Positions 1 through 64,000 of a stretch of 64,000 bases of DNA are shown piece by piece. The notes below the pieces were generated by a model. It was not told the DNA's origin. It saw nothing but the letters and a program-made list of their open reading frames with translations, and did no database searches. Position numbers and translations under genes: made by a program. The DNA comes from Chloroflexota bacterium (GTDB lineage Bacteria > Chloroflexota > Anaerolineae > Anaerolineales > UBA4823), in contig JAAYXE010000121.1 of assembly GCA_012516075.1 (NCBI GenBank), positions 1-64,000 on the forward strand, read 5' to 3'. Numbering within the stretch: the stretch's first letter is position 1; each line of letters starts with the position of its first letter.

Positions 1-27
1 AGCCGTACTAATGGCCGAGGGCTTATG
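1..27 (+). rRNA. 23S rRNA, 3' end (partial)
   Basis: The window opens with AGCCGTACTAATGG followed by CCGAGGGCTTA, which matches the conserved 3' end of bacterial 23S rRNA. Only the last bases are present; the rest lies to the left. A short spacer of about 80 bases separates it from 5S rRNA. The exact mature 3' end is approximate. Confidence 0.8.
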
Positions 28-109
28 CCGTGATGGGGAGAACTCGGAATTCTTCGTAGTTGTGTCAGCGCAGTCGTATTCGTCAGGTGACAGATCGTCC
101 AGAAAAAAA

Positions 110-233
110 GTCTTTTGGTGTTTGGAGCGACGGTGGTACACACGGTCCCATCCCGAACCCGGTCGTTAAGCCCGTCAGCGCCGAGGGTACTGGGGGGGCG
201 ACCCCCTGGGAGAGCAGGTCAATGCCAAAAGAC
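110..233 (+). rRNA. 5S rRNA
   Basis: The ends pair in a terminal helix: GTCTTTTGG at 110-118 with CCAAAAGAC at 225-233. Between them is the typical 5S core, including GGTCCCATCCCGAACCC at about 144-160 (the loop B/C region) and a GC-rich 3' helix. The length of about 122 bases is normal for 5S. Its position just after the 23S end shows a 23S-5S order in this rRNA operon. The mature ends may be a base or two inside the helix ends given. Confidence 0.92.
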
Positions 234-253
234 TTTTTTATTTAATCAATCAC

Positions 254-284
254 AGCCCGGCGGTCGATGACCGCCGGGCTGTTT
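254..284 (+). terminator. rRNA operon terminator
   Basis: AGCCCGGCGGTC (254-265) and GACCGCCGGGCT (269-280) form a perfect 12-bp stem with a 3-base loop. It is followed by GTTTTCC. It lies 20 bases after the 5S gene and just before the convergent SIMPL gene. Confidence 0.85.
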
Positions 285-299
285 TCCTTATGAAAGCTT

Positions 300-1145
300 C
301 TAATTCGAACCCGGCGATGTCGCCGTCGCCGCAGCCGCGGGGACTGCCCCGCCGCCAACCAGGCTCCACCTCACCAGGACCGTTACCGCTGCGCGCAGCG
401 AACCGGGCTCTACCGGTGCGGCCTGGCGGGCGATGTCCGCGCCGCCGCTCCCTGACCCTAATGGGATCCCGGTCTGGCCAAGTTCCTCGATCGAATGCAC
501 GGGTCCCAGTTCGACGCCGGCCAGGCTGGCGAGCTGCTCAGCCTTCTGGCGCGCATCTTCCAGGGCAGCCTTACGGGCCTGTTCAAAAGCATCGCCGGTC
601 TGGTTGATCTGGAAGTCGATGGATTCGATCGCGTTGCCCCCCGCCTGTACTGCAGTGTCAATGATATTCCCTACCTCATCCAGGTCTTCCACCCGCACCT
701 GGACAATGTTGCGGGCTTCATATCCGCTGATCTCCGGGGTCGTGACCTGACCCTGCGGCTGGTTGGCATACGTCGGGAACAGCAGCAGGCTCTGGGTCTG
801 GATATCATCCTCCCCCAAGCCGGCATCCTCCAGTGCCTGAAGCAGTGCTTCCATCTGTGTGCTGTTCTCCGTGATCGCCTCGCTGGCCGTCTCGGCCGTG
901 GTGACCACTCCGACCCGGATCAGCGCGAAGTCGGGCTCGATGTTCACCGCTCCCGTCCCCACCACCGCAATGGTGCGGTTCAGGTCCCCGGCCTGCTGGA
1001 TCGATGTTCCGCCCCCCTGCTGCAGGCCGGATCCGGTCGCCTGGGCGCGCGCCGCCTGCATCAGGATCCCGCTGGCACTGATGATCAGCATCAGGGTAAC
1101 GAATATAAGCGTTGAGACCAATATCATGCGCAGATTATGCTTCAT
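300..1145 (-). CDS. Secreted SIMPL-domain (DUF541/YggE-like) protein
   Basis: This is a 281-residue SIMPL (DUF541) protein. Residues 1-36 form a Sec signal peptide: Lys and Arg near the start, a long hydrophobic core (ILVSTLIFVTLMLIISASG), then AxA-type sites. The mature part has the family opening IAVVGTGAVNIEPDFALIRVGV and an interior rich in coiled alpha/beta segments. I start it at the ATG at 1145 because AAAGGAGGT lies 4 bases upstream; an ATG nine codons earlier has no such site. SIMPL proteins are periplasmic or extracellular, and their function is poorly known (oxidative-stress and signalling roles have been proposed). It converges on the rRNA operon. Confidence 0.85.
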   Translation of the reverse strand: MKHNLRMILVSTLIFVTLMLIISASGILMQAARAQATGSGLQQGGGTSIQQAGDLNRTIAVVGTGAVNIEPDFALIRVGVVTTAETASEAITENSTQMEALLQALEDAGLGEDDIQTQSLLLFPTYANQPQGQVTTPEISGYEARNIVQVRVEDLDEVGNIIDTAVQAGGNAIESIDFQINQTGDAFEQARKAALEDARQKAEQLASLAGVELGPVHSIEELGQTGIPLGSGSGGADIARQAAPVEPGSLRAAVTVLVRWSLVGGGAVPAAAATATSPGSN

Positions 1146-1193
1146 GGCTACCTCCTTTGAAACCGTCCCCACGAGGGGAGCAGCCAGGTCTTT

Positions 1194-2165
1194 CTAAAGA
1201 AACTCCGGCAGTATTTCCCGCTCATAAAAATCAAAAAAGCCTTCCTGATCCGGGCCAATCTGGTGCACATACACGTGGTCGTAGCCCGCATCGATCATCT
1301 TCTGGATGCCCTCCAGGTGTTTGCGTTTATCGGGGCCTAACACCGTATCTTTCACCGCATCTTCTTCTCTCACGAGCTTAACGGCGGCCTCGAAGTGATC
1401 CGGAGTGGGCAGATCGGCATGCAAACTGCCCGGCACGGCCCCGTTCGGCCAGATCTCGTACACGGTTTTGCGCGCCTGCGCTTCATCCCGGGCCCAGCAC
1501 ACCTTGATCTGCCCGTAGCAGGGCTTCCCTCGCCCGCCGCTTTGCCGGTACTGGGAGACGATATCTCCCTGCGGTGCTGTGCTGATCAGCCCGTCGGCAA
1601 TCTCGCCGGCCAGCTCGATGGCCATGGGCCCTACCGCGGCCATGTAGACCGGCGGGGGTGAAGACGGACGCGTAAAAATCTGGGCGTTTTCAACCGTGTA
1701 GTAGTCCCCCCAGAAGCTTTCTTCCTCGCCGCCCCACAACAGGCGGATGATCTCAACAGCTTCCCTCAGCATTTCCAGCCGCACTTCTGCCGGCGGCCAT
1801 TGATCGCCGAGGATATGCTCGTTGAGCGCCTCCCCGCTGCCAATTCCCAGAAAAAACCGGCCTTCTCCTTCATCGGTTTCCATCATGGCTGCCGAAGTTG
1901 CCGCCGCCTGTGCGATGATCGCCGGGTGTATCCGAAAGGTCGGGCAGGTGACCCCTGTTCCCAGCCGCAGCCTTGATGTCGCCTCCGCGATCCCGCCGAT
2001 AACATTCCAGACGAATGGGCTGTGCCCCTGCCGGCTGATCCACGGATGATAATGATCAGAGATCAGTGCAAAAGTAAAACCGGCTTCTTCCGCCCGGCGG
2101 GCGTTGCGCACCAGCTCCCGGGGTCCAAATTCTTCGCTCGACAGCGCATATCCGATCTCGGTCAT
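1194..2165 (-). CDS. F420-dependent LLM-class oxidoreductase (TIGR03557-like)
   Basis: This 323-residue protein belongs to the luciferase-like monooxygenase fold, in the subgroup resembling F420-dependent glucose-6-phosphate dehydrogenase. Visible marks are the opening IGYALSSEEFGPRELV, the ISDHYHPW segment near residue 38, RLRLGTGVTCPTFRIHPAI, and GRFFLGIGSGEALNEH around residues 105-120. The full-length TIM-barrel is present. The substrate cannot be read from the sequence. If the cofactor assignment is right, the host makes or salvages coenzyme F420. The ATG is supported by AGGAG 6 bases upstream. The gene stands alone, transcribed towards the SIMPL gene. Confidence 0.8.
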   Translation of the reverse strand: MTEIGYALSSEEFGPRELVRNARRAEEAGFTFALISDHYHPWISRQGHSPFVWNVIGGIAEATSRLRLGTGVTCPTFRIHPAIIAQAAATSAAMMETDEGEGRFFLGIGSGEALNEHILGDQWPPAEVRLEMLREAVEIIRLLWGGEEESFWGDYYTVENAQIFTRPSSPPPVYMAAVGPMAIELAGEIADGLISTAPQGDIVSQYRQSGGRGKPCYGQIKVCWARDEAQARKTVYEIWPNGAVPGSLHADLPTPDHFEAAVKLVREEDAVKDTVLGPDKRKHLEGIQKMIDAGYDHVYVHQIGPDQEGFFDFYEREILPEFL

Positions 2166-2474
2166 GCAGGTCTCCTATTTTCATTATTTTGGGAAATCAA
2201 AAATGCACTCCGGACGCAGGCATACGCGATCTGATCATTTAGCCTCACGTTCTCAGCTGGAATACATCGCATCGTTACCCCCTGAAGCGGCTGGCGACCC
2301 GGCCGGCAGGATCGCTGCCCGGTTGAGAAATCAAACGGCCCCCGAAGCGGGGCTGCCGGTCGTCATCATCTGGTTAACAGTGTAAGTGGGGAAAAGGAAA
2401 GACTCAATGCGGGAAATCCCCTACCCTGCAGTAGGTATTTCCCTTAGAAAGAAATGGAACGTTCGTGTACTGGA
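2166..2474. other. Non-coding gap between two minus-strand genes
   Basis: This 309-base gap holds no convincing gene. It contains a strong inverted repeat near 2411-2443, listed separately. A weaker G+C hairpin lies at 2338-2353 (GCCCC/GGGGC). Short plus-strand reading frames across it show no family likeness. It must hold the promoter of the F420-type oxidoreductase gene, but I see no clear -35/-10 pair. Confidence 0.6.
2411..2443 (-). terminator. Hairpin downstream of the cysteinyl ligase gene, possible terminator
   Basis: GGGAAAT (2411-2417) pairs with ATTTCCC (2437-2443), and CCTAC pairs with GTAGG inside it, giving an interrupted 12-bp stem around CCTGCA. It starts 31 bases beyond the stop codon of the minus-strand ligase gene. 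The minus-strand sequence after it is only moderately T-rich, so termination is plausible but not certain. Confidence 0.45.
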
Positions 2475-3728
2475 TCAGGCGAAGCGCGGCAGGAGGGCGT
2501 TCCACCCGTCCGGGACGGGTTCATCACCGCCGGGTGAGCCCAGCCGCAGTCCGAAAACGCTGCCGAAGGTCTTCAACGCCGACTGTGCTTCCACGACATT
2601 GCGCCGCGCCATCGAGGCGTCCTCGATCGCCTCGGCCAGCCCTTCCATCACCTTCAGTGCTCCCGGGGTGTCCAGGTCGTTGTCCATGCTGGCGGTAAAT
2701 GCGGCCCAGGCAGCCTCCGACTCCAGCGGGGTCCCCGTGCCGGCCGGTGCGCTGACCGCCTTTTCAAACTTCTCGGCCAGCCTGGCAGCTTTCTTCAAGT
2801 CCCCCTCGTCAAAGGACCACGGCTTGCGGTAATGGTGACTTGCCAGGTAAACGCGGACAGCGTTGGCGGTATATTTAGGCAGCAAATCGCTGATCATCAC
2901 CAGGTTCCCCAGCGATTTGCTCATCTTCTCCCCCTTATACTCCACCATCGCAGTGTGCATCCAGACCCTCACGAAGGGCCTGCGCTCGCGCAGCGGTTCC
3001 ACCTGTGCAATCTCGCACTCGTGATGGGGGAAACACAGGTCGGCTCCGCCGCCATGAATATCCACCCGGTCTCCCAGGTATTTTTGCGCCAGCGTGGAGC
3101 ACTCGATATGCCACCCCGGCCGCCCCTTGCCCCACGGGCTCTCCCAGGATGGCTCGCCGGGCATCTCCGCCTGCCACAGCACAAAGTCCAGCGGGTCCCG
3201 TTTGTGCGGATCGTTGGGATAATTGCCGCGTTCGTTGGCGATGGGGAGCATCTCGCTGCGTGGGATCTGGCTCAACTTGCCGAACTCTGGCCAGCTCGAG
3301 ACGGAATAGTAAACATTGCCATTGGCCTGGTATGCCACCCCGCGCTTGAGCAGCTTCCGGACCTGGTCGATAATATCGTCGATTACGTCCGTTGCCCGTG
3401 GAAAGTGATCGGGCGGCCGGATGTTGAGCGCCTGCATGTCGCGGATGTAGTGGGTCGTCCACTGGTTGCCCAGCTGCTTCCAGTCCTCCCCCACGGCGCG
3501 CGCCCGCCGCAGGATATCGTCGTCGATATCCGTCACGTTCTGCACGTATTGAACACTCATGCCGCGCAGCTCCAGGTAGCGCACCAGCGCGTCCACGGAG
3601 GCATAGGTGAACGCATGGCCGACATGCGTCGTATCGTAGGGTGTGATTCCACAGACGTAGATTTTGACGCTGTCTCCCCCTGGCTCAAAAGGTTCGACAC
3701 TGCGGGAAAGGGTATTGTAAAGTTTCAT
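2475..3728 (-). CDS. Cysteinyl-tRNA synthetase / MshC-like class I ligase
   Basis: This 417-residue class I ligase activates cysteine. It has the HIGH box as HVGH (in TPYDTTHVGHAFTY), KMSKS followed by LGNL near residue 275, and likely zinc ligands in YVCG, HIECS and FPHHE. It shows a mix of features. The GITPYD opening, the PGEPSWESPWGKGRPGW segment and the KMSKS-LGNLVMIS region resemble MshC, the mycothiol cysteine ligase. The GGGADLCFPHHECEIAQ segment is nearer CysS. It stops at VFGLRL plus a short tail and lacks the usual last 40-50 residues of CysS (IRDEL, DTPxGTxW). It may be the only CysS here or a tRNA-independent ligase. No other mycothiol gene is nearby. Confidence 0.75.
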   Translation of the reverse strand: MKLYNTLSRSVEPFEPGGDSVKIYVCGITPYDTTHVGHAFTYASVDALVRYLELRGMSVQYVQNVTDIDDDILRRARAVGEDWKQLGNQWTTHYIRDMQALNIRPPDHFPRATDVIDDIIDQVRKLLKRGVAYQANGNVYYSVSSWPEFGKLSQIPRSEMLPIANERGNYPNDPHKRDPLDFVLWQAEMPGEPSWESPWGKGRPGWHIECSTLAQKYLGDRVDIHGGGADLCFPHHECEIAQVEPLRERRPFVRVWMHTAMVEYKGEKMSKSLGNLVMISDLLPKYTANAVRVYLASHHYRKPWSFDEGDLKKAARLAEKFEKAVSAPAGTGTPLESEAAWAAFTASMDNDLDTPGALKVMEGLAEAIEDASMARRNVVEAQSALKTFGSVFGLRLGSPGGDEPVPDGWNALLPRFA

Positions 3729-3771
3729 ATCCCTCGTTCGAGCTCCATTGATCCCAACTTCTTCACAGGGT

Positions 3772-3789
3772 ATGATAACATATTATCAT
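3772..3789. promoter_or_regulatory. AT-rich inverted repeat in a divergent promoter region
   Basis: ATGATAA (3772-3778) and TTATCAT (3783-3789) form a 7-bp inverted repeat around CATA. It lies in the 163-base region between the divergent ligase and sucA genes, the only strongly AT-rich stretch there. It could be an operator or simply overlap -10 elements. No matching copy was seen elsewhere. Confidence 0.35.
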
Positions 3790-3891
3790 CTTCGAGTTCG
3801 CTCGCGTGCACTGGCCCTGCTGCAGCCGGCGGGTCTGGCAGTGCGGGGCGAACCGGATGATTACCAGGGGGCATTTCTGGAGAAGGTAAAC

Positions 3892-6666
3892 ATGGATCTA
3901 TTGAAAGAATTTCATGGCCCCAACGCCGGATACGTGCTGGACCTGTACGAAAAGTACAGGCAGGACCCCTCGTCCGTCGATGCATTCACCCGCGCGGTCT
4001 TCGAGCGCTGGACGCCGGACGGTAACGGCACGCGTGAGCCCGTAAGCACTACCACTGGACCGGCCCTGGTAGCCATCAGCCCTGAAAAAGTCGCGGCAGT
4101 CGTCAAACTGGCCAGCGCGATCCGCTCCTACGGCCACCTCTCCGCCACACTCGACCCGTTGGGCACCCCGCCGCGCGGCGATCCGGAACTCACGCTCGAG
4201 TTCCACGGCCTTACGGAGGATGACCTGCGGCAGATTCCCGCCGGTGTGGTCGGCGGCCCACTCGCCGAAGACGCTCCGTCAGCGTACGATGCGATAGAGG
4301 CCCTGCGCCAGGTTTACACCACCACCATCGGTTACGAGTACGGCCATATCCGCATCCCCGAAGAGCGAGACTGGCTGCGCCATTCCGCTGAATGCGGCGT
4401 GTTCCGCCCACCGCAGGCGCCGGTCGACTCTCGCCAGCTCCTGCAGCGCTTAACCCAGGTTGAAGTCTTCGAGCAGTTCCTGCAGCGCACCTTCCCGGGG
4501 AAGACGCGCTTCTCGATCGAAGGCCTGGACATGATGATCCCCATGCTGGACGAACTGATTGCGGCCGCCGCGGAAGAGGGCATACGCATGATCCAGATCG
4601 GCATGGCTCACCGTGGACGGCTCAACGTCCTGGCTCACATCCTCGGGCGCTCGTACGACCAGATCCTGGCCGAATTCAAAGACCCGCTGGCCAGCTTCCC
4701 GACCCGCGACCAGATGGGCTGGACCGGCGACGTGAAGTACCACAAGGGCGCGCGGCGAGAAATCGAAGAGGGCGAAAGCGTCGATCTCGTCATCGATATG
4801 CCGCCGAACCCCAGCCACCTGGAGCACGTCGACCCGGTCCTGCTGGGAATGGCCCGCGCTGCGGCCAGCAAAACGGACCAGCCCGGCCCGCCGCAGTTCT
4901 TCCCCTCGGTTACCCTGCCGGTCCTGATCCATGGAGACGCGTCTTTCCCGGGCCAGGGCGTGGTCGCCGAAACGTTGAACATGTCCCGCCTGGACGGCTA
5001 TTCGGTGGGCGGCTCCATCCACCTCATCGCCAACAACCAGCTCGGTTTCACCACCTCGCCCGAAGAAGGCCGCAGCACCATGTATGCCAGCGACCTGGCG
5101 AAAGGTTTTCAGATCCCGATCATCCACGTCAACGCGGACGACCCGGTGGGCTGCCTGGAGGCGATCCGCACCGCTTTTGCCTACCGGCAGAAGTTCCACA
5201 AAGATTTCCTGGTCGATATTATCGGCTACCGGCGCTACGGTCACAACGAAGGTGACGAGCCAGAATACACGCAGCCGAAGATGTACGCCGTTATCGAAAA
5301 GCACCCCTCCGTGCGCAGGCTCTGGGCGGACCGGCTGGTGGAAGAAGGCGCGGTCGAGCCGCACGAACCCGATGCGTGGGTCCAGCAGCGCATGGATGAG
5401 CTGCAGGGCATCCTTGACCGCCTGGAGCCCGAACAGGCCATCCGCGAGCCCGAACTCGAACCGGCGCCGCGCGGGCTGGCCCGCAACGTCGAGACCGCTG
5501 TCCCGCTGGAAGTCCTGCGCGAGATCAACGCCGCGCTTCTGGAAGTACCCCCGGGGTTCAATCTGCACCGCAAGATCGCCCGCCAGCGCCAGCGCCGGCA
5601 GAACCTGTTCGACGACCCTGACCAGCCTGTGATCGACTGGTCGACAGCTGAAGAACTGGCGCTGGCGACCATCCTGGCGGACGGGGTTCCGATCCGCTTT
5701 TCCGGCGAAGATTCGCAGCGCGGCACCTTCAGCCAGCGCCATGCTGTGCTGCACGATGTCGAAACCGGAGAGACCTACGTCCCGCTGCAGTCGATCCCCC
5801 AGGTGAAGGCCGCTTTTGAGATCATCAACAGCCCGCTCTCAGAGAATGCGGCCATCGGCTTTGAACTGGGCTTTGATTTCCTCACCCTCAAACAGCTCGT
5901 CATCTGGGAGGCCCAGTACGGGGATTTCATCAACGCCGCCCAGGCCATGATCGACGAATACCTGGTTTCTGCGCGCGCCAAATGGGAGTACACCCCGTCG
6001 ATGGTGCTGCTGCTGCCGCATGGATATGAAGGCCAGGGCCCCGACCACTCCAGCGGCAGGCCCGAACGCTTCCTGCAGCTCTGTGCGGATATCAACATGC
6101 GCGTGGCCAACTGCACCACCGCCGCGCAGTACTTCCATCTGCTGCGCCGCCAGGCCGCCCTGGTGGAGAGCGACCCGCTGCCGCTCGTTGTGCTCACGCC
6201 GAAGAGCCTGCTGCGCCATCCAATGGTGTTCTCCCCACCGCGAGAATTTGCCGAAAGCCGCTGGCAGGCAGTTATCGACGATCTGCAGGCGCGCGAGAAC
6301 CCGGAGCGCATCACCAAACTGGTGCTGTGCAGCGGAAAGATCTATGTCGACATGGTGACCTCGGACCTCCGTTCGGCCTCCACACACACCGCCCTCGTAC
6401 GAGTCGAGCAGCTCTATCCTTACCCGCAGGACGAGCTGGGAGAGATACTCGCCAGCTACCCGCGCCTGAACGAGGTCGTCTGGGTGCAGGAAGAGCCCCA
6501 GAACATGGGGGCCTGGGAGTACATCGCCCCGCGAATTATGGCTCAGCTGGATAACCGGCTTCCGCTGCGGTGCATCAGCCGCCCGCGCAACGCCAGCCCG
6601 GCGGAAGGCTCAACCACCCGGCACGCAGCCCGGCAGGCGGAAATCATCCGCCAGGCCCTGGAGTAA
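3892..6666 (+). CDS. sucA: 2-Oxoglutarate dehydrogenase E1 component
   Basis: This is a thiamine-diphosphate E1 subunit of 924 residues, normal for the family. It decarboxylates 2-oxoglutarate and passes the succinyl group to E2. The N-terminal segment [16 protein letters not shown] is the E1o signature. Later come [52 protein letters not shown] and [17 protein letters not shown] in the TPP-binding half. [18 protein letters not shown] lies in the pyrimidine-binding half. The start at 3892 follows GGAGAAGG 5 bases upstream; the longer frame to 3748 lacks family sequence. It lacks the N-terminal E2-like domain of actinobacterial Kgd. sucB follows after 100 bases. No E3 (lpd) gene is in the window. 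Confidence 0.95.
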
Positions 6667-6766
6667 GGCTGCTGGAGAAACACAGTCTGCACCGTCGTTT
6701 GTTTGCACAGGACACGGCATCACCGCACACTGGCGGAAAATTGCCAGTACCGGAAAGGAGATCCTG

Positions 6767-8077
6767 ATGGATATCGTTGTACCCGAACTGGGAGAATCGG
6801 TTGTCGAAGCAACCGTTGCCCGCTGGCTGAAAAAAGAGGGGGAGCCCGTGCGCGCTGGCGAGGCGGTTGTCGAACTGGAGACCGATAAGGTAGACCTGGA
6901 AGTCAGCGCAACGCAGTCCGGCGTCCTTACGCAGATCCTGCACCCGGAAGGCGCTGACGTGCAGGTCGGCCAGGTTCTGGGCAGGATCGAACCCTCTGGC
7001 GAACCTGCTCCGGAACAACCGTCCCCTGCAGGAGCAGAAGCACCGGCTCAGGCTCCGTCCAGGGAGACAGCACCAGCAGCCGCACCGTCGGGCCCGGCAC
7101 AGGGGAACGCCGGGCAGGGCGCAGCAAAGGTGGAACGACCGCGTGTCACCCCGGTCGCCCGCCGTATGGCCGAACAGCAGGGCATCAACCTGGAGCAGAT
7201 CAGCACAGCCCGGCCCGGTGAGCGCGTCACCCGCCAGGACGTGGAACGCTTCCTGCAGCAGGGTCAGCCCGCTCCTCAGCCGCAGGTAGTAGAACAGGCC
7301 CGCCCCGCCGCCGGAGAGCGGCCGGCTCCAGCACTGCCTGCCGCCCCACCGGGTACGGACGGTCAGGCGGTAACCGGCCGGCGCGAGATCCGCGAGCGCA
7401 TGTCCCGCCGCCGGCGCACCATCGCCGCACGCCTGGTCGAAGCCCAGCAGACGGCAGCCATGCTCACCACCTTCAACGATGTTGATATGACCGCGGTGAT
7501 GGAGATTCGCCGGCGCAGAAAAGATTCGTTCCAGGAGAAATACGGCGTGAAGCTGGGCCTGATGTCTTTCTTCGTCAAAGCCGTCATCGGCGCCCTGAAG
7601 GCCTTCCCGCGCCTGAACGCCGAAATCCAGGGCGACGAGATCGTCCTGAAGCAGTACTACGACATCGGTATCGCGGTCGGAGCCGAAGAAGGCCTGGTCG
7701 TCCCTGTGCTGCACGACGCCGACCGCATGAGCTTTGCGGAAATAGAAAAAGCGATTCTGAATTACATCGATAAGGTCAGGAACGGCACCCTGTCACTGGA
7801 AGACCTGCGCGGCGGCACCTTCACCATAACCAATGGCGGTGTGTTTGGCTCCCTGCTCAGCACCCCGATCCTGAATCCGCCGCAGGTGGGCATTCTTGGT
7901 CTGCACCGCATCGAAGACAGGCCGGTGGTCATCAATAAAGAAATCGTCATTCGCCCCATGATGTACATGGCGCTGAGCTACGATCACCGTATCGTAGACG
8001 GGCGAGAAGCGGTACAATTCCTGGTGAAAGTCAAGGAACTGATCGAAGATCCGGAAACCCTTCTGCTGGAAGGATAA
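6767..8077 (+). CDS. sucB: Dihydrolipoamide succinyltransferase (E2)
   Basis: This 436-residue E2 subunit takes the succinyl group from E1 and transfers it to CoA. Residues 1-76 are a lipoyl domain with the lipoylation lysine in [12 protein letters not shown]. An Ala/Pro/Gln/Glu-rich linker follows. A peripheral-subunit-binding domain ([16 protein letters not shown] to [11 protein letters not shown]) spans about residues 126-166. A second flexible linker precedes the catalytic domain (about 205-436), which ends with the active-site motif DHRIVDG and the closing DPETLLLEG. It is the succinyl type by its pairing with sucA. The start follows AAAGGAG by 6 bases. Confidence 0.94.
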
Positions 8078-8115
8078 TTTCGCTCTGTCTCGCTCAGCCT
8101 GTTCAGGAGGTGCGC

Positions 8116-8919
8116 ATGGCAGCCGCAGCGACCGGTGCCACCATTTTACTGGTGGACGACGAGGAGAATCTCCGTCATACGCTGGCTCTCATCCTGGGGC
8201 GCGCCGGTTACTGTGTGAGCACGGCCGAAAGCGTCGATGAAGCGCGCCAGCACCTGCAGGCCGGTCCCTTTGACCTGGTCTTCTTGGACCTGAGGATGCC
8301 CGGTACGGGCGGGCTGGTACTCCTGCGCGAGTTGCGCGACCGCTTCCCCCAGATGCCGGTATTGATTCTCACCGCCCATGCCACGCTGGATTCGGCCATC
8401 GAAGCTGTGCGCTGTGGCGCCCGCGACTATCTGCTCAAGCCCTTCGACCCGCCCCAGCTTCTCGCCCGGGTTGAGGAGATCCTGGCGGAAAACGAGCCGG
8501 CCCGCCGCCAGCGCGTCATCCTGAGCGAAATCCAGGGCCTGCTCGACGAGTGGAAGCAGATCACCACCAACTGCTCCCATAAACAGGAGACCGATTTTAC
8601 ACTGGACCCCGCTCGCTTTCTGCAGCGGGGGGCCTTTACAATTGATCTGCACGCCCGCTATGCCACGCTCGCCGGGAAACGCCTCTGCCTCTCGCCCACC
8701 GCTTTCGACTACCTGGTCACACTGCTGCGGCATTCACCCAACCCTGTGCCCTACGACGTCCTGGTGCTCGAATCCCAGGGCTACCAGTCCTCCATTGCCG
8801 AAGCGCGCGAGATGGCGCGCTGGCGCATCCACGAACTGCGCAAAGCACTAGAGCCCAACCCCCAGCAGCCCCAGTACATCATCACTGTCCGCAGTGTGGG
8901 CTACCGGCTGATCACCTGA
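8116..8919 (+). CDS. Response regulator, receiver plus winged-helix output
   Basis: This 267-residue two-component response regulator has an N-terminal receiver domain (residues about 6-120). It shows the acidic pair in LLVDDEE, the phospho-acceptor aspartate in VFLDLRMPG, the conserved Thr in LILTAHA and the Lys in LLKPFD. After a charged linker, a C-terminal region (about 165-267) resembles an OmpR-type winged helix, with LSPTAFDYLVTLLRH and a closing IITVRSVGYRLIT. It should bind DNA when phosphorylated. No histidine kinase lies beside it; the nearest kinase gene is at 27 kb. I choose ATG 8116 because AGGAGGT precedes it by 4 bases; a GTG at 8110 overlaps that site. Confidence 0.88.
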   Translation: MAAAATGATILLVDDEENLRHTLALILGRAGYCVSTAESVDEARQHLQAGPFDLVFLDLRMPGTGGLVLLRELRDRFPQMPVLILTAHATLDSAIEAVRCGARDYLLKPFDPPQLLARVEEILAENEPARRQRVILSEIQGLLDEWKQITTNCSHKQETDFTLDPARFLQRGAFTIDLHARYATLAGKRLCLSPTAFDYLVTLLRHSPNPVPYDVLVLESQGYQSSIAEAREMARWRIHELRKALEPNPQQPQYIITVRSVGYRLIT

Positions 8920-8963
8920 CTTTCAATACCACACCAGCTCTCAACAACCAGGCAAACAAACAT

Positions 8964-10166
8964 ATGAATATTCTGGTCTTTAACTGCGGCAGTTCTTCGC
9001 TGAACTGCAAAGTGTTCCATGCGCTGCCTTCTGGCGAGCTCGCGCCCATCGTGCAGGCGAAGGCCCACCATGTGGGCGTGCAGAGCCAGGAAGCTCCCTA
9101 TATTGATTTCCATTATGACGGAAACACTACCCGCCTGGACGCTCCTCTTCCGGACCATGCCGCCGCAGCAGGGGCGATCCTCGACTGGCTGGATTCCTCC
9201 CGGGTTCGCGTGGACGCGTCCGGTCACCGCTTCGTCCACGGGGGGACCAGCCTTCACGAGACCACCCGCATCACGTCCGATAACCTGCCCCTGCTGGAGG
9301 CCTGTGCCCCCCTGGCCCCGCTGCACAATCCGGCTGCCCTCGCTGTGATTCACATCTGCCGCCAGCGTCTGGGGGAGATCCCCCTGTTCGCCGCCTTCGA
9401 CCCCGCCTTCCATGCCCGCATGCCCGGTTTTGCCAGCCGCTACGCCCTTCCCGGCGAACTACGAGAGCTGCCCGAGATGCGTAAGTACGGCTTTCACGGT
9501 CTGTCATACCAGTACGTGACCGCAGAAACGGCCCGCTATCTGGACATTCCCGTAGAAAAGCTGCGCCTGATCGCCTGCCACCTGGGCACCGGCGGCTCCA
9601 GCGCAGCGGCCATCAACGGTGGGCACAGCGTCGACAATTCCATGGGCAGTTCGCCGCTGGCTGGCCTGATCATGAGCACCCGCTGCGGCGACCTGGACCC
9701 CACTATCCCGCTCACCCTGGTCGATAAGTTCGGATATACCCCGCAGGAGGTCGGCCGTCTGTTGAACAAAGAGAGCGGGCTGGTTGGAATCTCGGGCTTC
9801 TCCAGCGACCTGTTCGAGATCGTGGCCCGTGCGGAGGCCGGCAGCCAGCCGGCGCGGCTGGCGGTGGATATGTACGTCCACCGCCTCAAACGCTACATCG
9901 GCGCTTTCCTTGCTGTGCTGGGCGGCTGCGACGCCCTGGTATTCACCGACGATATCGGGCAGCGCTGCTGGCAAATCCGTGAGGCCGCCTGCCGCGGCCT
10001 GGAGCCCCTGGGGATTGTACTGGACGAGGACGCAAACCGCTCCGCTTCCGGAGGGGAAACCGAAGCCATCAACAAACCGGAATCCCCGATTCACGTGCTC
10101 GTCGTGCCGACGGACGAGGAGCTCGTCATCGCCCGCGACTGCCTGCGCCTGCTACACTCAGAATAA
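8964..10166 (+). CDS. ackA: Acetate kinase family protein, resembling the PPi-type enzyme
   Basis: This 400-residue acetokinase-family enzyme interconverts acetate and acetyl phosphate with a phosphoryl donor. The core catalytic residues are present: Asn7 in FNCGSSSL, Arg in GHRFVHGG, Asp in AFDPAFH, His in YGFHG, Arg in STRCGDLDP, and Glu in PTDEELVIA. The adenine-pocket motif differs. ATP-type enzymes have FTAGIGEN, but this protein has FTDDIGQRCWQ (residues 327-337). CHLGTGGSS and GFHGLSY also replace the usual CHLGNGAS and GFHGTSH. As I recall, these variants match the pyrophosphate-forming acetate kinase of Entamoeba histolytica. ATP versus PPi use is therefore open. No pta gene is nearby. 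It ends 2 bases from the convergent NmrA-like gene. Confidence 0.82.
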   Translation: MNILVFNCGSSSLNCKVFHALPSGELAPIVQAKAHHVGVQSQEAPYIDFHYDGNTTRLDAPLPDHAAAAGAILDWLDSSRVRVDASGHRFVHGGTSLHETTRITSDNLPLLEACAPLAPLHNPAALAVIHICRQRLGEIPLFAAFDPAFHARMPGFASRYALPGELRELPEMRKYGFHGLSYQYVTAETARYLDIPVEKLRLIACHLGTGGSSAAAINGGHSVDNSMGSSPLAGLIMSTRCGDLDPTIPLTLVDKFGYTPQEVGRLLNKESGLVGISGFSSDLFEIVARAEAGSQPARLAVDMYVHRLKRYIGAFLAVLGGCDALVFTDDIGQRCWQIREAACRGLEPLGIVLDEDANRSASGGETEAINKPESPIHVLVVPTDEELVIARDCLRLLHSE

Positions 10167-10168
10167 GA

Positions 10169-11059
10169 TTACCCTGACCGCGGTCCGCTCTGCTGCTGCA
10201 GCCAGGCCCGCACATCCAGCGCACCGGGATGGATCGAACGGGTCAGGCTGGTGTCGAAAGAGAAATCGTTTTTACGCAGCCAGAGCCACATGATGCTCAA
10301 ATCCCTGCCGGTAAATCCAAACCGCTCGAACAACCACACGGGCATTGGGAAGCGCGGAGGCATTTTCCCCATCACCTCCCGGTAGAGCGCCCGGCACTCG
10401 TCAATGGAGCGCACATCATTCGTGAGCGGCAGTTCCCTGCCGGTGAACCGGTCGGGCTCCGCAAATGCTCTGGCAGCGATATAACCCAGGTCATCGACGG
10501 CAAGCCAGCCCACTTTGGTTGAACTGCCCATCAGCGCTGGCATGACATGCCAGGTGGAAACCGCGGGGAAGAATTTTTTCTCCATCATAAGCTCCATAAA
10601 AGCCGTGGGGCGCAGGATGGTGAGCGAAACCCCGAGTGACTTCATATAATCCTCGACCACCAGTTTTGACTCCCAGGAAGGGACGCCAGTCCCTCGCATC
10701 CCGGCGCCGGCAGAACCGTATACCAGATGGCGGGCGCCTGCCCGCATCGCTGCATCCGCTACGGTTTTGCCCTGCCTGATTTCGCCATCAATGCCGCTAA
10801 TGATCGGGTTTTGCACACTGAAAACACCATAGGCCCCCTCGAAAATGGGCGCAAGCGAATCCGGGTCAGCCATATCTCCCTGAACGACCTCGGCGCCCAG
10901 CGTGGATAATTCCTGCGCCCTCTCGCTGCCCGGACGGCGGGTTAACGCTCGCACCTTCCACCCGCTCGAGAGGAGATGCCTGGTCACTGCAGACCCCTGC
11001 AGGCCGGTGGCTCCGGTCACCACGATTATGCGGTCATTCGCTGCAGCCATGGGGTCCAT
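10169..11059 (-). CDS. NmrA-like NAD(P)-binding protein
   Basis: This 296-residue protein has an atypical short-chain dehydrogenase (NmrA-like) fold. The nucleotide-binding loop is VVTGATGLQGSAVTRHLL near residues 13-30, followed by an Arg-rich RALTRRPGS that favours NADP(H). VQGDMADPDSL and VYGSAGAG also fit. The family includes redox sensors and atypical reductases; the substrate is unknown. The start is uncertain. The first ATG lies 2 bases after AGGAG, and an ATG three codons later has a longer spacing. It is a single gene converging on ackA. Confidence 0.78.
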   Translation of the reverse strand: MDPMAAANDRIIVVTGATGLQGSAVTRHLLSSGWKVRALTRRPGSERAQELSTLGAEVVQGDMADPDSLAPIFEGAYGVFSVQNPIISGIDGEIRQGKTVADAAMRAGARHLVYGSAGAGMRGTGVPSWESKLVVEDYMKSLGVSLTILRPTAFMELMMEKKFFPAVSTWHVMPALMGSSTKVGWLAVDDLGYIAARAFAEPDRFTGRELPLTNDVRSIDECRALYREVMGKMPPRFPMPVWLFERFGFTGRDLSIMWLWLRKNDFSFDTSLTRSIHPGALDVRAWLQQQSGPRSG

Positions 11060-11264
11060 TCTCCTTTTTCATATGAATGCGGGGTATTCAACGGCCTGCC
11101 GGGTTTTCATACGAATGACCCTGGCCGGCCTGTTCCTTGAATGGCACGCCGTTTCTACAGCGTGGACTCTGGAAAACAGTGCTCCAAAAAGGGCCCAGCA
11201 AAGAGGTTGCGCAAACGACCCAGTATGAAAAACCACCTTCCAAAAGCCGCCGCCAGCGGAGACC

Positions 11265-11353
11265 TTTGAACCGCTGAAACACTAAAGTGAACAAAGCGCT
11301 GAAAGGAACGCTGCGTCAGTGTTTCCGTCCTTTCAGCGCTTCAGTGGTTCAAA
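11265..11353. repeat. Nested inverted repeat with an AAGCGCTGAAAGG stem
   Basis: Outer arms TTTGAACC (11265-11272) and GGTTCAAA (11346-11353) enclose inner arms AAGCGCTGAAAGGA (11294-11307) and TCCTTTCAGCGCTT (11328-11341), a perfect 14-bp stem. The same stem core occurs in the terminator at 24991-25045. Confidence 0.8.
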
Positions 11354-11565
11354 CATGCCCCAGGTACCGGAGATGATTGAGCGAAGAGGCTCAGAGGTGT
11401 TTGGAGTTGACAGAACACAGCGCTGTTTTATGTACCAGTTAACTATAAATTATATAGAATACAGCGATTCCATTTGATTGCAGTAGTACAGCAACAGTCT
11501 GACCCTCTGGCAGATTGCAGTGGTCGTAAAAAGGGGGGTTTTCACATGAGATAGAGGCAGAAGCA

Positions 11566-11599
11566 ACACAGCCTGTGCATCGTCCTGCACAGGCTGTGT
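11566..11599 (-). terminator. Strong hairpin after the serine palmitoyltransferase-like gene
   Basis: ACACAGCCTGTGCA (11566-11579) and TGCACAGGCTGTGT (11586-11599) form a perfect 14-bp stem with a 6-base loop. It sits 21 bases beyond the stop codon of the minus-strand gene. The following minus-strand bases (TGCTTCTGCC) are only moderately T-rich. Confidence 0.65.
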
Positions 11600-11619
11600 G
11601 TCATTACCCGGTTAATGCG

Positions 11620-12798
11620 CTAGATCAAACCGATCTGCTTACCCACCATCTCGAAAGTCTCCAGCACGCGCGCCATCTGCTCGTCGGTGTGCGTCGCCAT
11701 GTAGCTCGTACGCAGCAGCTGGCGGCCGGGGGCAACGGCCGGGGAGATCACCGGGTTGACGAACACCCCATTTTCAAACAGCAGCTTCCAGGCGGCGAAG
11801 GTCTGCAGGTCGTTCCCGATAATGATTGGGATCACCGGCGTTTCGGAGTTGCCCGTGTTGAAGCCCAGCTTCTGATAAGAGTCCCGCATACACTTGGCGA
11901 TGTAGTTCAGGCGTTCGATGCGCTCCGGCTCACTGCGCATCACTTCAAGAGCCGCGAGGGCTGCGGCTGCGTTGGCCGCCGGAATGCTGGCGCTGAAGAT
12001 CAACGAGCGAGCGTGGTGCTTGATGTAATGGATGACATCCTCGTCGCCGGCGATAAACCCGCCCAGTGAGGCAAACGACTTGCTGAAGGTGGACATGATC
12101 AGATCGACTTCTTCCGTCATGCCGAAGTGGGCCGCCGTGCCCCGGCCGCCGCCCAGCACACCGACGGCATGGGCATCATCGACCATCAGGCGTGCGCCGT
12201 ACTTCTTGCACAGCGGCACCAGTTCGGGCAGCGGTGCGATGTCGCCCTCCATGCTGAACAGGCCGTCCACCACCACGAGTTTCCCCTTATCATCCGGGAT
12301 GCTCTTCAACACCTGCTCCAGGTGCTCCATATCGTTGTGGCGGAAACGGCGAGTCTCGCCCCAGCTCAGGCGCGCTCCGTCCACAATGCTGGCGTGATCG
12401 TCCTTGTCCAGGATGACCACATCGCCGCGCCCCACCAGCGCACTGATCGTCCCCAGGTTGGTCTGCATGCCGGTGGAGAAAACCAGAGCCGCCGGTTTAC
12501 CTACCCATTCCGCCAGTTCCTTCTCCAGCTGTTCGTGCAGTTCCAGGGTTCCGTTCAAAAATCGCGAACCGGTACAGCTCGTACCAAAGCGCTCAATGGC
12601 CTCTTTGGCTGCCTGCTTTACCTTCGGGTGCGTGGTCAGCCCCAGGTAGTTGTTCGAGCCGCACATGATCATCCGCTTGCCCTGATATACCGCCTCGGTA
12701 CCTTCGCTTTCAGAAAGAGGAATAAAGTAGGGATAATAACCGCCGGCAATAGCTTCTTTTGCTTCCGTATATTCAAAACATTTCGCAAAAATATCCAT
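11620..12798 (-). CDS. spt: Serine palmitoyltransferase-like alpha-oxoamine synthase
   Basis: This 392-residue PLP enzyme is of the alpha-oxoamine synthase family, which condenses an amino acid with an acyl-Co[50 protein letters not shown] and [15 protein letters not shown] closely fit bacterial serine palmitoyltransferases of the Bacteroides type. The PLP lysine lies in [12 protein letters not shown] and the cofactor aspartate in MVDDAHAVG. BioF, Kbl and ALA synthase are sisters and cannot be fully excluded. I start at ATG 12798, with GGAGGT 6 bases upstream; the longer frame runs into the neighbour. It lies 22 bases after a KDSR-like reductase gene in the same direction, which supports a sphingoid-base role. 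Confidence 0.8.
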
Positions 12799-12820
12799 AA
12801 TCAGACCTCCATAAATGCAG

Positions 12821-13660
12821 TTATTGCTTTGGCTTTCTCTGGGCAATGCGTTTCATGGCGCGGGCCATTATAAAATCCAGGATCGGATACTGGAGCGGAC
12901 CGGCCAGGTTGGATATCCAGTACCAGAACTTTGCCTCTCTGCCCGGGAGGATGAGGTAGCGGTTGCGGGCGACGCCGTTTAAAACTTCTTTCGCCACCTC
13001 ATCGGCTTTCATCGAGCCCCCCATCCCGGCGATTTCCTTTGTCAACGCTGGCTTGTAGCGGTTTTCGTACGCAAGCTGCGGCGTGTCGGTATCGGGTGGA
13101 AAAACAATGGAAACATCGATTCCCTGGGGCTTTAACTCCATGCGCAGCGCGTCCGTGAACCCGCGCAGCGCAAATTTCGAAGCCGCATATGCCGTGTAAC
13201 CATATATGCTGATCATGCTGACGAGCGATGAAAACATGACAATGTGGCCGGAGCCGCGCTTCACCATCCCCGGCAGCACGGCGCGGGTCATGTATAACGA
13301 CCCGTAGTAATTCACATTCATCATCCAGTAAAAAATATCCAGGTCGAGTTCCTCGAAAACCCCAGGATGGGCTGCTCCGGCAGTATTGAACAGCAGATCT
13401 GGTGTGCCCACCTGACGAGTCATTTCTTCAACAGCCTTACTGACCTGCTCCGGTTGGGTGATATCCACCTGCAGGCTGCCAAAGCACTGCCCGTCATGCC
13501 TCTTTTCACTCTGCACAATGTCAAGCGCAGCTTCGAGGGGCTCCGGGCGCCGTGCGGCCAGCCATACATGTGCGCCCTGGCGAGACAATAATCGAGCGGT
13601 CTCCAGCCCGATTCCGCTGGAACCGCCAGTGATAAGTGCTGTCTTGTTTTCAAATTTCAT
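12821..13660 (-). CDS. KDSR-like short-chain dehydrogenase/reductase
   Basis: This 279-residue classical SDR has the Rossmann motif TGGSSGIG (residues 11-18), NTAG in [12 protein letters not shown], a catalytic Ser in MFSSLVS, and the YxxxK motif in [11 protein letters not shown]. The segment [18 protein letters not shown] is a close fit to 3-ketodihydrosphingosine reductase (KDSR), whose hallmark is PPDTDTP followed by EEN. KDSR reduces 3-ketosphinganine, the product of serine palmitoyltransferase, and the next gene encodes such an enzyme. The C-terminal stretch has hydrophobic segments ([18 protein letters not shown]) that may touch the membrane. The shared operon makes a two-step sphinganine pathway likely, though not proven. 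Confidence 0.82.
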
Positions 13661-13894
13661 GGTCTTAGTCAGCCACCTAAGATTTCGGCCATATTGTACT
13701 GCATTTCTCTTTTATAACCTGCCAAAATAACGTAAACTGGCGGGCTGTTTGAGGATGTTTGTCACTATACCCGGCTGGAAAGAATAAGATAATATTCATT
13801 CGGATTTCCAGAGTGTCTGCAATGTTTATTCATTTAGACCGGGCCTGCATCTCCTCCTGCAGGATCCCGTTACGATTTCAAACGGAGAGAAAGC

Positions 13895-15478
13895 ATGACT
13901 CTCGATTCAACCGAAAGCACCACCCACCCGGAAGAAGATCCGCGCATCCTGGAACTGCGCCAGATGCGCGAACGTGCGACCCAGGGTGGGGGTCCTGAGC
14001 GCATTGAGCGCCAGCACGCCAAAGGCAAGCTGACCGCCCGCGAGCGCCTGGACATTCTTCTCGATCCCGGTACGTTCAATGAACTGGAGCCGTTCATCAC
14101 CAGCCAGGGCGATGAGATGGGCATGACCACCGATGGGTACCTGGGCGACGGCGTGGTCACCGGCTACGGCCAGATCGAAGGCCGCACCGTTTACGTCTAC
14201 GCTCAGGACTTTACCATATACGGCGGCACGATGAGCGAGATGCAGAGCCATAAGATCTGCCGGGTCATGGATCTGGCTCTGCGCAACGGTTCCCCAATTA
14301 TAGGCCTGATCGCCTCCGGTGGGGCGCGCATTCAGGAAGGCGTCAAGAGCCTGGGCGGTTACGCCGAGATCTTCCGCCGCAACGCCCTGTATTCGGGCGT
14401 AATTCCCCAGATCAGCGTAATGCTCGGCCCCTGCGCCGGCGGAGCGGCCTATTCCCCGGCCCTTACCGACCTGATCATCATGGTCGAAAAGCATTCCTAC
14501 ATGTTCATCACCGGCCCGGATGTGATCAAGACCGTCACTGGTGAGATCGTGGACCCCGAAAGCCTGGGCGGCGCCGAGACGCACATGACCATCACCGGCA
14601 CGGCGCATCTCTCCGCCGCCTCTGAAAAAGAGGCCCTCGAGCTGACCCGCAGGGTGTTGAGCTACTTCCCCTCCAATAATGTCGAAAACCCGCCCTACCA
14701 GACCCCGGTCGATGACCCCCTGCGCATGGATCTCGAGCTGAACAGCATCGTCCCCCTGGACCCGCTCGAACCCTACAGCATGCACGACATTATCGAGCGC
14801 GTGGTCGACCAGGGGTCCTTCCTCGAGCTTCAGCCTTACTGGGCATGCAACGCGATTGTCGGGCTGGCGCGCATCGGCGGGCATTCGGTCGGTGTGATCG
14901 GCCAGGAGCCGATGGTAATGGCCGGGGTGATCGACATCAACGCATCCGATAAAATGGCCCGCTTCGTGCGCATGTGCGACTGCTTCAACATCCCCCTGAT
15001 CACCTTCGTCGACTCTCCCGGCTTCCTTCCCGGTCTCGATCAGGAGCACGGCGGCATCATCCGCCACGGCGCCAAGCTGCTGTACGCCTACTCAGAGGCG
15101 ACCGTCCCCAAGATCACGGTCATCACCCGCAAAGCTTACGGCGGCGCCTATGTAGTGATGAGCAGCAAGTACCTGGGTACCGATGTGAACTACGCCTGGC
15201 CCAGCGCCGAGATCGCTGTGATGGGCGCTGAGGGAGCGGTCAACATCCTCTTCAAAAAGCAGATTGAAGCTGCCGCCGACCCGGCCGCAGAACGCCAGCG
15301 GCTGGTGGATGAATACCGCCGCAAGTTCAACAATCCCTATCACTCGGCGCGTGCCGGCTATGTGGACGACATCATCGAACCGCGTGAGACGCGGCCCAAA
15401 ATCATCGCTTCGCTGGCCGCACTGCGCGATAAATTCTCATCGGCGCCGCCGCGTAAGCATGGAAATATTCCCGTTTAG
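13895..15478 (+). CDS. mmdA: Acyl-CoA decarboxylase/carboxylase carboxyltransferase subunit (MmdA/PccB-like)
   Basis: This 527-residue carboxyltransferase has the two crotonase-like halves of the MmdA/PccB family. It moves the carboxyl group between an acyl-CoA (methylmalonyl-CoA most likely) and biotin. Marks include RQHAKGKLTARERLDILLDPG near residues 44-64, the oxyanion glycines in IASGGARIQEGV and GPCAGGAAYSPALTD, and, in the second half, FVDSPGFLPGLDQEHGGIIRHGAKLLYAY and TRKAYGGAYVVM. The next three genes encode OadG-like, biotin-carrier and OadB-like subunits. This makes a Na+-translocating decarboxylase more likely than a biosynthetic carboxylase. Glutaconyl-CoA is an alternative substrate. 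The start follows GGAGAG. Confidence 0.9.
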   Translation: MTLDSTESTTHPEEDPRILELRQMRERATQGGGPERIERQHAKGKLTARERLDILLDPGTFNELEPFITSQGDEMGMTTDGYLGDGVVTGYGQIEGRTVYVYAQDFTIYGGTMSEMQSHKICRVMDLALRNGSPIIGLIASGGARIQEGVKSLGGYAEIFRRNALYSGVIPQISVMLGPCAGGAAYSPALTDLIIMVEKHSYMFITGPDVIKTVTGEIVDPESLGGAETHMTITGTAHLSAASEKEALELTRRVLSYFPSNNVENPPYQTPVDDPLRMDLELNSIVPLDPLEPYSMHDIIERVVDQGSFLELQPYWACNAIVGLARIGGHSVGVIGQEPMVMAGVIDINASDKMARFVRMCDCFNIPLITFVDSPGFLPGLDQEHGGIIRHGAKLLYAYSEATVPKITVITRKAYGGAYVVMSSKYLGTDVNYAWPSAEIAVMGAEGAVNILFKKQIEAAADPAAERQRLVDEYRRKFNNPYHSARAGYVDDIIEPRETRPKIIASLAALRDKFSSAPPRKHGNIPV

Positions 15479-15504
15479 CACCCATACAGGCCTTTGATAC
15501 AGCC

Positions 15505-15840
15505 ATGAGTGAACCCCTGATAACCGCTCTTCTGATCAGTCTGGCCGGAATGGGCCTGGTGCTGGGCGCGATCCTGCTGCTCTGGGGGGTGATCGCCCTG
15601 CTGGTGGCTCTCAGCGGCCAGCGCGACCGGCCCCAGGCCGTGCCCACAGAGTCGTTTACGGACGACACGGAAATGGAGTTGAAGCAGCAGGCCGCCGCGG
15701 CAGCGGTCGCTGCAGCTCTTACTCGCGAGGCGCAGCCGGGTGAACCTCACGAGTTCCCCCTGCCTCCCACCGCCCTGGTGAGCGCCTGGCAGGCAGTTAT
15801 GCGCAGCAATATATTCAACAAGCGAGGTTCTGTTCGATGA
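15505..15840 (+). CDS. mmdD: OadG-family small membrane subunit of the Na+ decarboxylase
   Basis: This 111-residue protein has one long membrane span near the N-terminus (ALLISLAGMGLVLGAILLLW). An Ala/Gln/Glu-rich cytoplasmic tail follows, ending in VSAWQAVMRSNIFNK. This is the plan of OadG/MmdD, the subunit that holds the carboxyltransferase and biotin carrier at the membrane. Sequence conservation is low in this family, so the call rests on size, topology and its place between the A and C subunits. It starts 26 bases after mmdA and overlaps the biotin carrier by ATGA. Confidence 0.78.
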   Translation: MSEPLITALLISLAGMGLVLGAILLLWGVIALLVALSGQRDRPQAVPTESFTDDTEMELKQQAAAAAVAAALTREAQPGEPHEFPLPPTALVSAWQAVMRSNIFNKRGSVR

Positions 15841-16304
15841 GCAGTCAAAACAATCATTACCGGGTAAAAATTGGTGACCGTTATTTCGACGTAACAATCA
15901 AGGACATTCACGCCCGGCCGGTGATCGCCACGGTGGACGGCGTAGAGATCGAAGTCTGGCCGGAAGACGAAGCCGGCCGCAGCCCTGTCGTCAAACCGCC
16001 GGCTGCGGCCGCTCCTGCGCCGCAGAAGGAAAAACCGGCGGGCCGGCGAACCCAGACGGCCGGAAGCAGCTCGCGCCAGGTGGTTTCGCCCATTCCAGGC
16101 GTGGTGCTCTCCGTAGCCGTCAAGCCCGGTGATCAGGTCACGAACGGGCAGGACCTGCTCGTCATTGAAGCCATGAAGATGAAGAACCGCATCCGAGCAT
16201 CTCGCTCCGGGGTCATTGCTGCCGTTCACGTCACCCCCGGGCAGACGGTGCGCCATAAGGATCTGCTCGTCGAATTCGAGGCCTCACCCAATGGACATCA
16301 ATGA
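15837..16304 (+). CDS. mmdC: Biotin carboxyl carrier subunit (MmdC-like)
   Basis: This 155-residue biotin carrier has a biotinyl domain in its C-terminal 75 residues, with the biotinylated lysine in EAMKMKN. The flanks are typical: SPIPGVVLSVAVKPGDQV before it and SGVIAAVHVTPGQTV after it. A Pro/Ala-rich hinge separates it from an N-terminal segment with beta-rich character (HYRVKIGDRYFDVTIKD). It shuttles CO2 from the carboxyltransferase to the membrane subunit. It overlaps the previous gene by 4 bases and the next by 14, implying coupled translation. Confidence 0.9.
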   Translation: MSSQNNHYRVKIGDRYFDVTIKDIHARPVIATVDGVEIEVWPEDEAGRSPVVKPPAAAAPAPQKEKPAGRRTQTAGSSSRQVVSPIPGVVLSVAVKPGDQVTNGQDLLVIEAMKMKNRIRASRSGVIAAVHVTPGQTVRHKDLLVEFEASPNGHQ

Positions 16305-17418
16305 GCTGTTCACCCAACTGACCGCCGGCCTGGCCAGCTTCACCCCTGGCAACGCCGTCATGATCCTGGTCGGCTTTGCCCTCATCGCCCTGGCGGTGCG
16401 CAAAGAATACGAACCGGTCCTGCTGCTGCCCATCGGCTTCGGCTGCATCCTGGCGAACATCCCCCTGACCGGCATGACGGAAGGCGAAGGCATCTTCAGC
16501 CTGCTCTACCGCGTGGGCATCAGCACCGAGCTGTTCCCGCTGTTGATCTTTATCGGCGTCGGGGCGATGATCGACTTCAGCCCCCTGCTCGCCCAACCAC
16601 AGCTGGTCCTTTTGGGCGCAGCCGGGCAGTTCGGCATCTTTGGCACACTGATCCTGGCCACACTGCTCGGCTTCCCGCTGAACGAGGCGGCTTCGATCGG
16701 AGTGATCGGCGCCATCGACGGTCCGACCTCCATTTTTGTGGCCTCCCAACTCGCGCCGGAACTGCTGGCCCCGATCGCCGTGGCCGCCTACTCTTACATG
16801 AGCCTGGTGCCCATCATCCAGCCCCCGCTGATGCGCCTGCTGACCACGCCCAAAGAGCGCCGCATCCGTATGGAATACGCTCCCCGTCCGGTATCCCAGA
16901 CGGCGCGGGTGCTGTTCCCCATCGTCGTCACGCTGGTCATCAGCCTGCTGGTGCCCGCCGCTGCCCCGCTCATCAGCATGCTCATGCTCGGCAACCTGCT
17001 GCGCGAGAGCGGCGTGGTCGACCGCCTGTCGAAATCGGCCCAGAACGAGATCGCCAACATCGCCACGCTCTTCCTGGGCGTGACCATCGGCTCCACCATG
17101 AACGCAGCGAGCTTCCTCAACCTGGAGACGCTGGGCATCCTTCTACTGGGGCTGCTGGCCTTCTCCCTGGACACCGTCGCCGGGCTGCTCTTTGGGAAAC
17201 TGCTGGCCTTCCTCACCCGCGGGAAGATCAACCCTCTGGTGGGCGCGGCCGGGATCAGCGCCTTCCCCATGGCCGGCCGCCTGGTGGCCCAGATGGCCCA
17301 GAACGAAGATCAGGACAATTTCCTGCTCATGCACGCCATGGGTGCCAACACCGCCGGGCAGCTCGGCAGCGTCATGGCCGGCGGGGTGCTGCTGGCTATC
17401 GTCAGTCACCTGATTTGA
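16291..17418 (+). CDS. mmdB: Na+-translocating decarboxylase beta subunit (OadB/MmdB/GcdB)
   Basis: This 375-residue membrane protein is the sodium pump. It decarboxylates carboxybiotin and exports Na+. The length and multi-span layout match OadB/MmdB. Family segments include VALLLPIGFGCILANIP-like VLLLPIGFGCILANIPL, IFIGVGAMIDFSPLL, SIGVIGAIDGPTSIFVA (the conserved Asp in GAIDGPT, a Na+-site residue), PLISMLMLGNLLRESGVVDRL and MHAMGANTAGQLGSV at the end. I start at ATG 16291, inside the end of mmdC; the longer frame to 16216 lacks family sequence. It ends 6 bases from the convergent FAD/Fe-S gene. Confidence 0.92.
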   Translation: MDINELFTQLTAGLASFTPGNAVMILVGFALIALAVRKEYEPVLLLPIGFGCILANIPLTGMTEGEGIFSLLYRVGISTELFPLLIFIGVGAMIDFSPLLAQPQLVLLGAAGQFGIFGTLILATLLGFPLNEAASIGVIGAIDGPTSIFVASQLAPELLAPIAVAAYSYMSLVPIIQPPLMRLLTTPKERRIRMEYAPRPVSQTARVLFPIVVTLVISLLVPAAAPLISMLMLGNLLRESGVVDRLSKSAQNEIANIATLFLGVTIGSTMNAASFLNLETLGILLLGLLAFSLDTVAGLLFGKLLAFLTRGKINPLVGAAGISAFPMAGRLVAQMAQNEDQDNFLLMHAMGANTAGQLGSVMAGGVLLAIVSHLI

Positions 17419-17424
17419 TTCTGG

Positions 17425-20400
17425 TTACAGTGATTTGAAGACCAGTTCCACCGGGTGGAGCGCGCTCCGCCCGGTGCCGTCTTTAATTTGCGCCTCGCAG
17501 GAGACGCCGCTGGCCGCGATCAGCATGTCCTCCCCCGCGGCGCGCACCGCCGGCAGCAGCTTTAACTCCCCGATTTTCATCGACAGTTCATAGTGTTCCG
17601 CTTCATAACCGAAGGCTCCAGCCATGCCGCAGCATCCCGAGTCGATCACCTCGACCTGATAACCGGCTGCCTCCAGCAGGGCCTGCGATGCTGCAGTGCC
17701 GGTCGGGTAACCGTCGGTTGCCGGCGGCTGGGCCTTCTGGTAGCAGTGACCGTGCAGCAGCACTTTCTGGCCCGCACGGCCATCCTTCACCCGCTCCATG
17801 AAATTGGCTATGCGCAGGGTACCGTCCATTGCCGGCCGCACCAGGAACTCGTCCACCATGTAAGCCCGCTCCACCAGGCGCTGTACCTGCTCGTCCCCCG
17901 GGAAGAAGTCCAGGTATTCATCCCGCAGCGTGTAGATCTCCGATGTCTCCACCCCCACCACGGCCAGCGCTCCCTGCGGATCGACCTGCGCGATCGCTTT
18001 CAGAACACGCTCCGCATGCGCTTTTGCCTCCCGCAGGAATCCTTTCGAGATCAGCGTTCGTCCCGCGCCAGTCACCGGCAGCAGGGTTACCCGGCAGCCG
18101 GCGCGCTCCAGCAGCTCGATGGCCGCCAGGCCAACCTGCGGCTGGAAGTACTCGGTGAACGCGTCGCTCAGGAAGAGCACATGCTCCCTGGCTGCCGCTT
18201 GAGGCGCCTGCTTCCGCCCCCGGACAAGGCTGTGCAGCGAGCGCCCGGCAAGCTGCGGCAGTGACCGCTGCCCCGCGATGCCCGGCCAGCGGTCAGCAAG
18301 CCTGCGCGCCAGTCCCGTCCTCAGCACTGGGTTGGCCAGCGGAGCCAGGTGGTGGCCTGCACCTGCCAGGCGGTCGATGTAGGCGAAGAGGTAATCTCTC
18401 ACCCGGCGGCCGTGCCGGTCTGCCCAGCGCTGCTCGAACTCGTACTTGAGCTTCGCCATATCCACCGCCGAAGGGCACTCCGCCTTGCAGCCCTTACACG
18501 CCAGGCACAGGTCCAGGGCTTCATACACGCTTTTCTCTGCCAGGTCCTGTGCCGGAAAGCGCCCCGAAAGCAGCGCCCGCAGCAGGTTCGCCCGGCCGCG
18601 CGTGCTGTGCATCTCTTCCTGGGTCGCCTGGAAGGACGGGCACATCACCCCGTCCGCTTTGCGGCAAACGCCGGCACCGTTACACTGCTCTACAGCCCCG
18701 TCCAGCCCGGCCTGCGCGCTGAAATCCAGCACCGGCACCCAGCTCTGGCGTACGGCTGCGGTGCTGTAATCAGGCTCGTAGCGCAGGCTGGCGTCCATGG
18801 GCGGAACCGCGCTCCCTGGCCCCAGGTTCACGATCTTCCCCGGGTTCAGCAGGTTGTGCGGGTCTGCTGCCGCTTTCAAATCGCGAAAAGCCTGGTAAAT
18901 CCGCGGCCCGAAGGTTTTCTCCAGCCATTCCGAACGCGCCAGGCCGTCGCCGTGCTCCCCGCTGGGGGCGCCGCCCAGCTGCAGTGTCAGCTCGACGGCC
19001 TGCTGGGCGATGCGGCGCAGTTCCTGCCGTCCCTGTACGCTTTTCAGGTTGAGCAGCGGGCGGATATGCAGGCAGCCCGCCGATGCGTGGGCATAGACCC
19101 CGGCGGTTGTGCCGTGCTCCGCCAGCAAACGCTCCATTTCGGCGGCGAACGTCCCCAGGTTCTCCACCGGCACTGCCAGGTCTTCGATAAACCCGATCCC
19201 TTTCGTATCGCCGGGCTGCGACTGCAGGATTCCCAGCCCCACCTTGCGCAGCCCCCACACACGGCTCTGTTCGGCCGGGCTTTCCGCCAGCAGAACTCTG
19301 CCCTGTGCTGCCAGACGGCCGGCCTGGGCACGCAGGCGCTCGGGCGAATTGCCGGCGAATTCCAGCACCAGCAGGGCTTCCGGTGCTCGATCTCCCGCAG
19401 CCAGCGAATCGACGAAGGCCGCCTGGGCGGCATACGCCGGCACGGAGCGCGCCAGATCGATCAGCAGGCGCGGGATCAGCTCAACTGCCGTGGGGCCGTA
19501 TTCCAGCAGCGCAGGGACGGCGTCACACGCCTGTCCGATCCCTTCATAACCCAGCACGGCCAGCAGGCGGTGCGCCGGCATCGGGACGATGCGCAGCGTG
19601 GCCCTGCGGATCACGCCCAGCGTCCCCTCCGAGCCGGCCAGCAGCGGCGCCAGATTGACCGTCCCGGCCTCTACTGGCGGGTACGGCCGGGGATCGTAAT
19701 CCGCCCAGCGCGGCGGCGCTCCCGGAGACCAGGGCAGCAGGTAGTTCAGGTTGTACCCCGAAGCCCGCCGCCACACCCGCGGCCAGGCAGCCCGGATTTC
19801 CTCGCCCAGCTCGCTGCGAATGCGCTGCGCACAGCGGAAAATCCGGCTCTCCAGCGAGTTTCCATCTGCGGCTGCGCGCTGTGTAAAAGCATCCTCGCTC
19901 AGGGCACTGAACGAGGCCACCGAACCGTCCGCCAGGACGGTCTCCACGGAAACCAGGTGGTCGGCCATCATGCCGTACAGGATCGAGTGTGCGCCGGTGG
20001 CGTTGTTTGCGATGCTTCCGCCCAGAGTCGCCCGTTCTGCGGAGGCCGGGTCGGGGCCGATCTGGAATCCCTGGTGCTTCAGGATGCGGTTCAACGTCTG
20101 CAGCACCAGCCCCGGCTCAACCGTGACCGTCTGCGCTTCCAGGTCCAGCGCCAGGATCTGGTTAAGATGCCGTGAGCAGTCCAGGATCATCGCCGGTCCG
20201 ATCGCCTGGCCGGCCAGGCTTGACCCCGCGCCGCGCGCCAGCACCGGCACGCCGTACCCCGCGCAGATCTCCACCGTCGCGGACAGCTCATCCAGCGTGC
20301 GGGGGAAGACCACGCCCAGCGGTTCGATCTGGTAGATCGAGGCGTCCGTGCTGTACAGGATGCGCGTGGTCAGGTCACAGCGCACCTCGCCGCTCAGGTT

Positions 20401-20454
20401 TTTCTTTAACTGGTTCTCAAGATCCGGGATGGGGGATGCCTCGCTCAGTTTCAC
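17425..20454 (-). CDS. FAD-linked oxidase plus Fe-S oxidoreductase fusion (2-hydroxyacid dehydrogenase-like)
   Basis: This 1009-residue protein fuses a GlcD/D-lactate-dehydrogenase-like flavoprotein with a GlcF-like iron-sulfur part. The FAD-binding domain (about residues 30-265) has PVLARGAGSSLAGQAIG and IGPDPASAERATLGGSIANN. The FAD-oxidase C-terminal domain ends near LLNPGKIV (about 540). A ferredoxin-type region follows, with CLACKGCKAECPS for a 4Fe-4S centre and a nearby Cys in GVMCPSFQ. Two CCG-type repeats come last, with HGHCYQKA and DSGCCGMAGAFGYE. It probably oxidises D-lactate, glycolate or another 2-hydroxyacid and passes electrons onward; the substrate is not readable. It is a single gene converging on mmdB. 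Confidence 0.88.
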   Translation of the reverse strand: MKLSEASPIPDLENQLKKNLSGEVRCDLTTRILYSTDASIYQIEPLGVVFPRTLDELSATVEICAGYGVPVLARGAGSSLAGQAIGPAMILDCSRHLNQILALDLEAQTVTVEPGLVLQTLNRILKHQGFQIGPDPASAERATLGGSIANNATGAHSILYGMMADHLVSVETVLADGSVASFSALSEDAFTQRAAADGNSLESRIFRCAQRIRSELGEEIRAAWPRVWRRASGYNLNYLLPWSPGAPPRWADYDPRPYPPVEAGTVNLAPLLAGSEGTLGVIRRATLRIVPMPAHRLLAVLGYEGIGQACDAVPALLEYGPTAVELIPRLLIDLARSVPAYAAQAAFVDSLAAGDRAPEALLVLEFAGNSPERLRAQAGRLAAQGRVLLAESPAEQSRVWGLRKVGLGILQSQPGDTKGIGFIEDLAVPVENLGTFAAEMERLLAEHGTTAGVYAHASAGCLHIRPLLNLKSVQGRQELRRIAQQAVELTLQLGGAPSGEHGDGLARSEWLEKTFGPRIYQAFRDLKAAADPHNLLNPGKIVNLGPGSAVPPMDASLRYEPDYSTAAVRQSWVPVLDFSAQAGLDGAVEQCNGAGVCRKADGVMCPSFQATQEEMHSTRGRANLLRALLSGRFPAQDLAEKSVYEALDLCLACKGCKAECPSAVDMAKLKYEFEQRWADRHGRRVRDYLFAYIDRLAGAGHHLAPLANPVLRTGLARRLADRWPGIAGQRSLPQLAGRSLHSLVRGRKQAPQAAAREHVLFLSDAFTEYFQPQVGLAAIELLERAGCRVTLLPVTGAGRTLISKGFLREAKAHAERVLKAIAQVDPQGALAVVGVETSEIYTLRDEYLDFFPGDEQVQRLVERAYMVDEFLVRPAMDGTLRIANFMERVKDGRAGQKVLLHGHCYQKAQPPATDGYPTGTAASQALLEAAGYQVEVIDSGCCGMAGAFGYEAEHYELSMKIGELKLLPAVRAAGEDMLIAASGVSCEAQIKDGTGRSALHPVELVFKSL

Positions 20455-20543
20455 GAGTCGATTCTAACACAGCCGGTTTGTGGGCCGCGGGTGATGCTGC
20501 GCATCTCGGCCGCTGAAAACTCCGAGGGACATGGACCTTAATC

Positions 20544-20586
20544 CCCTCCCCTGTGAGCGAGCGGCAGCGAGCGAAGCGGGGGAGGG
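20544..20586. repeat. GC-rich intergenic hairpin
   Basis: CCCTCCCC (20544-20551) pairs with GGGGAGGG (20579-20586). The loop contains GAGCGAGCGGCAGCGAGCGA, itself built of repeated GAGCGA/CAGCGA units. It resembles GC-rich dispersed intergenic repeats; no second copy is in the window. Confidence 0.55.
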
Positions 20587-20682
20587 TCAGGGTCTCACAA
20601 GGGCAGGTTTTTTATGCAGGGATTAGATAATTCACTCCGCGCCAGATGGTATGTCCGAAACAGAAGCACGATCGTTTCGCCA

Positions 20683-20732
20683 GCAGGCCGCTTCGACTGC
20701 GGGGCTTACGCCCCTCCGCTCAGCGTGCCTGC
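20683..20732 (-). repeat. 50-bp palindromic intergenic repeat, copy 1
   Basis: Read on the minus strand, it starts GCAGGC, has TGAGCGG at positions 11-17, a variable hairpin (GGGGC-GTAA-GCCCC), AGTCGAAG near position 35 and ends GGCCTGC. The copy at 32641-32690 has the same length, ends and boxes but a different central hairpin. Confidence 0.75.
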
Positions 20733-21017
20733 GGGCGAAATACCCGCCACCCAGGCGCCCTTCGATCGAGCGGTCGTTCTTTGACCGCCGCTCTGGATGC
20801 CTGGTAAATATATTGAGATTAATTACCTGCCTCTGTTTTTCCCGGTAATTAGCCATGGTCCTGTGACCGCAGCCCTCGACGCGCTGTTTCTCCTGCCGAG
20901 TGAAAAAGGAAAATCTCTGAGAGCAGGACCATCGATCCGTAAAGCAGCCTGTATGCAGCCGCCCCAGCACCGTTACAATATAACCGTTACCCGCAAGGTA
21001 TACGGGATCCATCCATT

Positions 21018-21875
21018 ATGAAAAACCGCCCCTCCCTCACCGCCCTCGGCATCGCCCTGATGCGCGCTATCGAAAGCAGCCGTCCGGAGGACGAACGCCT
21101 GGTTTACGACCCTTATGCGCGCCATTTCATATCGCCTATCCTCTGGCTGGCGGGGCGCTTCTTCGTCCGCAGCGGATACAGCGAGCGCCGCGGGCCGGGC
21201 GTGACCGGTTTCCTGGCCGCTCGCGAACGAATCATCGACGACACCCTGCGCCAGGCACTGGCGGAAGGGGCCTGCCAGGTCGTGCTGCTCGGCGCCGGGT
21301 ACGACACCCGTCCCTACCGCATGCCCGAGCTGAAAAGCGTGCCGGTCTTCGAGGTCGACCACCCGGCCACACAGGAACACAAGCGCCGCCGCCTGCAGGC
21401 CATCCTTCCTGCCATCCCCCCAAACGTCACCTTCGTCCCCATCGACTTCAACCAGCAGTCACTGGCCGGCAGCCTGCTCCCGGCCGGCTGCAGCCGCAAA
21501 GAGAAGACCGTCTTCATCTGGCAGGGGGTGATCTATTACCTCGACCCCGACGCCGTCGATTCCACCCTGCAGTTCATCACAAACCATTTTCCCGCCGGAA
21601 GCCGGCTGGTGTTTGACTATGCGCTGCAGTCCCACCTGGATTCTCCCCAGGGCGAAGTACGGTCGACCAACCGCTACGGCCGCTTCACCGGCGAGCGGCT
21701 GCGCTATGCGATCCCGGACGGCGGGCTGGAGGCATTCCTCCAGGCGCGCGGCTTCCGCCTGCTCGTCGATTACCGTGCCGCCGACCTGCACCGCATGTAT
21801 TTCACCGGGAAACGCAGCCGGCGCACCATCTCGCCCGGTTATGCCGTTGCCGTTGCCGGAGTGGCCCACCGGTAA
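21018..21875 (+). CDS. Class I SAM-dependent methyltransferase, leucine-carboxyl-methyltransferase-like
   Basis: This 285-residue protein belongs to the TIGR00027/PF04072 group of S-adenosylmethionine methyltransferases. It has the N-terminal SRPEDERLVYDPYARHF box, the SAM loop VVLLGAGYDTRPYRM (near residue 96), and FEVDHPATQEHKRRRL. IWQGVIYYLDPDAVDSTL (near 170) is the post-motif typical of the family. Bacterial members are poorly characterised, and the substrate is unknown. The ribosome-binding site is weak. It is transcribed alone, with the FAD/Fe-S gene divergent upstream. Confidence 0.85.
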   Translation: MKNRPSLTALGIALMRAIESSRPEDERLVYDPYARHFISPILWLAGRFFVRSGYSERRGPGVTGFLAARERIIDDTLRQALAEGACQVVLLGAGYDTRPYRMPELKSVPVFEVDHPATQEHKRRRLQAILPAIPPNVTFVPIDFNQQSLAGSLLPAGCSRKEKTVFIWQGVIYYLDPDAVDSTLQFITNHFPAGSRLVFDYALQSHLDSPQGEVRSTNRYGRFTGERLRYAIPDGGLEAFLQARGFRLLVDYRAADLHRMYFTGKRSRRTISPGYAVAVAGVAHR

Positions 21876-21921
21876 GCGGACACCATTAAGGCATTTTGCG
21901 AATCTCTTCACAAAAACCTTA

Positions 21922-21950
21922 TTGACGTAGGGGAAATTTGCCATTACACT
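21922..21950 (+). promoter_or_regulatory. Sigma-70-type promoter for aminotransferase-pckA
   Basis: TTGACG (21922-21927) is followed by a 17-base spacer and TACACT (21945-21950), close to consensus. It lies 116 bases before the aminotransferase start, leaving an untranslated leader of about 110 bases. Confidence 0.75.
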
Positions 21951-22066
21951 TCCGTGCAAATTAAATCCGGCCCGGTGCCGCATTTCACCGCGGCGAACAT
22001 TCTGGGCCCAGAACCGGCCGGGTGACATTTACCCTCCAGCATCCATCTCGAGGAGACGCATAGATC

Positions 22067-23284
22067 ATGACTATCAGCCAGGTTGCCGCAGCAATTGCCG
22101 AATCGCCTACCCTCGCGCTGAATGAAGAAGCCAGGCGCCTGCGCGAGAAAGGCGAGCCCGTCATCAATATGGGCATCGGAGAGCCAAAGAACAAAGCGCC
22201 GATCGCCGCGATCCTCACCTCCGCCGCCAAGCTGACCGCCGGCGACATCAAATACACCCCCGTCGATGGCATTCCCTCCCTCAAAAAAGCCATCATCCGC
22301 TATACCGAGGAAAACTACGGCCGCATTCCGGCTCCCGAGAATGTGATCGTATCCGCCGGCGCCAAGCAGTCACTCTTCAACATCCTCTTCACGCTGCTCA
22401 ACCCGCAGGATGAGGTCATCCTGCTCGCCCCCTACTGGGTCAGCTATCCCGAGATGATCAAAATGGTGCGCGCTGTACCGGTGATCGTCACACCCGAGGA
22501 CGGTGGTTTCCATCCCCGCATGCAGGAGATCGAGGCCGCCGTCAGCCCGTATACCCGCGCCATCATCGTCAACAGCCCCAACAACCCCTCGGGTGTGGTC
22601 TACTCGGAGGCCTTCATCGCCGATATTGTCGACTTCTGCGAACGCCGGGGCATTTACCTGATCATGGATGACATCTACCATAAGCTGGTCTACGACGGTG
22701 CCTGCGCGGTCCCGGCTTACCGGTACACACGCAAAGATATCGATTCCAGCATGGTGATCGTCGTCAACGGCGTCTCCAAGCTCTACGGGATGACCGGCTT
22801 CCGCATCGGCTGGACGGTCGCCAGCCGTAAGCTGGTGGCGGTGATGAACAACGTCCAGGCGCAAACGACCTCCTGCACGGCGCTGATCCTTCAGGCGGCT
22901 GCAGAAGGTGCGCTGACCGGTTTGCAGAACGTGGTCGAATCGCTGCGTATGACCTTCGACAACAACCGCCGTGTGATCATGCAGGAACTGCGCGCCTTCA
23001 ACGGCGTCAGGGTGATCGAGCCGCAGGGTGCCTTTTATGTGCTGCCCGACTTCAGCGCATACTCGAAAGATTCCGTCGCACTGGCGCGCATGCTCCTCCA
23101 AAAAGCCCTGGTGGTAACAGTGCCGGGCAAGGAGTTTGGCATGGAAGGTCACCTGCGCCTGAGCTACGCCGGCAGCGTCAAAGACATCCAGACGGCTGTG
23201 GAGCGCATGAAATGGGCGCTTGACCCCACGTCACCCAACGAAATCTATATCGGCGACAGAAAAATGGTGAGGGACTGGCTATGA
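22067..23284 (+). CDS. Class I aminotransferase, probably aspartate aminotransferase
   Basis: This 405-residue PLP enzyme of fold type I, aminotransferase class I, has an N-terminus (MGIGEPKNKAPIAA) and YTPVDGIPSLKKAI of the AspAT-Ib type. IIVNSPNNPSGVVY and MDDIYHKLVYDG carry the cofactor-binding Asn and Asp. The PLP lysine is in NGVSKLYGMTGFRIGW, and the substrate-binding Arg is likely in HLRLSYAG. It probably interconverts aspartate and oxaloacetate. pckA follows with a 4-base overlap, so both act on oxaloacetate. The start follows GAGGAG at a good spacing. Confidence 0.85.
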   Translation: MTISQVAAAIAESPTLALNEEARRLREKGEPVINMGIGEPKNKAPIAAILTSAAKLTAGDIKYTPVDGIPSLKKAIIRYTEENYGRIPAPENVIVSAGAKQSLFNILFTLLNPQDEVILLAPYWVSYPEMIKMVRAVPVIVTPEDGGFHPRMQEIEAAVSPYTRAIIVNSPNNPSGVVYSEAFIADIVDFCERRGIYLIMDDIYHKLVYDGACAVPAYRYTRKDIDSSMVIVVNGVSKLYGMTGFRIGWTVASRKLVAVMNNVQAQTTSCTALILQAAAEGALTGLQNVVESLRMTFDNNRRVIMQELRAFNGVRVIEPQGAFYVLPDFSAYSKDSVALARMLLQKALVVTVPGKEFGMEGHLRLSYAGSVKDIQTAVERMKWALDPTSPNEIYIGDRKMVRDWL

Positions 23285-24921
23285 ACAACTTATTGAACAT
23301 CAAGACGCCTGCCGAAGCGCAGGCCCTCTCCCTGAAAAGCGATTACGGGTTGGAAAACCACGGCCTGTTCAATCTGCGCCAGGTATACTGGAATCTGCCG
23401 GTGGAAGCCCTCTACGAGGAGGCCATCTTCAGAAACGAAGGCAAGATGGCCCGCCACGGCCCCTTTGTGGTGCATACCGGTAAACACACCGCCCGCGCCG
23501 CGAATGACAAATTCATCGTGCGCGAGCCTTCCACCGAAGAAAACGTCTGGTGGGGGCAGTACAACCGCCCTTACCCCGCGGACCGTTTCAACGAGCTGTA
23601 TAACCGCGTGCAGGGCTTCCTGCAGGGGAAAGACGTCTTCGTGCAGGACTGCTACGCCGGCGCCGATCCGGACTACCGCCTGCCGGTGCGCATCATCACG
23701 GAGTACGCCTGGCACAGCCACTTCGCGCGCAACATGTTCCTGCTTCCAGAAACCAGCGAGGCGTACCGCTACCACGTCCCGGAGTTTACCGTCATCTGCG
23801 TACCTTCCTTTAAGGCGTTCCCCCAGATCGACGGCACCAACTCCAACACGGTGATCGTGATCAACTTCGACCAGCGCCTGTGCATCATCGGCAACACCGG
23901 TTACGCCGGGGAGATCAAGAAGTCGGTCTTCACCATCATGAACTACCTGCTCCCCCTGCAGGGCGTGATGACCATGCACTGCTCGGCCAACCAGGGGCCG
24001 GATGGCGACGTCGCCCTTTTCTTCGGGCTCTCCGGGACGGGGAAGACCACCCTCTCGGCCGACCCGCAGCGCAAGCTGATCGGCGACGACGAGCACGGCT
24101 GGAGCGATGCGGGCATCTTCAACTTTGAAGGCGGCTGCTACGCCAAGGTGATTGCCCTTTCCCCAACCGCCGAACCGCAGATATACGCCACCACGCGCCG
24201 CTTCGGCACGATCCTGGAAAACGTGGTCTACGATCCGGTCACGCGCCTGATCGACCTGAACGACGACAGCTTCACCGAGAACACGCGCGCCTCGTACCCG
24301 CTGGAGTTCATCGACAACGCACTGCCGGAGAAGCACGGCGGTCACCCGAAGAACATTGTCCTGCTCACCTGCGACGCCTCCGGCGTGATGCCGCCGATCG
24401 CCCGCCTGTCGCCCGACCAGGCGCTCTACCACTTTATTTCCGGCTACACGGCCAAGGTCGGCGGCACCGAGATTGGCCTGGGAGAGGAGCCTGAGATCAC
24501 CTTCAGCACCTGCTTCGGCGGGCCGTTCATGGTCCACCACCCCGCCTATTATGCCGACCTGCTCAAGCGCAAGATCCTGCGCTACGGCGTCAAGTGCTGG
24601 CTGCTCAACACCGGCTGGGTGGGCGGTCCATACGGCGTGGGCAAGCGCATCAGCATCCACCACACGCGCGCCCTGCTCAACGCTGCCCTGAACGGCGTGC
24701 TGGACGATGTGGAGTACTGCACCGACCCCGTCTTCGGCTTCGAAGTGCCCCGCCGCTGCCCGGACGTGCCCGATTCGGTGTTAGACCCGGCATCATCCTG
24801 GTCCAGCCCGGAAGCGTACATGAAGCGCTACCGCAGTCTGGCTGCGCGCTTTATCGATAATTTCAAGAAGTTCCAGGACAGCGTCCCGGAAGAAGTTCGC
24901 AGCGCCGGCCCGCGCATCTGA
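23281..24921 (+). CDS. pckA: Phosphoenolpyruvate carboxykinase (ATP)
   Basis: This is an ATP-type PEP carboxykinase of 546 residues. It interconverts oxaloacetate plus ATP with PEP, CO2 and ADP, for gluconeogenesis or in reverse for CO2 fixation and ATP gain. The P-loop is GLSGTGKTTLSADP (kinase-1a), followed by the metal-binding IGDDEHGWSD. HTGKHTARAANDKFIV, YAWHSHFARNMF and LNTGWVGGPYGVGKRISIHHTRAL are also typical. It overlaps the aminotransferase gene by ATGA. A strong terminator follows 70 bases after the stop. Confidence 0.96.
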   Translation: MNNLLNIKTPAEAQALSLKSDYGLENHGLFNLRQVYWNLPVEALYEEAIFRNEGKMARHGPFVVHTGKHTARAANDKFIVREPSTEENVWWGQYNRPYPADRFNELYNRVQGFLQGKDVFVQDCYAGADPDYRLPVRIITEYAWHSHFARNMFLLPETSEAYRYHVPEFTVICVPSFKAFPQIDGTNSNTVIVINFDQRLCIIGNTGYAGEIKKSVFTIMNYLLPLQGVMTMHCSANQGPDGDVALFFGLSGTGKTTLSADPQRKLIGDDEHGWSDAGIFNFEGGCYAKVIALSPTAEPQIYATTRRFGTILENVVYDPVTRLIDLNDDSFTENTRASYPLEFIDNALPEKHGGHPKNIVLLTCDASGVMPPIARLSPDQALYHFISGYTAKVGGTEIGLGEEPEITFSTCFGGPFMVHHPAYYADLLKRKILRYGVKCWLLNTGWVGGPYGVGKRISIHHTRALLNAALNGVLDDVEYCTDPVFGFEVPRRCPDVPDSVLDPASSWSSPEAYMKRYRSLAARFIDNFKKFQDSVPEEVRSAGPRI

Positions 24922-24990
24922 CCTGCATTCTCCATAAAACAGCGCTGCAGGCATGCCGCGGCACTGAGAATTTGACTTCCCTCTGAAACG

Positions 24991-25045
24991 AAAAAGCGCT
25001 GAAAGATCTGAGCTGTAATAACAGCGGATCCTTTCAGCGCTTTTT
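24991..25045. terminator. Bidirectional terminator after pckA
   Basis: AAAAAGCGCTGAAAG (24991-25005) pairs with CTTTCAGCGCTTTTT (25031-25045), a 15-bp stem with T-runs in both directions. It serves pckA (plus) and the small membrane protein gene (minus). Its stem core repeats that at 11294-11341. Confidence 0.88.
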
Positions 25046-25091
25046 GACGTATTGATCCCAGACGGTTTAATAAAGCACGGCTCTCACCGCA

Positions 25092-25304
25092 TCACAGCGC
25101 CCAGGCCAGCAGCACGCCGATAATAGCCACGATCACGCCCAGATGCAGCAGCAGGTCGCTCTCCCGCAGCCACCCGGCCGCCGGAATGAACTGCAGCACC
25201 CCGTTCAACACCACAAGGAAAAGCGCCAGCAGCAGCGGCAGCCCTTTGCGGTGCGCCAGGAAATCCGATATCCGGTCCAGTGACTCGTTAAACCACTTCT
25301 GCAT
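25092..25304 (-). CDS. Small membrane protein, two predicted spans
   Basis: This 70-residue protein has no family I recognise. An amphipathic N-terminus (MQKWFNESLDRISDFLAHRKG) is followed by two hydrophobic spans, about residues 22-42 and 52-70, the second ending at the C-terminus (IIGVLLAWAL). It starts 3 bases after the hflX stop, so it is almost certainly translated as the last gene of that operon. Its position next to a GTPase and a kinase gives no clear function. Confidence 0.65.
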   Translation of the reverse strand: MQKWFNESLDRISDFLAHRKGLPLLLALFLVVLNGVLQFIPAAGWLRESDLLLHLGVIVAIIGVLLAWAL

Positions 25305-25307
25305 GCT

Positions 25308-26735
25308 TTATGCTTCCTGGGTCTCATCCTCATCGTCCGGTCCGTAGCCCGGCAGCTCAATCAACTCCTGATCGTCGTGCTCATAACCATCGCCGGCCGG
25401 CGCTTCCTCGCTCGCCGGCAGCCGGGTGAATGGCTGGAAGCGGGCGATCAATCGGCCCGGCAGACGTCCCTGAATGAATACGCCGCCGCGACTGTGCTCA
25501 ACGCGCTCCACCTGCCCAAATTCATGGAAGGTGGAGATCAGCCCGCCTTCCTTATACGGCAGCCGAACGGCAATTGGCTGGTAGCGCTCATACAGTTCCC
25601 GGCCCACCACGGTCAGCAGATCATTGATCCCGTCGCCGGTCAGTGCGGAGATAGCCACCGAGTTGGGGAAAGACTCCACCGTCTGTCGGGCTCGATCCGG
25701 GTCGTTCAACCGGTCGATCTTGTTCAGCACGGTCAGGACCGGGATGTGGCCGGCCTCGATCTCCGCCAGCGTCTGGTGTACGGCGTTGGCCTGCGCGATG
25801 GCGTTCGGGTGAGTGATGTCCACAACGTGCAGCAGCAGGTCCGCCTCGGTGATCTCCTCCAGCGTGGCGCGGAAGGCAGCTACCAGTGCGGTGGGCAGTT
25901 TCTGAATAAACCCTACCGTATCGGTGAACAGCGCCAGGTGACCGCCGGGCAGCTCCACCCGGCGCGTGGTCGGGTCCAGCGTGGCGAAAAGCTGGTCGGC
26001 GACGTACACATCCGCGTTCGTCAGGCGGTTGAGCAGCGTGGATTTCCCGGCATTGGTGTAGCCCACCAGCGCCACCACCGGGATGCGCGAGCGCTTGCGC
26101 CGCAGGCGGTGATGCAGGCGGTGGGTGCGCACCTTCTCCAGTTCGGCTTTCAGGTGGTCGATCCGGCGGCGGATATCTCGCCGGTCCACTTCCAGCTGCG
26201 TTTCACCCGGGCCGCGCAGGCCGACGCCGCCCACGCTGCCGGTGCGTCCACCACCGCCGCCTGCCTGGCGGGCCAGGTGAGTCCAGGCACGAGTCAGGCG
26301 CGGCAGGCGGTACTCGTACTGCGCCAGTTCCACCTGCAGGGCGCCCTCGCGGGTGTTGGCATGCTGGGCGAAGATATCCAGGATCAACGTCGTGCGGTCG
26401 ATAATCCGCACACGGTCGCGAAAGATCTTCTCCAGTTCGCGCAGCTGCCGCGGCGAGAGTTCTTCATCGAAGATCAACACCTCCGCCTGCAGTTCTTCAG
26501 CCAGGGCTTTGACTTCTTCTACTTTACCCGGGCCGATAAAGGTCTGGGAGTTGGGGTGCTCGAGCTTCTGCGTGGCCTGCCCGACCACGTCCAGGCCGGC
26601 GGTATCGGCCAGCAGCGCCAGCTCGTTGAGTGAATCTTCCAGGGGCAGCAGCCCGTTTTGACCGTAAATTTCTACACCAATCAGAAATGCACGTTCACGC
26701 GGCCGTGTTGTCGGTTCTGGCAGTTTTTTCGACAT
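25308..26735 (-). CDS. hflX: GTPase HflX
   Basis: This is a 475-residue HflX, a ribosome-associated GTPase that splits stalled ribosomes after stress. The N-terminal HflX domain has NSQTFIGPGKVEEV and ELSPRQLRELEK. A Gly-rich linker (RQAGGGGGRTGSVGG-GLRGPGETQLEVDRR) leads to the G domain. That domain has G1 GYTNAGKST, G3 DTVGFIQKLP and G4 NKIDRL. The C-terminal tail (DGYEHDDQELIELPGYGPDDEDE) is strongly acidic and longer than usual. It lies 11 bases after a sensor kinase gene and 3 bases before a small membrane protein gene. Confidence 0.93.
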   Translation of the reverse strand: MSKKLPEPTTRPRERAFLIGVEIYGQNGLLPLEDSLNELALLADTAGLDVVGQATQKLEHPNSQTFIGPGKVEEVKALAEELQAEVLIFDEELSPRQLRELEKIFRDRVRIIDRTTLILDIFAQHANTREGALQVELAQYEYRLPRLTRAWTHLARQAGGGGGRTGSVGGVGLRGPGETQLEVDRRDIRRRIDHLKAELEKVRTHRLHHRLRRKRSRIPVVALVGYTNAGKSTLLNRLTNADVYVADQLFATLDPTTRRVELPGGHLALFTDTVGFIQKLPTALVAAFRATLEEITEADLLLHVVDITHPNAIAQANAVHQTLAEIEAGHIPVLTVLNKIDRLNDPDRARQTVESFPNSVAISALTGDGINDLLTVVGRELYERYQPIAVRLPYKEGGLISTFHEFGQVERVEHSRGGVFIQGRLPGRLIARFQPFTRLPASEEAPAGDGYEHDDQELIELPGYGPDDEDETQEA

Positions 26736-26746
26736 GCAAACCTTTC

Positions 26747-27958
26747 TTATTCAGTTCCCACAAACCGCGCAGCCCGTTCATCCGGAGGGTCTTTACGCAG
26801 CGGCAGCAGGATATGGAAGGTGGTGCCGGGGCAGCGGATCTCGTCGCGTCCTTCCGACTCGATCCAGATCGCTCCCCCGTGCGCCTCGATAATGCCTTTG
26901 GTAATCGGTAATCCCAATCCGGGGCCGCCGCCTTTGAATTTCGTCTTTCCGCTCGAATGCAGGGAGGTCTCTCCCAGCCGGCCAAACTTTTCAAACACCC
27001 AGGCGTGGTCCTCAGGATTGATCCCGATTCCTGTATCCTGGATTGTAACCTCAATGAAGCCAGGTAACAACCGTCCGCTCAAAGTAATCCTGCCCTCGTC
27101 GGGTGTATATTTGATCGCGTTTGATACCACATTGCGCAGGGCCTGGTACAGCCGCTCGCTGTCCCCGAAGATCATTTCGTGCATGCCCTCGAACGGGATC
27201 AATTCCAGGGTCTGCTGCCGTTCCTGCAGGGCGGGGCTCATCTCGTGGATCACCATCTCGATCAGCCGGTCGATCCACACCGGCTGGAAGTTCAACGCCA
27301 GCAGGCGGTTTTCGATCATCGCCACATCGATCATGTCGTCGATGATCTCCTGCAGCCGGCGGGTCCCTTTCTGTACGCCCTGCAGCAGCACCCGGGTCTG
27401 GGGATCTCCCTCTGCATCCGGAATCTGCTCGCGCAGCATCGCCAGATAGCCTTCGATCAGGGTCAGCGGAGTCTTTAACTCATGGGCCGCGACCGAGATG
27501 AAGTCAGAGCGGTTCCCTTCGAGCCGCTTCAACGCCTGCTTCGTCTTCTCCAGCTCACGCGAGATGCGCCGGGCCTTGTGTTCAACTTCCAGACGATAGG
27601 CGGAATTCACCGCGTGGGCGTAGACCGGCAGCAGCCCCTGGATCAGTTCCAGGGCTTCTGCCGGGGGCAGGTTTTCGCGCGCCACCTCACAGGAGATCTG
27701 CAGAATCAGGTTCAGGATGATAACCAGGGGCTGCTCGCCGTCCCCCAGGTCGGTCTCGGTGCGCGCCTCCGCCCATGAGGCGATGAGCGGGTCCAGCCAT
27801 TCCGGGTTGCCGGTCTCCAGCGCCTGTATGAGCAGTTCGAATAAGCGCCCTAACTGCTGCTGAAAACTCTCACGCACTCCCTCGCCCCGGGCCAGCCGGT
27901 GGGAAATGCGCATCGTCCAGATCGTTTGAATTTTTCGCAGTGAATCAGCAGTGGGCAT
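26747..27958 (-). CDS. Cytoplasmic sensor histidine kinase
   Basis: This 403-residue histidine kinase has no membrane span. The N-terminal about 130 residues are an all-helical input domain with no motif I recognise; they resemble RsbRD-type helical sensor regions in character only. The HisKA domain has the phospho-acceptor His in AAHELKTPLTLIEGY. The ATPase domain shows the N box in NVVSNAIKYTPDEG, G1 in IQDTGIGI, F box VFEKFGRLGE and G2 in GPGLGLPITKGIIEAHGG. No response regulator is adjacent; the orphan regulator at 8116-8919 is one possible partner, without direct evidence. hflX follows after 11 bases. Confidence 0.88.
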   Translation of the reverse strand: MPTADSLRKIQTIWTMRISHRLARGEGVRESFQQQLGRLFELLIQALETGNPEWLDPLIASWAEARTETDLGDGEQPLVIILNLILQISCEVARENLPPAEALELIQGLLPVYAHAVNSAYRLEVEHKARRISRELEKTKQALKRLEGNRSDFISVAAHELKTPLTLIEGYLAMLREQIPDAEGDPQTRVLLQGVQKGTRRLQEIIDDMIDVAMIENRLLALNFQPVWIDRLIEMVIHEMSPALQERQQTLELIPFEGMHEMIFGDSERLYQALRNVVSNAIKYTPDEGRITLSGRLLPGFIEVTIQDTGIGINPEDHAWVFEKFGRLGETSLHSSGKTKFKGGGPGLGLPITKGIIEAHGGAIWIESEGRDEIRCPGTTFHILLPLRKDPPDERAARFVGTE

Positions 27959-28009
27959 AATTTTAGTTTACGACAGCGCAGTGGATTTGCCAACAAACGG
28001 CCTGTCCAC

Positions 28010-28975
28010 CTATCGAGTTTGTTGGCCTGAGCGCGTCAGCCAGGCGATCAGGGTATCGCCCACCGCCTTCAGGCTTGCGGCCGATACTTTATCGGGCGTA
28101 TCGCCCAGCGTGTGCCAGTACGGGTAATCAAAATCGATCAGGTCGACAGCCGGGATTCCGGCTTCCAGGAAGGGGGTGTGGTCGTCCAGAATGCTGTATT
28201 TCAGCGTGGGGATAAACTGCTCCTCATACCCCAGGCCGGCGGCCGTCTCCCAGATCTCACGCGTCAGATCGGGGTCGGAGTTGCGCTCCTGGTAAATGTT
28301 CAGGTCGGCGTCGCCGATCATGTCCACGATGACAACAGCCTGGGGATCGCGCTCCAGTTCGTCCACAAATGCGCGTGAGCCCAGGATCCAGTCCCAGCCA
28401 GGCAGTCGGCCGGTGTCTTCGGCGTCGAAAAACACCAGCCAGACCTCACCCGGACGTTCTCCCGGGGCCCGGTTCTCCAGATGCGAGGGCAGCACGCGCG
28501 CCAGTTCGAGCAGCACAGCCACCCCCGAGGCCCCGTCGTTTGCACCAGGTGTGGGCTGGTTCCGGTTGGCCAGATCAGGATCTTCATCGGCCACCAGGCG
28601 CGAATCGTAGTGCGCGCCGATGATCACCAGCGGCTCTCCCCGCCCCCATCTGGCGATCACATTGCGGATGGGCTGGTTCATGCGGCTGGTCTCCTGCACT
28701 TCAACATCCCAGCCGGCCTTCTCCGCTTCTTCCACCATCCACGCCACCGCCCGGGTGTGCGCCTCACTCCCTACCGTGCGCGGCCCCAGATCGACCTGAA
28801 AGACGACATCCTCCAGCGCTCGTTCGCCGTCAAATGGCTGCGGGTCGCCCTCGGGCGCCAGGTTGCGAAAGATGGGGTCGAGAAAGACGCTGCCCTGACT
28901 GTAAAACCATACCGCCGATGTGACCAGCAGCACGCCGATCAAACCCAGCAGTGTAAAGCGCTTTACCCCGCTCAT
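28010..28975 (-). CDS. Secreted M28-family zinc hydrolase, glutaminyl-cyclase-like
   Basis: This 321-residue extracytoplasmic protein has an N-terminal signal or anchor ([19 protein letters not shown]). The M28 metal site shows HYDSR, the Asp in [33 protein letters not shown] and the late His in [37 protein letters not shown] strongly recalls glutaminyl-peptide cyclotransferases, which share this fold. It could cyclise N-terminal Gln or act as an aminopeptidase. Its start overlaps the trmFO stop by 4 bases, so the two genes are co-transcribed. Confidence 0.83.
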
Positions 28976-30321
28976 TTGCTGACCTCCTCAAGGAATCGCT
29001 CCAGGTCGTGCAGCGCCCTCCGGGAATAGGCGGCACCGCGCTCGCGCTTGCCGCGTATGCGCTCCCCTTCCAGCGGGGGCAGGATGCCGAAATTGGCTTT
29101 CATGGGCTGGAAATCGGCCTCCGCGGCCCGGGTGATGTAGGCACACAGCGCGCCCAGCATCGTGGTTTCAGGCAGCGCCAGCGCATCTTTTCCCTTCAGC
29201 ACGCGTGCCGCGTTCCACCCGGCCAGCAGGCCGGTGGCGATATTCCCGGCGTACCCTTCCACGCCGGTGATCTGCCCGGCAAAGAACAGGTCGTCGCGCC
29301 CTCGGAACTGCAGCGTGGGCCTCAGGTGGGCCGGGGAAAAGATGAACGTGTTGCGGTGCATCTGCCCGTAGCGCTCAAATTCGGCGTTCTCAAGCCCCGG
29401 GATCATCCGGAATACCCGGCGCTGTTCGCTGAACTTCAAATTAGTCTGGAAGCCAACCATGTTGTACAGCGTGCCGGCCAGGTTATCCTGCCGCAGCTGA
29501 ACCACGGCGTACGGCCGGCGGCCGGTGCGCGGGTCGATCAAACCCACCGGGCGCATGGGGCCAAAGGCCAGCGCATCGCGCCCACGGCGCGCCAGGATTT
29601 CCACCGGCAGACAGCCTTCAAAAAAGTGATGCGCACCGGCGCGCACCCCTGATTCAAGATCCTTCTCAAAATCTTTCAGCTCGATGCGCTCGGCCTCCAG
29701 CAGGGCGTCCACGAAGGCTTCATATTCATCACGCGTGAATGGGCAGTTGATGTAATCGCCGTCGTCATGCTCGCCGCGGTCGTAGCGCGAGGCCCGGTAA
29801 GCAATATCGAAGTTGATCGAGTCGACGTTGACGATCGGGGCGATCGCGTCGTAGAAATACAGGTGCTCGGATCCGGTCAGTTCCAGGATCGACTGTGAGA
29901 GCGCCGTCGACGTCAGGGGGCCTGTAGCGATGATGGCCGGCGCATCGGGCACCTGCTGCATCTCCTCACGGATGATCTCGATGTTCGGGTGCTGTTCAAT
30001 CATCCCGGTCACCCGGCAGGCGAACGCCTCCCGGTCCACGGCCAGCGCCCCGCCGGCCGGCACCGCCGTCTCTTCCGCACAGCGCAGCACCAGCGAGCCC
30101 AACCGCCGCAGCTCTTCTTTCAACACCCCCGGCGCCCGGTCGATCAGGTTCGACCCCAGCGAGTTGGAACATACCAGCTCCGCCAGGTAAGCGCCGGTGT
30201 GCGCTCCGGTGGTTTTCAGAGGCCGCATCTCGTACAGCCGCACTTTGATGCCTCTTTCGGCAGCCTGCCAGGCGGCTTCACTGCCTGCCAGCCCGCCTCC
30301 GATTACCATTAATTCCTTCAT
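28972..30321 (-). CDS. trmFO: TrmFO, folate/FAD-dependent tRNA (uracil-54-C5) methyltransferase
   Basis: This is a 449-residue TrmFO, which makes ribothymidine-54 in tRNA with methylenetetrahydrofolate and FADH2. The FAD site is [19 protein letters not shown] at the N-terminus. [21 protein letters not shown] carries a conserved Cys, and [16 protein letters not shown] and [20 protein letters not shown] are diagnostic. I start at ATG 30321, which has GGAG 5 bases upstream; a GTG two codons earlier is less likely. The M28 hydrolase gene follows with an ATGA overlap. Confidence 0.93.
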
Positions 30322-30579
30322 GAACACTCCATCGAAAGGTGTGATTTTACGCGATTTCTCTCTGCCCGTCAGGGTTCAGGCCGTATTCTTAACCATCTTT
30401 TCATCCCATCGACGGTTACTCGAGGTTGAAGGTGTTACAATCTGGATAATGACCCTCTGAGAATATGACTTTCGTCAGTAATCCGTCTGGCTATTCGATA
30501 GTATAATTCATCCAGTCAACGGTTTCCAAAGCATCGAACCAGAAACTGGAATTTAAACGCAAAAACGGAGTAAACTGCC

Positions 30580-30762
30580 ATGCCACATTTAGGCCCAACT
30601 GAACTGATCATCATTCTGGTGATCGTCATCGTTCTCTTTGGAGTAGGCCGGATCAGCAAAATCGCCGGTGAGATGGGTTCCGGCATCCGGGCCTTCCGCG
30701 AAGGGCTGCAGGGCGATGATGACGAAAAGGCTGCAGATAAAGACGAAGCTGCTGAAAAATAA
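30580..30762 (+). CDS. tatA: Twin-arginine translocase subunit TatA/E
   Basis: This 60-residue TatA-family protein forms the pore of the Tat pathway for folded proteins. It has a short N-terminus (MPHLGPTE), one span (LIIILVIVIVLFGVGRI), the FG hinge, an amphipathic helix (KIAGEMGSGIRAFREGLQG) and an acidic tail. GGAG lies 9 bases upstream. A TATAAT at 30502-30507 is a likely -10 element, with no clear -35. No tatC is nearby. Confidence 0.92.
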   Translation: MPHLGPTELIIILVIVIVLFGVGRISKIAGEMGSGIRAFREGLQGDDDEKAADKDEAAEK

Positions 30763-30891
30763 CTTTACCTCCTTTCCCCTGGCTTCTTTCTGTCTTTATC
30801 TGTAATCCAACACGGTTTATCCTTCAAAAGCAGGGTGATCTGGTATGGGGCGCCGGACGCTGATCATCCTTCATATGGACTCAGGAACCGC

Positions 30892-30922
30892 AGGCTGCCC
30901 GCCGCTCGTTTGGGGGCAGCCT
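30892..30922 (+). terminator. Terminator after tatA
   Basis: AGGCTGCCC (30892-30900) pairs with GGGCAGCCT (30914-30922) and is followed by GTTTCATTT. It ends 25 bases before the hydrolase start, so the hydrolase may depend on read-through or a promoter overlapping the hairpin. Confidence 0.65.
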
Positions 30923-30947
30923 GTTTCATTTACATAGAGAAACCGGC

Positions 30948-31757
30948 ATGCCGTTTGTCCAGCTGACCCCCGACCTTAACCTGCACTACCTGGATGTGAA
31001 CCCGGACGGAACCCCGGCGCTGGTGCTGCTTCATGCGCTGGGCGCTTCTTCGGCCTCCTGGGAACTGCAGCTCCCTGCGCTGGTGGAGGCCGGACTGCGC
31101 GTGATCGCCCCCGACCTGCGCGGCTTTGGCCAGACGAAATTCACCGGCCGGGAAGTGACCATTGCCCGCATGGCCGGCGATGTGGATGCCCTGATGAAAG
31201 CCCTGGGGCTCGAAAAAGCTCATGTGCTCGGGCTTTCCATGGGCGGGACGGTGGCCCTGCAGTTTGCCCTGGATTACCCGCAGCGGGTCGACCGGCTGGT
31301 CCTGGTGAACACTTTTTCACGGCTGCGGCCGGCAAACCCGGGTGAATGGGCCTACTTCGCCGCCCGTTTCCTCGTGCTCCATTTCCTGGGTCTGCCGCAG
31401 CAGGGGCGCCTGGTTGCCCGCCGTGTGTTCCCCCGCCCGGAGCAGGCAGTCTTCCGCCAGGAACTGCTGCGCGAGATCCTGCAGGCCGACCCGCGCTGCT
31501 ACCGCGCCGCAGTCCGCTCTCTGGCGAGGTTCAACCTGGATAACCGCCTGGGTGAAATCAAGCGTCCGGTTCTCGTCGTCACCGGGGAAGACGACAACAC
31601 CATATCTCCCCATGTTCAGGGGCGTCTGGCGGCTGCCATCCCCACCGCCAGGCAGGTCGTGATCCCCAATGCCGGCCATGCCGTGATTGTCGATCAGGCC
31701 AGCACCTTTAACCGCACGCTGCTGGAGTTTCTCTGCCCAGGATTAGGGGTTGATTAG
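30948..31757 (+). CDS. Alpha/beta hydrolase
   Basis: This 269-residue alpha/beta-hydrolase has the oxyanion segment VLLHALGASSASW, the nucleophile elbow GLSMGG (Ser near residue 98), a likely acid in VTGEDDNTISP and the catalytic His in NAGHAVIVDQ. The cap region is helical. It resembles 3-oxoadipate-enol-lactonase or esterase-type members, but no aromatic degradation genes are nearby. The substrate is unknown. The ribosome-binding site (AGAGAAA) is weak. Confidence 0.85.
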   Translation: MPFVQLTPDLNLHYLDVNPDGTPALVLLHALGASSASWELQLPALVEAGLRVIAPDLRGFGQTKFTGREVTIARMAGDVDALMKALGLEKAHVLGLSMGGTVALQFALDYPQRVDRLVLVNTFSRLRPANPGEWAYFAARFLVLHFLGLPQQGRLVARRVFPRPEQAVFRQELLREILQADPRCYRAAVRSLARFNLDNRLGEIKRPVLVVTGEDDNTISPHVQGRLAAAIPTARQVVIPNAGHAVIVDQASTFNRTLLEFLCPGLGVD

Positions 31758-31844
31758 AGTCCGTTTCTCCGGCCTGTTTTCCTGTAAAATTCCATCATTC
31801 AAAGAAGGGAAATCACCATTTCGGCCGTGATCAGGAGGAGACCG

Positions 31845-32564
31845 TTGCGACCTCTCAAGCAGATGAAACCACGATCTGTGCTCGCGCTCGCTGCACTGCT
31901 TCTTCTTACATCAGTTCCTGCCCGGGCAGAAGCCATCCTGGCGCCGTATGCGCAGGATCCGCGCCCCGGCTGGCTGCAGGCATTCATGCTCGACCCGCTG
32001 GCAAACTCCGTCGCCGTTATTCTGCTGGTGGCGATGATCATCACCGTCATCGTCGTTCTGTTCAGCTTTCTGCGCGATGCGGAGTTCGAAGAGCAGTTCC
32101 ACGAAGCCCGCAAAGTAATCCCTGTGCTCGCCGTCGTGGGGATGGGGATCGCGGTATACATGACCATCATTGAGATCACCCGCTCGGAGGCCATCTGCGG
32201 GCCTGTGGGTGACTGCAACAGCGTCCAGCAGAGCCCGTATGCGTATCTCTTCGGCGTGTTCCCGGTCGGGCTCTTCGGCCTGCTGGGATATTTTGCCATC
32301 CTGGGGACCTGGCTGGTCCAGCGCTACGGCCCGCAGTCCCTGCGCCGCTTCGCCGCCCTGGCGGTCTGGGGCCAGGCGCTGTTTGGGGTGCTCTTCTCGA
32401 TTTACCTGACCTTCCTGGAGCCGTTCGTCATCGGGGCCACCTGCATCTGGTGCATCTCGTCGGCGGTTGTGATCACGCTGCTGCTGTGGTTCTCCACGCC
32501 GGCTGCCCGCGCGGCCACTCACCAGCCGCTGGACGACGAGACCCTGGAAGAAATTACGGCCTGA
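31845..32564 (+). CDS. Vitamin K epoxide reductase (VKOR)-family protein
   Basis: This 239-residue membrane thiol oxidoreductase is the bacterial DsbB counterpart, passing electrons from periplasmic disulfide formation to quinone. It has two conserved Cys in ICGPVGDCNSVQQSPYA, the active-site CIWC in the fourth helix, and about five hydrophobic spans. The N-terminus looks like a cleavable signal (SVLALAALLLLTSVPARAEA), followed by a short loop before the VKOR core. It lacks the thioredoxin domain often fused to it. TTG 31845 is chosen because AGGAGG lies 7 bases upstream; ATG 31863 is an alternative. No DsbA-like gene is adjacent. Confidence 0.85.
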   Translation: MRPLKQMKPRSVLALAALLLLTSVPARAEAILAPYAQDPRPGWLQAFMLDPLANSVAVILLVAMIITVIVVLFSFLRDAEFEEQFHEARKVIPVLAVVGMGIAVYMTIIEITRSEAICGPVGDCNSVQQSPYAYLFGVFPVGLFGLLGYFAILGTWLVQRYGPQSLRRFAALAVWGQALFGVLFSIYLTFLEPFVIGATCIWCISSAVVITLLLWFSTPAARAATHQPLDDETLEEITA

Positions 32565-32578
32565 GCATAGAGTCATGA

Positions 32579-32616
32579 AAATAACGCTCCCACAGAGGAT
32601 CGTGGGAGCGTTATTT
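32579..32616. terminator. Bidirectional terminator after VKOR gene
   Basis: AAATAACGCTCCCAC (32579-32593) pairs with GTGGGAGCGTTATTT (32602-32616), a perfect 15-bp stem with AT-rich flanks on both sides. It lies 15 bases after the VKOR stop. Confidence 0.88.
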
Positions 32617-32640
32617 ATTAGTGGGAACTCGTGGACGCCC

Positions 32641-32690
32641 GCAGGCAGTATGAGCGGCATACTTCGCATGCTCAGTCGAAGACCGCCTGC
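32641..32690 (+). repeat. 50-bp palindromic intergenic repeat, copy 2
   Basis: It starts GCAGGC, has TGAGCGG at positions 11-17, a central hairpin (GCATACTTCGCATGC), AGTCGAAG at 34-41 and ends GCCTGC. It matches copy 1 (20683-20732, opposite strand) in length and boxes. It sits between two convergent genes, just after a terminator. Confidence 0.75.
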
Positions 32691-32754
32691 AGGCAATCGA
32701 CGACATCCTTTGCACTTGCAGCGGCATACTGAGACCAGAGCGGCCCGCCCTCCA

Positions 32755-33348
32755 TCAGGCGTGCTTCTTCACCACCACATACGCCATGACCCCCTCCGTA
32801 ACCACCTGCTTCTGACTCCCTGCCTCCGGGAACAGGCCCGCAATCGCCTCCGGCTCCAGAAAGCGGCTGCGCATCAGGGCCGCCTTCTCCGCCAGGGCCA
32901 GCAGGCGCACCACCAGGCGCCTCAGGTCAGGCTCTTCGATGACAATCGTTCCCCCCGGTTTCAACACCCGCCACAGTTCCCGGGCCGTATGTTCCTGAGA
33001 AGCCACATGGTGCAGCGCATCCACCATCAGGATGCGCTCGACAGAGCGGCTCGCCAGGGGCAGCTTCTCGCTCTGCCCGCGCAGCACGCCCAGTTCGTCC
33101 TTCTGGCGCGCCTGCTGTAGCATGCTCCAGTTCTCATCCAGCACCACGACCGGCTGGCCTTCTGCCCTCAGCAGCTGCGCCACGCGGCCCGTCCCGCCGC
33201 CCACATCCACCACCGGGCCAGAAGCGGGAAGGTCCAGCAGTTCCAGCAGGCGAGCGTCCCCGTGCGGCGGAATGATGCGCTCATACCAGGGCGCCACAAG
33301 CTTGAAATGGTCGATCACGGGATTCCCCCTGGCTGACCGTAAATTCAT
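32755..33348 (-). CDS. Class I SAM-dependent methyltransferase (Methyltransf_11-like)
   Basis: This 197-residue methyltransferase has the SAM-binding motif VVDVGGGTGRVAQLL (near residue 46), the acidic VVVLDENWSML, and SEKLPLASRSVERILMVDALHHV as motif II/III. ELWRVLKPGGTIVIEEPD is the post-motif typical of UbiE-like enzymes. The substrate is unknown. Its start codon overlaps the stop of the upstream lipoprotein gene by one base (TGATG), so the two are translationally coupled. Confidence 0.85.
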   Translation of the reverse strand: MNLRSARGNPVIDHFKLVAPWYERIIPPHGDARLLELLDLPASGPVVDVGGGTGRVAQLLRAEGQPVVVLDENWSMLQQARQKDELGVLRGQSEKLPLASRSVERILMVDALHHVASQEHTARELWRVLKPGGTIVIEEPDLRRLVVRLLALAEKAALMRSRFLEPEAIAGLFPEAGSQKQVVTEGVMAYVVVKKHA

Positions 33349-33962
33349 CAGCGCACCAGCATCGGCAGGTGCACCTTTCCCACAGGGACCTCTTTGAAGT
33401 TGATCAGCACCAGGTTTTTGCTGCAGTCGGCGGAAGTTTGAAACGCAACTTTTTCGGAGATTGGGTTGCCGTTGAGGTCCTTGAGCTGCACTGTAAGGGC
33501 CCCCGCTGAGGAGGCCAGCGGCTGGTCTGCCAGGGTGACATCAAATCCCCCCGGGCCCAGGTTCTTGTTCGTGCCGGTCATCCCGGTTGCCAGGACCGGC
33601 TTACCGCCCAGAGTCCCTTCGACCTCCACCACGATTTTGTCCACCGCTTTCCCGCTCATGTCAAAGACCTGGCCGCCGACGCCGGTCCAGTTACAGCCGA
33701 CCTCCGGCCGGGCGATATTGGGGATGTAAGCCGGCGTCCCGGCCTGCTTGCTGAACTCTCGGCTCGCGGCCTGCCCGGGCGCGGCCAGCCCGGCCAGCAG
33801 TTCGCCTTCGGATGAATCCTCTGCGCCGTGCTGCGCGGCATTCTCCTGATGTGGAAGGGCCGCATTTTCGGTGGGCGCAGCCACCTGGGGGCCGGCAGCC
33901 GAACACCCGGCCAGGAAGATCATCACCAGTAAAATGTAACCGCTGAACCTGCTTCGCACCAT
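33348..33962 (-). CDS. Predicted lipoprotein of unknown function
   Basis: This 204-residue protein has a lipoprotein signal (YILLVMIFLAGC; lipobox LAGC, Cys20). A low-complexity Ala/Glu/Gln linker follows. A beta-rich domain starts near residue 85 with CNWTGVGGQVFDMSGKAV and KIVVEVEGTLGGKPV; a second Cys lies in TSADCSKNLV. This reads like a carboxypeptidase-regulatory or Ig-like beta-sandwich, but I do not recognise the family. It is coupled to a methyltransferase gene by a one-base overlap. The divergent his promoter lies just upstream. Confidence 0.75.
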   Translation of the reverse strand: MVRSRFSGYILLVMIFLAGCSAAGPQVAAPTENAALPHQENAAQHGAEDSSEGELLAGLAAPGQAASREFSKQAGTPAYIPNIARPEVGCNWTGVGGQVFDMSGKAVDKIVVEVEGTLGGKPVLATGMTGTNKNLGPGGFDVTLADQPLASSAGALTVQLKDLNGNPISEKVAFQTSADCSKNLVLINFKEVPVGKVHLPMLVR

Positions 33963-34017
33963 CCAACCTCCTTATGAAAACACGTCTTCATTATAAACAG
34001 TTTTGCGGTCAATTTCG

Positions 34018-34046
34018 TTGACAGAACCAGAGGGGCGTGATAAACT
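34018..34046 (+). promoter_or_regulatory. his operon promoter
   Basis: TTGACA (34018-34023) is a perfect -35, followed by a 17-base spacer and TAAACT (34041-34046). Initiation would fall near 34052-34053, only a few bases before the leader-peptide ATG at 34056. Confidence 0.82.
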
Positions 34047-34055
34047 CGCCCCACG

Positions 34056-34109
34056 ATGAAAACGCCGCTTACCGCTTCTCATCATCATATCCGCCATTCC
34101 CCCGCCTGA
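34056..34109 (+). CDS. hisL: his operon leader peptide
   Basis: This 17-codon frame encodes MKTPLTASHHHIRHSPA, with four His among residues 9-14, and ends in TGA at 34107-34109. It lies between a consensus-like promoter and a rho-independent terminator just upstream of hisG. That is the classic arrangement for ribosome-mediated attenuation, in which low charged tRNA-His stalls the ribosome on the CAT codons (34080-34097). No ribosome-binding site precedes it, and the predicted transcript start is about 3 bases upstream, so translation may be leaderless. The frame is too short for standard ORF calling. Confidence 0.85.
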   Translation: MKTPLTASHHHIRHSPA

Positions 34110-34170
34110 CCGGAGGTCTGGTCCTTTTCGCGTACCCATGCGTTTCCACCCCCGGTCACGGGGGTTTTTT
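34109..34170 (+). promoter_or_regulatory. his attenuator: antiterminator and terminator
   Basis: The terminator stem ACCCCCG (34148-34154) and CGGGGGT (34159-34165), loop GTCA, runs into TTTTTT. ACCGGAGGT (34109-34117), which overlaps the leader stop codon, can pair with ACCCCCGGT (34148-34156) with one A-C mismatch and would block the terminator. A ribosome stalled on His codons leaves 34109-34117 free; one at the stop codon covers it. Confidence 0.78.
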
Positions 34171-34188
34171 GTTTTATGAGTTAAGGTG

Positions 34189-35214
34189 ATGAACAACCAC
34201 TCCGTCCGTATCTCGCTTCCTTCCAAAGGCCGCCTGGCCGAGAGCTGCCTGAACTTCCTGGCGGACTGCGGCCTGGCGGTGGACAAAACCAACCCGCGCC
34301 AGTACGAAGCGCGCATCCCAAGTCTTCCCGGTCTGGTGGTCCTCTTCCAGCGCCCGGCGGATATTGTGGTCAGCGTGCGCGACGGCAGCGTGGATTTCGG
34401 CATCACCGGCATCGATGTCATCGAAGAGCGTAAGGGGAACGCCGGTGAAGTGCTTATCCTGCACGACGCCCTGGGCTTTGGCCAGTGCGTACTCGCCCTG
34501 GCGGTCCCCGAATCCTGGGAAACGGTGAGCGACATGTCAGACCTCAGGGCATTCGCCGCCCGTTCTGCCGCCCCGCTGCGCGTGGCAACTAAATTTCCTT
34601 TCCTCACCGGGCGCTTCCTCGACCAGCACGCCGTCCCGCACACGCTGATCTCGGCGGAGGGCACCCTGGAGACCGCCCCGGCCATCGGCTATGCCGACCT
34701 GATCGCCGACCTGGTCTCCTCCGGGCAGACACTGCGCGACAACCGTCTCAAGCTGCTCGCCGGCGGGGCGATCCAGAGATCCCAGGCGGCACTGATCGCT
34801 AACCGCCGCGCCCTCGAAAGCAATCCCCAGGCCCTTGCGGTGGCCCGCCACCTGCTCGAGTTCTTTGAAGCCCACCTGCGCGCTGCCGAGAACCTGGCCA
34901 TCTTCGCCAATATCCGCGGGGAATCGCCCCAGGCCATCGCGGCGCAGATCTTCGCCATGCCCACCCTGGGCGGTCTGCAGGGACCGACCATCTCGCAGGT
35001 GATCGTCCGCGAGGGTTCACCCAACTGGTTCGCCGTGCACATCATCGTGCGCCGCGACCAGCTCTTCCAGGCCGTCTCCGAGCTGCGCCAGATCGGTGGC
35101 AGCGGTGTGGTCGTCGCGCCGGTGAGCTATATCTTCGAAGAGGAACCGCCGCGCTACAAAGCCATGCTCGCTGCCCTGCAGAGGATCCCGGAAAGCAGCT
35201 CCGTGAAAGGATAG
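34189..35214 (+). CDS. hisG: ATP phosphoribosyltransferase, long form
   Basis: HisG catalyses the first step of histidine synthesis, joining PRPP and ATP. At 341 residues it is longer than the E. coli form (299). It has the N-terminal SLPSKGRLAESCLNFL, the substrate-site motif DFGITGIDVIEE and a PRPP-binding loop near SAEGTLETAPAIGYADLIADLVSSG. The C-terminal regulatory part is present, so it should be the HisZ-independent long form with feedback inhibition by histidine. ATG 34189 has only AAGG at short spacing; a GTG one codon earlier is possible. It is the first structural gene after the attenuator. Confidence 0.93.
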   Translation: MNNHSVRISLPSKGRLAESCLNFLADCGLAVDKTNPRQYEARIPSLPGLVVLFQRPADIVVSVRDGSVDFGITGIDVIEERKGNAGEVLILHDALGFGQCVLALAVPESWETVSDMSDLRAFAARSAAPLRVATKFPFLTGRFLDQHAVPHTLISAEGTLETAPAIGYADLIADLVSSGQTLRDNRLKLLAGGAIQRSQAALIANRRALESNPQALAVARHLLEFFEAHLRAAENLAIFANIRGESPQAIAAQIFAMPTLGGLQGPTISQVIVREGSPNWFAVHIIVRRDQLFQAVSELRQIGGSGVVVAPVSYIFEEEPPRYKAMLAALQRIPESSSVKG

Positions 35215-35217
35215 CCC

Positions 35218-36558
35218 ATGTTCAAGATCTACGATCCCCAGACAGCCGCACAGACGATTTTACAGCGCCGCCCGCCCGATGAAGTTACCATTCCTGAAAG
35301 CCTGCAGGCCCGCATTGCCGGCCTCTTCGGCGAGCCGCTCTCGCCCGATCAGGCCGTGCGCCGCATCCTCCAGGATGTGCGCCAGCGCGGCGACGCTGCC
35401 CTGGAAGAATGGGCCTGCAAACTGGACGGCGCCGCCCCGGCTGGTTTCCGTGTCCCGGAAGACCAGATCCAGGCTGCGCTGCAGGCCATCCCACCCGAGG
35501 TGAGAACCGCCCTGCAGCAGATGGCGGAGCGCATCGAAGCCTACCACCGCCGCCAGCCGCTCACGTCCTGGTTCACCCACGACCTGGGCGGCGTGCTTGG
35601 CCAGGTCGTGCGCCCGATCCGCCGCGTGGGCCTGTACGTTCCCGGTGGAGCCACGCCGCTGCCGTCCTCGGTGCTGATGTCGGCCCTGCCGGCGCGCGTC
35701 GCCGGTGTCCCCGAGATCGTGGTGGTCTCCCCGCCCGAACGCTCCAGCGGTCAGATACCCGCCCCGGTCCTGGCTGCCTGCGCCATCGCCGGCGTTCAGG
35801 AGGTGTATGCCCTGGGCGGGGCGCAGGCGATCGCTGCGCTGGCGTACGGCACACAGTCGGTGCCGGCGGTGGATAAGATCTTTGGCCCGGGCGGCCTCTT
35901 CGTCACCCTCGCCAAACAGCAGGTCTTTGGCGTGGTCGGCATCGACGGGCTGGCCGGCCCCACCGAAACGGTCATCATCGCCGACGATACGGCCCGGCCG
36001 TCCTGGGTTGCCGCAGACCTGCTCGCCCAGGCCGAACACGATGTGCTCGCCTCGGCCGTGCTGCTCACCCCTTCCCGCCAATTGGCGGAAGCCGTCCAGG
36101 CTGAGATCTCCCGCCAGGTGGAAGAGCGTTCCCGGGCGGAGATTATCACCGTCTCGCTGGAGAACCGCGGCGGGGCGGTCATCACCCGCGATCTGGACCA
36201 GGCCGCCGAGCTGGCCAACCGCTTCGCCCCCGAGCACCTCTGCCTGGCCGTGCGCGATCCCTGGGCTCTGGCCGGTAAGCTCACCGCGGCCGGCGGCCTC
36301 TTTCTGGGCGAGCACTCCTTCGAAGTGCTGGGTGATTACATTGCCGGCCCCAGCCATGTGATGCCCACAGGCGGATCCGCCCGCTTTGCCTCCCCGCTCA
36401 ACGTCTGGGACTTTGTGCACCTGGTCAGCCTGGTGGCGCTCGACCCGGGCACCGCGGCGGCCATTGCTCCCCAGGCTGCCCGCATCGCCCGCACCGAAGG
36501 ACTGGACGCGCACGCCTATGCGGCCGGGCTGCGCCTGGAAGGGGGAGAAGCAGCATGA
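35218..36558 (+). CDS. hisD: Histidinol dehydrogenase
   Basis: HisD carries out the last two steps, oxidising histidinol to histidine with two NAD+. The 446 residues are close to the family norm. IRRVGLYVPGGATPLPSSVLM is the NAD-domain signature. DKIFGPGGLFVTLAK, AGPTETVIIAD, LLAQAEHDVLASAVLL (zinc ligands) and NRFAPEHLCLAV (catalytic Glu-His) are present, as is GEHSFEVLGDYIAGPSHVMPT. It starts 3 bases after hisG and overlaps hisC by ATGA. Confidence 0.95.
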   Translation: MFKIYDPQTAAQTILQRRPPDEVTIPESLQARIAGLFGEPLSPDQAVRRILQDVRQRGDAALEEWACKLDGAAPAGFRVPEDQIQAALQAIPPEVRTALQQMAERIEAYHRRQPLTSWFTHDLGGVLGQVVRPIRRVGLYVPGGATPLPSSVLMSALPARVAGVPEIVVVSPPERSSGQIPAPVLAACAIAGVQEVYALGGAQAIAALAYGTQSVPAVDKIFGPGGLFVTLAKQQVFGVVGIDGLAGPTETVIIADDTARPSWVAADLLAQAEHDVLASAVLLTPSRQLAEAVQAEISRQVEERSRAEIITVSLENRGGAVITRDLDQAAELANRFAPEHLCLAVRDPWALAGKLTAAGGLFLGEHSFEVLGDYIAGPSHVMPTGGSARFASPLNVWDFVHLVSLVALDPGTAAAIAPQAARIARTEGLDAHAYAAGLRLEGGEAA

Positions 36559-37661
36559 TATACCAGAACCCTGCCCGGTGGGTGGTGGACCTGCCGCCCT
36601 ACACGCCGATCGAACCCTTCGAAGTGCTCTCGGTGCGCCTGGGCCGCCGCCCGCAGGACATCGTCAAGCTGGACGCCAATGAAAACCCCTACGGCCCCTC
36701 GCCGCGCGCCCGGCAGGCTCTGGCGGAGCTGCAGTTCGCACATATCTATCCCGATCCCGAAAGCCGTGCCCTGCGCCAGGCGCTGTCTGATTTCACGGGT
36801 GTTCCGGCTGAATTCCTGCTCTCCGGCGCCGGGGCGGACGAGCTCATCGACCTGCTGCTGCGCGTGATGCTCGAGCCGGGCGACAGGGTGATCACCTGCC
36901 CGCCCACCTTCGGCATGTACGCCTTCGGCACCCGCCTGAACGGTGGTCAATTGGTCGAAGTCCCCCGCCGTCCCAATTTCTCCCTGGACCTGCCCGCCCT
37001 GCAGCAGGCAGTGAACGACCTGCAGCCGAAAATGCTCCTCCTGGCCTCGCCCAACAACCCCGACGGCTCACTGCTCTCCGACCAGGAGCTGCATGCGCTG
37101 CTTGAGCTGCCCGTCCTGGTGGTGCTGGACGAGGCCTACATCGAGTTCAGCGGCCTGGGAGCCCTGGGGGAGCAGGGCAGCCGCATCAGCGCTGTACCCC
37201 AGCGGGATAACCTCGTCGTGCTGCGCACGTTCAGCAAATGGGCCGGCCTGGCCGGGCTGCGCGTGGGCTACGGCGCTTTTCCCGCCTGGCTGCTGCCGGC
37301 GCTGTGGAGGGCCAAGCAGCCGTATAATGTCAACGTCGCCGCTTCCGCCGCCGCCCTGGCTTCCCTGGAAGACCGGGATTACCTGGCGGGGATCGCGGCC
37401 TCTCTGCGCCAGGAGCGCGAACGCCTGCAGCGCGAGCTCGGCCGGCTGTCGTTCCTGCAGCCTTACCCGTCCTGCGCCAACTTCGTCCTCTGCCGGGTGC
37501 CGGACCGCAGCGCTCGCGAACTGAAAGAGACCCTGGCCGCCCAATACGGGATCCTGGTGCGCTACTTCGATTCTCCCGGCCTGCGGGACCATATCCGCAT
37601 CAGCGCCGGCCGGCCGCAGGATACCAACAGCCTGCTTGAGGCGCTCGCGGCCCTGGAATAA
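36555..37661 (+). CDS. hisC: Histidinol-phosphate aminotransferase
   Basis: HisC is a 368-residue PLP aminotransferase that converts imidazole-acetol phosphate to histidinol phosphate. [14 protein letters not shown] is the N-terminal HisC signature. [11 protein letters not shown] and [11 protein letters not shown] hold the cofactor contacts, and the PLP lysine is in [32 protein letters not shown] gives the C-terminal substrate Arg. It overlaps hisD by 4 bases; hisB starts 10 bases after it with AGGAGGAG in the gap. Confidence 0.94.
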
Positions 37662-37671
37662 GGAGGAGAGC

Positions 37672-38787
37672 ATGAAAACTGCCCTGATCGCCTATGATGA
37701 CATGAGCGCCTTTGACTTCACCGCCCTGTATGCGGTATTCCGGGAGGTCCCCGCTGCCGAGATCGAGATCTGCGGGCTGACTTCACCGGTCACGGCCGCC
37801 GGCGGGCTGAGCGTGCTCCCCGGCCAGACCGGCCAGTCTCTGCAGGCGTACGACCTGCTGCTCGTCCCGGGCGGGGATGCGGCCGCTCACCGGGCTCAGG
37901 ATTCGGAATTCACGACCTGGCTGCGCTCGGCGGAGGGCGTCCCGATGAAAGCCGCCTGCGGTGACGGTGTGCTACTGCTGGTCTCGGCTGGTATGCTGGA
38001 CCAGGGGCTGGCCGGAACGCAGACCGGGGAGGAAGTTCTGCTTCTCGTTAATGGCTCAGATCCACAGGCGGACAGAGTGCTGCGCTTTCCATCACCGCGC
38101 GAGCTCGGCCGCCGCCTCGCCCGGGGTCCCCTTGAAGCACAGGCCGCTGCCCCTTCAACCCACCACACCTCTGGTTCCGCACCCCGCAGCGCCCGGGTGG
38201 AACGCCAGACCAGCGAAACCCGGGTCCGCATCGAACTGAACCTGGACGGGACCGGCCACCACCGCATCGCCACCGGGGTTGGCTTCCTTGATCATATGCT
38301 CACCCACGTGGCCGTGCACGGGCTCTTCGACCTGGACCTGCAGGCCAGCGGGGATCTGCATATCGACGTGCACCACACCGTGGAAGATGTCGCTCTGGCG
38401 CTCGGGCAGGCCTTCAATCAAGCGCTGGGCGACCGGTCCGGGATCACCCGTATGGCGCATGCCTGTGCCCCCATGGACGAGACGCTCGCCTTCGCGGCGG
38501 TCGATCTTTCCGGCCGGCCTTACGCGGTCATCGATGCACAGTGGGATACGCCAGCCGTGGGCGGAATCCCCACCTCGCTTTTCGCCCATTTCTTTGAATC
38601 GTTCGCCGTTACGGCGCGCTGCAACCTGCACGCCCGCCTGCTCGCCGGGCGCGACGATCACCACCGGGCTGAAGCGCTGTTCAAAGCCTTCGCCCGCGCC
38701 CTGGACCAGGCGTCCTGCCTGGATCCGCGCCGCTCTGCCGCTGGCGGGCTGGCCATTCCTTCCACCAAAGGAACCCTCACGGCATGA
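37672..38787 (+). CDS. hisB: DJ-1/PfpI-like domain fused to imidazoleglycerol-phosphate dehydratase (HisB)
   Basis: This 371-residue protein has two parts. Residues about 1-135 resemble the DJ-1/PfpI (class I glutamine-amidotransferase-like) fold: [33 protein letters not shown], and a nucleophile-elbow-like [20 protein letters not shown] with Cys. After a Pro/Ser-rich linker, residues about 172-371 form a full dehydratase: [67 protein letters not shown] and closing PSTKGTL. The metal-binding His/Glu clusters are intact. Enterobacterial HisB instead has an N-terminal HAD phosphatase. I know of no common DJ-1-HisB architecture. The start has AGGAGGAG 3 bases upstream, and the frame is unbroken across both domains. 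Confidence 0.9.
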
Positions 38788-38810
38788 GAACCGGCGGAGA
38801 TAGATAGAAG

Positions 38811-39437
38811 ATGACAACCCGACCTGATGTGATCCTGATCGACGCCGGCGTGGGCAACCTGCGCTCGGTGAACAAAGCCCTGCAGAGCCTGGGCGCCAGC
38901 GTGCTCCAGACTGCCGACCCGGAGGCCCTGGCATCCGGCGAGCCGCTGGTCCTCCCCGGGGTGGGCGCCTTTGGCGATTTCATGCGCGGCCTGCAGGAGC
39001 GCCGTCTGGCCCCGGCTGTGCTCAGCGCCGTGCGCGGCGGCGTCCCGCTCCTGGGCATCTGCGTCGGGATGCAGGCGCTTTTCGAGTGCAGCCTGGAGAT
39101 GGGCCGGCACCCGGGCCTGGGGCTGCTCCCCGGCCGCGTGCTGCCCTTCCCCGCGCAGCCCGGGTTGAAGATCCCCCACACGGGATGGAACCAGTTGATC
39201 CCCCGCAAGCCCGAACCACTGCTGCGGGGGATCGCCGCCGGCGATTACGCCTACTTCAACCACTCCTACTACTGCGAGCCGGCAGGAGATGCAGACGCAG
39301 TTGCAGCCGAGACCGACTACGGCCTGCGCTTCACCAGCGCCATCCAGCAGGGTAACCTCTACGCCGTGCAGTTCCATCCCGAGAAAAGCCAGAAGGTCGG
39401 GCTGCAGGTATTAGCCAACTTCCTCTCGCTGTCGTAA
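38811..39437 (+). CDS. hisH: Imidazole glycerol phosphate synthase, glutaminase subunit
   Basis: HisH is a 208-residue class I glutamine amidotransferase that supplies ammonia to HisF. It has the N-terminal IDAGVGNLRSVNKAL, PGVGAFGDFMRGL, the catalytic Cys in GICVGMQALFE, and the His-Glu pair in VQFHPEKSQ. HTGWNQL and YFNHSYY are typical HisH. It lies 23 bases after hisB. Its partner hisF is two genes downstream, with hisA between, as in many his operons. Confidence 0.95.
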   Translation: MTTRPDVILIDAGVGNLRSVNKALQSLGASVLQTADPEALASGEPLVLPGVGAFGDFMRGLQERRLAPAVLSAVRGGVPLLGICVGMQALFECSLEMGRHPGLGLLPGRVLPFPAQPGLKIPHTGWNQLIPRKPEPLLRGIAAGDYAYFNHSYYCEPAGDADAVAAETDYGLRFTSAIQQGNLYAVQFHPEKSQKVGLQVLANFLSLS

Positions 39438-39452
39438 GTGGGAAACATAAAT

Positions 39453-40232
39453 ATGGAAGAAAGCCCTCAAAATTTACCCTCATCTCTTGAGGACTCTCCC
39501 CCGGCGGAGCGCTTCACCGTTTACACCGCCATCGACCTGCGCGGCGGCCAGGTGGTGCGCCTGCAGCAGGGCGACCCGGGCCGCCAGACTACCTTTTCAA
39601 GCGACCCGGCGGCCGTCGCCCGCCGCTGGCTGCAGGCCGGGGCCCGCTGGCTGCACGTGGTCAACCTGGACGGAGCGTTCGACCAGGGCGACGCCGAGAA
39701 TCAGCGAGCCCTGGCGGCCATCCTGGAGCAGGCCGCCAGGTATGGGACCCGGGTCCAGTTCGGCGGGGGCCTGCGCAGCCTTCCGGCGCTGCACAAAGCC
39801 TTCGAGGCCGGTGTCGAGCGCGCGGTGCTCGGCACCGCGGCGGTCGAACAGCCGGATCTGCTCGCCCTGGCGCTGGAGACCTTCGGCCCAGGGCGCATCG
39901 CCCTGGGCCTGGACGCACGGGGTGGGATGGTCAGCGTGCGCGGCTGGGGGCAGACCACGACCGTACAGGCCGGAGTACTCGCTCGCCGGGCTGCCGCCCT
40001 CGGGCTGCGCTGGGCAGTGCACACTGATGTGGCCCGCGACGGCATGGGCGCCGGGTTGAATGTGGAGGCCTCGCTGGACATCGCCCGGGGCAGCGGACTG
40101 CAGGTGATTGCCTCCGGGGGTGCTGGCAGCCTTGAGGATATCCAGCGCGCCCGCCGCGCCGGCCTGGCCGGAGTGATCGTCGGGCGGGCCCTGTACGAGG
40201 GCGCCATTCCGCTCGAGGCTGTCGAATGGTGA
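39453..40232 (+). CDS. hisA: ProFAR isomerase (phosphoribosyl-formimino-AICAR-ribotide isomerase)
   Basis: HisA is a TIM-barrel isomerase for the fourth pathway step. The 259 residues carry the general-base Asp in [13 protein letters not shown] and the second Asp in [14 protein letters not shown]. Phosphate-binding FGGGLRS and [11 protein letters not shown] sit in the two halves. The N-terminus has an extra about 22 residues ([19 protein letters not shown]) before the barrel. I start at ATG 39453, although its ribosome-binding site is modest; an in-frame GTG at 39438 directly after the hisH stop is possible. Confidence 0.93.
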
Positions 40233-40236
40233 TCTC

Positions 40237-41019
40237 ATGTTGAGCAAACGCATCATTCCCTGCCTCGATATTCACAACGGCCGGGTGGTCAAAGGGGTGA
40301 ACTTCACCAACCTGCGCGACGCCGGCGACCCGGTGGAGCAGGCGCGCATTTACGACACTGCCGGCGCGGATGAGCTGGTCTTCCTGGATATCTCGGCCAC
40401 GCATGAAGGCCGCGCCACCATGGCGGATGTGGTCCGCCGGGTAGCCGACCAGGTCTTCATGCCGCTGACGGTCGGAGGTGGTATCCGCTCCCTGGAGGAC
40501 ATGCGCCAGATCCTGCTCGCCGGCGCTGATAAGGTCAGTGTCAACTCGGCCGCGGTGCGTAACCCCGACCTGCTCACGCAGGGCGCCCGGCGCTTCGGCT
40601 CCCAGTGCATTGTGCTCGCCATTGACGCCCGCCGCATCCCTGCAGCAGACGGCCAGGAGCCGGCCTGGGAGGTGGTAATCGGCGGCGGGCGGGTGGACAC
40701 CGGGCTGGATGCCGTCGAATGGGCCCGGCGCGGCGTAGAGCTGGGCGCCGGTGAGATCCTGCTCACCAGCATCGACCGTGACGGCACCCGTGATGGCTAC
40801 GACCTGGAACTTACGCGCCGCATCACGGAGGCTGTGTCCGTCCCCGTCATCGCTTCCGGAGGAGCCGGAGAGCCGCGTCACTTTCGAGACGTGCTCGTTG
40901 AAGCAGGCGCCGATGCGGCGCTGGCCGCCACCCTGTTTCACGACGGCCTGCTCGCCATCCCCGACCTCAAAGCCTATCTCGCCGCACAGGGAGTGCCGGT
41001 GCGGCCTTATAAAAGCTGA
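40237..41019 (+). CDS. hisF: Imidazole glycerol phosphate synthase, cyclase subunit
   Basis: HisF is a 260-residue TIM barrel that forms imidazole glycerol phosphate and AICAR. It opens with [20 protein letters not shown], holding the catalytic Asp. It has [15 protein letters not shown], the phosphate loop [11 protein letters not shown], the second catalytic Asp in [13 protein letters not shown], and VIASGGAG near the end. It begins 4 bases after hisA. It works with HisH as the synthase heterodimer. Confidence 0.96.
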
Positions 41020-41027
41020 AAACGAAT

Positions 41028-41378
41028 ATGAGCGCTGAAATCACCCCCAATTACGATGCCCGCGGGCTGATCCCCGCCGTGGTCCAGGATGCCGCCAGCG
41101 GTGACGTGCTCATGCTGGCCTGGATGAACGACGAAGCCCTGCGCCTCACCCGCAGCACGCGCCAGGCGCACTTCTGGTCCCGCAGCCGCCAGGAGCTCTG
41201 GCACAAAGGTGCCACCTCCGGCAGCTTCCTGCACGTCGTCGAGATGCGCCTTGACTGCGACCGCGATGCTCTGCTGCTGCGCGTGCACCCCGCTGGCCCC
41301 GCCTGCCACACCGGGCGGGACAGCTGCTTTTACCAGTCTCTGGATCTATTCACCACACCGCAGGAAGAAAACCCATGA
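41028..41378 (+). CDS. hisI: Phosphoribosyl-AMP cyclohydrolase
   Basis: HisI is a 116-residue zinc enzyme that opens the purine ring of phosphoribosyl-AMP (third step). It carries [15 protein letters not shown], the family [15 protein letters not shown], the metal-binding triad in [12 protein letters not shown], and the Cys pair in [13 protein letters not shown]. It is separate from HisE here, unlike the fused enterobacterial HisIE. It overlaps hisE by ATGA. Confidence 0.95.
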
Positions 41379-41665
41379 CCCTTGCCGAGCTTTACGAAAT
41401 CATCTGCGACCGCCGCGATCACCCCATTCCCGGGTCTTATACCGCTTCTCTGTTCCAGCAGGGAGAGCTTGAGATGGCTAAAAAGGTGGGCGAAGAGGCG
41501 GTAGAAATTGTGCTCGCTGCCGCCGCACAGGGAGACCGCCGCCTGGTGGAAGAGGTCGCCGACCTGGCCTACCACGTCCTCGTGCTGCTGGCTGCCCGCG
41601 GGATCCACCCCGAACAGGTCCTGAATGAGCTGGAGCGCCGCCACCGGCCCCCTGCCCATGAATAG
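41375..41665 (+). CDS. hisE: Phosphoribosyl-ATP diphosphatase
   Basis: HisE is a 96-residue MazG-like all-helical pyrophosphohydrolase that removes pyrophosphate from phosphoribosyl-ATP (second step). It has [24 protein letters not shown]-type sequence with the metal-binding Glu residues in [11 protein letters not shown], and [14 protein letters not shown]. It overlaps hisI by 4 bases and the following HAD gene by 8 bases. Confidence 0.94.
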
Positions 41666-42851
41666 AGAGACGATCTTTCTCTTCGATATCGACGGCGTGC
41701 TCGTGGAGCCCCTGGGCTACCGCCGCGCCGTTCACGCCGCGCTGGCGTACTTCGCCCGCCAGATGGGCCTGCCTGATTCCTGCCTGCCTCCTGAGGACAT
41801 CCCGGCCCTCTTTGAGGCTCACCGGGTCACCAGCGAGTGGGATATGGTCCCTGTCTGCCTGGCCGCGCTGCTCGACCATCTCGCCGGCCAGCTGCCCGGT
41901 CTGCTGCAGGAGCTGCCGCCCACCCTGTCCGCTGCCCTGCCCGTGCTGCGCCGGCACCTGCAGGGCAGCCCGCCTGTGGATTTTTCCATCGACTACGCCG
42001 GCCTCATTCCGCTCCTTGGCGCCCGCCTGGCCCCCGGCAGGGCGCCGGCTGAGTTCGCCCTGGATCCTCCGCCCCTGTTCCCCCACCTGGCGGGACACCC
42101 GCTGCTGGAGGATCTGCTGGGCCACACTCGCGACATCCACCGCTCGTTGACTACACGCATTTTTCAGCAGTTCACCCTCGGCAGCCAGGCCTTTACCCGC
42201 ACCTACGGCCTGCCCGCAGAGCTTGAAACCTCCAGCTTCCTGCAGCAGTACGACCGTCCCTGTCTTTCCCCTTCCTTGGTCACCGGGCTCTTAAACGCCC
42301 GCGACCAGGGGATCCTCGCCCTGGCCGCCTACACCCTGCGGCCCTCCCTGCCGCCGCAATCATCCGAATCCTCCGCTAACAGCTACGCCCCGGAGGCCGA
42401 GATGGCGCTCGAGCGCACCGGCCTGAGCTCGCTGCCCCTGATCGGGTTTGGCCGCATTCGCTGGCTGGCCGGCCGGCACGGGGTGGACCCCGAGCGCTAT
42501 CTCAAGCCCTCACCGGTGCAGGCGCTGGCCGCCGTCCTGGCAGCGCGCAGCGGCCGCGAGAAGGACTCTCTTCTCGCGGCCGTCAAACTGGCAGCGGGTG
42601 ATCCTTTACCAGGCCTGCACAGCAGCGCGGGCCTGGAAGTCCACGTATTTGAAGACTCCTGTGGGGGGATCGAAGCCGTTCAAGCTGCTGCGGAGATCCT
42701 CAACAGATGCGGGCTGCCCACGCAGGTGCATGCCTGGGGCATTGCCGTTCACCCCGGTAAAGCCGCGGCGCTCAAAGCCGCTGGCGTGCCGGTTTTCCCC
42801 GGCACCCAGCACGCCGTTCGCCGGGCGCTCAGTTCCGTCCGGGGCGATTAA
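41658..42851 (+). CDS. HAD-superfamily hydrolase, last gene of the his operon
   Basis: This 397-residue HAD protein has motif I FLFDIDGVLVEP (nucleophile Asp11) at the N-terminus. A C-terminal motif IV, VFEDSCGGIEAV, lies near residue 335. Between them is a long insert of about 300 residues, much larger than a usual cap. It starts inside hisE with an 8-base overlap, so it is translationally coupled to the his genes. The operon encodes no recognised histidinol-phosphate phosphatase, and HisB here lacks the HAD domain, so this protein is a candidate for that step. Context is the only support. Its stop overlaps the convergent next gene. Confidence 0.75.
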   Translation: MNRETIFLFDIDGVLVEPLGYRRAVHAALAYFARQMGLPDSCLPPEDIPALFEAHRVTSEWDMVPVCLAALLDHLAGQLPGLLQELPPTLSAALPVLRRHLQGSPPVDFSIDYAGLIPLLGARLAPGRAPAEFALDPPPLFPHLAGHPLLEDLLGHTRDIHRSLTTRIFQQFTLGSQAFTRTYGLPAELETSSFLQQYDRPCLSPSLVTGLLNARDQGILALAAYTLRPSLPPQSSESSANSYAPEAEMALERTGLSSLPLIGFGRIRWLAGRHGVDPERYLKPSPVQALAAVLAARSGREKDSLLAAVKLAAGDPLPGLHSSAGLEVHVFEDSCGGIEAVQAAAEILNRCGLPTQVHAWGIAVHPGKAAALKAAGVPVFPGTQHAVRRALSSVRGD

Positions 42852-43084
42852 TAATCGTCTTCTTCGTCATCCAGCCAGAGTTCGTCCTCTTCCTCCTCGA
42901 CGTCCAGCTCGTCCCATTCTTCCAGTTCGTCCTCATCATCTTCCCACTCGTCCTCAACTTCCAGGTCATCTGCGCGCGAGTAGGTCATGCAGCCCACATC
43001 CGGGTCAATCTCGATAGCTGCTGCGCCGCAGTAACCGTCATCCAGAAATACGCAGTCGAGGTAGTGGCAGCGAATCTTGGGCAT
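42848..43084 (-). CDS. DUF1540-like four-Cys protein with hyperacidic tail
   Basis: This is a 78-residue protein. The first 37 residues have four Cys spaced as in DUF1540 domains (C6, C11, C19, C32; CHYLDCVFLDDGYCGAAAIE and DVGCMTYS). These probably bind a metal. The remaining about 40 residues are almost all Asp, Glu, Trp and Leu, an extremely acidic tail. It has a good start with AGGAG about 6 bases upstream. Its stop overlaps that of the convergent HAD gene. Function is unknown. Confidence 0.75.
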   Translation of the reverse strand: MPKIRCHYLDCVFLDDGYCGAAAIEIDPDVGCMTYSRADDLEVEDEWEDDEDELEEWDELDVEEEEDELWLDDEEDDY

Positions 43085-43147
43085 GTACTCCTCCTGAAAT
43101 AATAAAATAATGCAGCTAGAAACCAGATAAGGGATAAATCCCGGGGA

Positions 43148-44404
43148 TTATAGATTACCGATTAACCAGGCGTCAACCTCTGCCCCTGCATCCAGATGCT
43201 TTACACCGGCAGGGACGATCAGCAGCGCATTGGCCTGGACCAGGGAGCGCAGGTTGCCGGAACCCTGGTGACCGGTGAGGCGGGCCATATAACGGCCGTT
43301 TTCACTGCGCGCGGTCGCGCGCAGGTAGCTTTCGCGTCCATCCGATTCGATCGCTTCTTCAACTTCCACCTTTTGCGCGCTGCGCTTCTGTATTCGCGCG
43401 CCCGCCATCTTCAGCAGCGCCGGGCGTACAAAAACTTCAAAACCGACGAAGGCGGAAACCGGGTTTCCGGGCAGACCGATAAAGGGCACACCCTGGTAGC
43501 TGCCGAAAGCCAGCGGCTTACCCGGGCGCATGTTCACCCGCCAGAAATCCAGCTCGCCGGCTTCTTCGACCACGCTGCGCACAAAATCAAAGGCGCCGAC
43601 GCTGACTCCCGCAGAAGAGAGGATCAGGTCCACATCTTGGGCAGCGGCAGACTGCAGGACAGCCCGCACCGCATCCGCGCGGTCGGGGACGATCCCCAGG
43701 TGAACGGCCTCTCCACCTGCTTCTTCCACTGCCGCGATCAGGATGTAGCTGTTGGCGTCGTGAATTTTACCCGGAGTAAGTGGTTCTTCAACCGGTAAAA
43801 GTTCATCTCCGCTGGAAAAAATCGCCACCCGCGGCCGGCGGTGCACCGGGATGCGGCTTTGCCCGATCATGCTCAGCAGGCCGAGCCCCTGCGGTGTCAG
43901 CCGCTCGCCGGCGGGGATGACCACCTCACCGGCGGACACGTCCTGGCCGCGCGGGCGCACATAATCCCCTGCGCGCACCGGGCGGTAGATCTCCACGCTG
44001 TCGGGCGCGGCGCTCCCCGCCTGCCGCTCGTGGAAGCTGGTATCCTCCACCGGCACCACCGCGTCGGCGCCCTCCGGGATTGGCGCCCCGGTCATAATGC
44101 GTACGGCCTGCCCCGCCTTTACCTCAATGCCGGCAGCCCCTCCAGCTGGCGCGTCGCCGACCACGCGCAGGCGCACCGGCTGCCCGGCGCTGGCCTGAGC
44201 GGTATCTTCGGCCCGCACGGCAAAGCCATCCATACTGGAATTCGGGAAGGGGGGTAAGTCGGTCGTCGAGCGGATCGCCTCAGCCAGCACGCGTCCTGCG
44301 GCTTCCGCCAGGGAGATCTCTTCTGCTTCCAGGGCTTCAAATCGCCTGAGCAGGCGCTCCTGGGCTTCAGCTACGCTCAATAATGGTTGCGGCGGGTTCC
44401 CCAA
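43148..44404 (-). CDS. moeA: Molybdopterin molybdotransferase MoeA
   Basis: MoeA inserts molybdate into adenylated molybdopterin. The 418 residues are normal for the family. Marks are SVAEAQERLL at the start, LPPFPNSSMDGFAVRAEDT, the VRIMTGAPIPEGADAVVPVED signature, FSSGDEL, DANSYIL, and a MogA-like domain with LILSSAGVSVGAFDF and GKPLAFGSYQGVPFIGLPGNPVSAFVGFEVF. The start is a TTG with GGAG 7 bases upstream. A TATAAT-like -10 (minus strand, 44484-44489) precedes it. No other molybdenum-cofactor gene is in the window. Confidence 0.94.
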   Translation of the reverse strand: MGNPPQPLLSVAEAQERLLRRFEALEAEEISLAEAAGRVLAEAIRSTTDLPPFPNSSMDGFAVRAEDTAQASAGQPVRLRVVGDAPAGGAAGIEVKAGQAVRIMTGAPIPEGADAVVPVEDTSFHERQAGSAAPDSVEIYRPVRAGDYVRPRGQDVSAGEVVIPAGERLTPQGLGLLSMIGQSRIPVHRRPRVAIFSSGDELLPVEEPLTPGKIHDANSYILIAAVEEAGGEAVHLGIVPDRADAVRAVLQSAAAQDVDLILSSAGVSVGAFDFVRSVVEEAGELDFWRVNMRPGKPLAFGSYQGVPFIGLPGNPVSAFVGFEVFVRPALLKMAGARIQKRSAQKVEVEEAIESDGRESYLRATARSENGRYMARLTGHQGSGNLRSLVQANALLIVPAGVKHLDAGAEVDAWLIGNL

Positions 44405-44539
44405 AGCGTTACTCCACAGACAGGATCTGAACGGCGGGGCGCCGCAGCTTGCTTATACCAGCGCCTTTTCCGTTCGGCGCTGAATTATACCATTCTGATT
44501 CGGGGTGACCAGATAGAATTCTCCCCCTGGTGAGGATTC

Positions 44540-46786
44540 TTAACCGGGGCGTACGCGCTGCGCTTCGACCACATTCGGCAGGTTTTCCAGCCGGTCCAGG
44601 ATGCGGCTGAGCTGTACGATGTCGCGCACTTCGAGCACCAGGTCGAAGACCGCCAGGTTGCGGTTGACGTCCGCGCTCACCTTGGGCATATTGACACCCT
44701 CGTCGGTGATCAGCGTGGACACGTCCTTCATCAGACCGTTGCGGTCGTAAGCTTTGATGCGCACCGGGACGGGGAAGGTGCGCTTCGGCTCTCCCCAGGA
44801 TACGCGCACCAGGCGCTCGCGGTCTCTCACCCGCAGGATATTCGGGCAGTCCTGGCGGTGAATCGTCGCCCCGCGCCCGCGGGTGATGTAGCCGATGATT
44901 TCATCGCCCGGCGCCGGGTTGCAGCAGCGCGCCAGGGTGGTCAGCAGGCCTTTCAGCCCGACCACCGTGACGGTGTCGCTGCTCAGCGAGCCGTCGTCGG
45001 ACTTGCTGGGCGTGACCGGCCAGTCATGCTCGTCGTCGCTCTTATCGGTAAAGGTCAGGTAGTTGACGATGCGCGACAGCGGCAGGTCGCCCGTGCCCAG
45101 GGCCTCGTACATATCATCGACGCTGCGGTATTCGAACTCGCGCGACAGCCGCTCCAGGTTAACGTCCTGCAGCCCCAGCCGGCGCAGCTCTTTGTCCAGC
45201 TCGTTCTTCCCCTGGGTAATGTTCTGTTCGCGCCGCTGGCGCTTGAACCAGCGCCGGATCTTGGCGCGTGCCCGCTGCGTCTTGACCAGTCCCAGATTGG
45301 GGTTCAGCCAGTCGCGGCTGGGGCCGCCGTGTTTGGCGGTCAGGATTTCGACCTTATCGCCAGTCTTGAGCTCCGTGTCCAGCGAGACCAGCTTGCCGTT
45401 GACCTTGGCGCCCCGGCAGCGGTGGCCGATATCGGTGTGAACGTGGTAGGCGAAGTCGATCGGGGTAGAGCCGGCCGGCAGGTCGATGATATCCCCGCGC
45501 GGGGTGAAGACGTACACCCGGTCTTCGAACACGTCCGTCTTCATTCCGTCGACGAACTCGCGCGCGTCGTCCACATCCTGGCGCCACTCCATCAGGGAGC
45601 GCAGCCAGATGATGCGCTTTTCATATTCTTCGTCCCGGGTGCCGTTTTCCTTGTAGCGCCAGTGCGCCGCGATACCGTACTCTGCGTTCTGGTGCATCTC
45701 CGGCGTGCGGATCTGCACCTCCAGGGTCTTGCCGTCATCGTAAATCACAGCGGTGTGCAGCGAACGGTAGAAGTTGTCTTTCGGGTTAGCTATATAATCG
45801 TCGAACTCTCGGGGGATCGGGCGCCAGCGGGTGTGGATCACGCCCAGTGTGGAGTAGCAGGTGGGGATGTCCGGTACGATGATGCGCACCCCTCGCACGT
45901 CGTAAACCATGTCGAACGGGACCTGCTTGCGCACCATCTTACGGTAGATCGAGTAAATATGCTTGGGGCGGGCGCTGATCTCGGCCTGGATGCCGTTCTG
46001 AGAAAGGATTTTCTCCAGGTTGGCCCGGATCTCCTTCATCTGCTCCTCGCGCGCAGAGCGGCGCTCGGCCAGAAGTTCGGCGATCTCACGGTATTTCTGC
46101 GGGTTCACATGCCGGAAAGCCAGGTCTTCCAGCTCCCACTTGATCTGCCAGATGCCCAGGCGGTTGGCAAGCGGGGCAAAAATATCCAGCGTTTGCTGGG
46201 CGATGCGCCGGCGCTTGTGCTCGGGCATGAACCCCAGGGTGCGCATATTGTGCAGGCGGTCGGCCAGTTTGATCAGCACCACGCGCACATCATCACCCAT
46301 CGCCAGGAAGGTCTTGCGCAGCGTTTCCGACACCATATCGTAGCGCCGGCTGCGCTGCAGCTGCTCCGCCTCTGTCTCCGGGTCCCGCCGGCCTCTGCGC
46401 TCAGCCAGCTCGCGTTCGGCGGCTTCGCGCGCTTCGTCCTCCGGGTGCTGGTCGCCGCGCGACACGCGCGGGAGCTGGGTCAGTTTGGTGACCCCATCCA
46501 CCAGCATAGCAATTTCATCGCCAAAGTCCTGGCGGATGTCCTTCAGCGTGAGGTCCGTGTCCTCCACGGTATCGTGGAGCAGCCCGGCGGCGACCACCTC
46601 GGGTGTGATGCGCATCTCCGCCAGAATGTTGGCGACCGCCACGCAGTGGTTAATATACGGCTCGCCAGAAGCGCGTTTCTGCCCTTCGTGCGCCTTTTCG
46701 GCCACGCGGTAGGCTCGCAGAATTAATTCACGGTCTGCGTCCGTATAATGATCAGGCAGATTCTCCATTAAGGTGTCTATGCGCAT
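44540..46786 (-). CDS. rel: RelA/SpoT-family (p)ppGpp synthetase/hydrolase
   Basis: This 748-residue long RSH protein makes and degrades (p)ppGpp. The HD hydrolase domain is intact: HDTVED at residues 71-76 and KLADRLHNMRTL. The synthetase domain has YDVRGVRIIV, YIANPKDNFYRSLHT and LEVQIRTPEMHQNAEYGIAAHW. TGS (YVFTPRGDIIDLPAGSTPIDFAY), a zinc-finger-like region (LARCCNPAPGDEIIGYITRGRG) and a C-terminal ACT domain follow. The substrate-loop motif is EFDD (residues 327-330), not the RxKD usual in bifunctional enzymes. A charged about 45-residue insert (about 108-152) sits between HD motifs. AGAGGT precedes the ATG. Confidence 0.94.
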   Translation of the reverse strand: MRIDTLMENLPDHYTDADRELILRAYRVAEKAHEGQKRASGEPYINHCVAVANILAEMRITPEVVAAGLLHDTVEDTDLTLKDIRQDFGDEIAMLVDGVTKLTQLPRVSRGDQHPEDEAREAAERELAERRGRRDPETEAEQLQRSRRYDMVSETLRKTFLAMGDDVRVVLIKLADRLHNMRTLGFMPEHKRRRIAQQTLDIFAPLANRLGIWQIKWELEDLAFRHVNPQKYREIAELLAERRSAREEQMKEIRANLEKILSQNGIQAEISARPKHIYSIYRKMVRKQVPFDMVYDVRGVRIIVPDIPTCYSTLGVIHTRWRPIPREFDDYIANPKDNFYRSLHTAVIYDDGKTLEVQIRTPEMHQNAEYGIAAHWRYKENGTRDEEYEKRIIWLRSLMEWRQDVDDAREFVDGMKTDVFEDRVYVFTPRGDIIDLPAGSTPIDFAYHVHTDIGHRCRGAKVNGKLVSLDTELKTGDKVEILTAKHGGPSRDWLNPNLGLVKTQRARAKIRRWFKRQRREQNITQGKNELDKELRRLGLQDVNLERLSREFEYRSVDDMYEALGTGDLPLSRIVNYLTFTDKSDDEHDWPVTPSKSDDGSLSSDTVTVVGLKGLLTTLARCCNPAPGDEIIGYITRGRGATIHRQDCPNILRVRDRERLVRVSWGEPKRTFPVPVRIKAYDRNGLMKDVSTLITDEGVNMPKVSADVNRNLAVFDLVLEVRDIVQLSRILDRLENLPNVVEAQRVRPG

Positions 46787-46883
46787 CCGGGTTACCTCTA
46801 TTAATTAGTATAATCACCGACCCCGCATACAGCAAGGGTGGCTGATAAGCGATTATTTGAACAGGTTTTACGGCAAAAGCATG

Positions 46884-46914
46884 AAAAAAGGCCGCCGGGA
46901 GAATCAAAGCGGCC
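46884..46914 (-). terminator. Terminator of the SLC13-type gene
   Basis: On the minus strand GGCCGC (46914-46909) pairs with GCGGCC (46895-46890), followed by TTTTTT (46889-46884). The first arm lies inside the last codons of the transporter gene. Confidence 0.8.
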
Positions 46915-48679
46915 AGATCCGGGGTACCATCACGATTGCCAGCAGGAAGATGATTACGGTCAGCAGGGAGCCCACTTTTAAGAAGTCCATAAAGCGGTAG
47001 CGCCCCGGCCCGTACACGATCAGGCAGGCCGGCTCCAGCGGGGTCAGGAAGGAGCAGCTCGCCCCGACAGCGATCATGATCGCGAAGGTGCGCGGGTTCA
47101 CGCCGAGCTGCAGGGCGGTCTGCACGGCAATTGGCACCACAACCACGGCTGCCGCCTGGTTCGACATCGGCTGTGTCAGCAGCATGGTCAGGATGAAAAA
47201 AGCGGCGAGCAGTACGATGGGATTGGCATGACCGGCAAAATCGACGATCTGCATGGCCAGGTAGCGGGCGGTCCCGGTGTGCTCCAGCGCTGTGCCCAGG
47301 GCCAGCATGCTGCCGATCAGGATCAGCGCCCGCCATTCCACTTCACGGTAGGCCTCCTCGGGGGTGATGCAGCGGGTCAGAAAGACAACCAGCACGCCCA
47401 GCAGCAGGGCCACCGGCAGGTTAACGACCTCCAGCGTGGCCAGGATCAGCGCCCCGGCGAAAGCCCCCAGAGCGATCGGCGCGCGCCGTGTGTTGGGGAG
47501 TTTGTCATCCACCGTGTCGAGCACACGCAGGGTGTTGTCCTCCTGCAGGGCGCTGATGTTAGCGCGCTTTCCCTGAATGAGCAGTACATCTCCCAGGCGC
47601 AGCGGCGTGCGGCTGATTTTGCGCCGGATGGTCTCCCCGTGGCGGGTGATCGCCAGCACCTGCAGCCCGTAGCGTTCACGGAACTGAACCCCGAACAGCG
47701 TCCGGCCGATTAACGGCGAGCGTGAGAGCAGGATGGCCTCGACCAGGCCGACGTCGTCGTCCTGCAGCTCCGGGTCCGAGAGCTTTACATTGGCTTTAAT
47801 ATCTATCCCGGCTTTATTTTTGATCTTCAGGATCTCATCCCGCTCGCCCTCAACCAGCAGCACATCCCCTTCTTCCAGCTCAAGGTTGGCCTGTGGAGCC
47901 AGGTAGCGCGATTTGCCTCGGATCACGCGCACCACGGTAAGGTCCAGGTCTCGCCCCAGCCCCGATTCCGCCAGGGTCTTCCCGGCGATGGGCGAACCGG
48001 GCAGGATCAGGGTCTCCGTCAGGTAGGTATTGGCCTGGAAACCGTTGGCGTTCTCATCGCCGCTGGCCCGGTTGGGGATCATCCGCCGGCCGATGAAGAA
48101 CATGTACAGCAGGCCCAGCACCATAATCGGCAGCCCCACCGGGGTAAGCTCAAACATCCCGATCGGGGCCATGCCGTACTGCACCATCAGGCCGCTGACG
48201 ACGATGTTGGTAGAAGTGGCGATCAGGGTCACCGAGCTGGCCAGGATGGTGGCAAAGGCCAGGGGCATAAGCAGTTGTGAAACGCTGATCCTGGCCCGGC
48301 GCGCCAGGGTGACGGCGACCGGAAGGAAGAATGCAGCCGAAGCGGTGTTGCTCATGAACGTGCTCAATACGGCCGGGGCGGCCATCATCGAAACCAGAAC
48401 GCGGTTTGGATCGTTCCCCGTCCGTCGCAGCAGCGCCCGGCCGGCCAGGTCGACCACGCCGGTGCGCACCAGCGCCGCTGTCAGGATCAGCAGCCCCAGG
48501 ATCATCAGCACCGCTTCGCTGCCAAACCCGGCAAAGGCCAGTTCCACGGGGAGCAGCCCCGTCAGCACCAGGACTATCATCACCCCCAGCGCGACAACAT
48601 CTGCGGGCATACGTTCCGTGGAAAAAAGGATCATGGTGATCAGAACGATGACCAGGAGTAAAGCAATTTCAAATGTCAC
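46904..48679 (-). CDS. SLC13/DASS-type permease with TrkA-C domains
   Basis: This 591-residue membrane protein has two transport halves with an SNT-type loop in each: FMSNTASAAFFLP in the first and MSNQAAAVVVVPIAV in the second. Residues about 210-370 form two cytoplasmic RCK/TrkA-C-like domains (ILPGSPIAGKTLAESGLG to GDVLLIQGKRANISAL). This layout is common in putative sulfate, citrate or dicarboxylate carriers; the substrate is not readable. The start is a GTG after AGAGGGAAGG. It ends in the terminator at 46884-46914. Confidence 0.87.
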   Translation of the reverse strand: MTFEIALLLVIVLITMILFSTERMPADVVALGVMIVLVLTGLLPVELAFAGFGSEAVLMILGLLILTAALVRTGVVDLAGRALLRRTGNDPNRVLVSMMAAPAVLSTFMSNTASAAFFLPVAVTLARRARISVSQLLMPLAFATILASSVTLIATSTNIVVSGLMVQYGMAPIGMFELTPVGLPIMVLGLLYMFFIGRRMIPNRASGDENANGFQANTYLTETLILPGSPIAGKTLAESGLGRDLDLTVVRVIRGKSRYLAPQANLELEEGDVLLVEGERDEILKIKNKAGIDIKANVKLSDPELQDDDVGLVEAILLSRSPLIGRTLFGVQFRERYGLQVLAITRHGETIRRKISRTPLRLGDVLLIQGKRANISALQEDNTLRVLDTVDDKLPNTRRAPIALGAFAGALILATLEVVNLPVALLLGVLVVFLTRCITPEEAYREVEWRALILIGSMLALGTALEHTGTARYLAMQIVDFAGHANPIVLLAAFFILTMLLTQPMSNQAAAVVVVPIAVQTALQLGVNPRTFAIMIAVGASCSFLTPLEPACLIVYGPGRYRFMDFLKVGSLLTVIIFLLAIVMVPRIWPL

Positions 48680-48779
48680 TGCCCTTCCCTCTTAATATCC
48701 CCACCTGACCGGTTCCGGCAACACTGTCGGTTGACGAATTATATCTATACTTACACGAAATATGTGAAGAATAATAACA

Positions 48780-48816
48780 AAAACCCTCCAGTTTTTAACC
48801 TTCTCTGGAGGGTTTT
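48780..48816 (-). terminator. Terminator of the Gfo/Idh/MocA gene
   Basis: AAAACCCTCCAG (48780-48791) pairs with CTGGAGGGTTTT (48805-48816), a 12-bp stem; on the minus strand TTTTTGTTATTATT follows. It begins 20 bases after the oxidoreductase stop. Confidence 0.85.
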
Positions 48817-48836
48817 GCGTTCGCAGCAATACTCGT

Positions 48837-49814
48837 TCAGCGTGGTTGGCCCGTCCGTGCGGACTCAAGCAGCTTGAGGATGACCGCCGTGTTGCTGCGG
48901 CTGTCCTCAAGGCTGATGCGCGGCGGCGTGCCGTTGAGCACCGCACTGGCCAGGTCCTCTACCTCGCCCAGGTACAGCTCCTGCTCGGGGAAGGTGATCG
49001 TCTCCACCTGATCGCCGCGCTGCAGCTCGATCCGGGCGTCCGCACCGGGCTTGAACGGCGCCGGGATAAAGATGCTCCCCTCCGTGCCGAAGATGTGCAC
49101 GTAGGCGCGCAGCGGCGCCTTAAACCCGCAGTCAAACTGGGCGATCACGCCCCCCGGAAATCGCATCTGCCCCGCGAAGCGCACGTCCACCCCGGTCGGC
49201 CCGGTCTCCTGCCAGCCGTACACTTCCTCCGGTTCGGCTCCAACCATCGTGCGCGCATAGCTGACCGGATAGCAGCCGATATCCCACAGGCTGCCTCCTA
49301 CCAGCTCGGCGCTCAGGCGCACATCGCCCGGCCGGTTGAGTAAAAAGTTGAACGAACCGTGGATGTTCTGCAGTTCGCCGATGGCGCCGGAGTCGATCAG
49401 CTCTTTCACCTTCAGCGTCTGCGGGTGGTGGCGGTACATAAAGGCTTCGGCGATCACAACCCCGTTCTCTACGGCGGCCTGGCGGATGGCGTCCACTTCC
49501 TCCAGGGTCACCGCCAGCGGTTTTTCACACAGCACGTGCTTCCCGGCCTGCGCCGCCTTCACGGTCCATTCTTTATGCATCGCGTTCGGCAGCGGGATGT
49601 ACACCACGTCGATTTCCGGGTCGGCCAATAGTTCTTCATAACTGCCGTATGCGCAGGGGATCTCCCATTCCTGCGCATACTGGCGCGCTTTTTCTTCACT
49701 CCGGCTGGCAACCGCCCGCAGCTGATTGCGCTGCGACATTCGCAGCGGCGGGATGAGCGAACGGTTGATGCGCGCCGTGCTGATAATTCCCCACTGCAGC
49801 ACTCGATCGGTCAT
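48837..49814 (-). CDS. Gfo/Idh/MocA-family oxidoreductase
   Basis: This 325-residue NAD(P)-dependent sugar or cyclitol dehydrogenase-like protein has an N-terminal Rossmann domain with QWGIISTARINRSLIPPLR in place of the usual GxGxxG. It has YIPLPNAMHKEWTVKAAQAGKHVLCEKPLAV, holding the catalytic Lys of EKP, and a C-terminal alpha/beta domain with AFMYRHHPQ and GGSLWDIGCYPV (the conserved D-x-G-x-H/Y region). The substrate is unknown; 1,5-anhydrofructose reductase and xylose dehydrogenase types are close. GAGGAGG precedes the ATG. An aldo/keto reductase gene lies 57 bases upstream in the same direction. Confidence 0.88.
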   Translation of the reverse strand: MTDRVLQWGIISTARINRSLIPPLRMSQRNQLRAVASRSEEKARQYAQEWEIPCAYGSYEELLADPEIDVVYIPLPNAMHKEWTVKAAQAGKHVLCEKPLAVTLEEVDAIRQAAVENGVVIAEAFMYRHHPQTLKVKELIDSGAIGELQNIHGSFNFLLNRPGDVRLSAELVGGSLWDIGCYPVSYARTMVGAEPEEVYGWQETGPTGVDVRFAGQMRFPGGVIAQFDCGFKAPLRAYVHIFGTEGSIFIPAPFKPGADARIELQRGDQVETITFPEQELYLGEVEDLASAVLNGTPPRISLEDSRSNTAVILKLLESARTGQPR

Positions 49815-49871
49815 CTGGATTTCCTCCTCATTCGTTGTTCATTTCTTTCACCAGCGCGCTGCGCTGCCGCC

Positions 49872-50855
49872 TCACCAGCGCTGGTGCACCTCCGGGCGAA
49901 TGTACTGGTCGTAGATTTCCGCCGCCTGCGCCATGGCCTCATGCGGGATAGGGTCGAGGTCCGCCGCGGAGACGTTCTCCTCCACCTGTGCCGGCCGTTT
50001 GGCCCCCGGGATGGCGCAGGTTACCGCATCGAACATCAGGATCCAGCGTAGAGCAAACTGGGTGAGCGACCAGCCCTGAGGGACCAGCGGGCGCAGCTTC
50101 TCCACGGCTTCCAGCCCCTTCGCAAAAGGCACGCCGGAGAAGGTTTCGCCCACGTCGAAGGCTTCTCCACGGCGGTTGTAATTGCGGTGGTCGTCGGGAG
50201 GGAAGGAGGTCTGCGCAGTCATCTTGCCGGTCAGCAGCCCGCTGGCCAGCGGCACGCGCGCCAGGATGCCGACCTGGCGCTGCTTCGCCAGTTTGAAGAA
50301 CAATTCCGCCGGACGCTGCCGGAAGATGTTGAAGATGATCTGCACGGTTTTGACACCCGGGTATTCGATTGCCTTCAGCGCTTCTTCCACCTTTTCCACG
50401 CTCACGCCGTAATGGCAGATCTTCCCCGCCCGCACCAGGTCGTCCAGGATGTCGAAGACCTCCGGCATGTAGTACACCTCGGTCGGCGGGCAGTGTAACT
50501 GCAGCAGGTCAAGCGCTTCGGTCTCCAGGTTTTTCAGGCTGCGCTCCACGAAGGCGGTCAGATTCTGGCGGTTGTAGCCGCCAGGCTCCTGCTTTTCCAG
50601 CCGGCGCCCGGCTTTGGTGGCGATATAAATGGTCTCGCTGCGCTCCTTGCGCAGCCGCGCCAGCAGCCGCTCGCTGCGCCCGTCGCCGTACACATCGGCC
50701 GTGTCAAAGAAATTCACCCCCAGATCGACCGCCCGGTGCAGGGCTGCCAGAGATTCCCGATCGTCCACCTCCCCCCACGCGCTGCCGATCGCCCAGGCTC
50801 CGAAGCTGATTGCCGAAACGTTGAAACCCGTCCTCCCCAGCTGGCGGTATTCCAT
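49872..50855 (-). CDS. Aldo/keto reductase
   Basis: This 327-residue TIM-barrel NADPH-dependent reductase begins MEYRQLGRTGFNVSAISFGAW. The catalytic tetrad lies in FFDTADVYGDGRSE (Asp, Tyr), IATKAGRR (Lys) and LLQLHCPPTEVYY (His). The NADPH-binding end has AIPGAKRPAQVEENV. It resembles YajO/general-stress GSP69-type members. The substrate is unknown. It has AGGAGG before the ATG and is probably co-transcribed with the Gfo/Idh/MocA gene downstream. Confidence 0.9.
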   Translation of the reverse strand: MEYRQLGRTGFNVSAISFGAWAIGSAWGEVDDRESLAALHRAVDLGVNFFDTADVYGDGRSERLLARLRKERSETIYIATKAGRRLEKQEPGGYNRQNLTAFVERSLKNLETEALDLLQLHCPPTEVYYMPEVFDILDDLVRAGKICHYGVSVEKVEEALKAIEYPGVKTVQIIFNIFRQRPAELFFKLAKQRQVGILARVPLASGLLTGKMTAQTSFPPDDHRNYNRRGEAFDVGETFSGVPFAKGLEAVEKLRPLVPQGWSLTQFALRWILMFDAVTCAIPGAKRPAQVEENVSAADLDPIPHEAMAQAAEIYDQYIRPEVHQRW

Positions 50856-50919
50856 CGAACTGCCCTCCTTTTATTATTTTAATTCGTCATGCGATTCTTA
50901 AGTCGGTTAGATTTCCGCA

Positions 50920-52215
50920 CTATTCCGTTTGCGCGGCAAGGGTAAAAGCCTGCTCCGCCGCATTGATCGTGGCCTCGATCACCGCTTCGTCGTGTCCTGT
51001 GGACAGGAACGCGCTCTCGAACTGCGAAGGCGCCAGGTAGACGCCTCGCTCCAGCATGGCGGTGAAAAAGGCCCCGAAGCGCCGTGTATTGCACTGGCGG
51101 ACGCTCTGCCAGTCGCGCACCGGCTCGCCGGTGAAGAAGGTGCAGAACATCGTCCCGACCCGTGCCGCCGCTACCGGAACCTTATGCGCGGCTGCAGCGG
51201 CCTGCAGTCCCTCCAGCAGGCGTCCGGCGGCGGCTTCCATTTTCTCCCACACGCCTTCTTCTTTGAGCTGCCGCAGGGTCACCAGCCCGGCTGTCATCGC
51301 CAGCGGGTTGCCCGACAGCGTACCGGCCTGGTACACGGGACCGGCTGGTGCGATCATCTCCATAATCTCCCGCCGCCCGCCGTAAGCGCCTACCGGCAGA
51401 CCGCCGCCGATCACCTTGCCCAGGGTGGTCAGGTCGGGGTGAATGTTGTACAGGCTCTGCGCGCCGCCCGGGTGAACGCGGAACCCGGTCATCACCTCGT
51501 CAAAGATCAGCAGCGCTCCTTCCGCCTGCGTGATCTCGCGCAGCCCCTGCAGAAAGCCATCCACCGGCGGCACAACGCCCATGTTGCCGGCCACCGGCTC
51601 GACGATCACCGCCGCAATCTCGCCCTTGAAGCGCTCAAAGAGGCGCTGTACGCTCTCGATATCGTTGTAGCGCGCCACCAGAGTGTCCTGCACGGTAGCA
51701 GCAGGCACGCCGGGCGAATCGGGCAGCCCCAGCGTGGCTACACCCGACCCGGCCTGCACCAGCAGCAGGTCGGCGTGCCCGTGGTAACAGCCCTCGAATT
51801 TAATGATCTTACTGCGCCCGGTGTACGCCCGCGCCAGCCGCAGGGCGCTCATCGTGGCCTCGGTGCCCGAGTTGACGAAGCGCAGCATCTCGATGGCGGG
51901 CATGAACTCCTGGATGCACTGCGCCAGCTCCACCTCCAGCGGACTGGGCGCGCCGTAGCTGGTGCCGCGCTGTACGGCTTCCTGCAGCGCCGCCACCACC
52001 GCCGGGTGGGCGTGGCCCAGCACCAGCGGCCCCCAGGAGAGCACATAATCGATGTAGCGGTTGCCGTCGACGTCAAACAGATAGGGCCCCTCGCTGCGCT
52101 CGATGAACACGGGCTGCCCCCCTACCGCACGGAAAGCCCGCACCGGCGAATCGACACCGCCGGGCAGGATCGCACATGCCTGCTGGAAGAGCTTACGGGA
52201 TTTCTCGATGTTCAA
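50920..52215 (-). CDS. hemL: Glutamate-1-semialdehyde 2,1-aminomutase
   Basis: HemL is a 431-residue PLP enzyme that converts glutamate-1-semialdehyde to 5-aminolevulinate, the last step of the C5 route. [23 protein letters not shown] is the family N-terminus. [52 protein letters not shown] and the PLP lysine in [18 protein letters not shown] are all intact. I start at TTG 52215, with GGAGG 10 bases upstream, which restores a normal length. It is the last gene of the hem cluster. Its substrate requires HemA, whose local gene is broken. Confidence 0.92.
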
Positions 52216-52299
52216 AGTTTTCTGTCCTCCAGTGATGTACCGGCGGGGTGCTCCCGCACGGTGATTTTTCATCTTCGATCCGGCGCATATATTTCAGGG

Positions 52300-52432
52300 C
52301 ACGCTGCGCGGCCTGCTTTCCGGAGTTGATGCAGTCGGGAATGCCGGTCACGCGACAGCCGCTGCTGGCCAGCACCAGGCCGGAATGGGCTGCTTATGCC
52401 GCGTTGATGCGTTCGATGCGCTCCGGATGTCC
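52300..52432 (-). pseudogene. hemY: Remnant of protoporphyrinogen oxidase C-terminus
   Basis: The minus strand reads GHPERIERINAA, then an in-frame TAA (52394-52396), then [32 protein letters not shown] in the same frame (given here in family terms: the LAGNxYRGxGIPDCIxSG motif that ends HemY/HemG-type protoporphyrinogen oxidases). The rest of the gene is absent. The remnant lies between hemB and hemL, where hemY could have stood in a complete operon. Confidence 0.72.
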
Positions 52433-52450
52433 TCTACGGGTGGATAGAAA

Positions 52451-53521
52451 TTATCCTTCCCGCAGCCAGCGGGAGGCTTCCAGCGCGTGGTAGGTCAGAA
52501 TCAGGTCGGCGCCGGCGCGCTTGATCCCGGTCAGCGCCTCCAGCACCGAGGTGCGCTCATCCAGCCAGCCCCGGGCGGCAGCCGCCTTCAGCAGCGAATA
52601 CTCGCCGCTCACGTTGTACGCCGCCAGCGGAAGCTGCGGAAAGGCCTCGTGTACCCGCCGGATCACATCGAGATAAGGCAGCGCTGGCTTGACCATCAGC
52701 ATGTCGGCGCCTTCGTTCACATCCAGGGCAGCTTCCCGCAGGGCCTCGCGCACGTTGGCAGGGTCCATCTGGTGCGATTTGCGGTCGCCGAATTTGGGCG
52801 GCGACTCCGCCGCATCGCGGAAGGGTCCGTAGAAGGCCGAGGCATATTTCACCGCGTAGGAGAGAATGCCCACATGTTCAAACTGTGCCTGGTCCAGCGC
52901 CGCGCGGATGCGCTTCACCATGCCGTCGATCATCCCGCTGGGCGCGACGATATCCGCGCCGGCCTCGGCGTGCGACAGCACCACCTTTTCGAGCACATCC
53001 AGCGTGGGGTCGTTGAGCACGTAGCCCTCCGGCAGGTGCGGCGCCGGCAGCCTGCCGTCTTTATCCGGCACATTGAGCACCCCGCAGTGTCCGTGGTCGG
53101 TGTACTCGCACATGCACACATCGGTGATCACCACCAGTTCCGGCACCTGGCGCTTGATCTCGCGGATGGCGCGCTGGACCACGCCGTCAGGAGCGAAATT
53201 CTCGCTCCCCATGGGATCCTTTTCCTGCGGGATGCCGAACAGAACCACGGCCGGCACGCCCGCCTGTGCGCAGCGCTCGGCTTCCTCAGCCACGCGGTCC
53301 ACCGACCATTGATAGATGCCAGGCATGGAGGGGATTTCGCGCTGCTCGTTCATACCCGGGCGCACAAAGACCGGGTAGATAAAATCGGCCGGGTTCAGTT
53401 CCGTCTCACGCACCATGCTGCGCAGGGTGGGGTTCAACCGCAGCCGCCGCGGGCGCACCCTGGGGAAGGCCGCCTCGCATTTTTGCTGCAGGTTGTTTGG
53501 CTTGGGTTCGATCATTTCCAT
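52451..53521 (-). CDS. hemB: Porphobilinogen synthase (ALA dehydratase)
   Basis: HemB joins two aminolevulinates into porphobilinogen. The 356 residues include an N-terminal extension of about 25 residues ([19 protein letters not shown]) before [17 protein letters not shown]. The metal-site region is [19 protein letters not shown] (Cys-rich, zinc type). The Schiff-base lysines are in [17 protein letters not shown] and [14 protein letters not shown]. All core motifs are intact. GGTGA precedes the ATG by 4 bases. It is 17 bases after hemD. Confidence 0.95.
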
Positions 53522-53538
53522 GGGGTCACCTTGAATTT

Positions 53539-54312
53539 TTATTTTTTCTGGCTTTCAACTTCAAGCAGGGCGCGCACCAGCCCGGCGGTGGTGTATTCCT
53601 GCGCCACCACCTGCACCGGCAGGCCCAGTTCGCAGGCGGTGCCAGCGGTGATCGGTCCGATGCAGGCGACCAGCGGGTTTCCTGGCAGATGCAGCGGGTC
53701 CAGCCCGGCTGCCTCGACCAGGGCGCAGAAGCTGCGAACCGTGGAGGAGCTGGTGAATGTAATGATATCCACCCCTGCCCGCAGTTCTTCGATCGTATGG
53801 GGGTCTGGCTCAGCCGGGACCGTGTGATAGGCGGTCACCTCGTCGGCCTGGCCGCCCAGGTGGGTGATCGCTTCGGACAGCGCTCTGCGCGCCCGCTCGG
53901 CGCGTGCCAGCAGCACGCGTTTGCCGCGCAGGTCGCCCAGCCCGGGCAGGATCGCCTCGGCGATGTATTCGCCGGGCACGAAATCGGGATGTATGCCGCG
54001 CTGTTCCAGAGCCGCAGCCGTCTGCGGGCCAATGGCAGCCACCCGCAGTCCGGGCGGCAGCTCGCCGATCCCCAGCGCTTCCAATCGCTGCCATACAGCC
54101 TGCACGCCGTTGACGCTGGTCAGCACCAGCCAGTGGTAGCAGTCCAGCTCGCGCAGCGCCCGGTCGAGCCGGGACGGGTCGACAGCCGGCTGGATCCGGA
54201 TGGTCGGGAAAAAGATCACCTGCGCCCCGGCGTCTCGCAGCAGGCGGGCAAAATCTTCCGCCTGTTCGCGCGGGCGGGTGATCACCACACGCTTGCCTCG
54301 CAGGTCAGACAT
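53539..54312 (-). CDS. hemD: Uroporphyrinogen-III synthase
   Basis: HemD closes the linear tetrapyrrole to uroporphyrinogen III. The 257 residues fit the two-domain family: [21 protein letters not shown] at the start, [30 protein letters not shown], and in the second half [17 protein letters not shown] and [16 protein letters not shown]. Family conservation is low, but these are the usual islands, and the position after hemC supports the call. It overlaps hemC by 8 bases. Confidence 0.92.
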
Positions 54313-55210
54313 TTAAAAAATCTCCTGCACCCTGCGCCAGTGCCATTTGCGCGGCTTGCTGACCCACGGCCTGTGGATTCTGCCCGCTGGCCTGCACGCG
54401 CACCAGCCGCGAACCGTCCACCGCCGCGGCTGCACCCTGCAGGTGGATTTGACCGTCCTGCACGACCGCATACGCGCCCACTGGCAGCGAACACCCGCCC
54501 CCCAGCGCAGCCAGGAATACCCGCTCCGCCAGCACTGCCTGGCGGGTCTGGGAATCATCGATCGCCGCCAGGTAGTTCAGGGTCTGTTCATCGCCGCTGC
54601 GGCACTGCACAGCCAGCGCGCCCTGCCCGGGGGCTGGCAGCATGACCTCCAGCGGCAGCCACTGGCTGATGTGCTCGCTGAGGCCCAGGCGCGTCACCCC
54701 GGCACCAGCCAGCAGGATGGCGTCGAACTGGCCTTCCAGCGCCCTGCGGATGCGCGTGTCCACGTTTCCCCGCAGCGGTTCGACCCGCAAATCCGGCCGG
54801 TATGCGCGGAGCTGCGCAGTTCGCCGCAGGCTGGAAGTGCCTACCAGAGCGCCCGGGGGAAGCTGGTCCAGCGTGAGCCCGTCTTTGCTGATCAGGACGT
54901 CGCGCACATCCGCCCGGCGGGGGATCGCACCGACCGCCAACCCGGGCGGGTCTTCAAATGGCAGGTCTTTCAGCGAGTGCACGGCGGCCTGCACTTTGCC
55001 GGCGAGCAGTTCCGCTTCCAGTTCCTGTGTGAACAGGCCTTTCCCGCCGATCTCGGGCAGCGGCTGGTCCAGGTTGCGGTCGCCCTGCGTGGTGATCACG
55101 ACCTGCCGGCATTCCAGGCCGGGCCAGGCCCGCTGCAGTGCGCTCATCACCCAGTTCGTCTGCCAGCGAGCCAGTTTCGAGGGACGGGTAGCAAAAGTGA
55201 GTGAAGTCAT
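54305..55210 (-). CDS. hemC: Hydroxymethylbilane synthase (porphobilinogen deaminase)
   Basis: HemC polymerises four porphobilinogens. The 301 residues include FATRPSKLARWQTNWV, HSLKDLPFEDPPGLAVGAIPRRADVRD, GTSSLRRTAQLRAYRPDL and RGNVDTRIRR. The cofactor-attachment Cys is in GGGCSLPVGAYA near residue 242. All catalytic segments are present. GGAAGG precedes the ATG. Its upstream neighbour, directly adjacent, is the broken hemA. Confidence 0.95.
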   Translation of the reverse strand: MTSLTFATRPSKLARWQTNWVMSALQRAWPGLECRQVVITTQGDRNLDQPLPEIGGKGLFTQELEAELLAGKVQAAVHSLKDLPFEDPPGLAVGAIPRRADVRDVLISKDGLTLDQLPPGALVGTSSLRRTAQLRAYRPDLRVEPLRGNVDTRIRRALEGQFDAILLAGAGVTRLGLSEHISQWLPLEVMLPAPGQGALAVQCRSGDEQTLNYLAAIDDSQTRQAVLAERVFLAALGGGCSLPVGAYAVVQDGQIHLQGAAAAVDGSRLVRVQASGQNPQAVGQQAAQMALAQGAGDFLNV

Positions 55211-55765
55211 TTACCTTCCTGTCAGCAGAGCTTGATCGCGGTGCGCGCCGATATTATTGTACAGACCGAACAGCCGCCGGGCGGTGGAGATCACTCCCGG
55301 GTCACCTCCCGGTCCGGCTTCTGCGCGCAGCGTGGTCGTGGGCGCGTGCAGCAGCTTTTTCACCATTGCCCGCGTCCGCACTTCCACATGCCGGCGCTCA
55401 TCCTCCACCAGGTCCGGCAGCCGCTGCAGGGACTTCTCCAGCCCGGCCTGGCGGATGGCACTGGCGCGCTGCCGCAGCTCTGCAGTAATGGGTTTCATGT
55501 CCAGGGTGCGCAGATACTCCAGATAATACCGCATTTCTTCATGAATGATGGCGTCAAACCGGAGACTTCCTGCAGGCACCGGCCGAGATAACCGTTCAGC
55601 CGTCCGCTTGACGCAGTGCAGCGCAGCATGAAACAGACCAATGCACACAGGCCCGGCTGCCTGCGCATCCACAGCCGCCTCGAATGCGGCAGTGACCGGC
55701 CCCAGGATCTGGTATTAATCCACCAGGGAATCCAGCCCCATGGCTGAACGAAACAGGTGCTCGAT
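55211..55765 (-). pseudogene. hemA: Glutamyl-tRNA reductase, degenerate
   Basis: The frame reads EHLFRSAMGLDSLVD, a TAA stop (55715-55717), then YQILGPVTAAFEAAVDA and GLFHAALHCVKR, matching the HLFRVxxGLDSxVxGExQILGQV and FxxALxxGKR segments of HemA. About 200 residues of the middle (the NADPH domain) are missing. The frame then resumes in the C-terminal dimerisation domain: LRQRASAIRQAGLEKSLQRL, AMVKKLLHAPTTTLR. The N-terminal catalytic part is also absent. With an internal stop and large deletion it cannot make a working enzyme. It sits just upstream of hemC, the standard place for hemA. Confidence 0.82.
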
Positions 55766-55910
55766 ATCTCCTGGGGCCTTTTCCGGCTCAGCAGGTAACA
55801 TTCGCTCGTTTTGAAAAAGGGATACAGGATCAAAAAGGGCTGGCGGCTGGCAAAGGGATCGATCTCCTCGTTGGAGCACGGCTTCGTGTTTTCCGGCGGC
55901 CGGGTGAAAC
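55763..55910 (-). pseudogene. HemQ/chlorite-dismutase-like fragment
   Basis: A minus-strand frame gives FTRPPENTKPCSNEEIDPFA and then FLILYPFFKTSECYLLSRKR. The second part resembles the conserved YPxxKTxxWYLL segment of HemQ (coproheme decarboxylase). It runs directly into the hemA remnant in another frame, and both ends are missing. The likeness is short, so I am moderately sure. Confidence 0.5.
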
Positions 55911-56162
55911 CTACAGGCTTTCAGTCATCGCCGCCAGGTGACGGTGCAGGCTGGTAGACCCGGCGAAGCGCTCAAAGTAACCGGCCGCCGGGTATGGGTC
56001 ATCCGGCTTCCAGGGCGCTTCACACCAGCATACTTGTACCTTTCAACACCGGCAGACCTGGTAAATATCGACATGGGCTGCAGCCAGGCCTGGTGATACT
56101 GCTGCCGTTATGCGCTGCTCATCCGGGCATGCCGGTCGCTGCAACGAAAAAAGCAAAGTGGT
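55911..56162. other. Degenerate sequence upstream of the hem remnants
   Basis: One minus-strand frame gives WCEAPWKPDDPYPAAGYFER and on to LHRHLAAMTESL, then a stop near 55919. It looks like decayed coding sequence, perhaps of another heme gene, but I cannot name it. No intact gene is present. Confidence 0.4.
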
Positions 56163-56963
56163 TCAGCGCTCGACCAGCAGGCCTTCCAGCCACTGCCGGA
56201 CTTCGGCTGGAGACCCCAGCCGGTAATCGGCCTCTGTCGGACGCGGTTCTCTGGAAACCAGGATCGCTGTGCCGCCGCGTTCGTGAATCACCGCAAAGGC
56301 ATCCTCGTCCTTGTCGTCGTCGCCAATGAAGACCAGCTCCGCCCCCGGCCAGGGGAAGCTGTCCACCAGGTAGCGCACCGTTTCTCCTTTGTTCGCCAGC
56401 TTTGGGCCGATCTCCAGAAACTTATTGCCGCCCAGAATGCGGTATTCGTCCAGCGGCTGGTCTTCAAGGATGTTCACCGCCTGTTCGAGCACTTCGCTGG
56501 CCTCGTCGTCCGCGGCACGGCCGGCGTGGATCCCCAGCGACCAGCCCTTGTCTTCCAGGTAGAAACCTTCGCGCCCCTCCAGCAGCGCCTTCCACTGCGG
56601 TTTGATCTCCTCCAGCAGTGGGCGGATCTCATCATAGCGGGCCTGCTCCACCTGCCGGCCCTCCGGGAGCTGCATTTCGATCCCGTATGTGCCGGCCAGC
56701 AGGATGCCCTCCAGCGGGATCAACTGGATAATATGGCTCAGCCGCCGGCCGCTGACCACGGCGACCCTGATGCGCGGGTCCTTCGACAGCCGCCGCAGCA
56801 GGTCGATCAGCGCCTCGTCGGGCAGGATATCATCCGGAGTCGGGGCAAACTCCGCCAGCGTGCCGTCGTAATCCAGAAACAGGCGGATGCGCTCTGCATC
56901 CTGCAGGCGGTGCAGCAGTTCCCCGGGATCCTTCGTTCCCTGATCTTCCACGTCCTGAATCAT
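56163..56963 (-). CDS. otsB: Trehalose-6-phosphate phosphatase-like HAD enzyme
   Basis: This 266-residue HAD phosphatase of the OtsB type has motif I LFLDYDGTLAEFAP (nucleophile Asp), VAVVSGRRLSHII, the GIEMQLP segment, NKFLEIGPKLANKGETVRYL and motif IV FIGDDDKDEDAF. I start at ATG 56963, which overlaps the stop of the glycosyltransferase gene (ATGA). The operon context suggests it dephosphorylates the product of the GT20 enzyme upstream. Whether that product is trehalose-6-phosphate is not certain. Confidence 0.88.
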   Translation of the reverse strand: MIQDVEDQGTKDPGELLHRLQDAERIRLFLDYDGTLAEFAPTPDDILPDEALIDLLRRLSKDPRIRVAVVSGRRLSHIIQLIPLEGILLAGTYGIEMQLPEGRQVEQARYDEIRPLLEEIKPQWKALLEGREGFYLEDKGWSLGIHAGRAADDEASEVLEQAVNILEDQPLDEYRILGGNKFLEIGPKLANKGETVRYLVDSFPWPGAELVFIGDDDKDEDAFAVIHERGGTAILVSREPRPTEADYRLGSPAEVRQWLEGLLVER

Positions 56964-58225
56964 TTCGCCTGTTCCATGAGCAGCGGCAGAATCTGCATCT
57001 CCAGGATCTTCTGCCACAGGAACTGGCTGCGCGCCCGGCGGCGGAAGCGCACCGTGGGCTGACCGTCGAGCCAGGCGAGCAGCTGGGCGGCCGTATCATC
57101 CACCGGCTGCTCCAGATCCAGCAGGAAGATGTCTTCACCGCCAATTTCCTTCGCCGCCGGTACCGGCGTGGCAGCCACCGGCGTCCCCAGCAGCGCGGCC
57201 TCCACAACCGGCAGGCCGAACCCCTCACGGTGCGAGGGCATCAGCACCAGATCGCAGATCCTGTAGAGTTCACCCACCAGGTCCATCCTGACCAGGTAGG
57301 GCTCATTCGGGTCGGAACCCGACTGAAAGACGAAGTGCATCCAGCCCTGCAGGCCCAGTTCATCCCGCAGGCGGACCAGTTCGTCGAAATATTCCTGGCT
57401 GGCGGCCGCATGCGGGTCTGGCGGGCCGGTGAGCACGATGCTGGCCTTAATGCCCTGACGGTGGATCTCGGCCAGCAGTTCCAGCGCATATTCTACATTC
57501 TTTGCCCGGGTCACGCGCACCGGCATGAGCAGGATCAGTTCGCTGTCCCACAGGCGGATCTTCTGCACCAGTTCCAGCCCTTCGTCCGACAGGCCGAATA
57601 TTTCCCGTGGATCAACCCCGTTGTAGATCACTCGCACGGCCTGCGGCGGCACCTGATACAGCGCACACATTTCATCCCGCCGGGCCTCCGAAACCGCCAC
57701 ATAAGTAATCTCCGGCCGGTAGCTGCGCAGCAGATCCCAGGGGTAGCGGGGGTATACTTTCGAGCGCGAGTTCGGGCTGGTCCAGCTCAGGTCGTGGCAC
57801 CAGGCAGTACAGCCCGGCAGGGCGCCCTCGTCCAGCAGGCGGAAGAGCGCCGCCGTCAGGGCCAGGTTGAAGTGCTTGGTGAGCACGTTATGCACCATCA
57901 CAGCCTGGAAGTTGGCCAGCACAGGGCGCAGGGCCTCGTACAGATCACGGGTCAGGTCTTCGAACCCCCTGGGGATTTCACCGGCGTCCAGCGCGGGGCG
58001 CATCCCGGCCACGCGCGGGTGACTGCTGTCCATCTCGGGGATGATCGTCAGGTCCACACCTGCCGGCAGGGCGGACGCGTCTCCTCTTCCGGCGACCACG
58101 CTCACCTGAACCCCGGCCCCAGCCAGCAGCCCGGCGTGCGCCTGCATCACTGCCTCCACCCCGCCCGTTACCGGTGGAGCGGTGTAGTGCAGGATGGATA
58201 TGCGCAGGTCTTCAGGCCGGCTCAT
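56960..58225 (-). CDS. GT4-family glycosyltransferase
   Basis: This 421-residue GT-B glycosyltransferase has the N-terminal HYTAPPVTGGVEAVMQAHA glycine-rich loop, ITYVAVSEARRDEM and VRVIYNGVDPREIFG. The C-terminal donor site is MPSHREGFGLPVVEAALLGTPVAATPV, the EX7E motif of GT4. The acceptor and donor are unknown. It lies between a GT20 and a phosphatase gene, with ATGA overlaps at both ends, so all three are made together. I start at ATG 58225, inside the upstream stop. Confidence 0.88.
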   Translation of the reverse strand: MSRPEDLRISILHYTAPPVTGGVEAVMQAHAGLLAGAGVQVSVVAGRGDASALPAGVDLTIIPEMDSSHPRVAGMRPALDAGEIPRGFEDLTRDLYEALRPVLANFQAVMVHNVLTKHFNLALTAALFRLLDEGALPGCTAWCHDLSWTSPNSRSKVYPRYPWDLLRSYRPEITYVAVSEARRDEMCALYQVPPQAVRVIYNGVDPREIFGLSDEGLELVQKIRLWDSELILLMPVRVTRAKNVEYALELLAEIHRQGIKASIVLTGPPDPHAAASQEYFDELVRLRDELGLQGWMHFVFQSGSDPNEPYLVRMDLVGELYRICDLVLMPSHREGFGLPVVEAALLGTPVAATPVPAAKEIGGEDIFLLDLEQPVDDTAAQLLAWLDGQPTVRFRRRARSQFLWQKILEMQILPLLMEQAK

Positions 58226-59757
58226 AATCCCAGCTCTGCGAGAGTCTTGAGCTGCCAGCACAGCCACACGCTGATATCTTCCGCTTCCACAGCCCTGCGC
58301 AGGAACTCCGCCCGCTTGCGGCGCTCCTCCGCCGGCATGATCAGCGCCCGGTGCATCGCTTCTGCAGTGGCGTAAATGTCACACGGAGAGATCACCAGCG
58401 CGCCAGGCGCAAGCTGCTGGCGGGCGCCCGTGCGCTCCGACAGGATCACCACCCCGTCCTTCAGGTTCACGGTCGGGCCTTCTTTAGCCACCAGGTTCAT
58501 CCCATCGGCGATCGAGTTCACCAGGAGAATATCGTACAGCTGCATGGCTGCCACCGCGCGGGGGTAGTCTTCGCCGACCAGCACCCGCACCGGCTCCCAG
58601 GTGCTGTCGCCGTGCAATGCGTTCACACGGCCGGCTGCAGCCATGATTTCGTCCAGGTAGTTCTGGTATTCGCCGACCTCCATCCGCGAGGGGACCAGCA
58701 GCGCCAAAAACTGCACCTCCCCGCAGTGCTCCGGATAGAGCTCCAGCATTTCATTCAGCGCTGCGAAGCCGCGCACGATGTTCTTGCTGGGTTCCGTGCG
58801 GTCCACGCGCACAATCAGCTTCCGGTCACCATAACGCTCGATGAAATGCCGGCGGTACTCTGCCACCTCATCGGTTGCAGCCAGTTCGCGCAGCGCCTCG
58901 ACGTCGATAGAGATCGGGAAGTCGCGCACGTGTGTGTCGTGGCCGTGAAAGGTGATCACGCCTTTCGTAAAATTCACTTCGGTGTCCGGTAAATGGGATT
59001 CGCAGGTTCGGATAAAGTTGAGCGCGTCTTCCCGGGTCTGAAATCCGAGCAGGTCGTTGGAGCACAGGCCCTGCAGGATCGCCTGGCGCATGGCCGGCGG
59101 GACCATACCCCAGTCCTCCGACCCCGGCCAGGGGATGTGCACAAAATGGGTCAGGGTGTAAGGTTTTCTTTCGCCCAGTGTCTCGCGAATGAAGCGCGGC
59201 ACCAGGTAGAGGTGATAATCCTGCAGCATCACCAGCGGCGGTTTATCTGCCGCTTCAATCTGGCGCACAATCGCCTCTGCGAACAGGCGGTTTACTTTGA
59301 CATACCCCTCGTGCCAGGCCTTCCAGGTCCGGGCGTCGAAGGTCGGCGTACGCACAAAATCCCACATAGAGTGCTGCAGGAACCACAGCAGTGGGTTCGC
59401 AATGACGTTGTAGTAGTCTGTGTAACTCTCCTCATCCGGAGAGACAAAGCTGACCAGGATCTCCCCCTCGTCGTTTTCCAGGGGGATTATCCCCTCGCGC
59501 CACTGGCGGTCTTCTTCGGTGATCGAGCAGCCGATCCAGCGCGCATTCACATAGCGCGCCAGGCCGAGCAGCGCGGTCACCAGGCCGCCTCCGCCGCGCT
59601 GGAACTCGATCTCTCCGTCCTCATTTTTCACCAGGGTAACCGGGGCGCGATTGGCGGCAATAATCAGCGTCCGGTTTTTCAACACTTCAGACTGCAGTGT
59701 CTCACATTCATCGATTTTAAAGATCTGAGGAAATTCTTCCCAAACCGCTTCCGTCAT
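58222..59757 (-). CDS. GT20-family glycosyltransferase, trehalose-6-phosphate synthase-like
   Basis: This 511-residue GT20 enzyme is related to OtsA. It has the N-terminal IIAANRAPVTL and RGGGGLVTALLGLA, the HDYHL-equivalent LQDYHLYLVPRFIRE, and FVHIPWPGSEDW. The donor-site RVDRTEPSKNIVRGFAAL departs from the OtsA form (VDRLDYSKG). NSIADGMNLVAKEGP and ERTGARQQL are conserved. The RTxPSKN variant recalls a GT20 subgroup that includes the pseudo-glycosyltransferase VldE, so donor and acceptor are open. It is followed by a GT4 and a TPP-like gene, and preceded by a GH63-like gene. Confidence 0.87.
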   Translation of the reverse strand: MTEAVWEEFPQIFKIDECETLQSEVLKNRTLIIAANRAPVTLVKNEDGEIEFQRGGGGLVTALLGLARYVNARWIGCSITEEDRQWREGIIPLENDEGEILVSFVSPDEESYTDYYNVIANPLLWFLQHSMWDFVRTPTFDARTWKAWHEGYVKVNRLFAEAIVRQIEAADKPPLVMLQDYHLYLVPRFIRETLGERKPYTLTHFVHIPWPGSEDWGMVPPAMRQAILQGLCSNDLLGFQTREDALNFIRTCESHLPDTEVNFTKGVITFHGHDTHVRDFPISIDVEALRELAATDEVAEYRRHFIERYGDRKLIVRVDRTEPSKNIVRGFAALNEMLELYPEHCGEVQFLALLVPSRMEVGEYQNYLDEIMAAAGRVNALHGDSTWEPVRVLVGEDYPRAVAAMQLYDILLVNSIADGMNLVAKEGPTVNLKDGVVILSERTGARQQLAPGALVISPCDIYATAEAMHRALIMPAEERRKRAEFLRRAVEAEDISVWLCWQLKTLAELGL

Positions 59758-59778
59758 GGATTTGCCCCTCTTCCGGCT

Positions 59779-61581
59779 TCATGAGCCGGGATTGATATTG
59801 ATTAGATCCAGCTGCTCCCCGGCTGCCAGCTCACGGCTCTCCTGAATGGCCAGGTCGATAAACACCGCGGCTGTCCAGCCAAAGATCTCGGCGGCGGTGC
59901 CCGGAATTTCGCCGGTTTGAGAATCATAATACTCCGCGATCTGGCGGTGGCGGTTGATCAGTTCCAGCGTGCTCTTTCGCAGCTCGCGCGCCAGATCCGG
60001 CCTGTCCACTTTTTGCAGCGCTTCGATAAAGAAGTAGTTTACATTGGCCCACACCGGCCCGCGCCACATAACATCCGGGCTGTAATGCGGGTCGTTATAG
60101 GCCACCGACGGCAGGCGGTACTCGCCCCAGAAGCGATCAGGATCGGTCAGTGTTTGCACCAGCCGCTCGTTCATCGCCCCGGGAAGCTGCCCGGTCCATA
60201 GAGGATACAGGTTGAACGGCGTCACCACCCGCACCGGTTTGTCATCCCGCATCACCCAGAACAGCCCGCTTTCCTCATCCCACAGGTCCTTGATCATGCG
60301 CCGCACCAGCGCGGTCGACCGCCGCCTCCACATTGCCGCTTCATCGCGCATCCCCAGCAGGTCTGCGATCGTAGAGAGCGACTGCATCTGGATGCACAGA
60401 TAGGTGTTGATATCCGGCGCTTCGACCGGCATCCCGTAATCCCACATCGGGCTGTCGTCCAGCCCCGAAGAATAGGGATGGTTGTACTGCACAATCCCAT
60501 CGCCATCATCGTCGTTAAACGTAAACCACCAGGCATTCAGGCGCGCCAGGGGAACGTAGATCTCGCGCAGGAAATCGAAATCAGGGTCCGCCTCGTGCAG
60601 CTTGAGCGCCGCCCAGGCAAAGGTCGGCGGTTTGGTCACTTCGCCTGCGATCGGATGGTCGATGGTGGCAACGATGCCTTCATCATAGATCGCATCGGGG
60701 ACCATGCCATTAACGAACTGGTGCGCCAGCATGGCCCGGATCTGGTTGCGCGCCAGCTCGGCGTCGATATGCCGGTAGGCCAGGGCGTGCAGTGCACTGT
60801 CCCACGCCCACAGCCCGACATATTTGATCTTCGAAGGCATCATCGCTTCAAAGGTCAGGTTCCCCTGCGGGCTGAGCAGGTTATTGGCCATCACCCACCA
60901 GGAATAAGCGTACAGCTTCTGGTAGCGTTCATTCACCGCAGGGACGCGCTCGAACCACGAGCGCCAGCGGCTGCTGGAGGCTTCAGCCGCTTTCGAAAAC
61001 GGCACCACACTCTCCAGGAAGTCATTATCGGGGTAGATCTTCAGTGCAATGGCGGCGTCCTCCCCCGCGTCGACGATGATCACAACCCGGTAGCCACCAT
61101 CCTCCGGGATAATGCGGTTTCGCACCACCGGAGCGTTGCTCAGATAGTCCAGGTTGCGCACCGCCTTGAAAGTGCCCCCCATTTCTCCCGCCAGGAAGTA
61201 CTGCGGAGAGACGTGAAAGCGCAGACCGCAGCGCTGACCGGCCGGCAGTCCGAAGGAGATTGTGCGCCGGTCCTGGAAGACCAGTTGAAAATCTCCGATC
61301 CGGGTATGAAAGACCAGCCGGTCCGGTGAGCTCTCTACATCGAAAGGCAGCGACTCCCCTTCACCATCGACCAGGCACATATCGTGGATGTAGGGCGGGC
61401 GCCTCAGGTAAGCCTCGATATCCGCTTCCAGCGTGGTAAGGCGCTCCGCCAGCTTGATCTGCAGCGAGCACGCCCCGCCAGACTGCCAGACCAGCAGGCG
61501 GGATCCCCGGTCGCTGAAAGGAATGTGCGTAATATCGATATGGTTGTGCAGCAGGTCGAGGGAGGGGGCAGCGAGTTCCAC
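59779..61581 (-). CDS. GH63-like (alpha/alpha)6-barrel glycosidase
   Basis: This is a 600-residue protein. A beta-rich N-terminal domain (about 1-190) is followed by an (alpha/alpha)6 barrel with YVGLWAWDSALHALAYRHID, NGMVPDAIYDEG, HPYSSGLDDSPMWDYG (likely catalytic Asp) and MWRGPVWANVNYFFIEAL. AAEIFGWTAAVFIDLA closes the barrel. This fits GH63 and related trehalase or mannosylglycerate-hydrolase-like enzymes. The substrate may be the glycoside made by the downstream glycosyltransferases. The start is GTG, with AAGGAGG inside the end of the upstream gene. Confidence 0.82.
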   Translation of the reverse strand: MELAAPSLDLLHNHIDITHIPFSDRGSRLLVWQSGGACSLQIKLAERLTTLEADIEAYLRRPPYIHDMCLVDGEGESLPFDVESSPDRLVFHTRIGDFQLVFQDRRTISFGLPAGQRCGLRFHVSPQYFLAGEMGGTFKAVRNLDYLSNAPVVRNRIIPEDGGYRVVIIVDAGEDAAIALKIYPDNDFLESVVPFSKAAEASSSRWRSWFERVPAVNERYQKLYAYSWWVMANNLLSPQGNLTFEAMMPSKIKYVGLWAWDSALHALAYRHIDAELARNQIRAMLAHQFVNGMVPDAIYDEGIVATIDHPIAGEVTKPPTFAWAALKLHEADPDFDFLREIYVPLARLNAWWFTFNDDDGDGIVQYNHPYSSGLDDSPMWDYGMPVEAPDINTYLCIQMQSLSTIADLLGMRDEAAMWRRRSTALVRRMIKDLWDEESGLFWVMRDDKPVRVVTPFNLYPLWTGQLPGAMNERLVQTLTDPDRFWGEYRLPSVAYNDPHYSPDVMWRGPVWANVNYFFIEALQKVDRPDLARELRKSTLELINRHRQIAEYYDSQTGEIPGTAAEIFGWTAAVFIDLAIQESRELAAGEQLDLININPGS

Positions 61582-61584
61582 GGG

Positions 61585-62280
61585 CTAAGAATCCTCCTTC
61601 CGCGGCTGGTTCTTGCGATAGTGGTCGTAAATACGGGTCTCGAAGTTCTGGTCGATGGGCGTGTCCGGATCCAGCGCCGGGCTGTTGGCGATCGTTTCTT
61701 TTTTCAGGTCGATTTCCACCTCGGCGTCCTCCTGGTCGATCTCCGTGATCCAGGAGGGTGAGACCACCACCTGTCGCGAGCTCGTCCAGCCTCCCGTGTC
61801 GACGACGAGATAAAGCACGTTCCAGGCGCTGTCTTCGACGATAAAATCGTCGATGCGCCCGATATCGCCGTCGCGCGCCTCGATCCTGTAGCTGGTCAGC
61901 TCGCTGCTGCTGATCACCGCCCGGGGGTTTGCATCTTCACCGGTCAGGTCTTCCCCAATCTGGTCGCCCAGCTCGAGCAGCGGGATCGCCGTAAGGTTTT
62001 CCACCCCGATCGCCCCGGAGGAGGCCTCACCCGGCGGCGCCTGCTTCGACAGCTCGTCCCGCCGGCGGTTGACCGGGATCACCCGGCTGTCATGGTCCGG
62101 CTGCCCCAGGTCGTCCAGGGCGATGAACACGCGCCGGCCCTCCAGCCAATCCCCAGTGTCGACCGCCAGGAAGCGCACCGCCCAGTCCCGTTCGTCAATA
62201 TAAAAAGCCGAGACAGCGCCGACCGGGCCATCCACAGCCTGCAGTACATAGCCTTGCAGCTCTTTTAAACGTTTCAGCAC
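61585..62280 (-). CDS. Protein with two PRC-barrel domains
   Basis: This 231-residue protein has two PRC-barrel-like units. The first is at about 1-75 (LQGYVLQAVDGPVGAVSAFYID and RFLAVDTGDWLEGRRV); the second is at about 120-200 (YRIEARDGDIGRIDDFIVED and YLVVDTGGWTSSRQVVVSP). PRC-barrels occur in RimM and photosystem H-subunits; stand-alone double forms in bacteria are uncharacterised and often stress-linked. The start is GTG 62280, with GGAGG 6 bases upstream; longer frames lack a site. It leads the operon, 3 bases before the GH63-like gene. Confidence 0.85.
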   Translation of the reverse strand: MLKRLKELQGYVLQAVDGPVGAVSAFYIDERDWAVRFLAVDTGDWLEGRRVFIALDDLGQPDHDSRVIPVNRRRDELSKQAPPGEASSGAIGVENLTAIPLLELGDQIGEDLTGEDANPRAVISSSELTSYRIEARDGDIGRIDDFIVEDSAWNVLYLVVDTGGWTSSRQVVVSPSWITEIDQEDAEVEIDLKKETIANSPALDPDTPIDQNFETRIYDHYRKNQPRKEDS

Positions 62281-62700
62281 TTTACACCTCCGGAACCTAC
62301 CACCGGTCAAATTACCCCCTCTGGCTGGTTTTCATTCTAGCATGCCTCAAAACCAGCGTCAACGAAGGCAGGTGATTCTTACTGCAGCGCAGCTGGCATC
62401 CGGGGCAGCCAGGCAGCCGGTTCAGTGATGATGTGCTTTGCATGCCCTGCTGGATCGAAATCTTCAGCCCCTGTGCTTTTGCATCCATTTGATTTCCAGC
62501 AAGATTATATGCTGCAAAGGCACGGCTTTGCGGTGAGACCCGGTATTTTTCCCTGTTTGGCGGTCCAGGTGTCTCCACTGCTGCCCTCTGCGCCTCGTGC
62601 CCCCTGACGAGCGAAGAAAGCATCTCCGATCACCCTTCCTTGACGCTGTATCACAGCGAAATTACAATCGTACCGTTATCCATCCTCTTAAGGAGATGCA
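62281..62700. other. 420-base divergent intergenic region
   Basis: This region lies between the PRC-barrel gene (minus) and the permease gene (plus). A good promoter for the permease lies at 62640-62668. For the minus operon I see no clear promoter. Small frames here show no family likeness. Confidence 0.6.
62640..62668 (+). promoter_or_regulatory. Sigma-70-type promoter for the permease gene
   Basis: TTGACG (62640-62645), a 17-base spacer and TACAAT (62663-62668) are close to consensus. The permease ATG is 33 bases further on. Confidence 0.78.
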
Positions 62701-64000
62701 ATGAACCGGTCCGGCGAGGATTTCCTGGGCGAACTGCGCCTGGGCCGAAAACTGAAAACCGTGCCGCAGGCCGCCTCAGCCGGGATCTTAATCACCCTCG
62801 GTCTGGTGATCCTGCTCGCGGACCCGCTGCTAAAGGGCCTCGGCACGAAGGCACCCTTTGTGCCCCTGCTCGCCCTGCTCCTGTTCACCCTCAACCTGCT
62901 CAACGTCCTCGAAATGCTGGCCGGCAGCGGTGACCGCGGCGGCGCCTACGCCCTGGTGTACGAAGTCCTGGGCGGCTGGGGCGCTATGCTCACCGGCGCA
63001 GCTATCCTGGCAGGTGCGCTGGCCGTGACCGCCGCTCTGACCCGCCTGGCCGTCCTCGAGCTTTCCGGGTTCGCCTTCTTCGCTGCGCTGCCGGCTTCCA
63101 TCCTGGCGGCCGGCTTCCTGACCCTTCTGCTGCTGGTGCAGTTTTTCCACATCGACCCGGCGCGCATCTCCTTCCGCCTGCTGGTGCTCCCCCTGCTGGC
63201 CGCCCTGCTCTTCGAAATCGTCACCTCCCTGACCCGCATCAACCTGGACGTCTTCCGCCGGCCCGTATTTGAGCTGGAGGGCACAGCGCGGGCTGCGGCG
63301 TTGATGGCCACCGGTTACCTGGCATTCGAAGCCCTGTTCAGCGAAAGGCGCCAGGTGCGCGCTGCCCTGCGGGTAATCCCGCGCGCCCTGGTTCTCATCC
63401 TGGGGGTGCTCACCATCCTGTCGTTCCTGGTCTTTTTCGACCTGGCGGGACAGAATGTGAGCACCAGAACGTCAACCATCATCATCCTGGACGCTCTCTC
63501 GGTGACCGGGTGGCTGCCGCCCTGGGTGCTGGCCCTGCTCTTCCTGGTCATCCTCTTTTTTGCCGCCCACACCGCCCTTTCGACCGCCGCATTTCAGATC
63601 CAGACGCTTATCCTGGAAGGCGCCCTGCCAGCCTTCCCTTCCCGCGTGCGGCGCTCGCTGCGCACGCCGCTGATCATCCTTGCCCTTTCAGCCGGGATAG
63701 TCGGCCCGCTGCTGCTTTTCGCCCCGGCAGACTGGCTGCTGCCAGTCGCCGCAGCCCTCTTCCTGGTCGCGATGAGCCTGCTGGACCTGGCGGCGATCGT
63801 CAGCCGCAGCCGCGAGCCCGACCGGCGCAGGACTGTGGTCCTGCCCTTCGCCCCCCTGATCCCGCTGCTGGCCATCGCCCTGAACGTGGGGCTGCTGGGC
63901 AGCTTACCCGTTCCGGTCCTGGCCGCCAGCGGCGTGTGGCTGGCGGCTGCCAGCGGGCTCTACTTCCTCTTCGCCCTTCCCCGGCAGGCGGAGCACCGCA
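62701..64000 (+). CDS. APC-superfamily-like permease (partial, runs off the window)
   Basis: The frame is open from ATG 62701 to the window end (433 codons, no stop), so the C-terminus is missing. AAGGAG lies 5 bases upstream of the start. It is a multi-span membrane protein with about 11-12 hydrophobic helices so far. The segment GDRGGAYALVYEVLGGWGAMLTGAAILAGAL-type sequence (near residue 80) is like the APC amino-acid-permease pattern GGxYxxVxExxG. IDPARISFR and TRINLDVF lie in loops. The substrate is unknown. Confidence 0.75.
   Translation, partial: MNRSGEDFLGELRLGRKLKTVPQAASAGILITLGLVILLADPLLKGLGTKAPFVPLLALLLFTLNLLNVLEMLAGSGDRGGAYALVYEVLGGWGAMLTGAAILAGALAVTAALTRLAVLELSGFAFFAALPASILAAGFLTLLLLVQFFHIDPARISFRLLVLPLLAALLFEIVTSLTRINLDVFRRPVFELEGTARAAALMATGYLAFEALFSERRQVRAALRVIPRALVLILGVLTILSFLVFFDLAGQNVSTRTSTIIILDALSVTGWLPPWVLALLFLVILFFAAHTALSTAAFQIQTLILEGALPAFPSRVRRSLRTPLIILALSAGIVGPLLLFAPADWLLPVAAALFLVAMSLLDLAAIVSRSREPDRRRTVVLPFAPLIPLLAIALNVGLLGSLPVPVLAASGVWLAAASGLYFLFALPRQAEHR

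Follow-up and report, generated by a model that had tools for sequence, protein, structure and literature searches.

Ribosome-mediated attenuation of the histidine operon is a textbook principle. In the hisL attenuator of Escherichia coli and Salmonella, a His-rich leader peptide and competing antiterminator and terminator structures precede hisG, the first gene of the his operon, and the same elements are found at the Chloroflexota locus described here. In the accessible portions of the literature, peptide-based his attenuation is named for the Proteobacteria, the Actinobacteria and some Firmicutes (PMC9413887, PMC2965389, PMC1262725). Candidate his attenuators were predicted in the Bacillus cereus group, the Peptostreptococcaceae and the Erysipelotrichales of the Firmicutes, according to the portion available of PMC9413887, and candidate attenuators of hisS and hisZ were predicted in bacilli, according to that of PMC2965389. 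Leaderless leader peptides have been described for trpL of Sinorhizobium meliloti (PMC7298713) and for leuL, trpL and ilvL of Streptomyces lividans (PMC8079986). A 2008 study (PMC2494555) described T-boxes at trp genes in two Chloroflexi. No earlier report of a his attenuator from the Chloroflexota was found in the literature searched, and a claim to a first report is provisional.

The window analysed here is a stretch of 64,000 nucleotides from a Chloroflexota bacterium of the Anaerolineales (contig JAAYXE010000121.1). On its plus strand an open reading frame of 17 codons, MKTPLTASHHHIRHSPA*, extends from 34056 to 34109 without a Shine-Dalgarno sequence in front of it. The frame contains three consecutive His codons at 34080-34088 and a fourth at 34095-34097, followed by Ser-Pro-Ala codons that include the motif CCCCCG (34099-34104, plus strand). 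The leader stop codon is covered by TGACCGGAGGT and overlaps with the antiterminator strand ACCGGAGGT at 34109-34117. An intrinsic terminator follows at 34148-34170 on the same strand, consisting of a hairpin (34148-34165) with the stem ACCCCCG/CGGGGGT and the loop GTCA, and a T tail; when 33950-34250 was scanned for terminators, this was the sole match. The 5' arm and the beginning of the loop form ACCCCCGGT (34148-34156), to which ACCGGAGGT pairs at 8 of 9 positions with one A-C mismatch. Within the antiterminator loop lies a small hairpin, CGCGU-ACCC-AUGCG (34129-34142, plus strand). The reading frame, the terminator and the pairing over the stop codon had been noted in a first-pass annotation of the sequence, and all were recovered at these positions.

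Upstream of the leader, a sigma-70-like promoter is predicted on the plus strand at 34018-34046 (TTGACA, 17 nt, TAAACT, with a TG before the -10 box), of which 0.1 are expected in shuffles. Between the end of the -10 box and the leader ATG lie 9 nt. From this geometry, the transcription start is predicted at about 34053-34056 with a 5'UTR of about 0-3 nt, leaving only about 95 nt up to the terminator. The leader region folds better than its own shuffles (z -3.4), and the antiterminator duplex has -17.1 kcal/mol, compared to a mean of -8.9 kcal/mol for shuffled leaders, with 0 of 100 shuffles being as good. Folding showed that the motif at 34099-34104 also pairs with the 3' arm of the terminator and lengthens the antiterminator, so that both terminator arms are tied up in the antiterminator state. 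A His codon run with GACCGG and CCCCGG at the right spacing occurs a single time in the 4.86-Mb genome, at the window locus. The promoter and the additional pairing to the 3' arm were overlooked in the first-pass annotation; the clade-wide distribution and the probable leaderless start, which are described below, are further additions to it.

Downstream of the leader, the his operon is complete (34186-41665). It starts about 16 nt past the terminator with hisG (34186-35214, plus strand), encoding the long form of ATP phosphoribosyltransferase with a HisG_C domain. The remaining genes, all on the plus strand at 35218-41665, are hisD, hisC, a DJ-1/PfpI-hisB fusion, hisH, hisA, hisF, hisI and hisE. 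The gene upstream of the leader (33348-33962) is on the minus strand. Because this gene is divergent, an upstream operon is ruled out as the owner of the terminator, which can act on the leader transcript alone. In the fusion at 37672-38787, HisB (imidazoleglycerol-phosphate dehydratase) carries an N-terminal DJ-1/PfpI domain according to Pfam. Among the family genomes searched, only G012 has a comparable arrangement within a single open frame; the others matched the HisB part only. In the window genome (G000, 97% complete), no match to the N-terminal domain of TrpE or to the LeuA dimer domain was found. The genome thus keeps the full his operon without trpE and LeuA matches, which hints at possible auxotrophies.

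The position of a translating ribosome was simulated by holding a 27-nt footprint single-stranded during equilibrium folding. When the A-site was placed on any of the His codons at 34080-34088 (codons 9-11), the antiterminator had a probability of about 1.00 and the terminator of 0.00. When the ribosome was on the leader stop codon, the terminator probability was 1.00. Moving the ribosome to the fourth His codon (34095) tips the full-length fold towards the terminator (P 0.81), although a shorter transcript forms the antiterminator first. Folding under a ribosome mask, as suggested in the first-pass annotation, therefore gives the predicted switch with the antiterminator on the His codons and the terminator on the stop codon. 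Without a ribosome, the equilibrium fold of the window leader is the antiterminator; the default state of the untranslated leader cannot be told from such folding.

For comparison, hisG loci were drawn from the family, from named genomes of the GTDB set and from the phylum. The leaders were counted in those 107 loci that had 150 nt or more of upstream sequence, nearly all of them from Anaerolineae. A His-run leader was present before hisG in 102 of the 107, a conservation that the first-pass annotation had set as a test of its reading. The leaders always start with ATG and have 3-7 His codons in 15-35 residues. A terminator was detected with 84 of the 89 distinct leader ORFs, at a distance from hisG that varies widely among the relatives. 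Among the five exceptions, L013, L036 and L086 have other, apparently coding, sequence before hisG, L042 has its leader region cut by the contig end and L092 has a divergent leader (HLNHH) that was missed by the search pattern. In L013 (genome G002), an rpoB-like gene, apparently represented by its 3' end, directly precedes hisG. Between them lies a terminator but no His leader, and the attenuator was apparently lost after a rearrangement. Leader-free hisG loci were also sampled in families f6, f13 and f14 and in other classes. Since hisG follows closely behind another open frame on the same strand in almost all of them, the absence of the leader in these Chloroflexota groups says little.

Several designs can be distinguished among the leaders. 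Short ones, that of the window among them, have PPA* or SPA* at their end, and the antiterminator overlaps their stop codon. In longer ones, which comprise the HGREVYVRV, KDREILCAYLN and AGWLWRVG types, the antiterminator is located inside the ORF. In the long-leader group, a segment GCGCGTACCTG between the antiterminator strand and the terminator is strongly conserved (alignment A3, columns about 57-68). The window partly keeps it as CGCGTACC (34129-34142), and a CGCGTACC-like segment is found at the same place in many relatives. This segment may fold into a small hairpin within the antiterminator loop, or it may have another role.

For 68 of 84 distinct leaders, no more than 5 of 100 shuffles equalled the antiterminator pairing; the mean z was -2.8. 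Among 22 relatives the two strands were found to change together: GGTCGGG occurs with CCCGACC, GACCGGG with CCCGGTC and GATCGGG with CCCGATC, such that A-U/G-C and C-G/U-A pairs exchange together. In the alignment, 19 cells were changed on both sides, a count reached by 0 of 500 shuffles, with few independent events among them because many sequences share changes by descent. The signal was lost once the partner was slid. The pairing of 34109-34117 with 34148-34156, on which the first-pass annotation had staked its reading, is thus conserved and covarying in the relatives. From the end of the His run to the start of the antiterminator strand, the median distance in the 84 leaders is 16 nt with a standard deviation of 4.6. 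The distance from the antiterminator strand to the stop codon is far more variable (standard deviation 14.6). Such spacing fits a ribosome that, when stalled on the His codons, would set the position of the antiterminator. The pairing above shuffles, the covariation and the spacing speak for selection on an attenuation mechanism.

A leader was taken to switch in the simulation when a ribosome on the His run abolished the terminator and one placed three codons on restored it. This was observed for 42 of the 84 distinct leaders (52% of 96 before duplicates were removed), compared to 1.2% of shuffles in which the stretch between the His run and the terminator had been shuffled. The other half of the leaders showed no switch at equilibrium, mostly because the terminator is predicted to be too stable and wins. 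Folding during transcription, which lies outside the equilibrium simulation, favours the antiterminator as the earlier-made structure. Taken together, sequence and comparison show the parts of the element, their conservation, covariation and spacing, and a switch that is predicted from them.

According to the first-pass annotation, the leader has no separate protector hairpin. This stood for the clade: until strand 3 has been transcribed, the antiterminator strand pairs with sequence upstream of it at 0.48 in the leaders and at 0.48 in shuffled sequences, and no conserved protector hairpin was found. In the window, the motif at 34099-34104 can pair weakly with the antiterminator strand and is a candidate protector. 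The corresponding weak hairpin at 34093-34122 has a probability of 0.81 in a short transcript before the 5' arm of the terminator is made.

The start of the leader transcript was analysed with 87 leaders of distinct upstream sequence, using the best promoter within 40 nt. The -10 box is positioned 6-11 nt before the ATG in 90% of the leaders, most often exactly 10, compared to 16% of shuffles; the statistic has a mild bias because the leader ATG was partly picked by promoter spacing. A Shine-Dalgarno-like tetramer was present in only 1% of the 87 leaders. The conserved spacing predicts that transcription starts at the ATG or up to about 4 nt before it, and the leader ORF is probably leaderless or nearly so.

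T-boxes were detected in 121 of 121 Anaerolineales genomes searched, and in several (L208, L189, L190) they are located before trpE. This makes it conceivable that the hisG leader, too, harbours another sensor, a T-box or a metabolite-binding RNA, and that the His run is incidental. However, the his leader matched neither the Rfam family His_leader nor the T-box family RF00230, at the gathering score or at E up to 10, and no other cis-regulatory amino acid family of Rfam was matched at E up to 10 either. The roughly 95 nt before the terminator and the His run kept in nearly all loci also argue against such a sensor, which we regard as extremely unlikely. Somewhat less remote, and still very improbable, is a leader that controls translation, where stalling exposes or hides the start of hisG and the hairpin is secondary. 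The closeness of hisG to the terminator in the window would suit it, and attenuators acting on translation are known elsewhere, as described in the available part of PMC9413887. Against it, the 84 terminators have the full intrinsic form with a T-run, and with their widely varying distance to hisG a device that masks the start is hardly possible. Finally, a single ORF of 17 codons is short and could stand before an ordinary terminator by chance. The conservation, the covariation, the spacing and the shuffle controls oppose a chance ORF, which is already refuted by the comparative data and has next to no probability left.

We are very confident that the window element controls the his operon by ribosome-mediated transcription attenuation. 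The attenuation logic put forward in the first-pass annotation is supported by the conserved His run, the covarying antiterminator pairing and the mask folding. For the actual transcription start, the leaderless initiation, the termination and the response to histidine, we infer the following course. RNA polymerase would start at about 34053-34056 and a ribosome would load directly on the 5'-terminal AUG and translate the leader peptide of 17 residues. When charged tRNA-His is scarce, the ribosome would stall on the His codons at 34080-34088. The antiterminator strand at 34109-34117 would then be exposed just past its leading edge and pair with 34148-34156 once this is made, the terminator would be blocked, and hisG and the downstream genes would be transcribed. 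When histidine is plentiful, the ribosome would reach the stop codon and cover the antiterminator strand, the hairpin at 34148-34165 would form and transcription would end at the T-run near 34170.

On very strong comparative evidence, these leaders extend peptide-based attenuation to a phylum that branches deeply, and they offer about 90 natural variants of one switch. The switch is testable in the cultured carriers Longilinea arvoryzae, Ornatilinea apprima and Leptolinea tardivitalis. If the leaders are truly leaderless, the question arises how ribosome and polymerase are paced when translation begins with the first nucleotides of the RNA and a protector hairpin is not conserved. With evenly divided confidence, we consider that the leaders may represent an order-wide, independently evolved class of Chloroflexota his attenuators with leaderless loading and coupling from the first nucleotides, which needs no conserved protector and exists beside the T-box control of other amino acid genes.

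Before trpE in the Anaerolineales, Trp-run leaders with a terminator were not found, and terminators and T-boxes were seen instead. In six loci (L184, L187, L192, L194, L196 and L199), a similar terminator of the TCCCTGT...ACAGGGA type precedes the trpE match by 210-290 nt. For the loci among them that were scanned, no Rfam T-box hit above the threshold was obtained; these elements are probably diverged T-boxes.

Compared with hisL of Escherichia coli and Salmonella, the leader described here lacks a match to Rfam His_leader, a Shine-Dalgarno sequence and a conserved protector hairpin, and its predicted 5'UTR is only about 0-3 nt long. The hisL peptide has seven His in a row, whereas the window has three consecutive His plus one, and the antiterminator here is placed over the stop codon or, in many relatives, inside the ORF. 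The Firmicutes candidates resemble the Chloroflexota leaders in layout, with a short peptide that contains three to five consecutive His codons, followed by an antiterminator and a terminator; they belong to another phylum and are not described as leaderless in the portions available of PMC9413887 and PMC2965389. In the leaders of Sinorhizobium meliloti trpL and of Streptomyces lividans, the ORF lies at the 5' end of the RNA and attenuation depends on the ribosome, as is predicted for those described here, but they respond to other amino acids in other phyla, and leaderlessness in the Chloroflexota is deduced from promoter spacing only. The T-boxes of the Chloroflexota, which are present in the same genomes, act on amino acid genes through premature termination, but they read the tRNA directly without a leader peptide, and none is found at the his operon. 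The his operon thus differs from its neighbours in using a leader peptide, and two attenuation systems lie side by side in these genomes.
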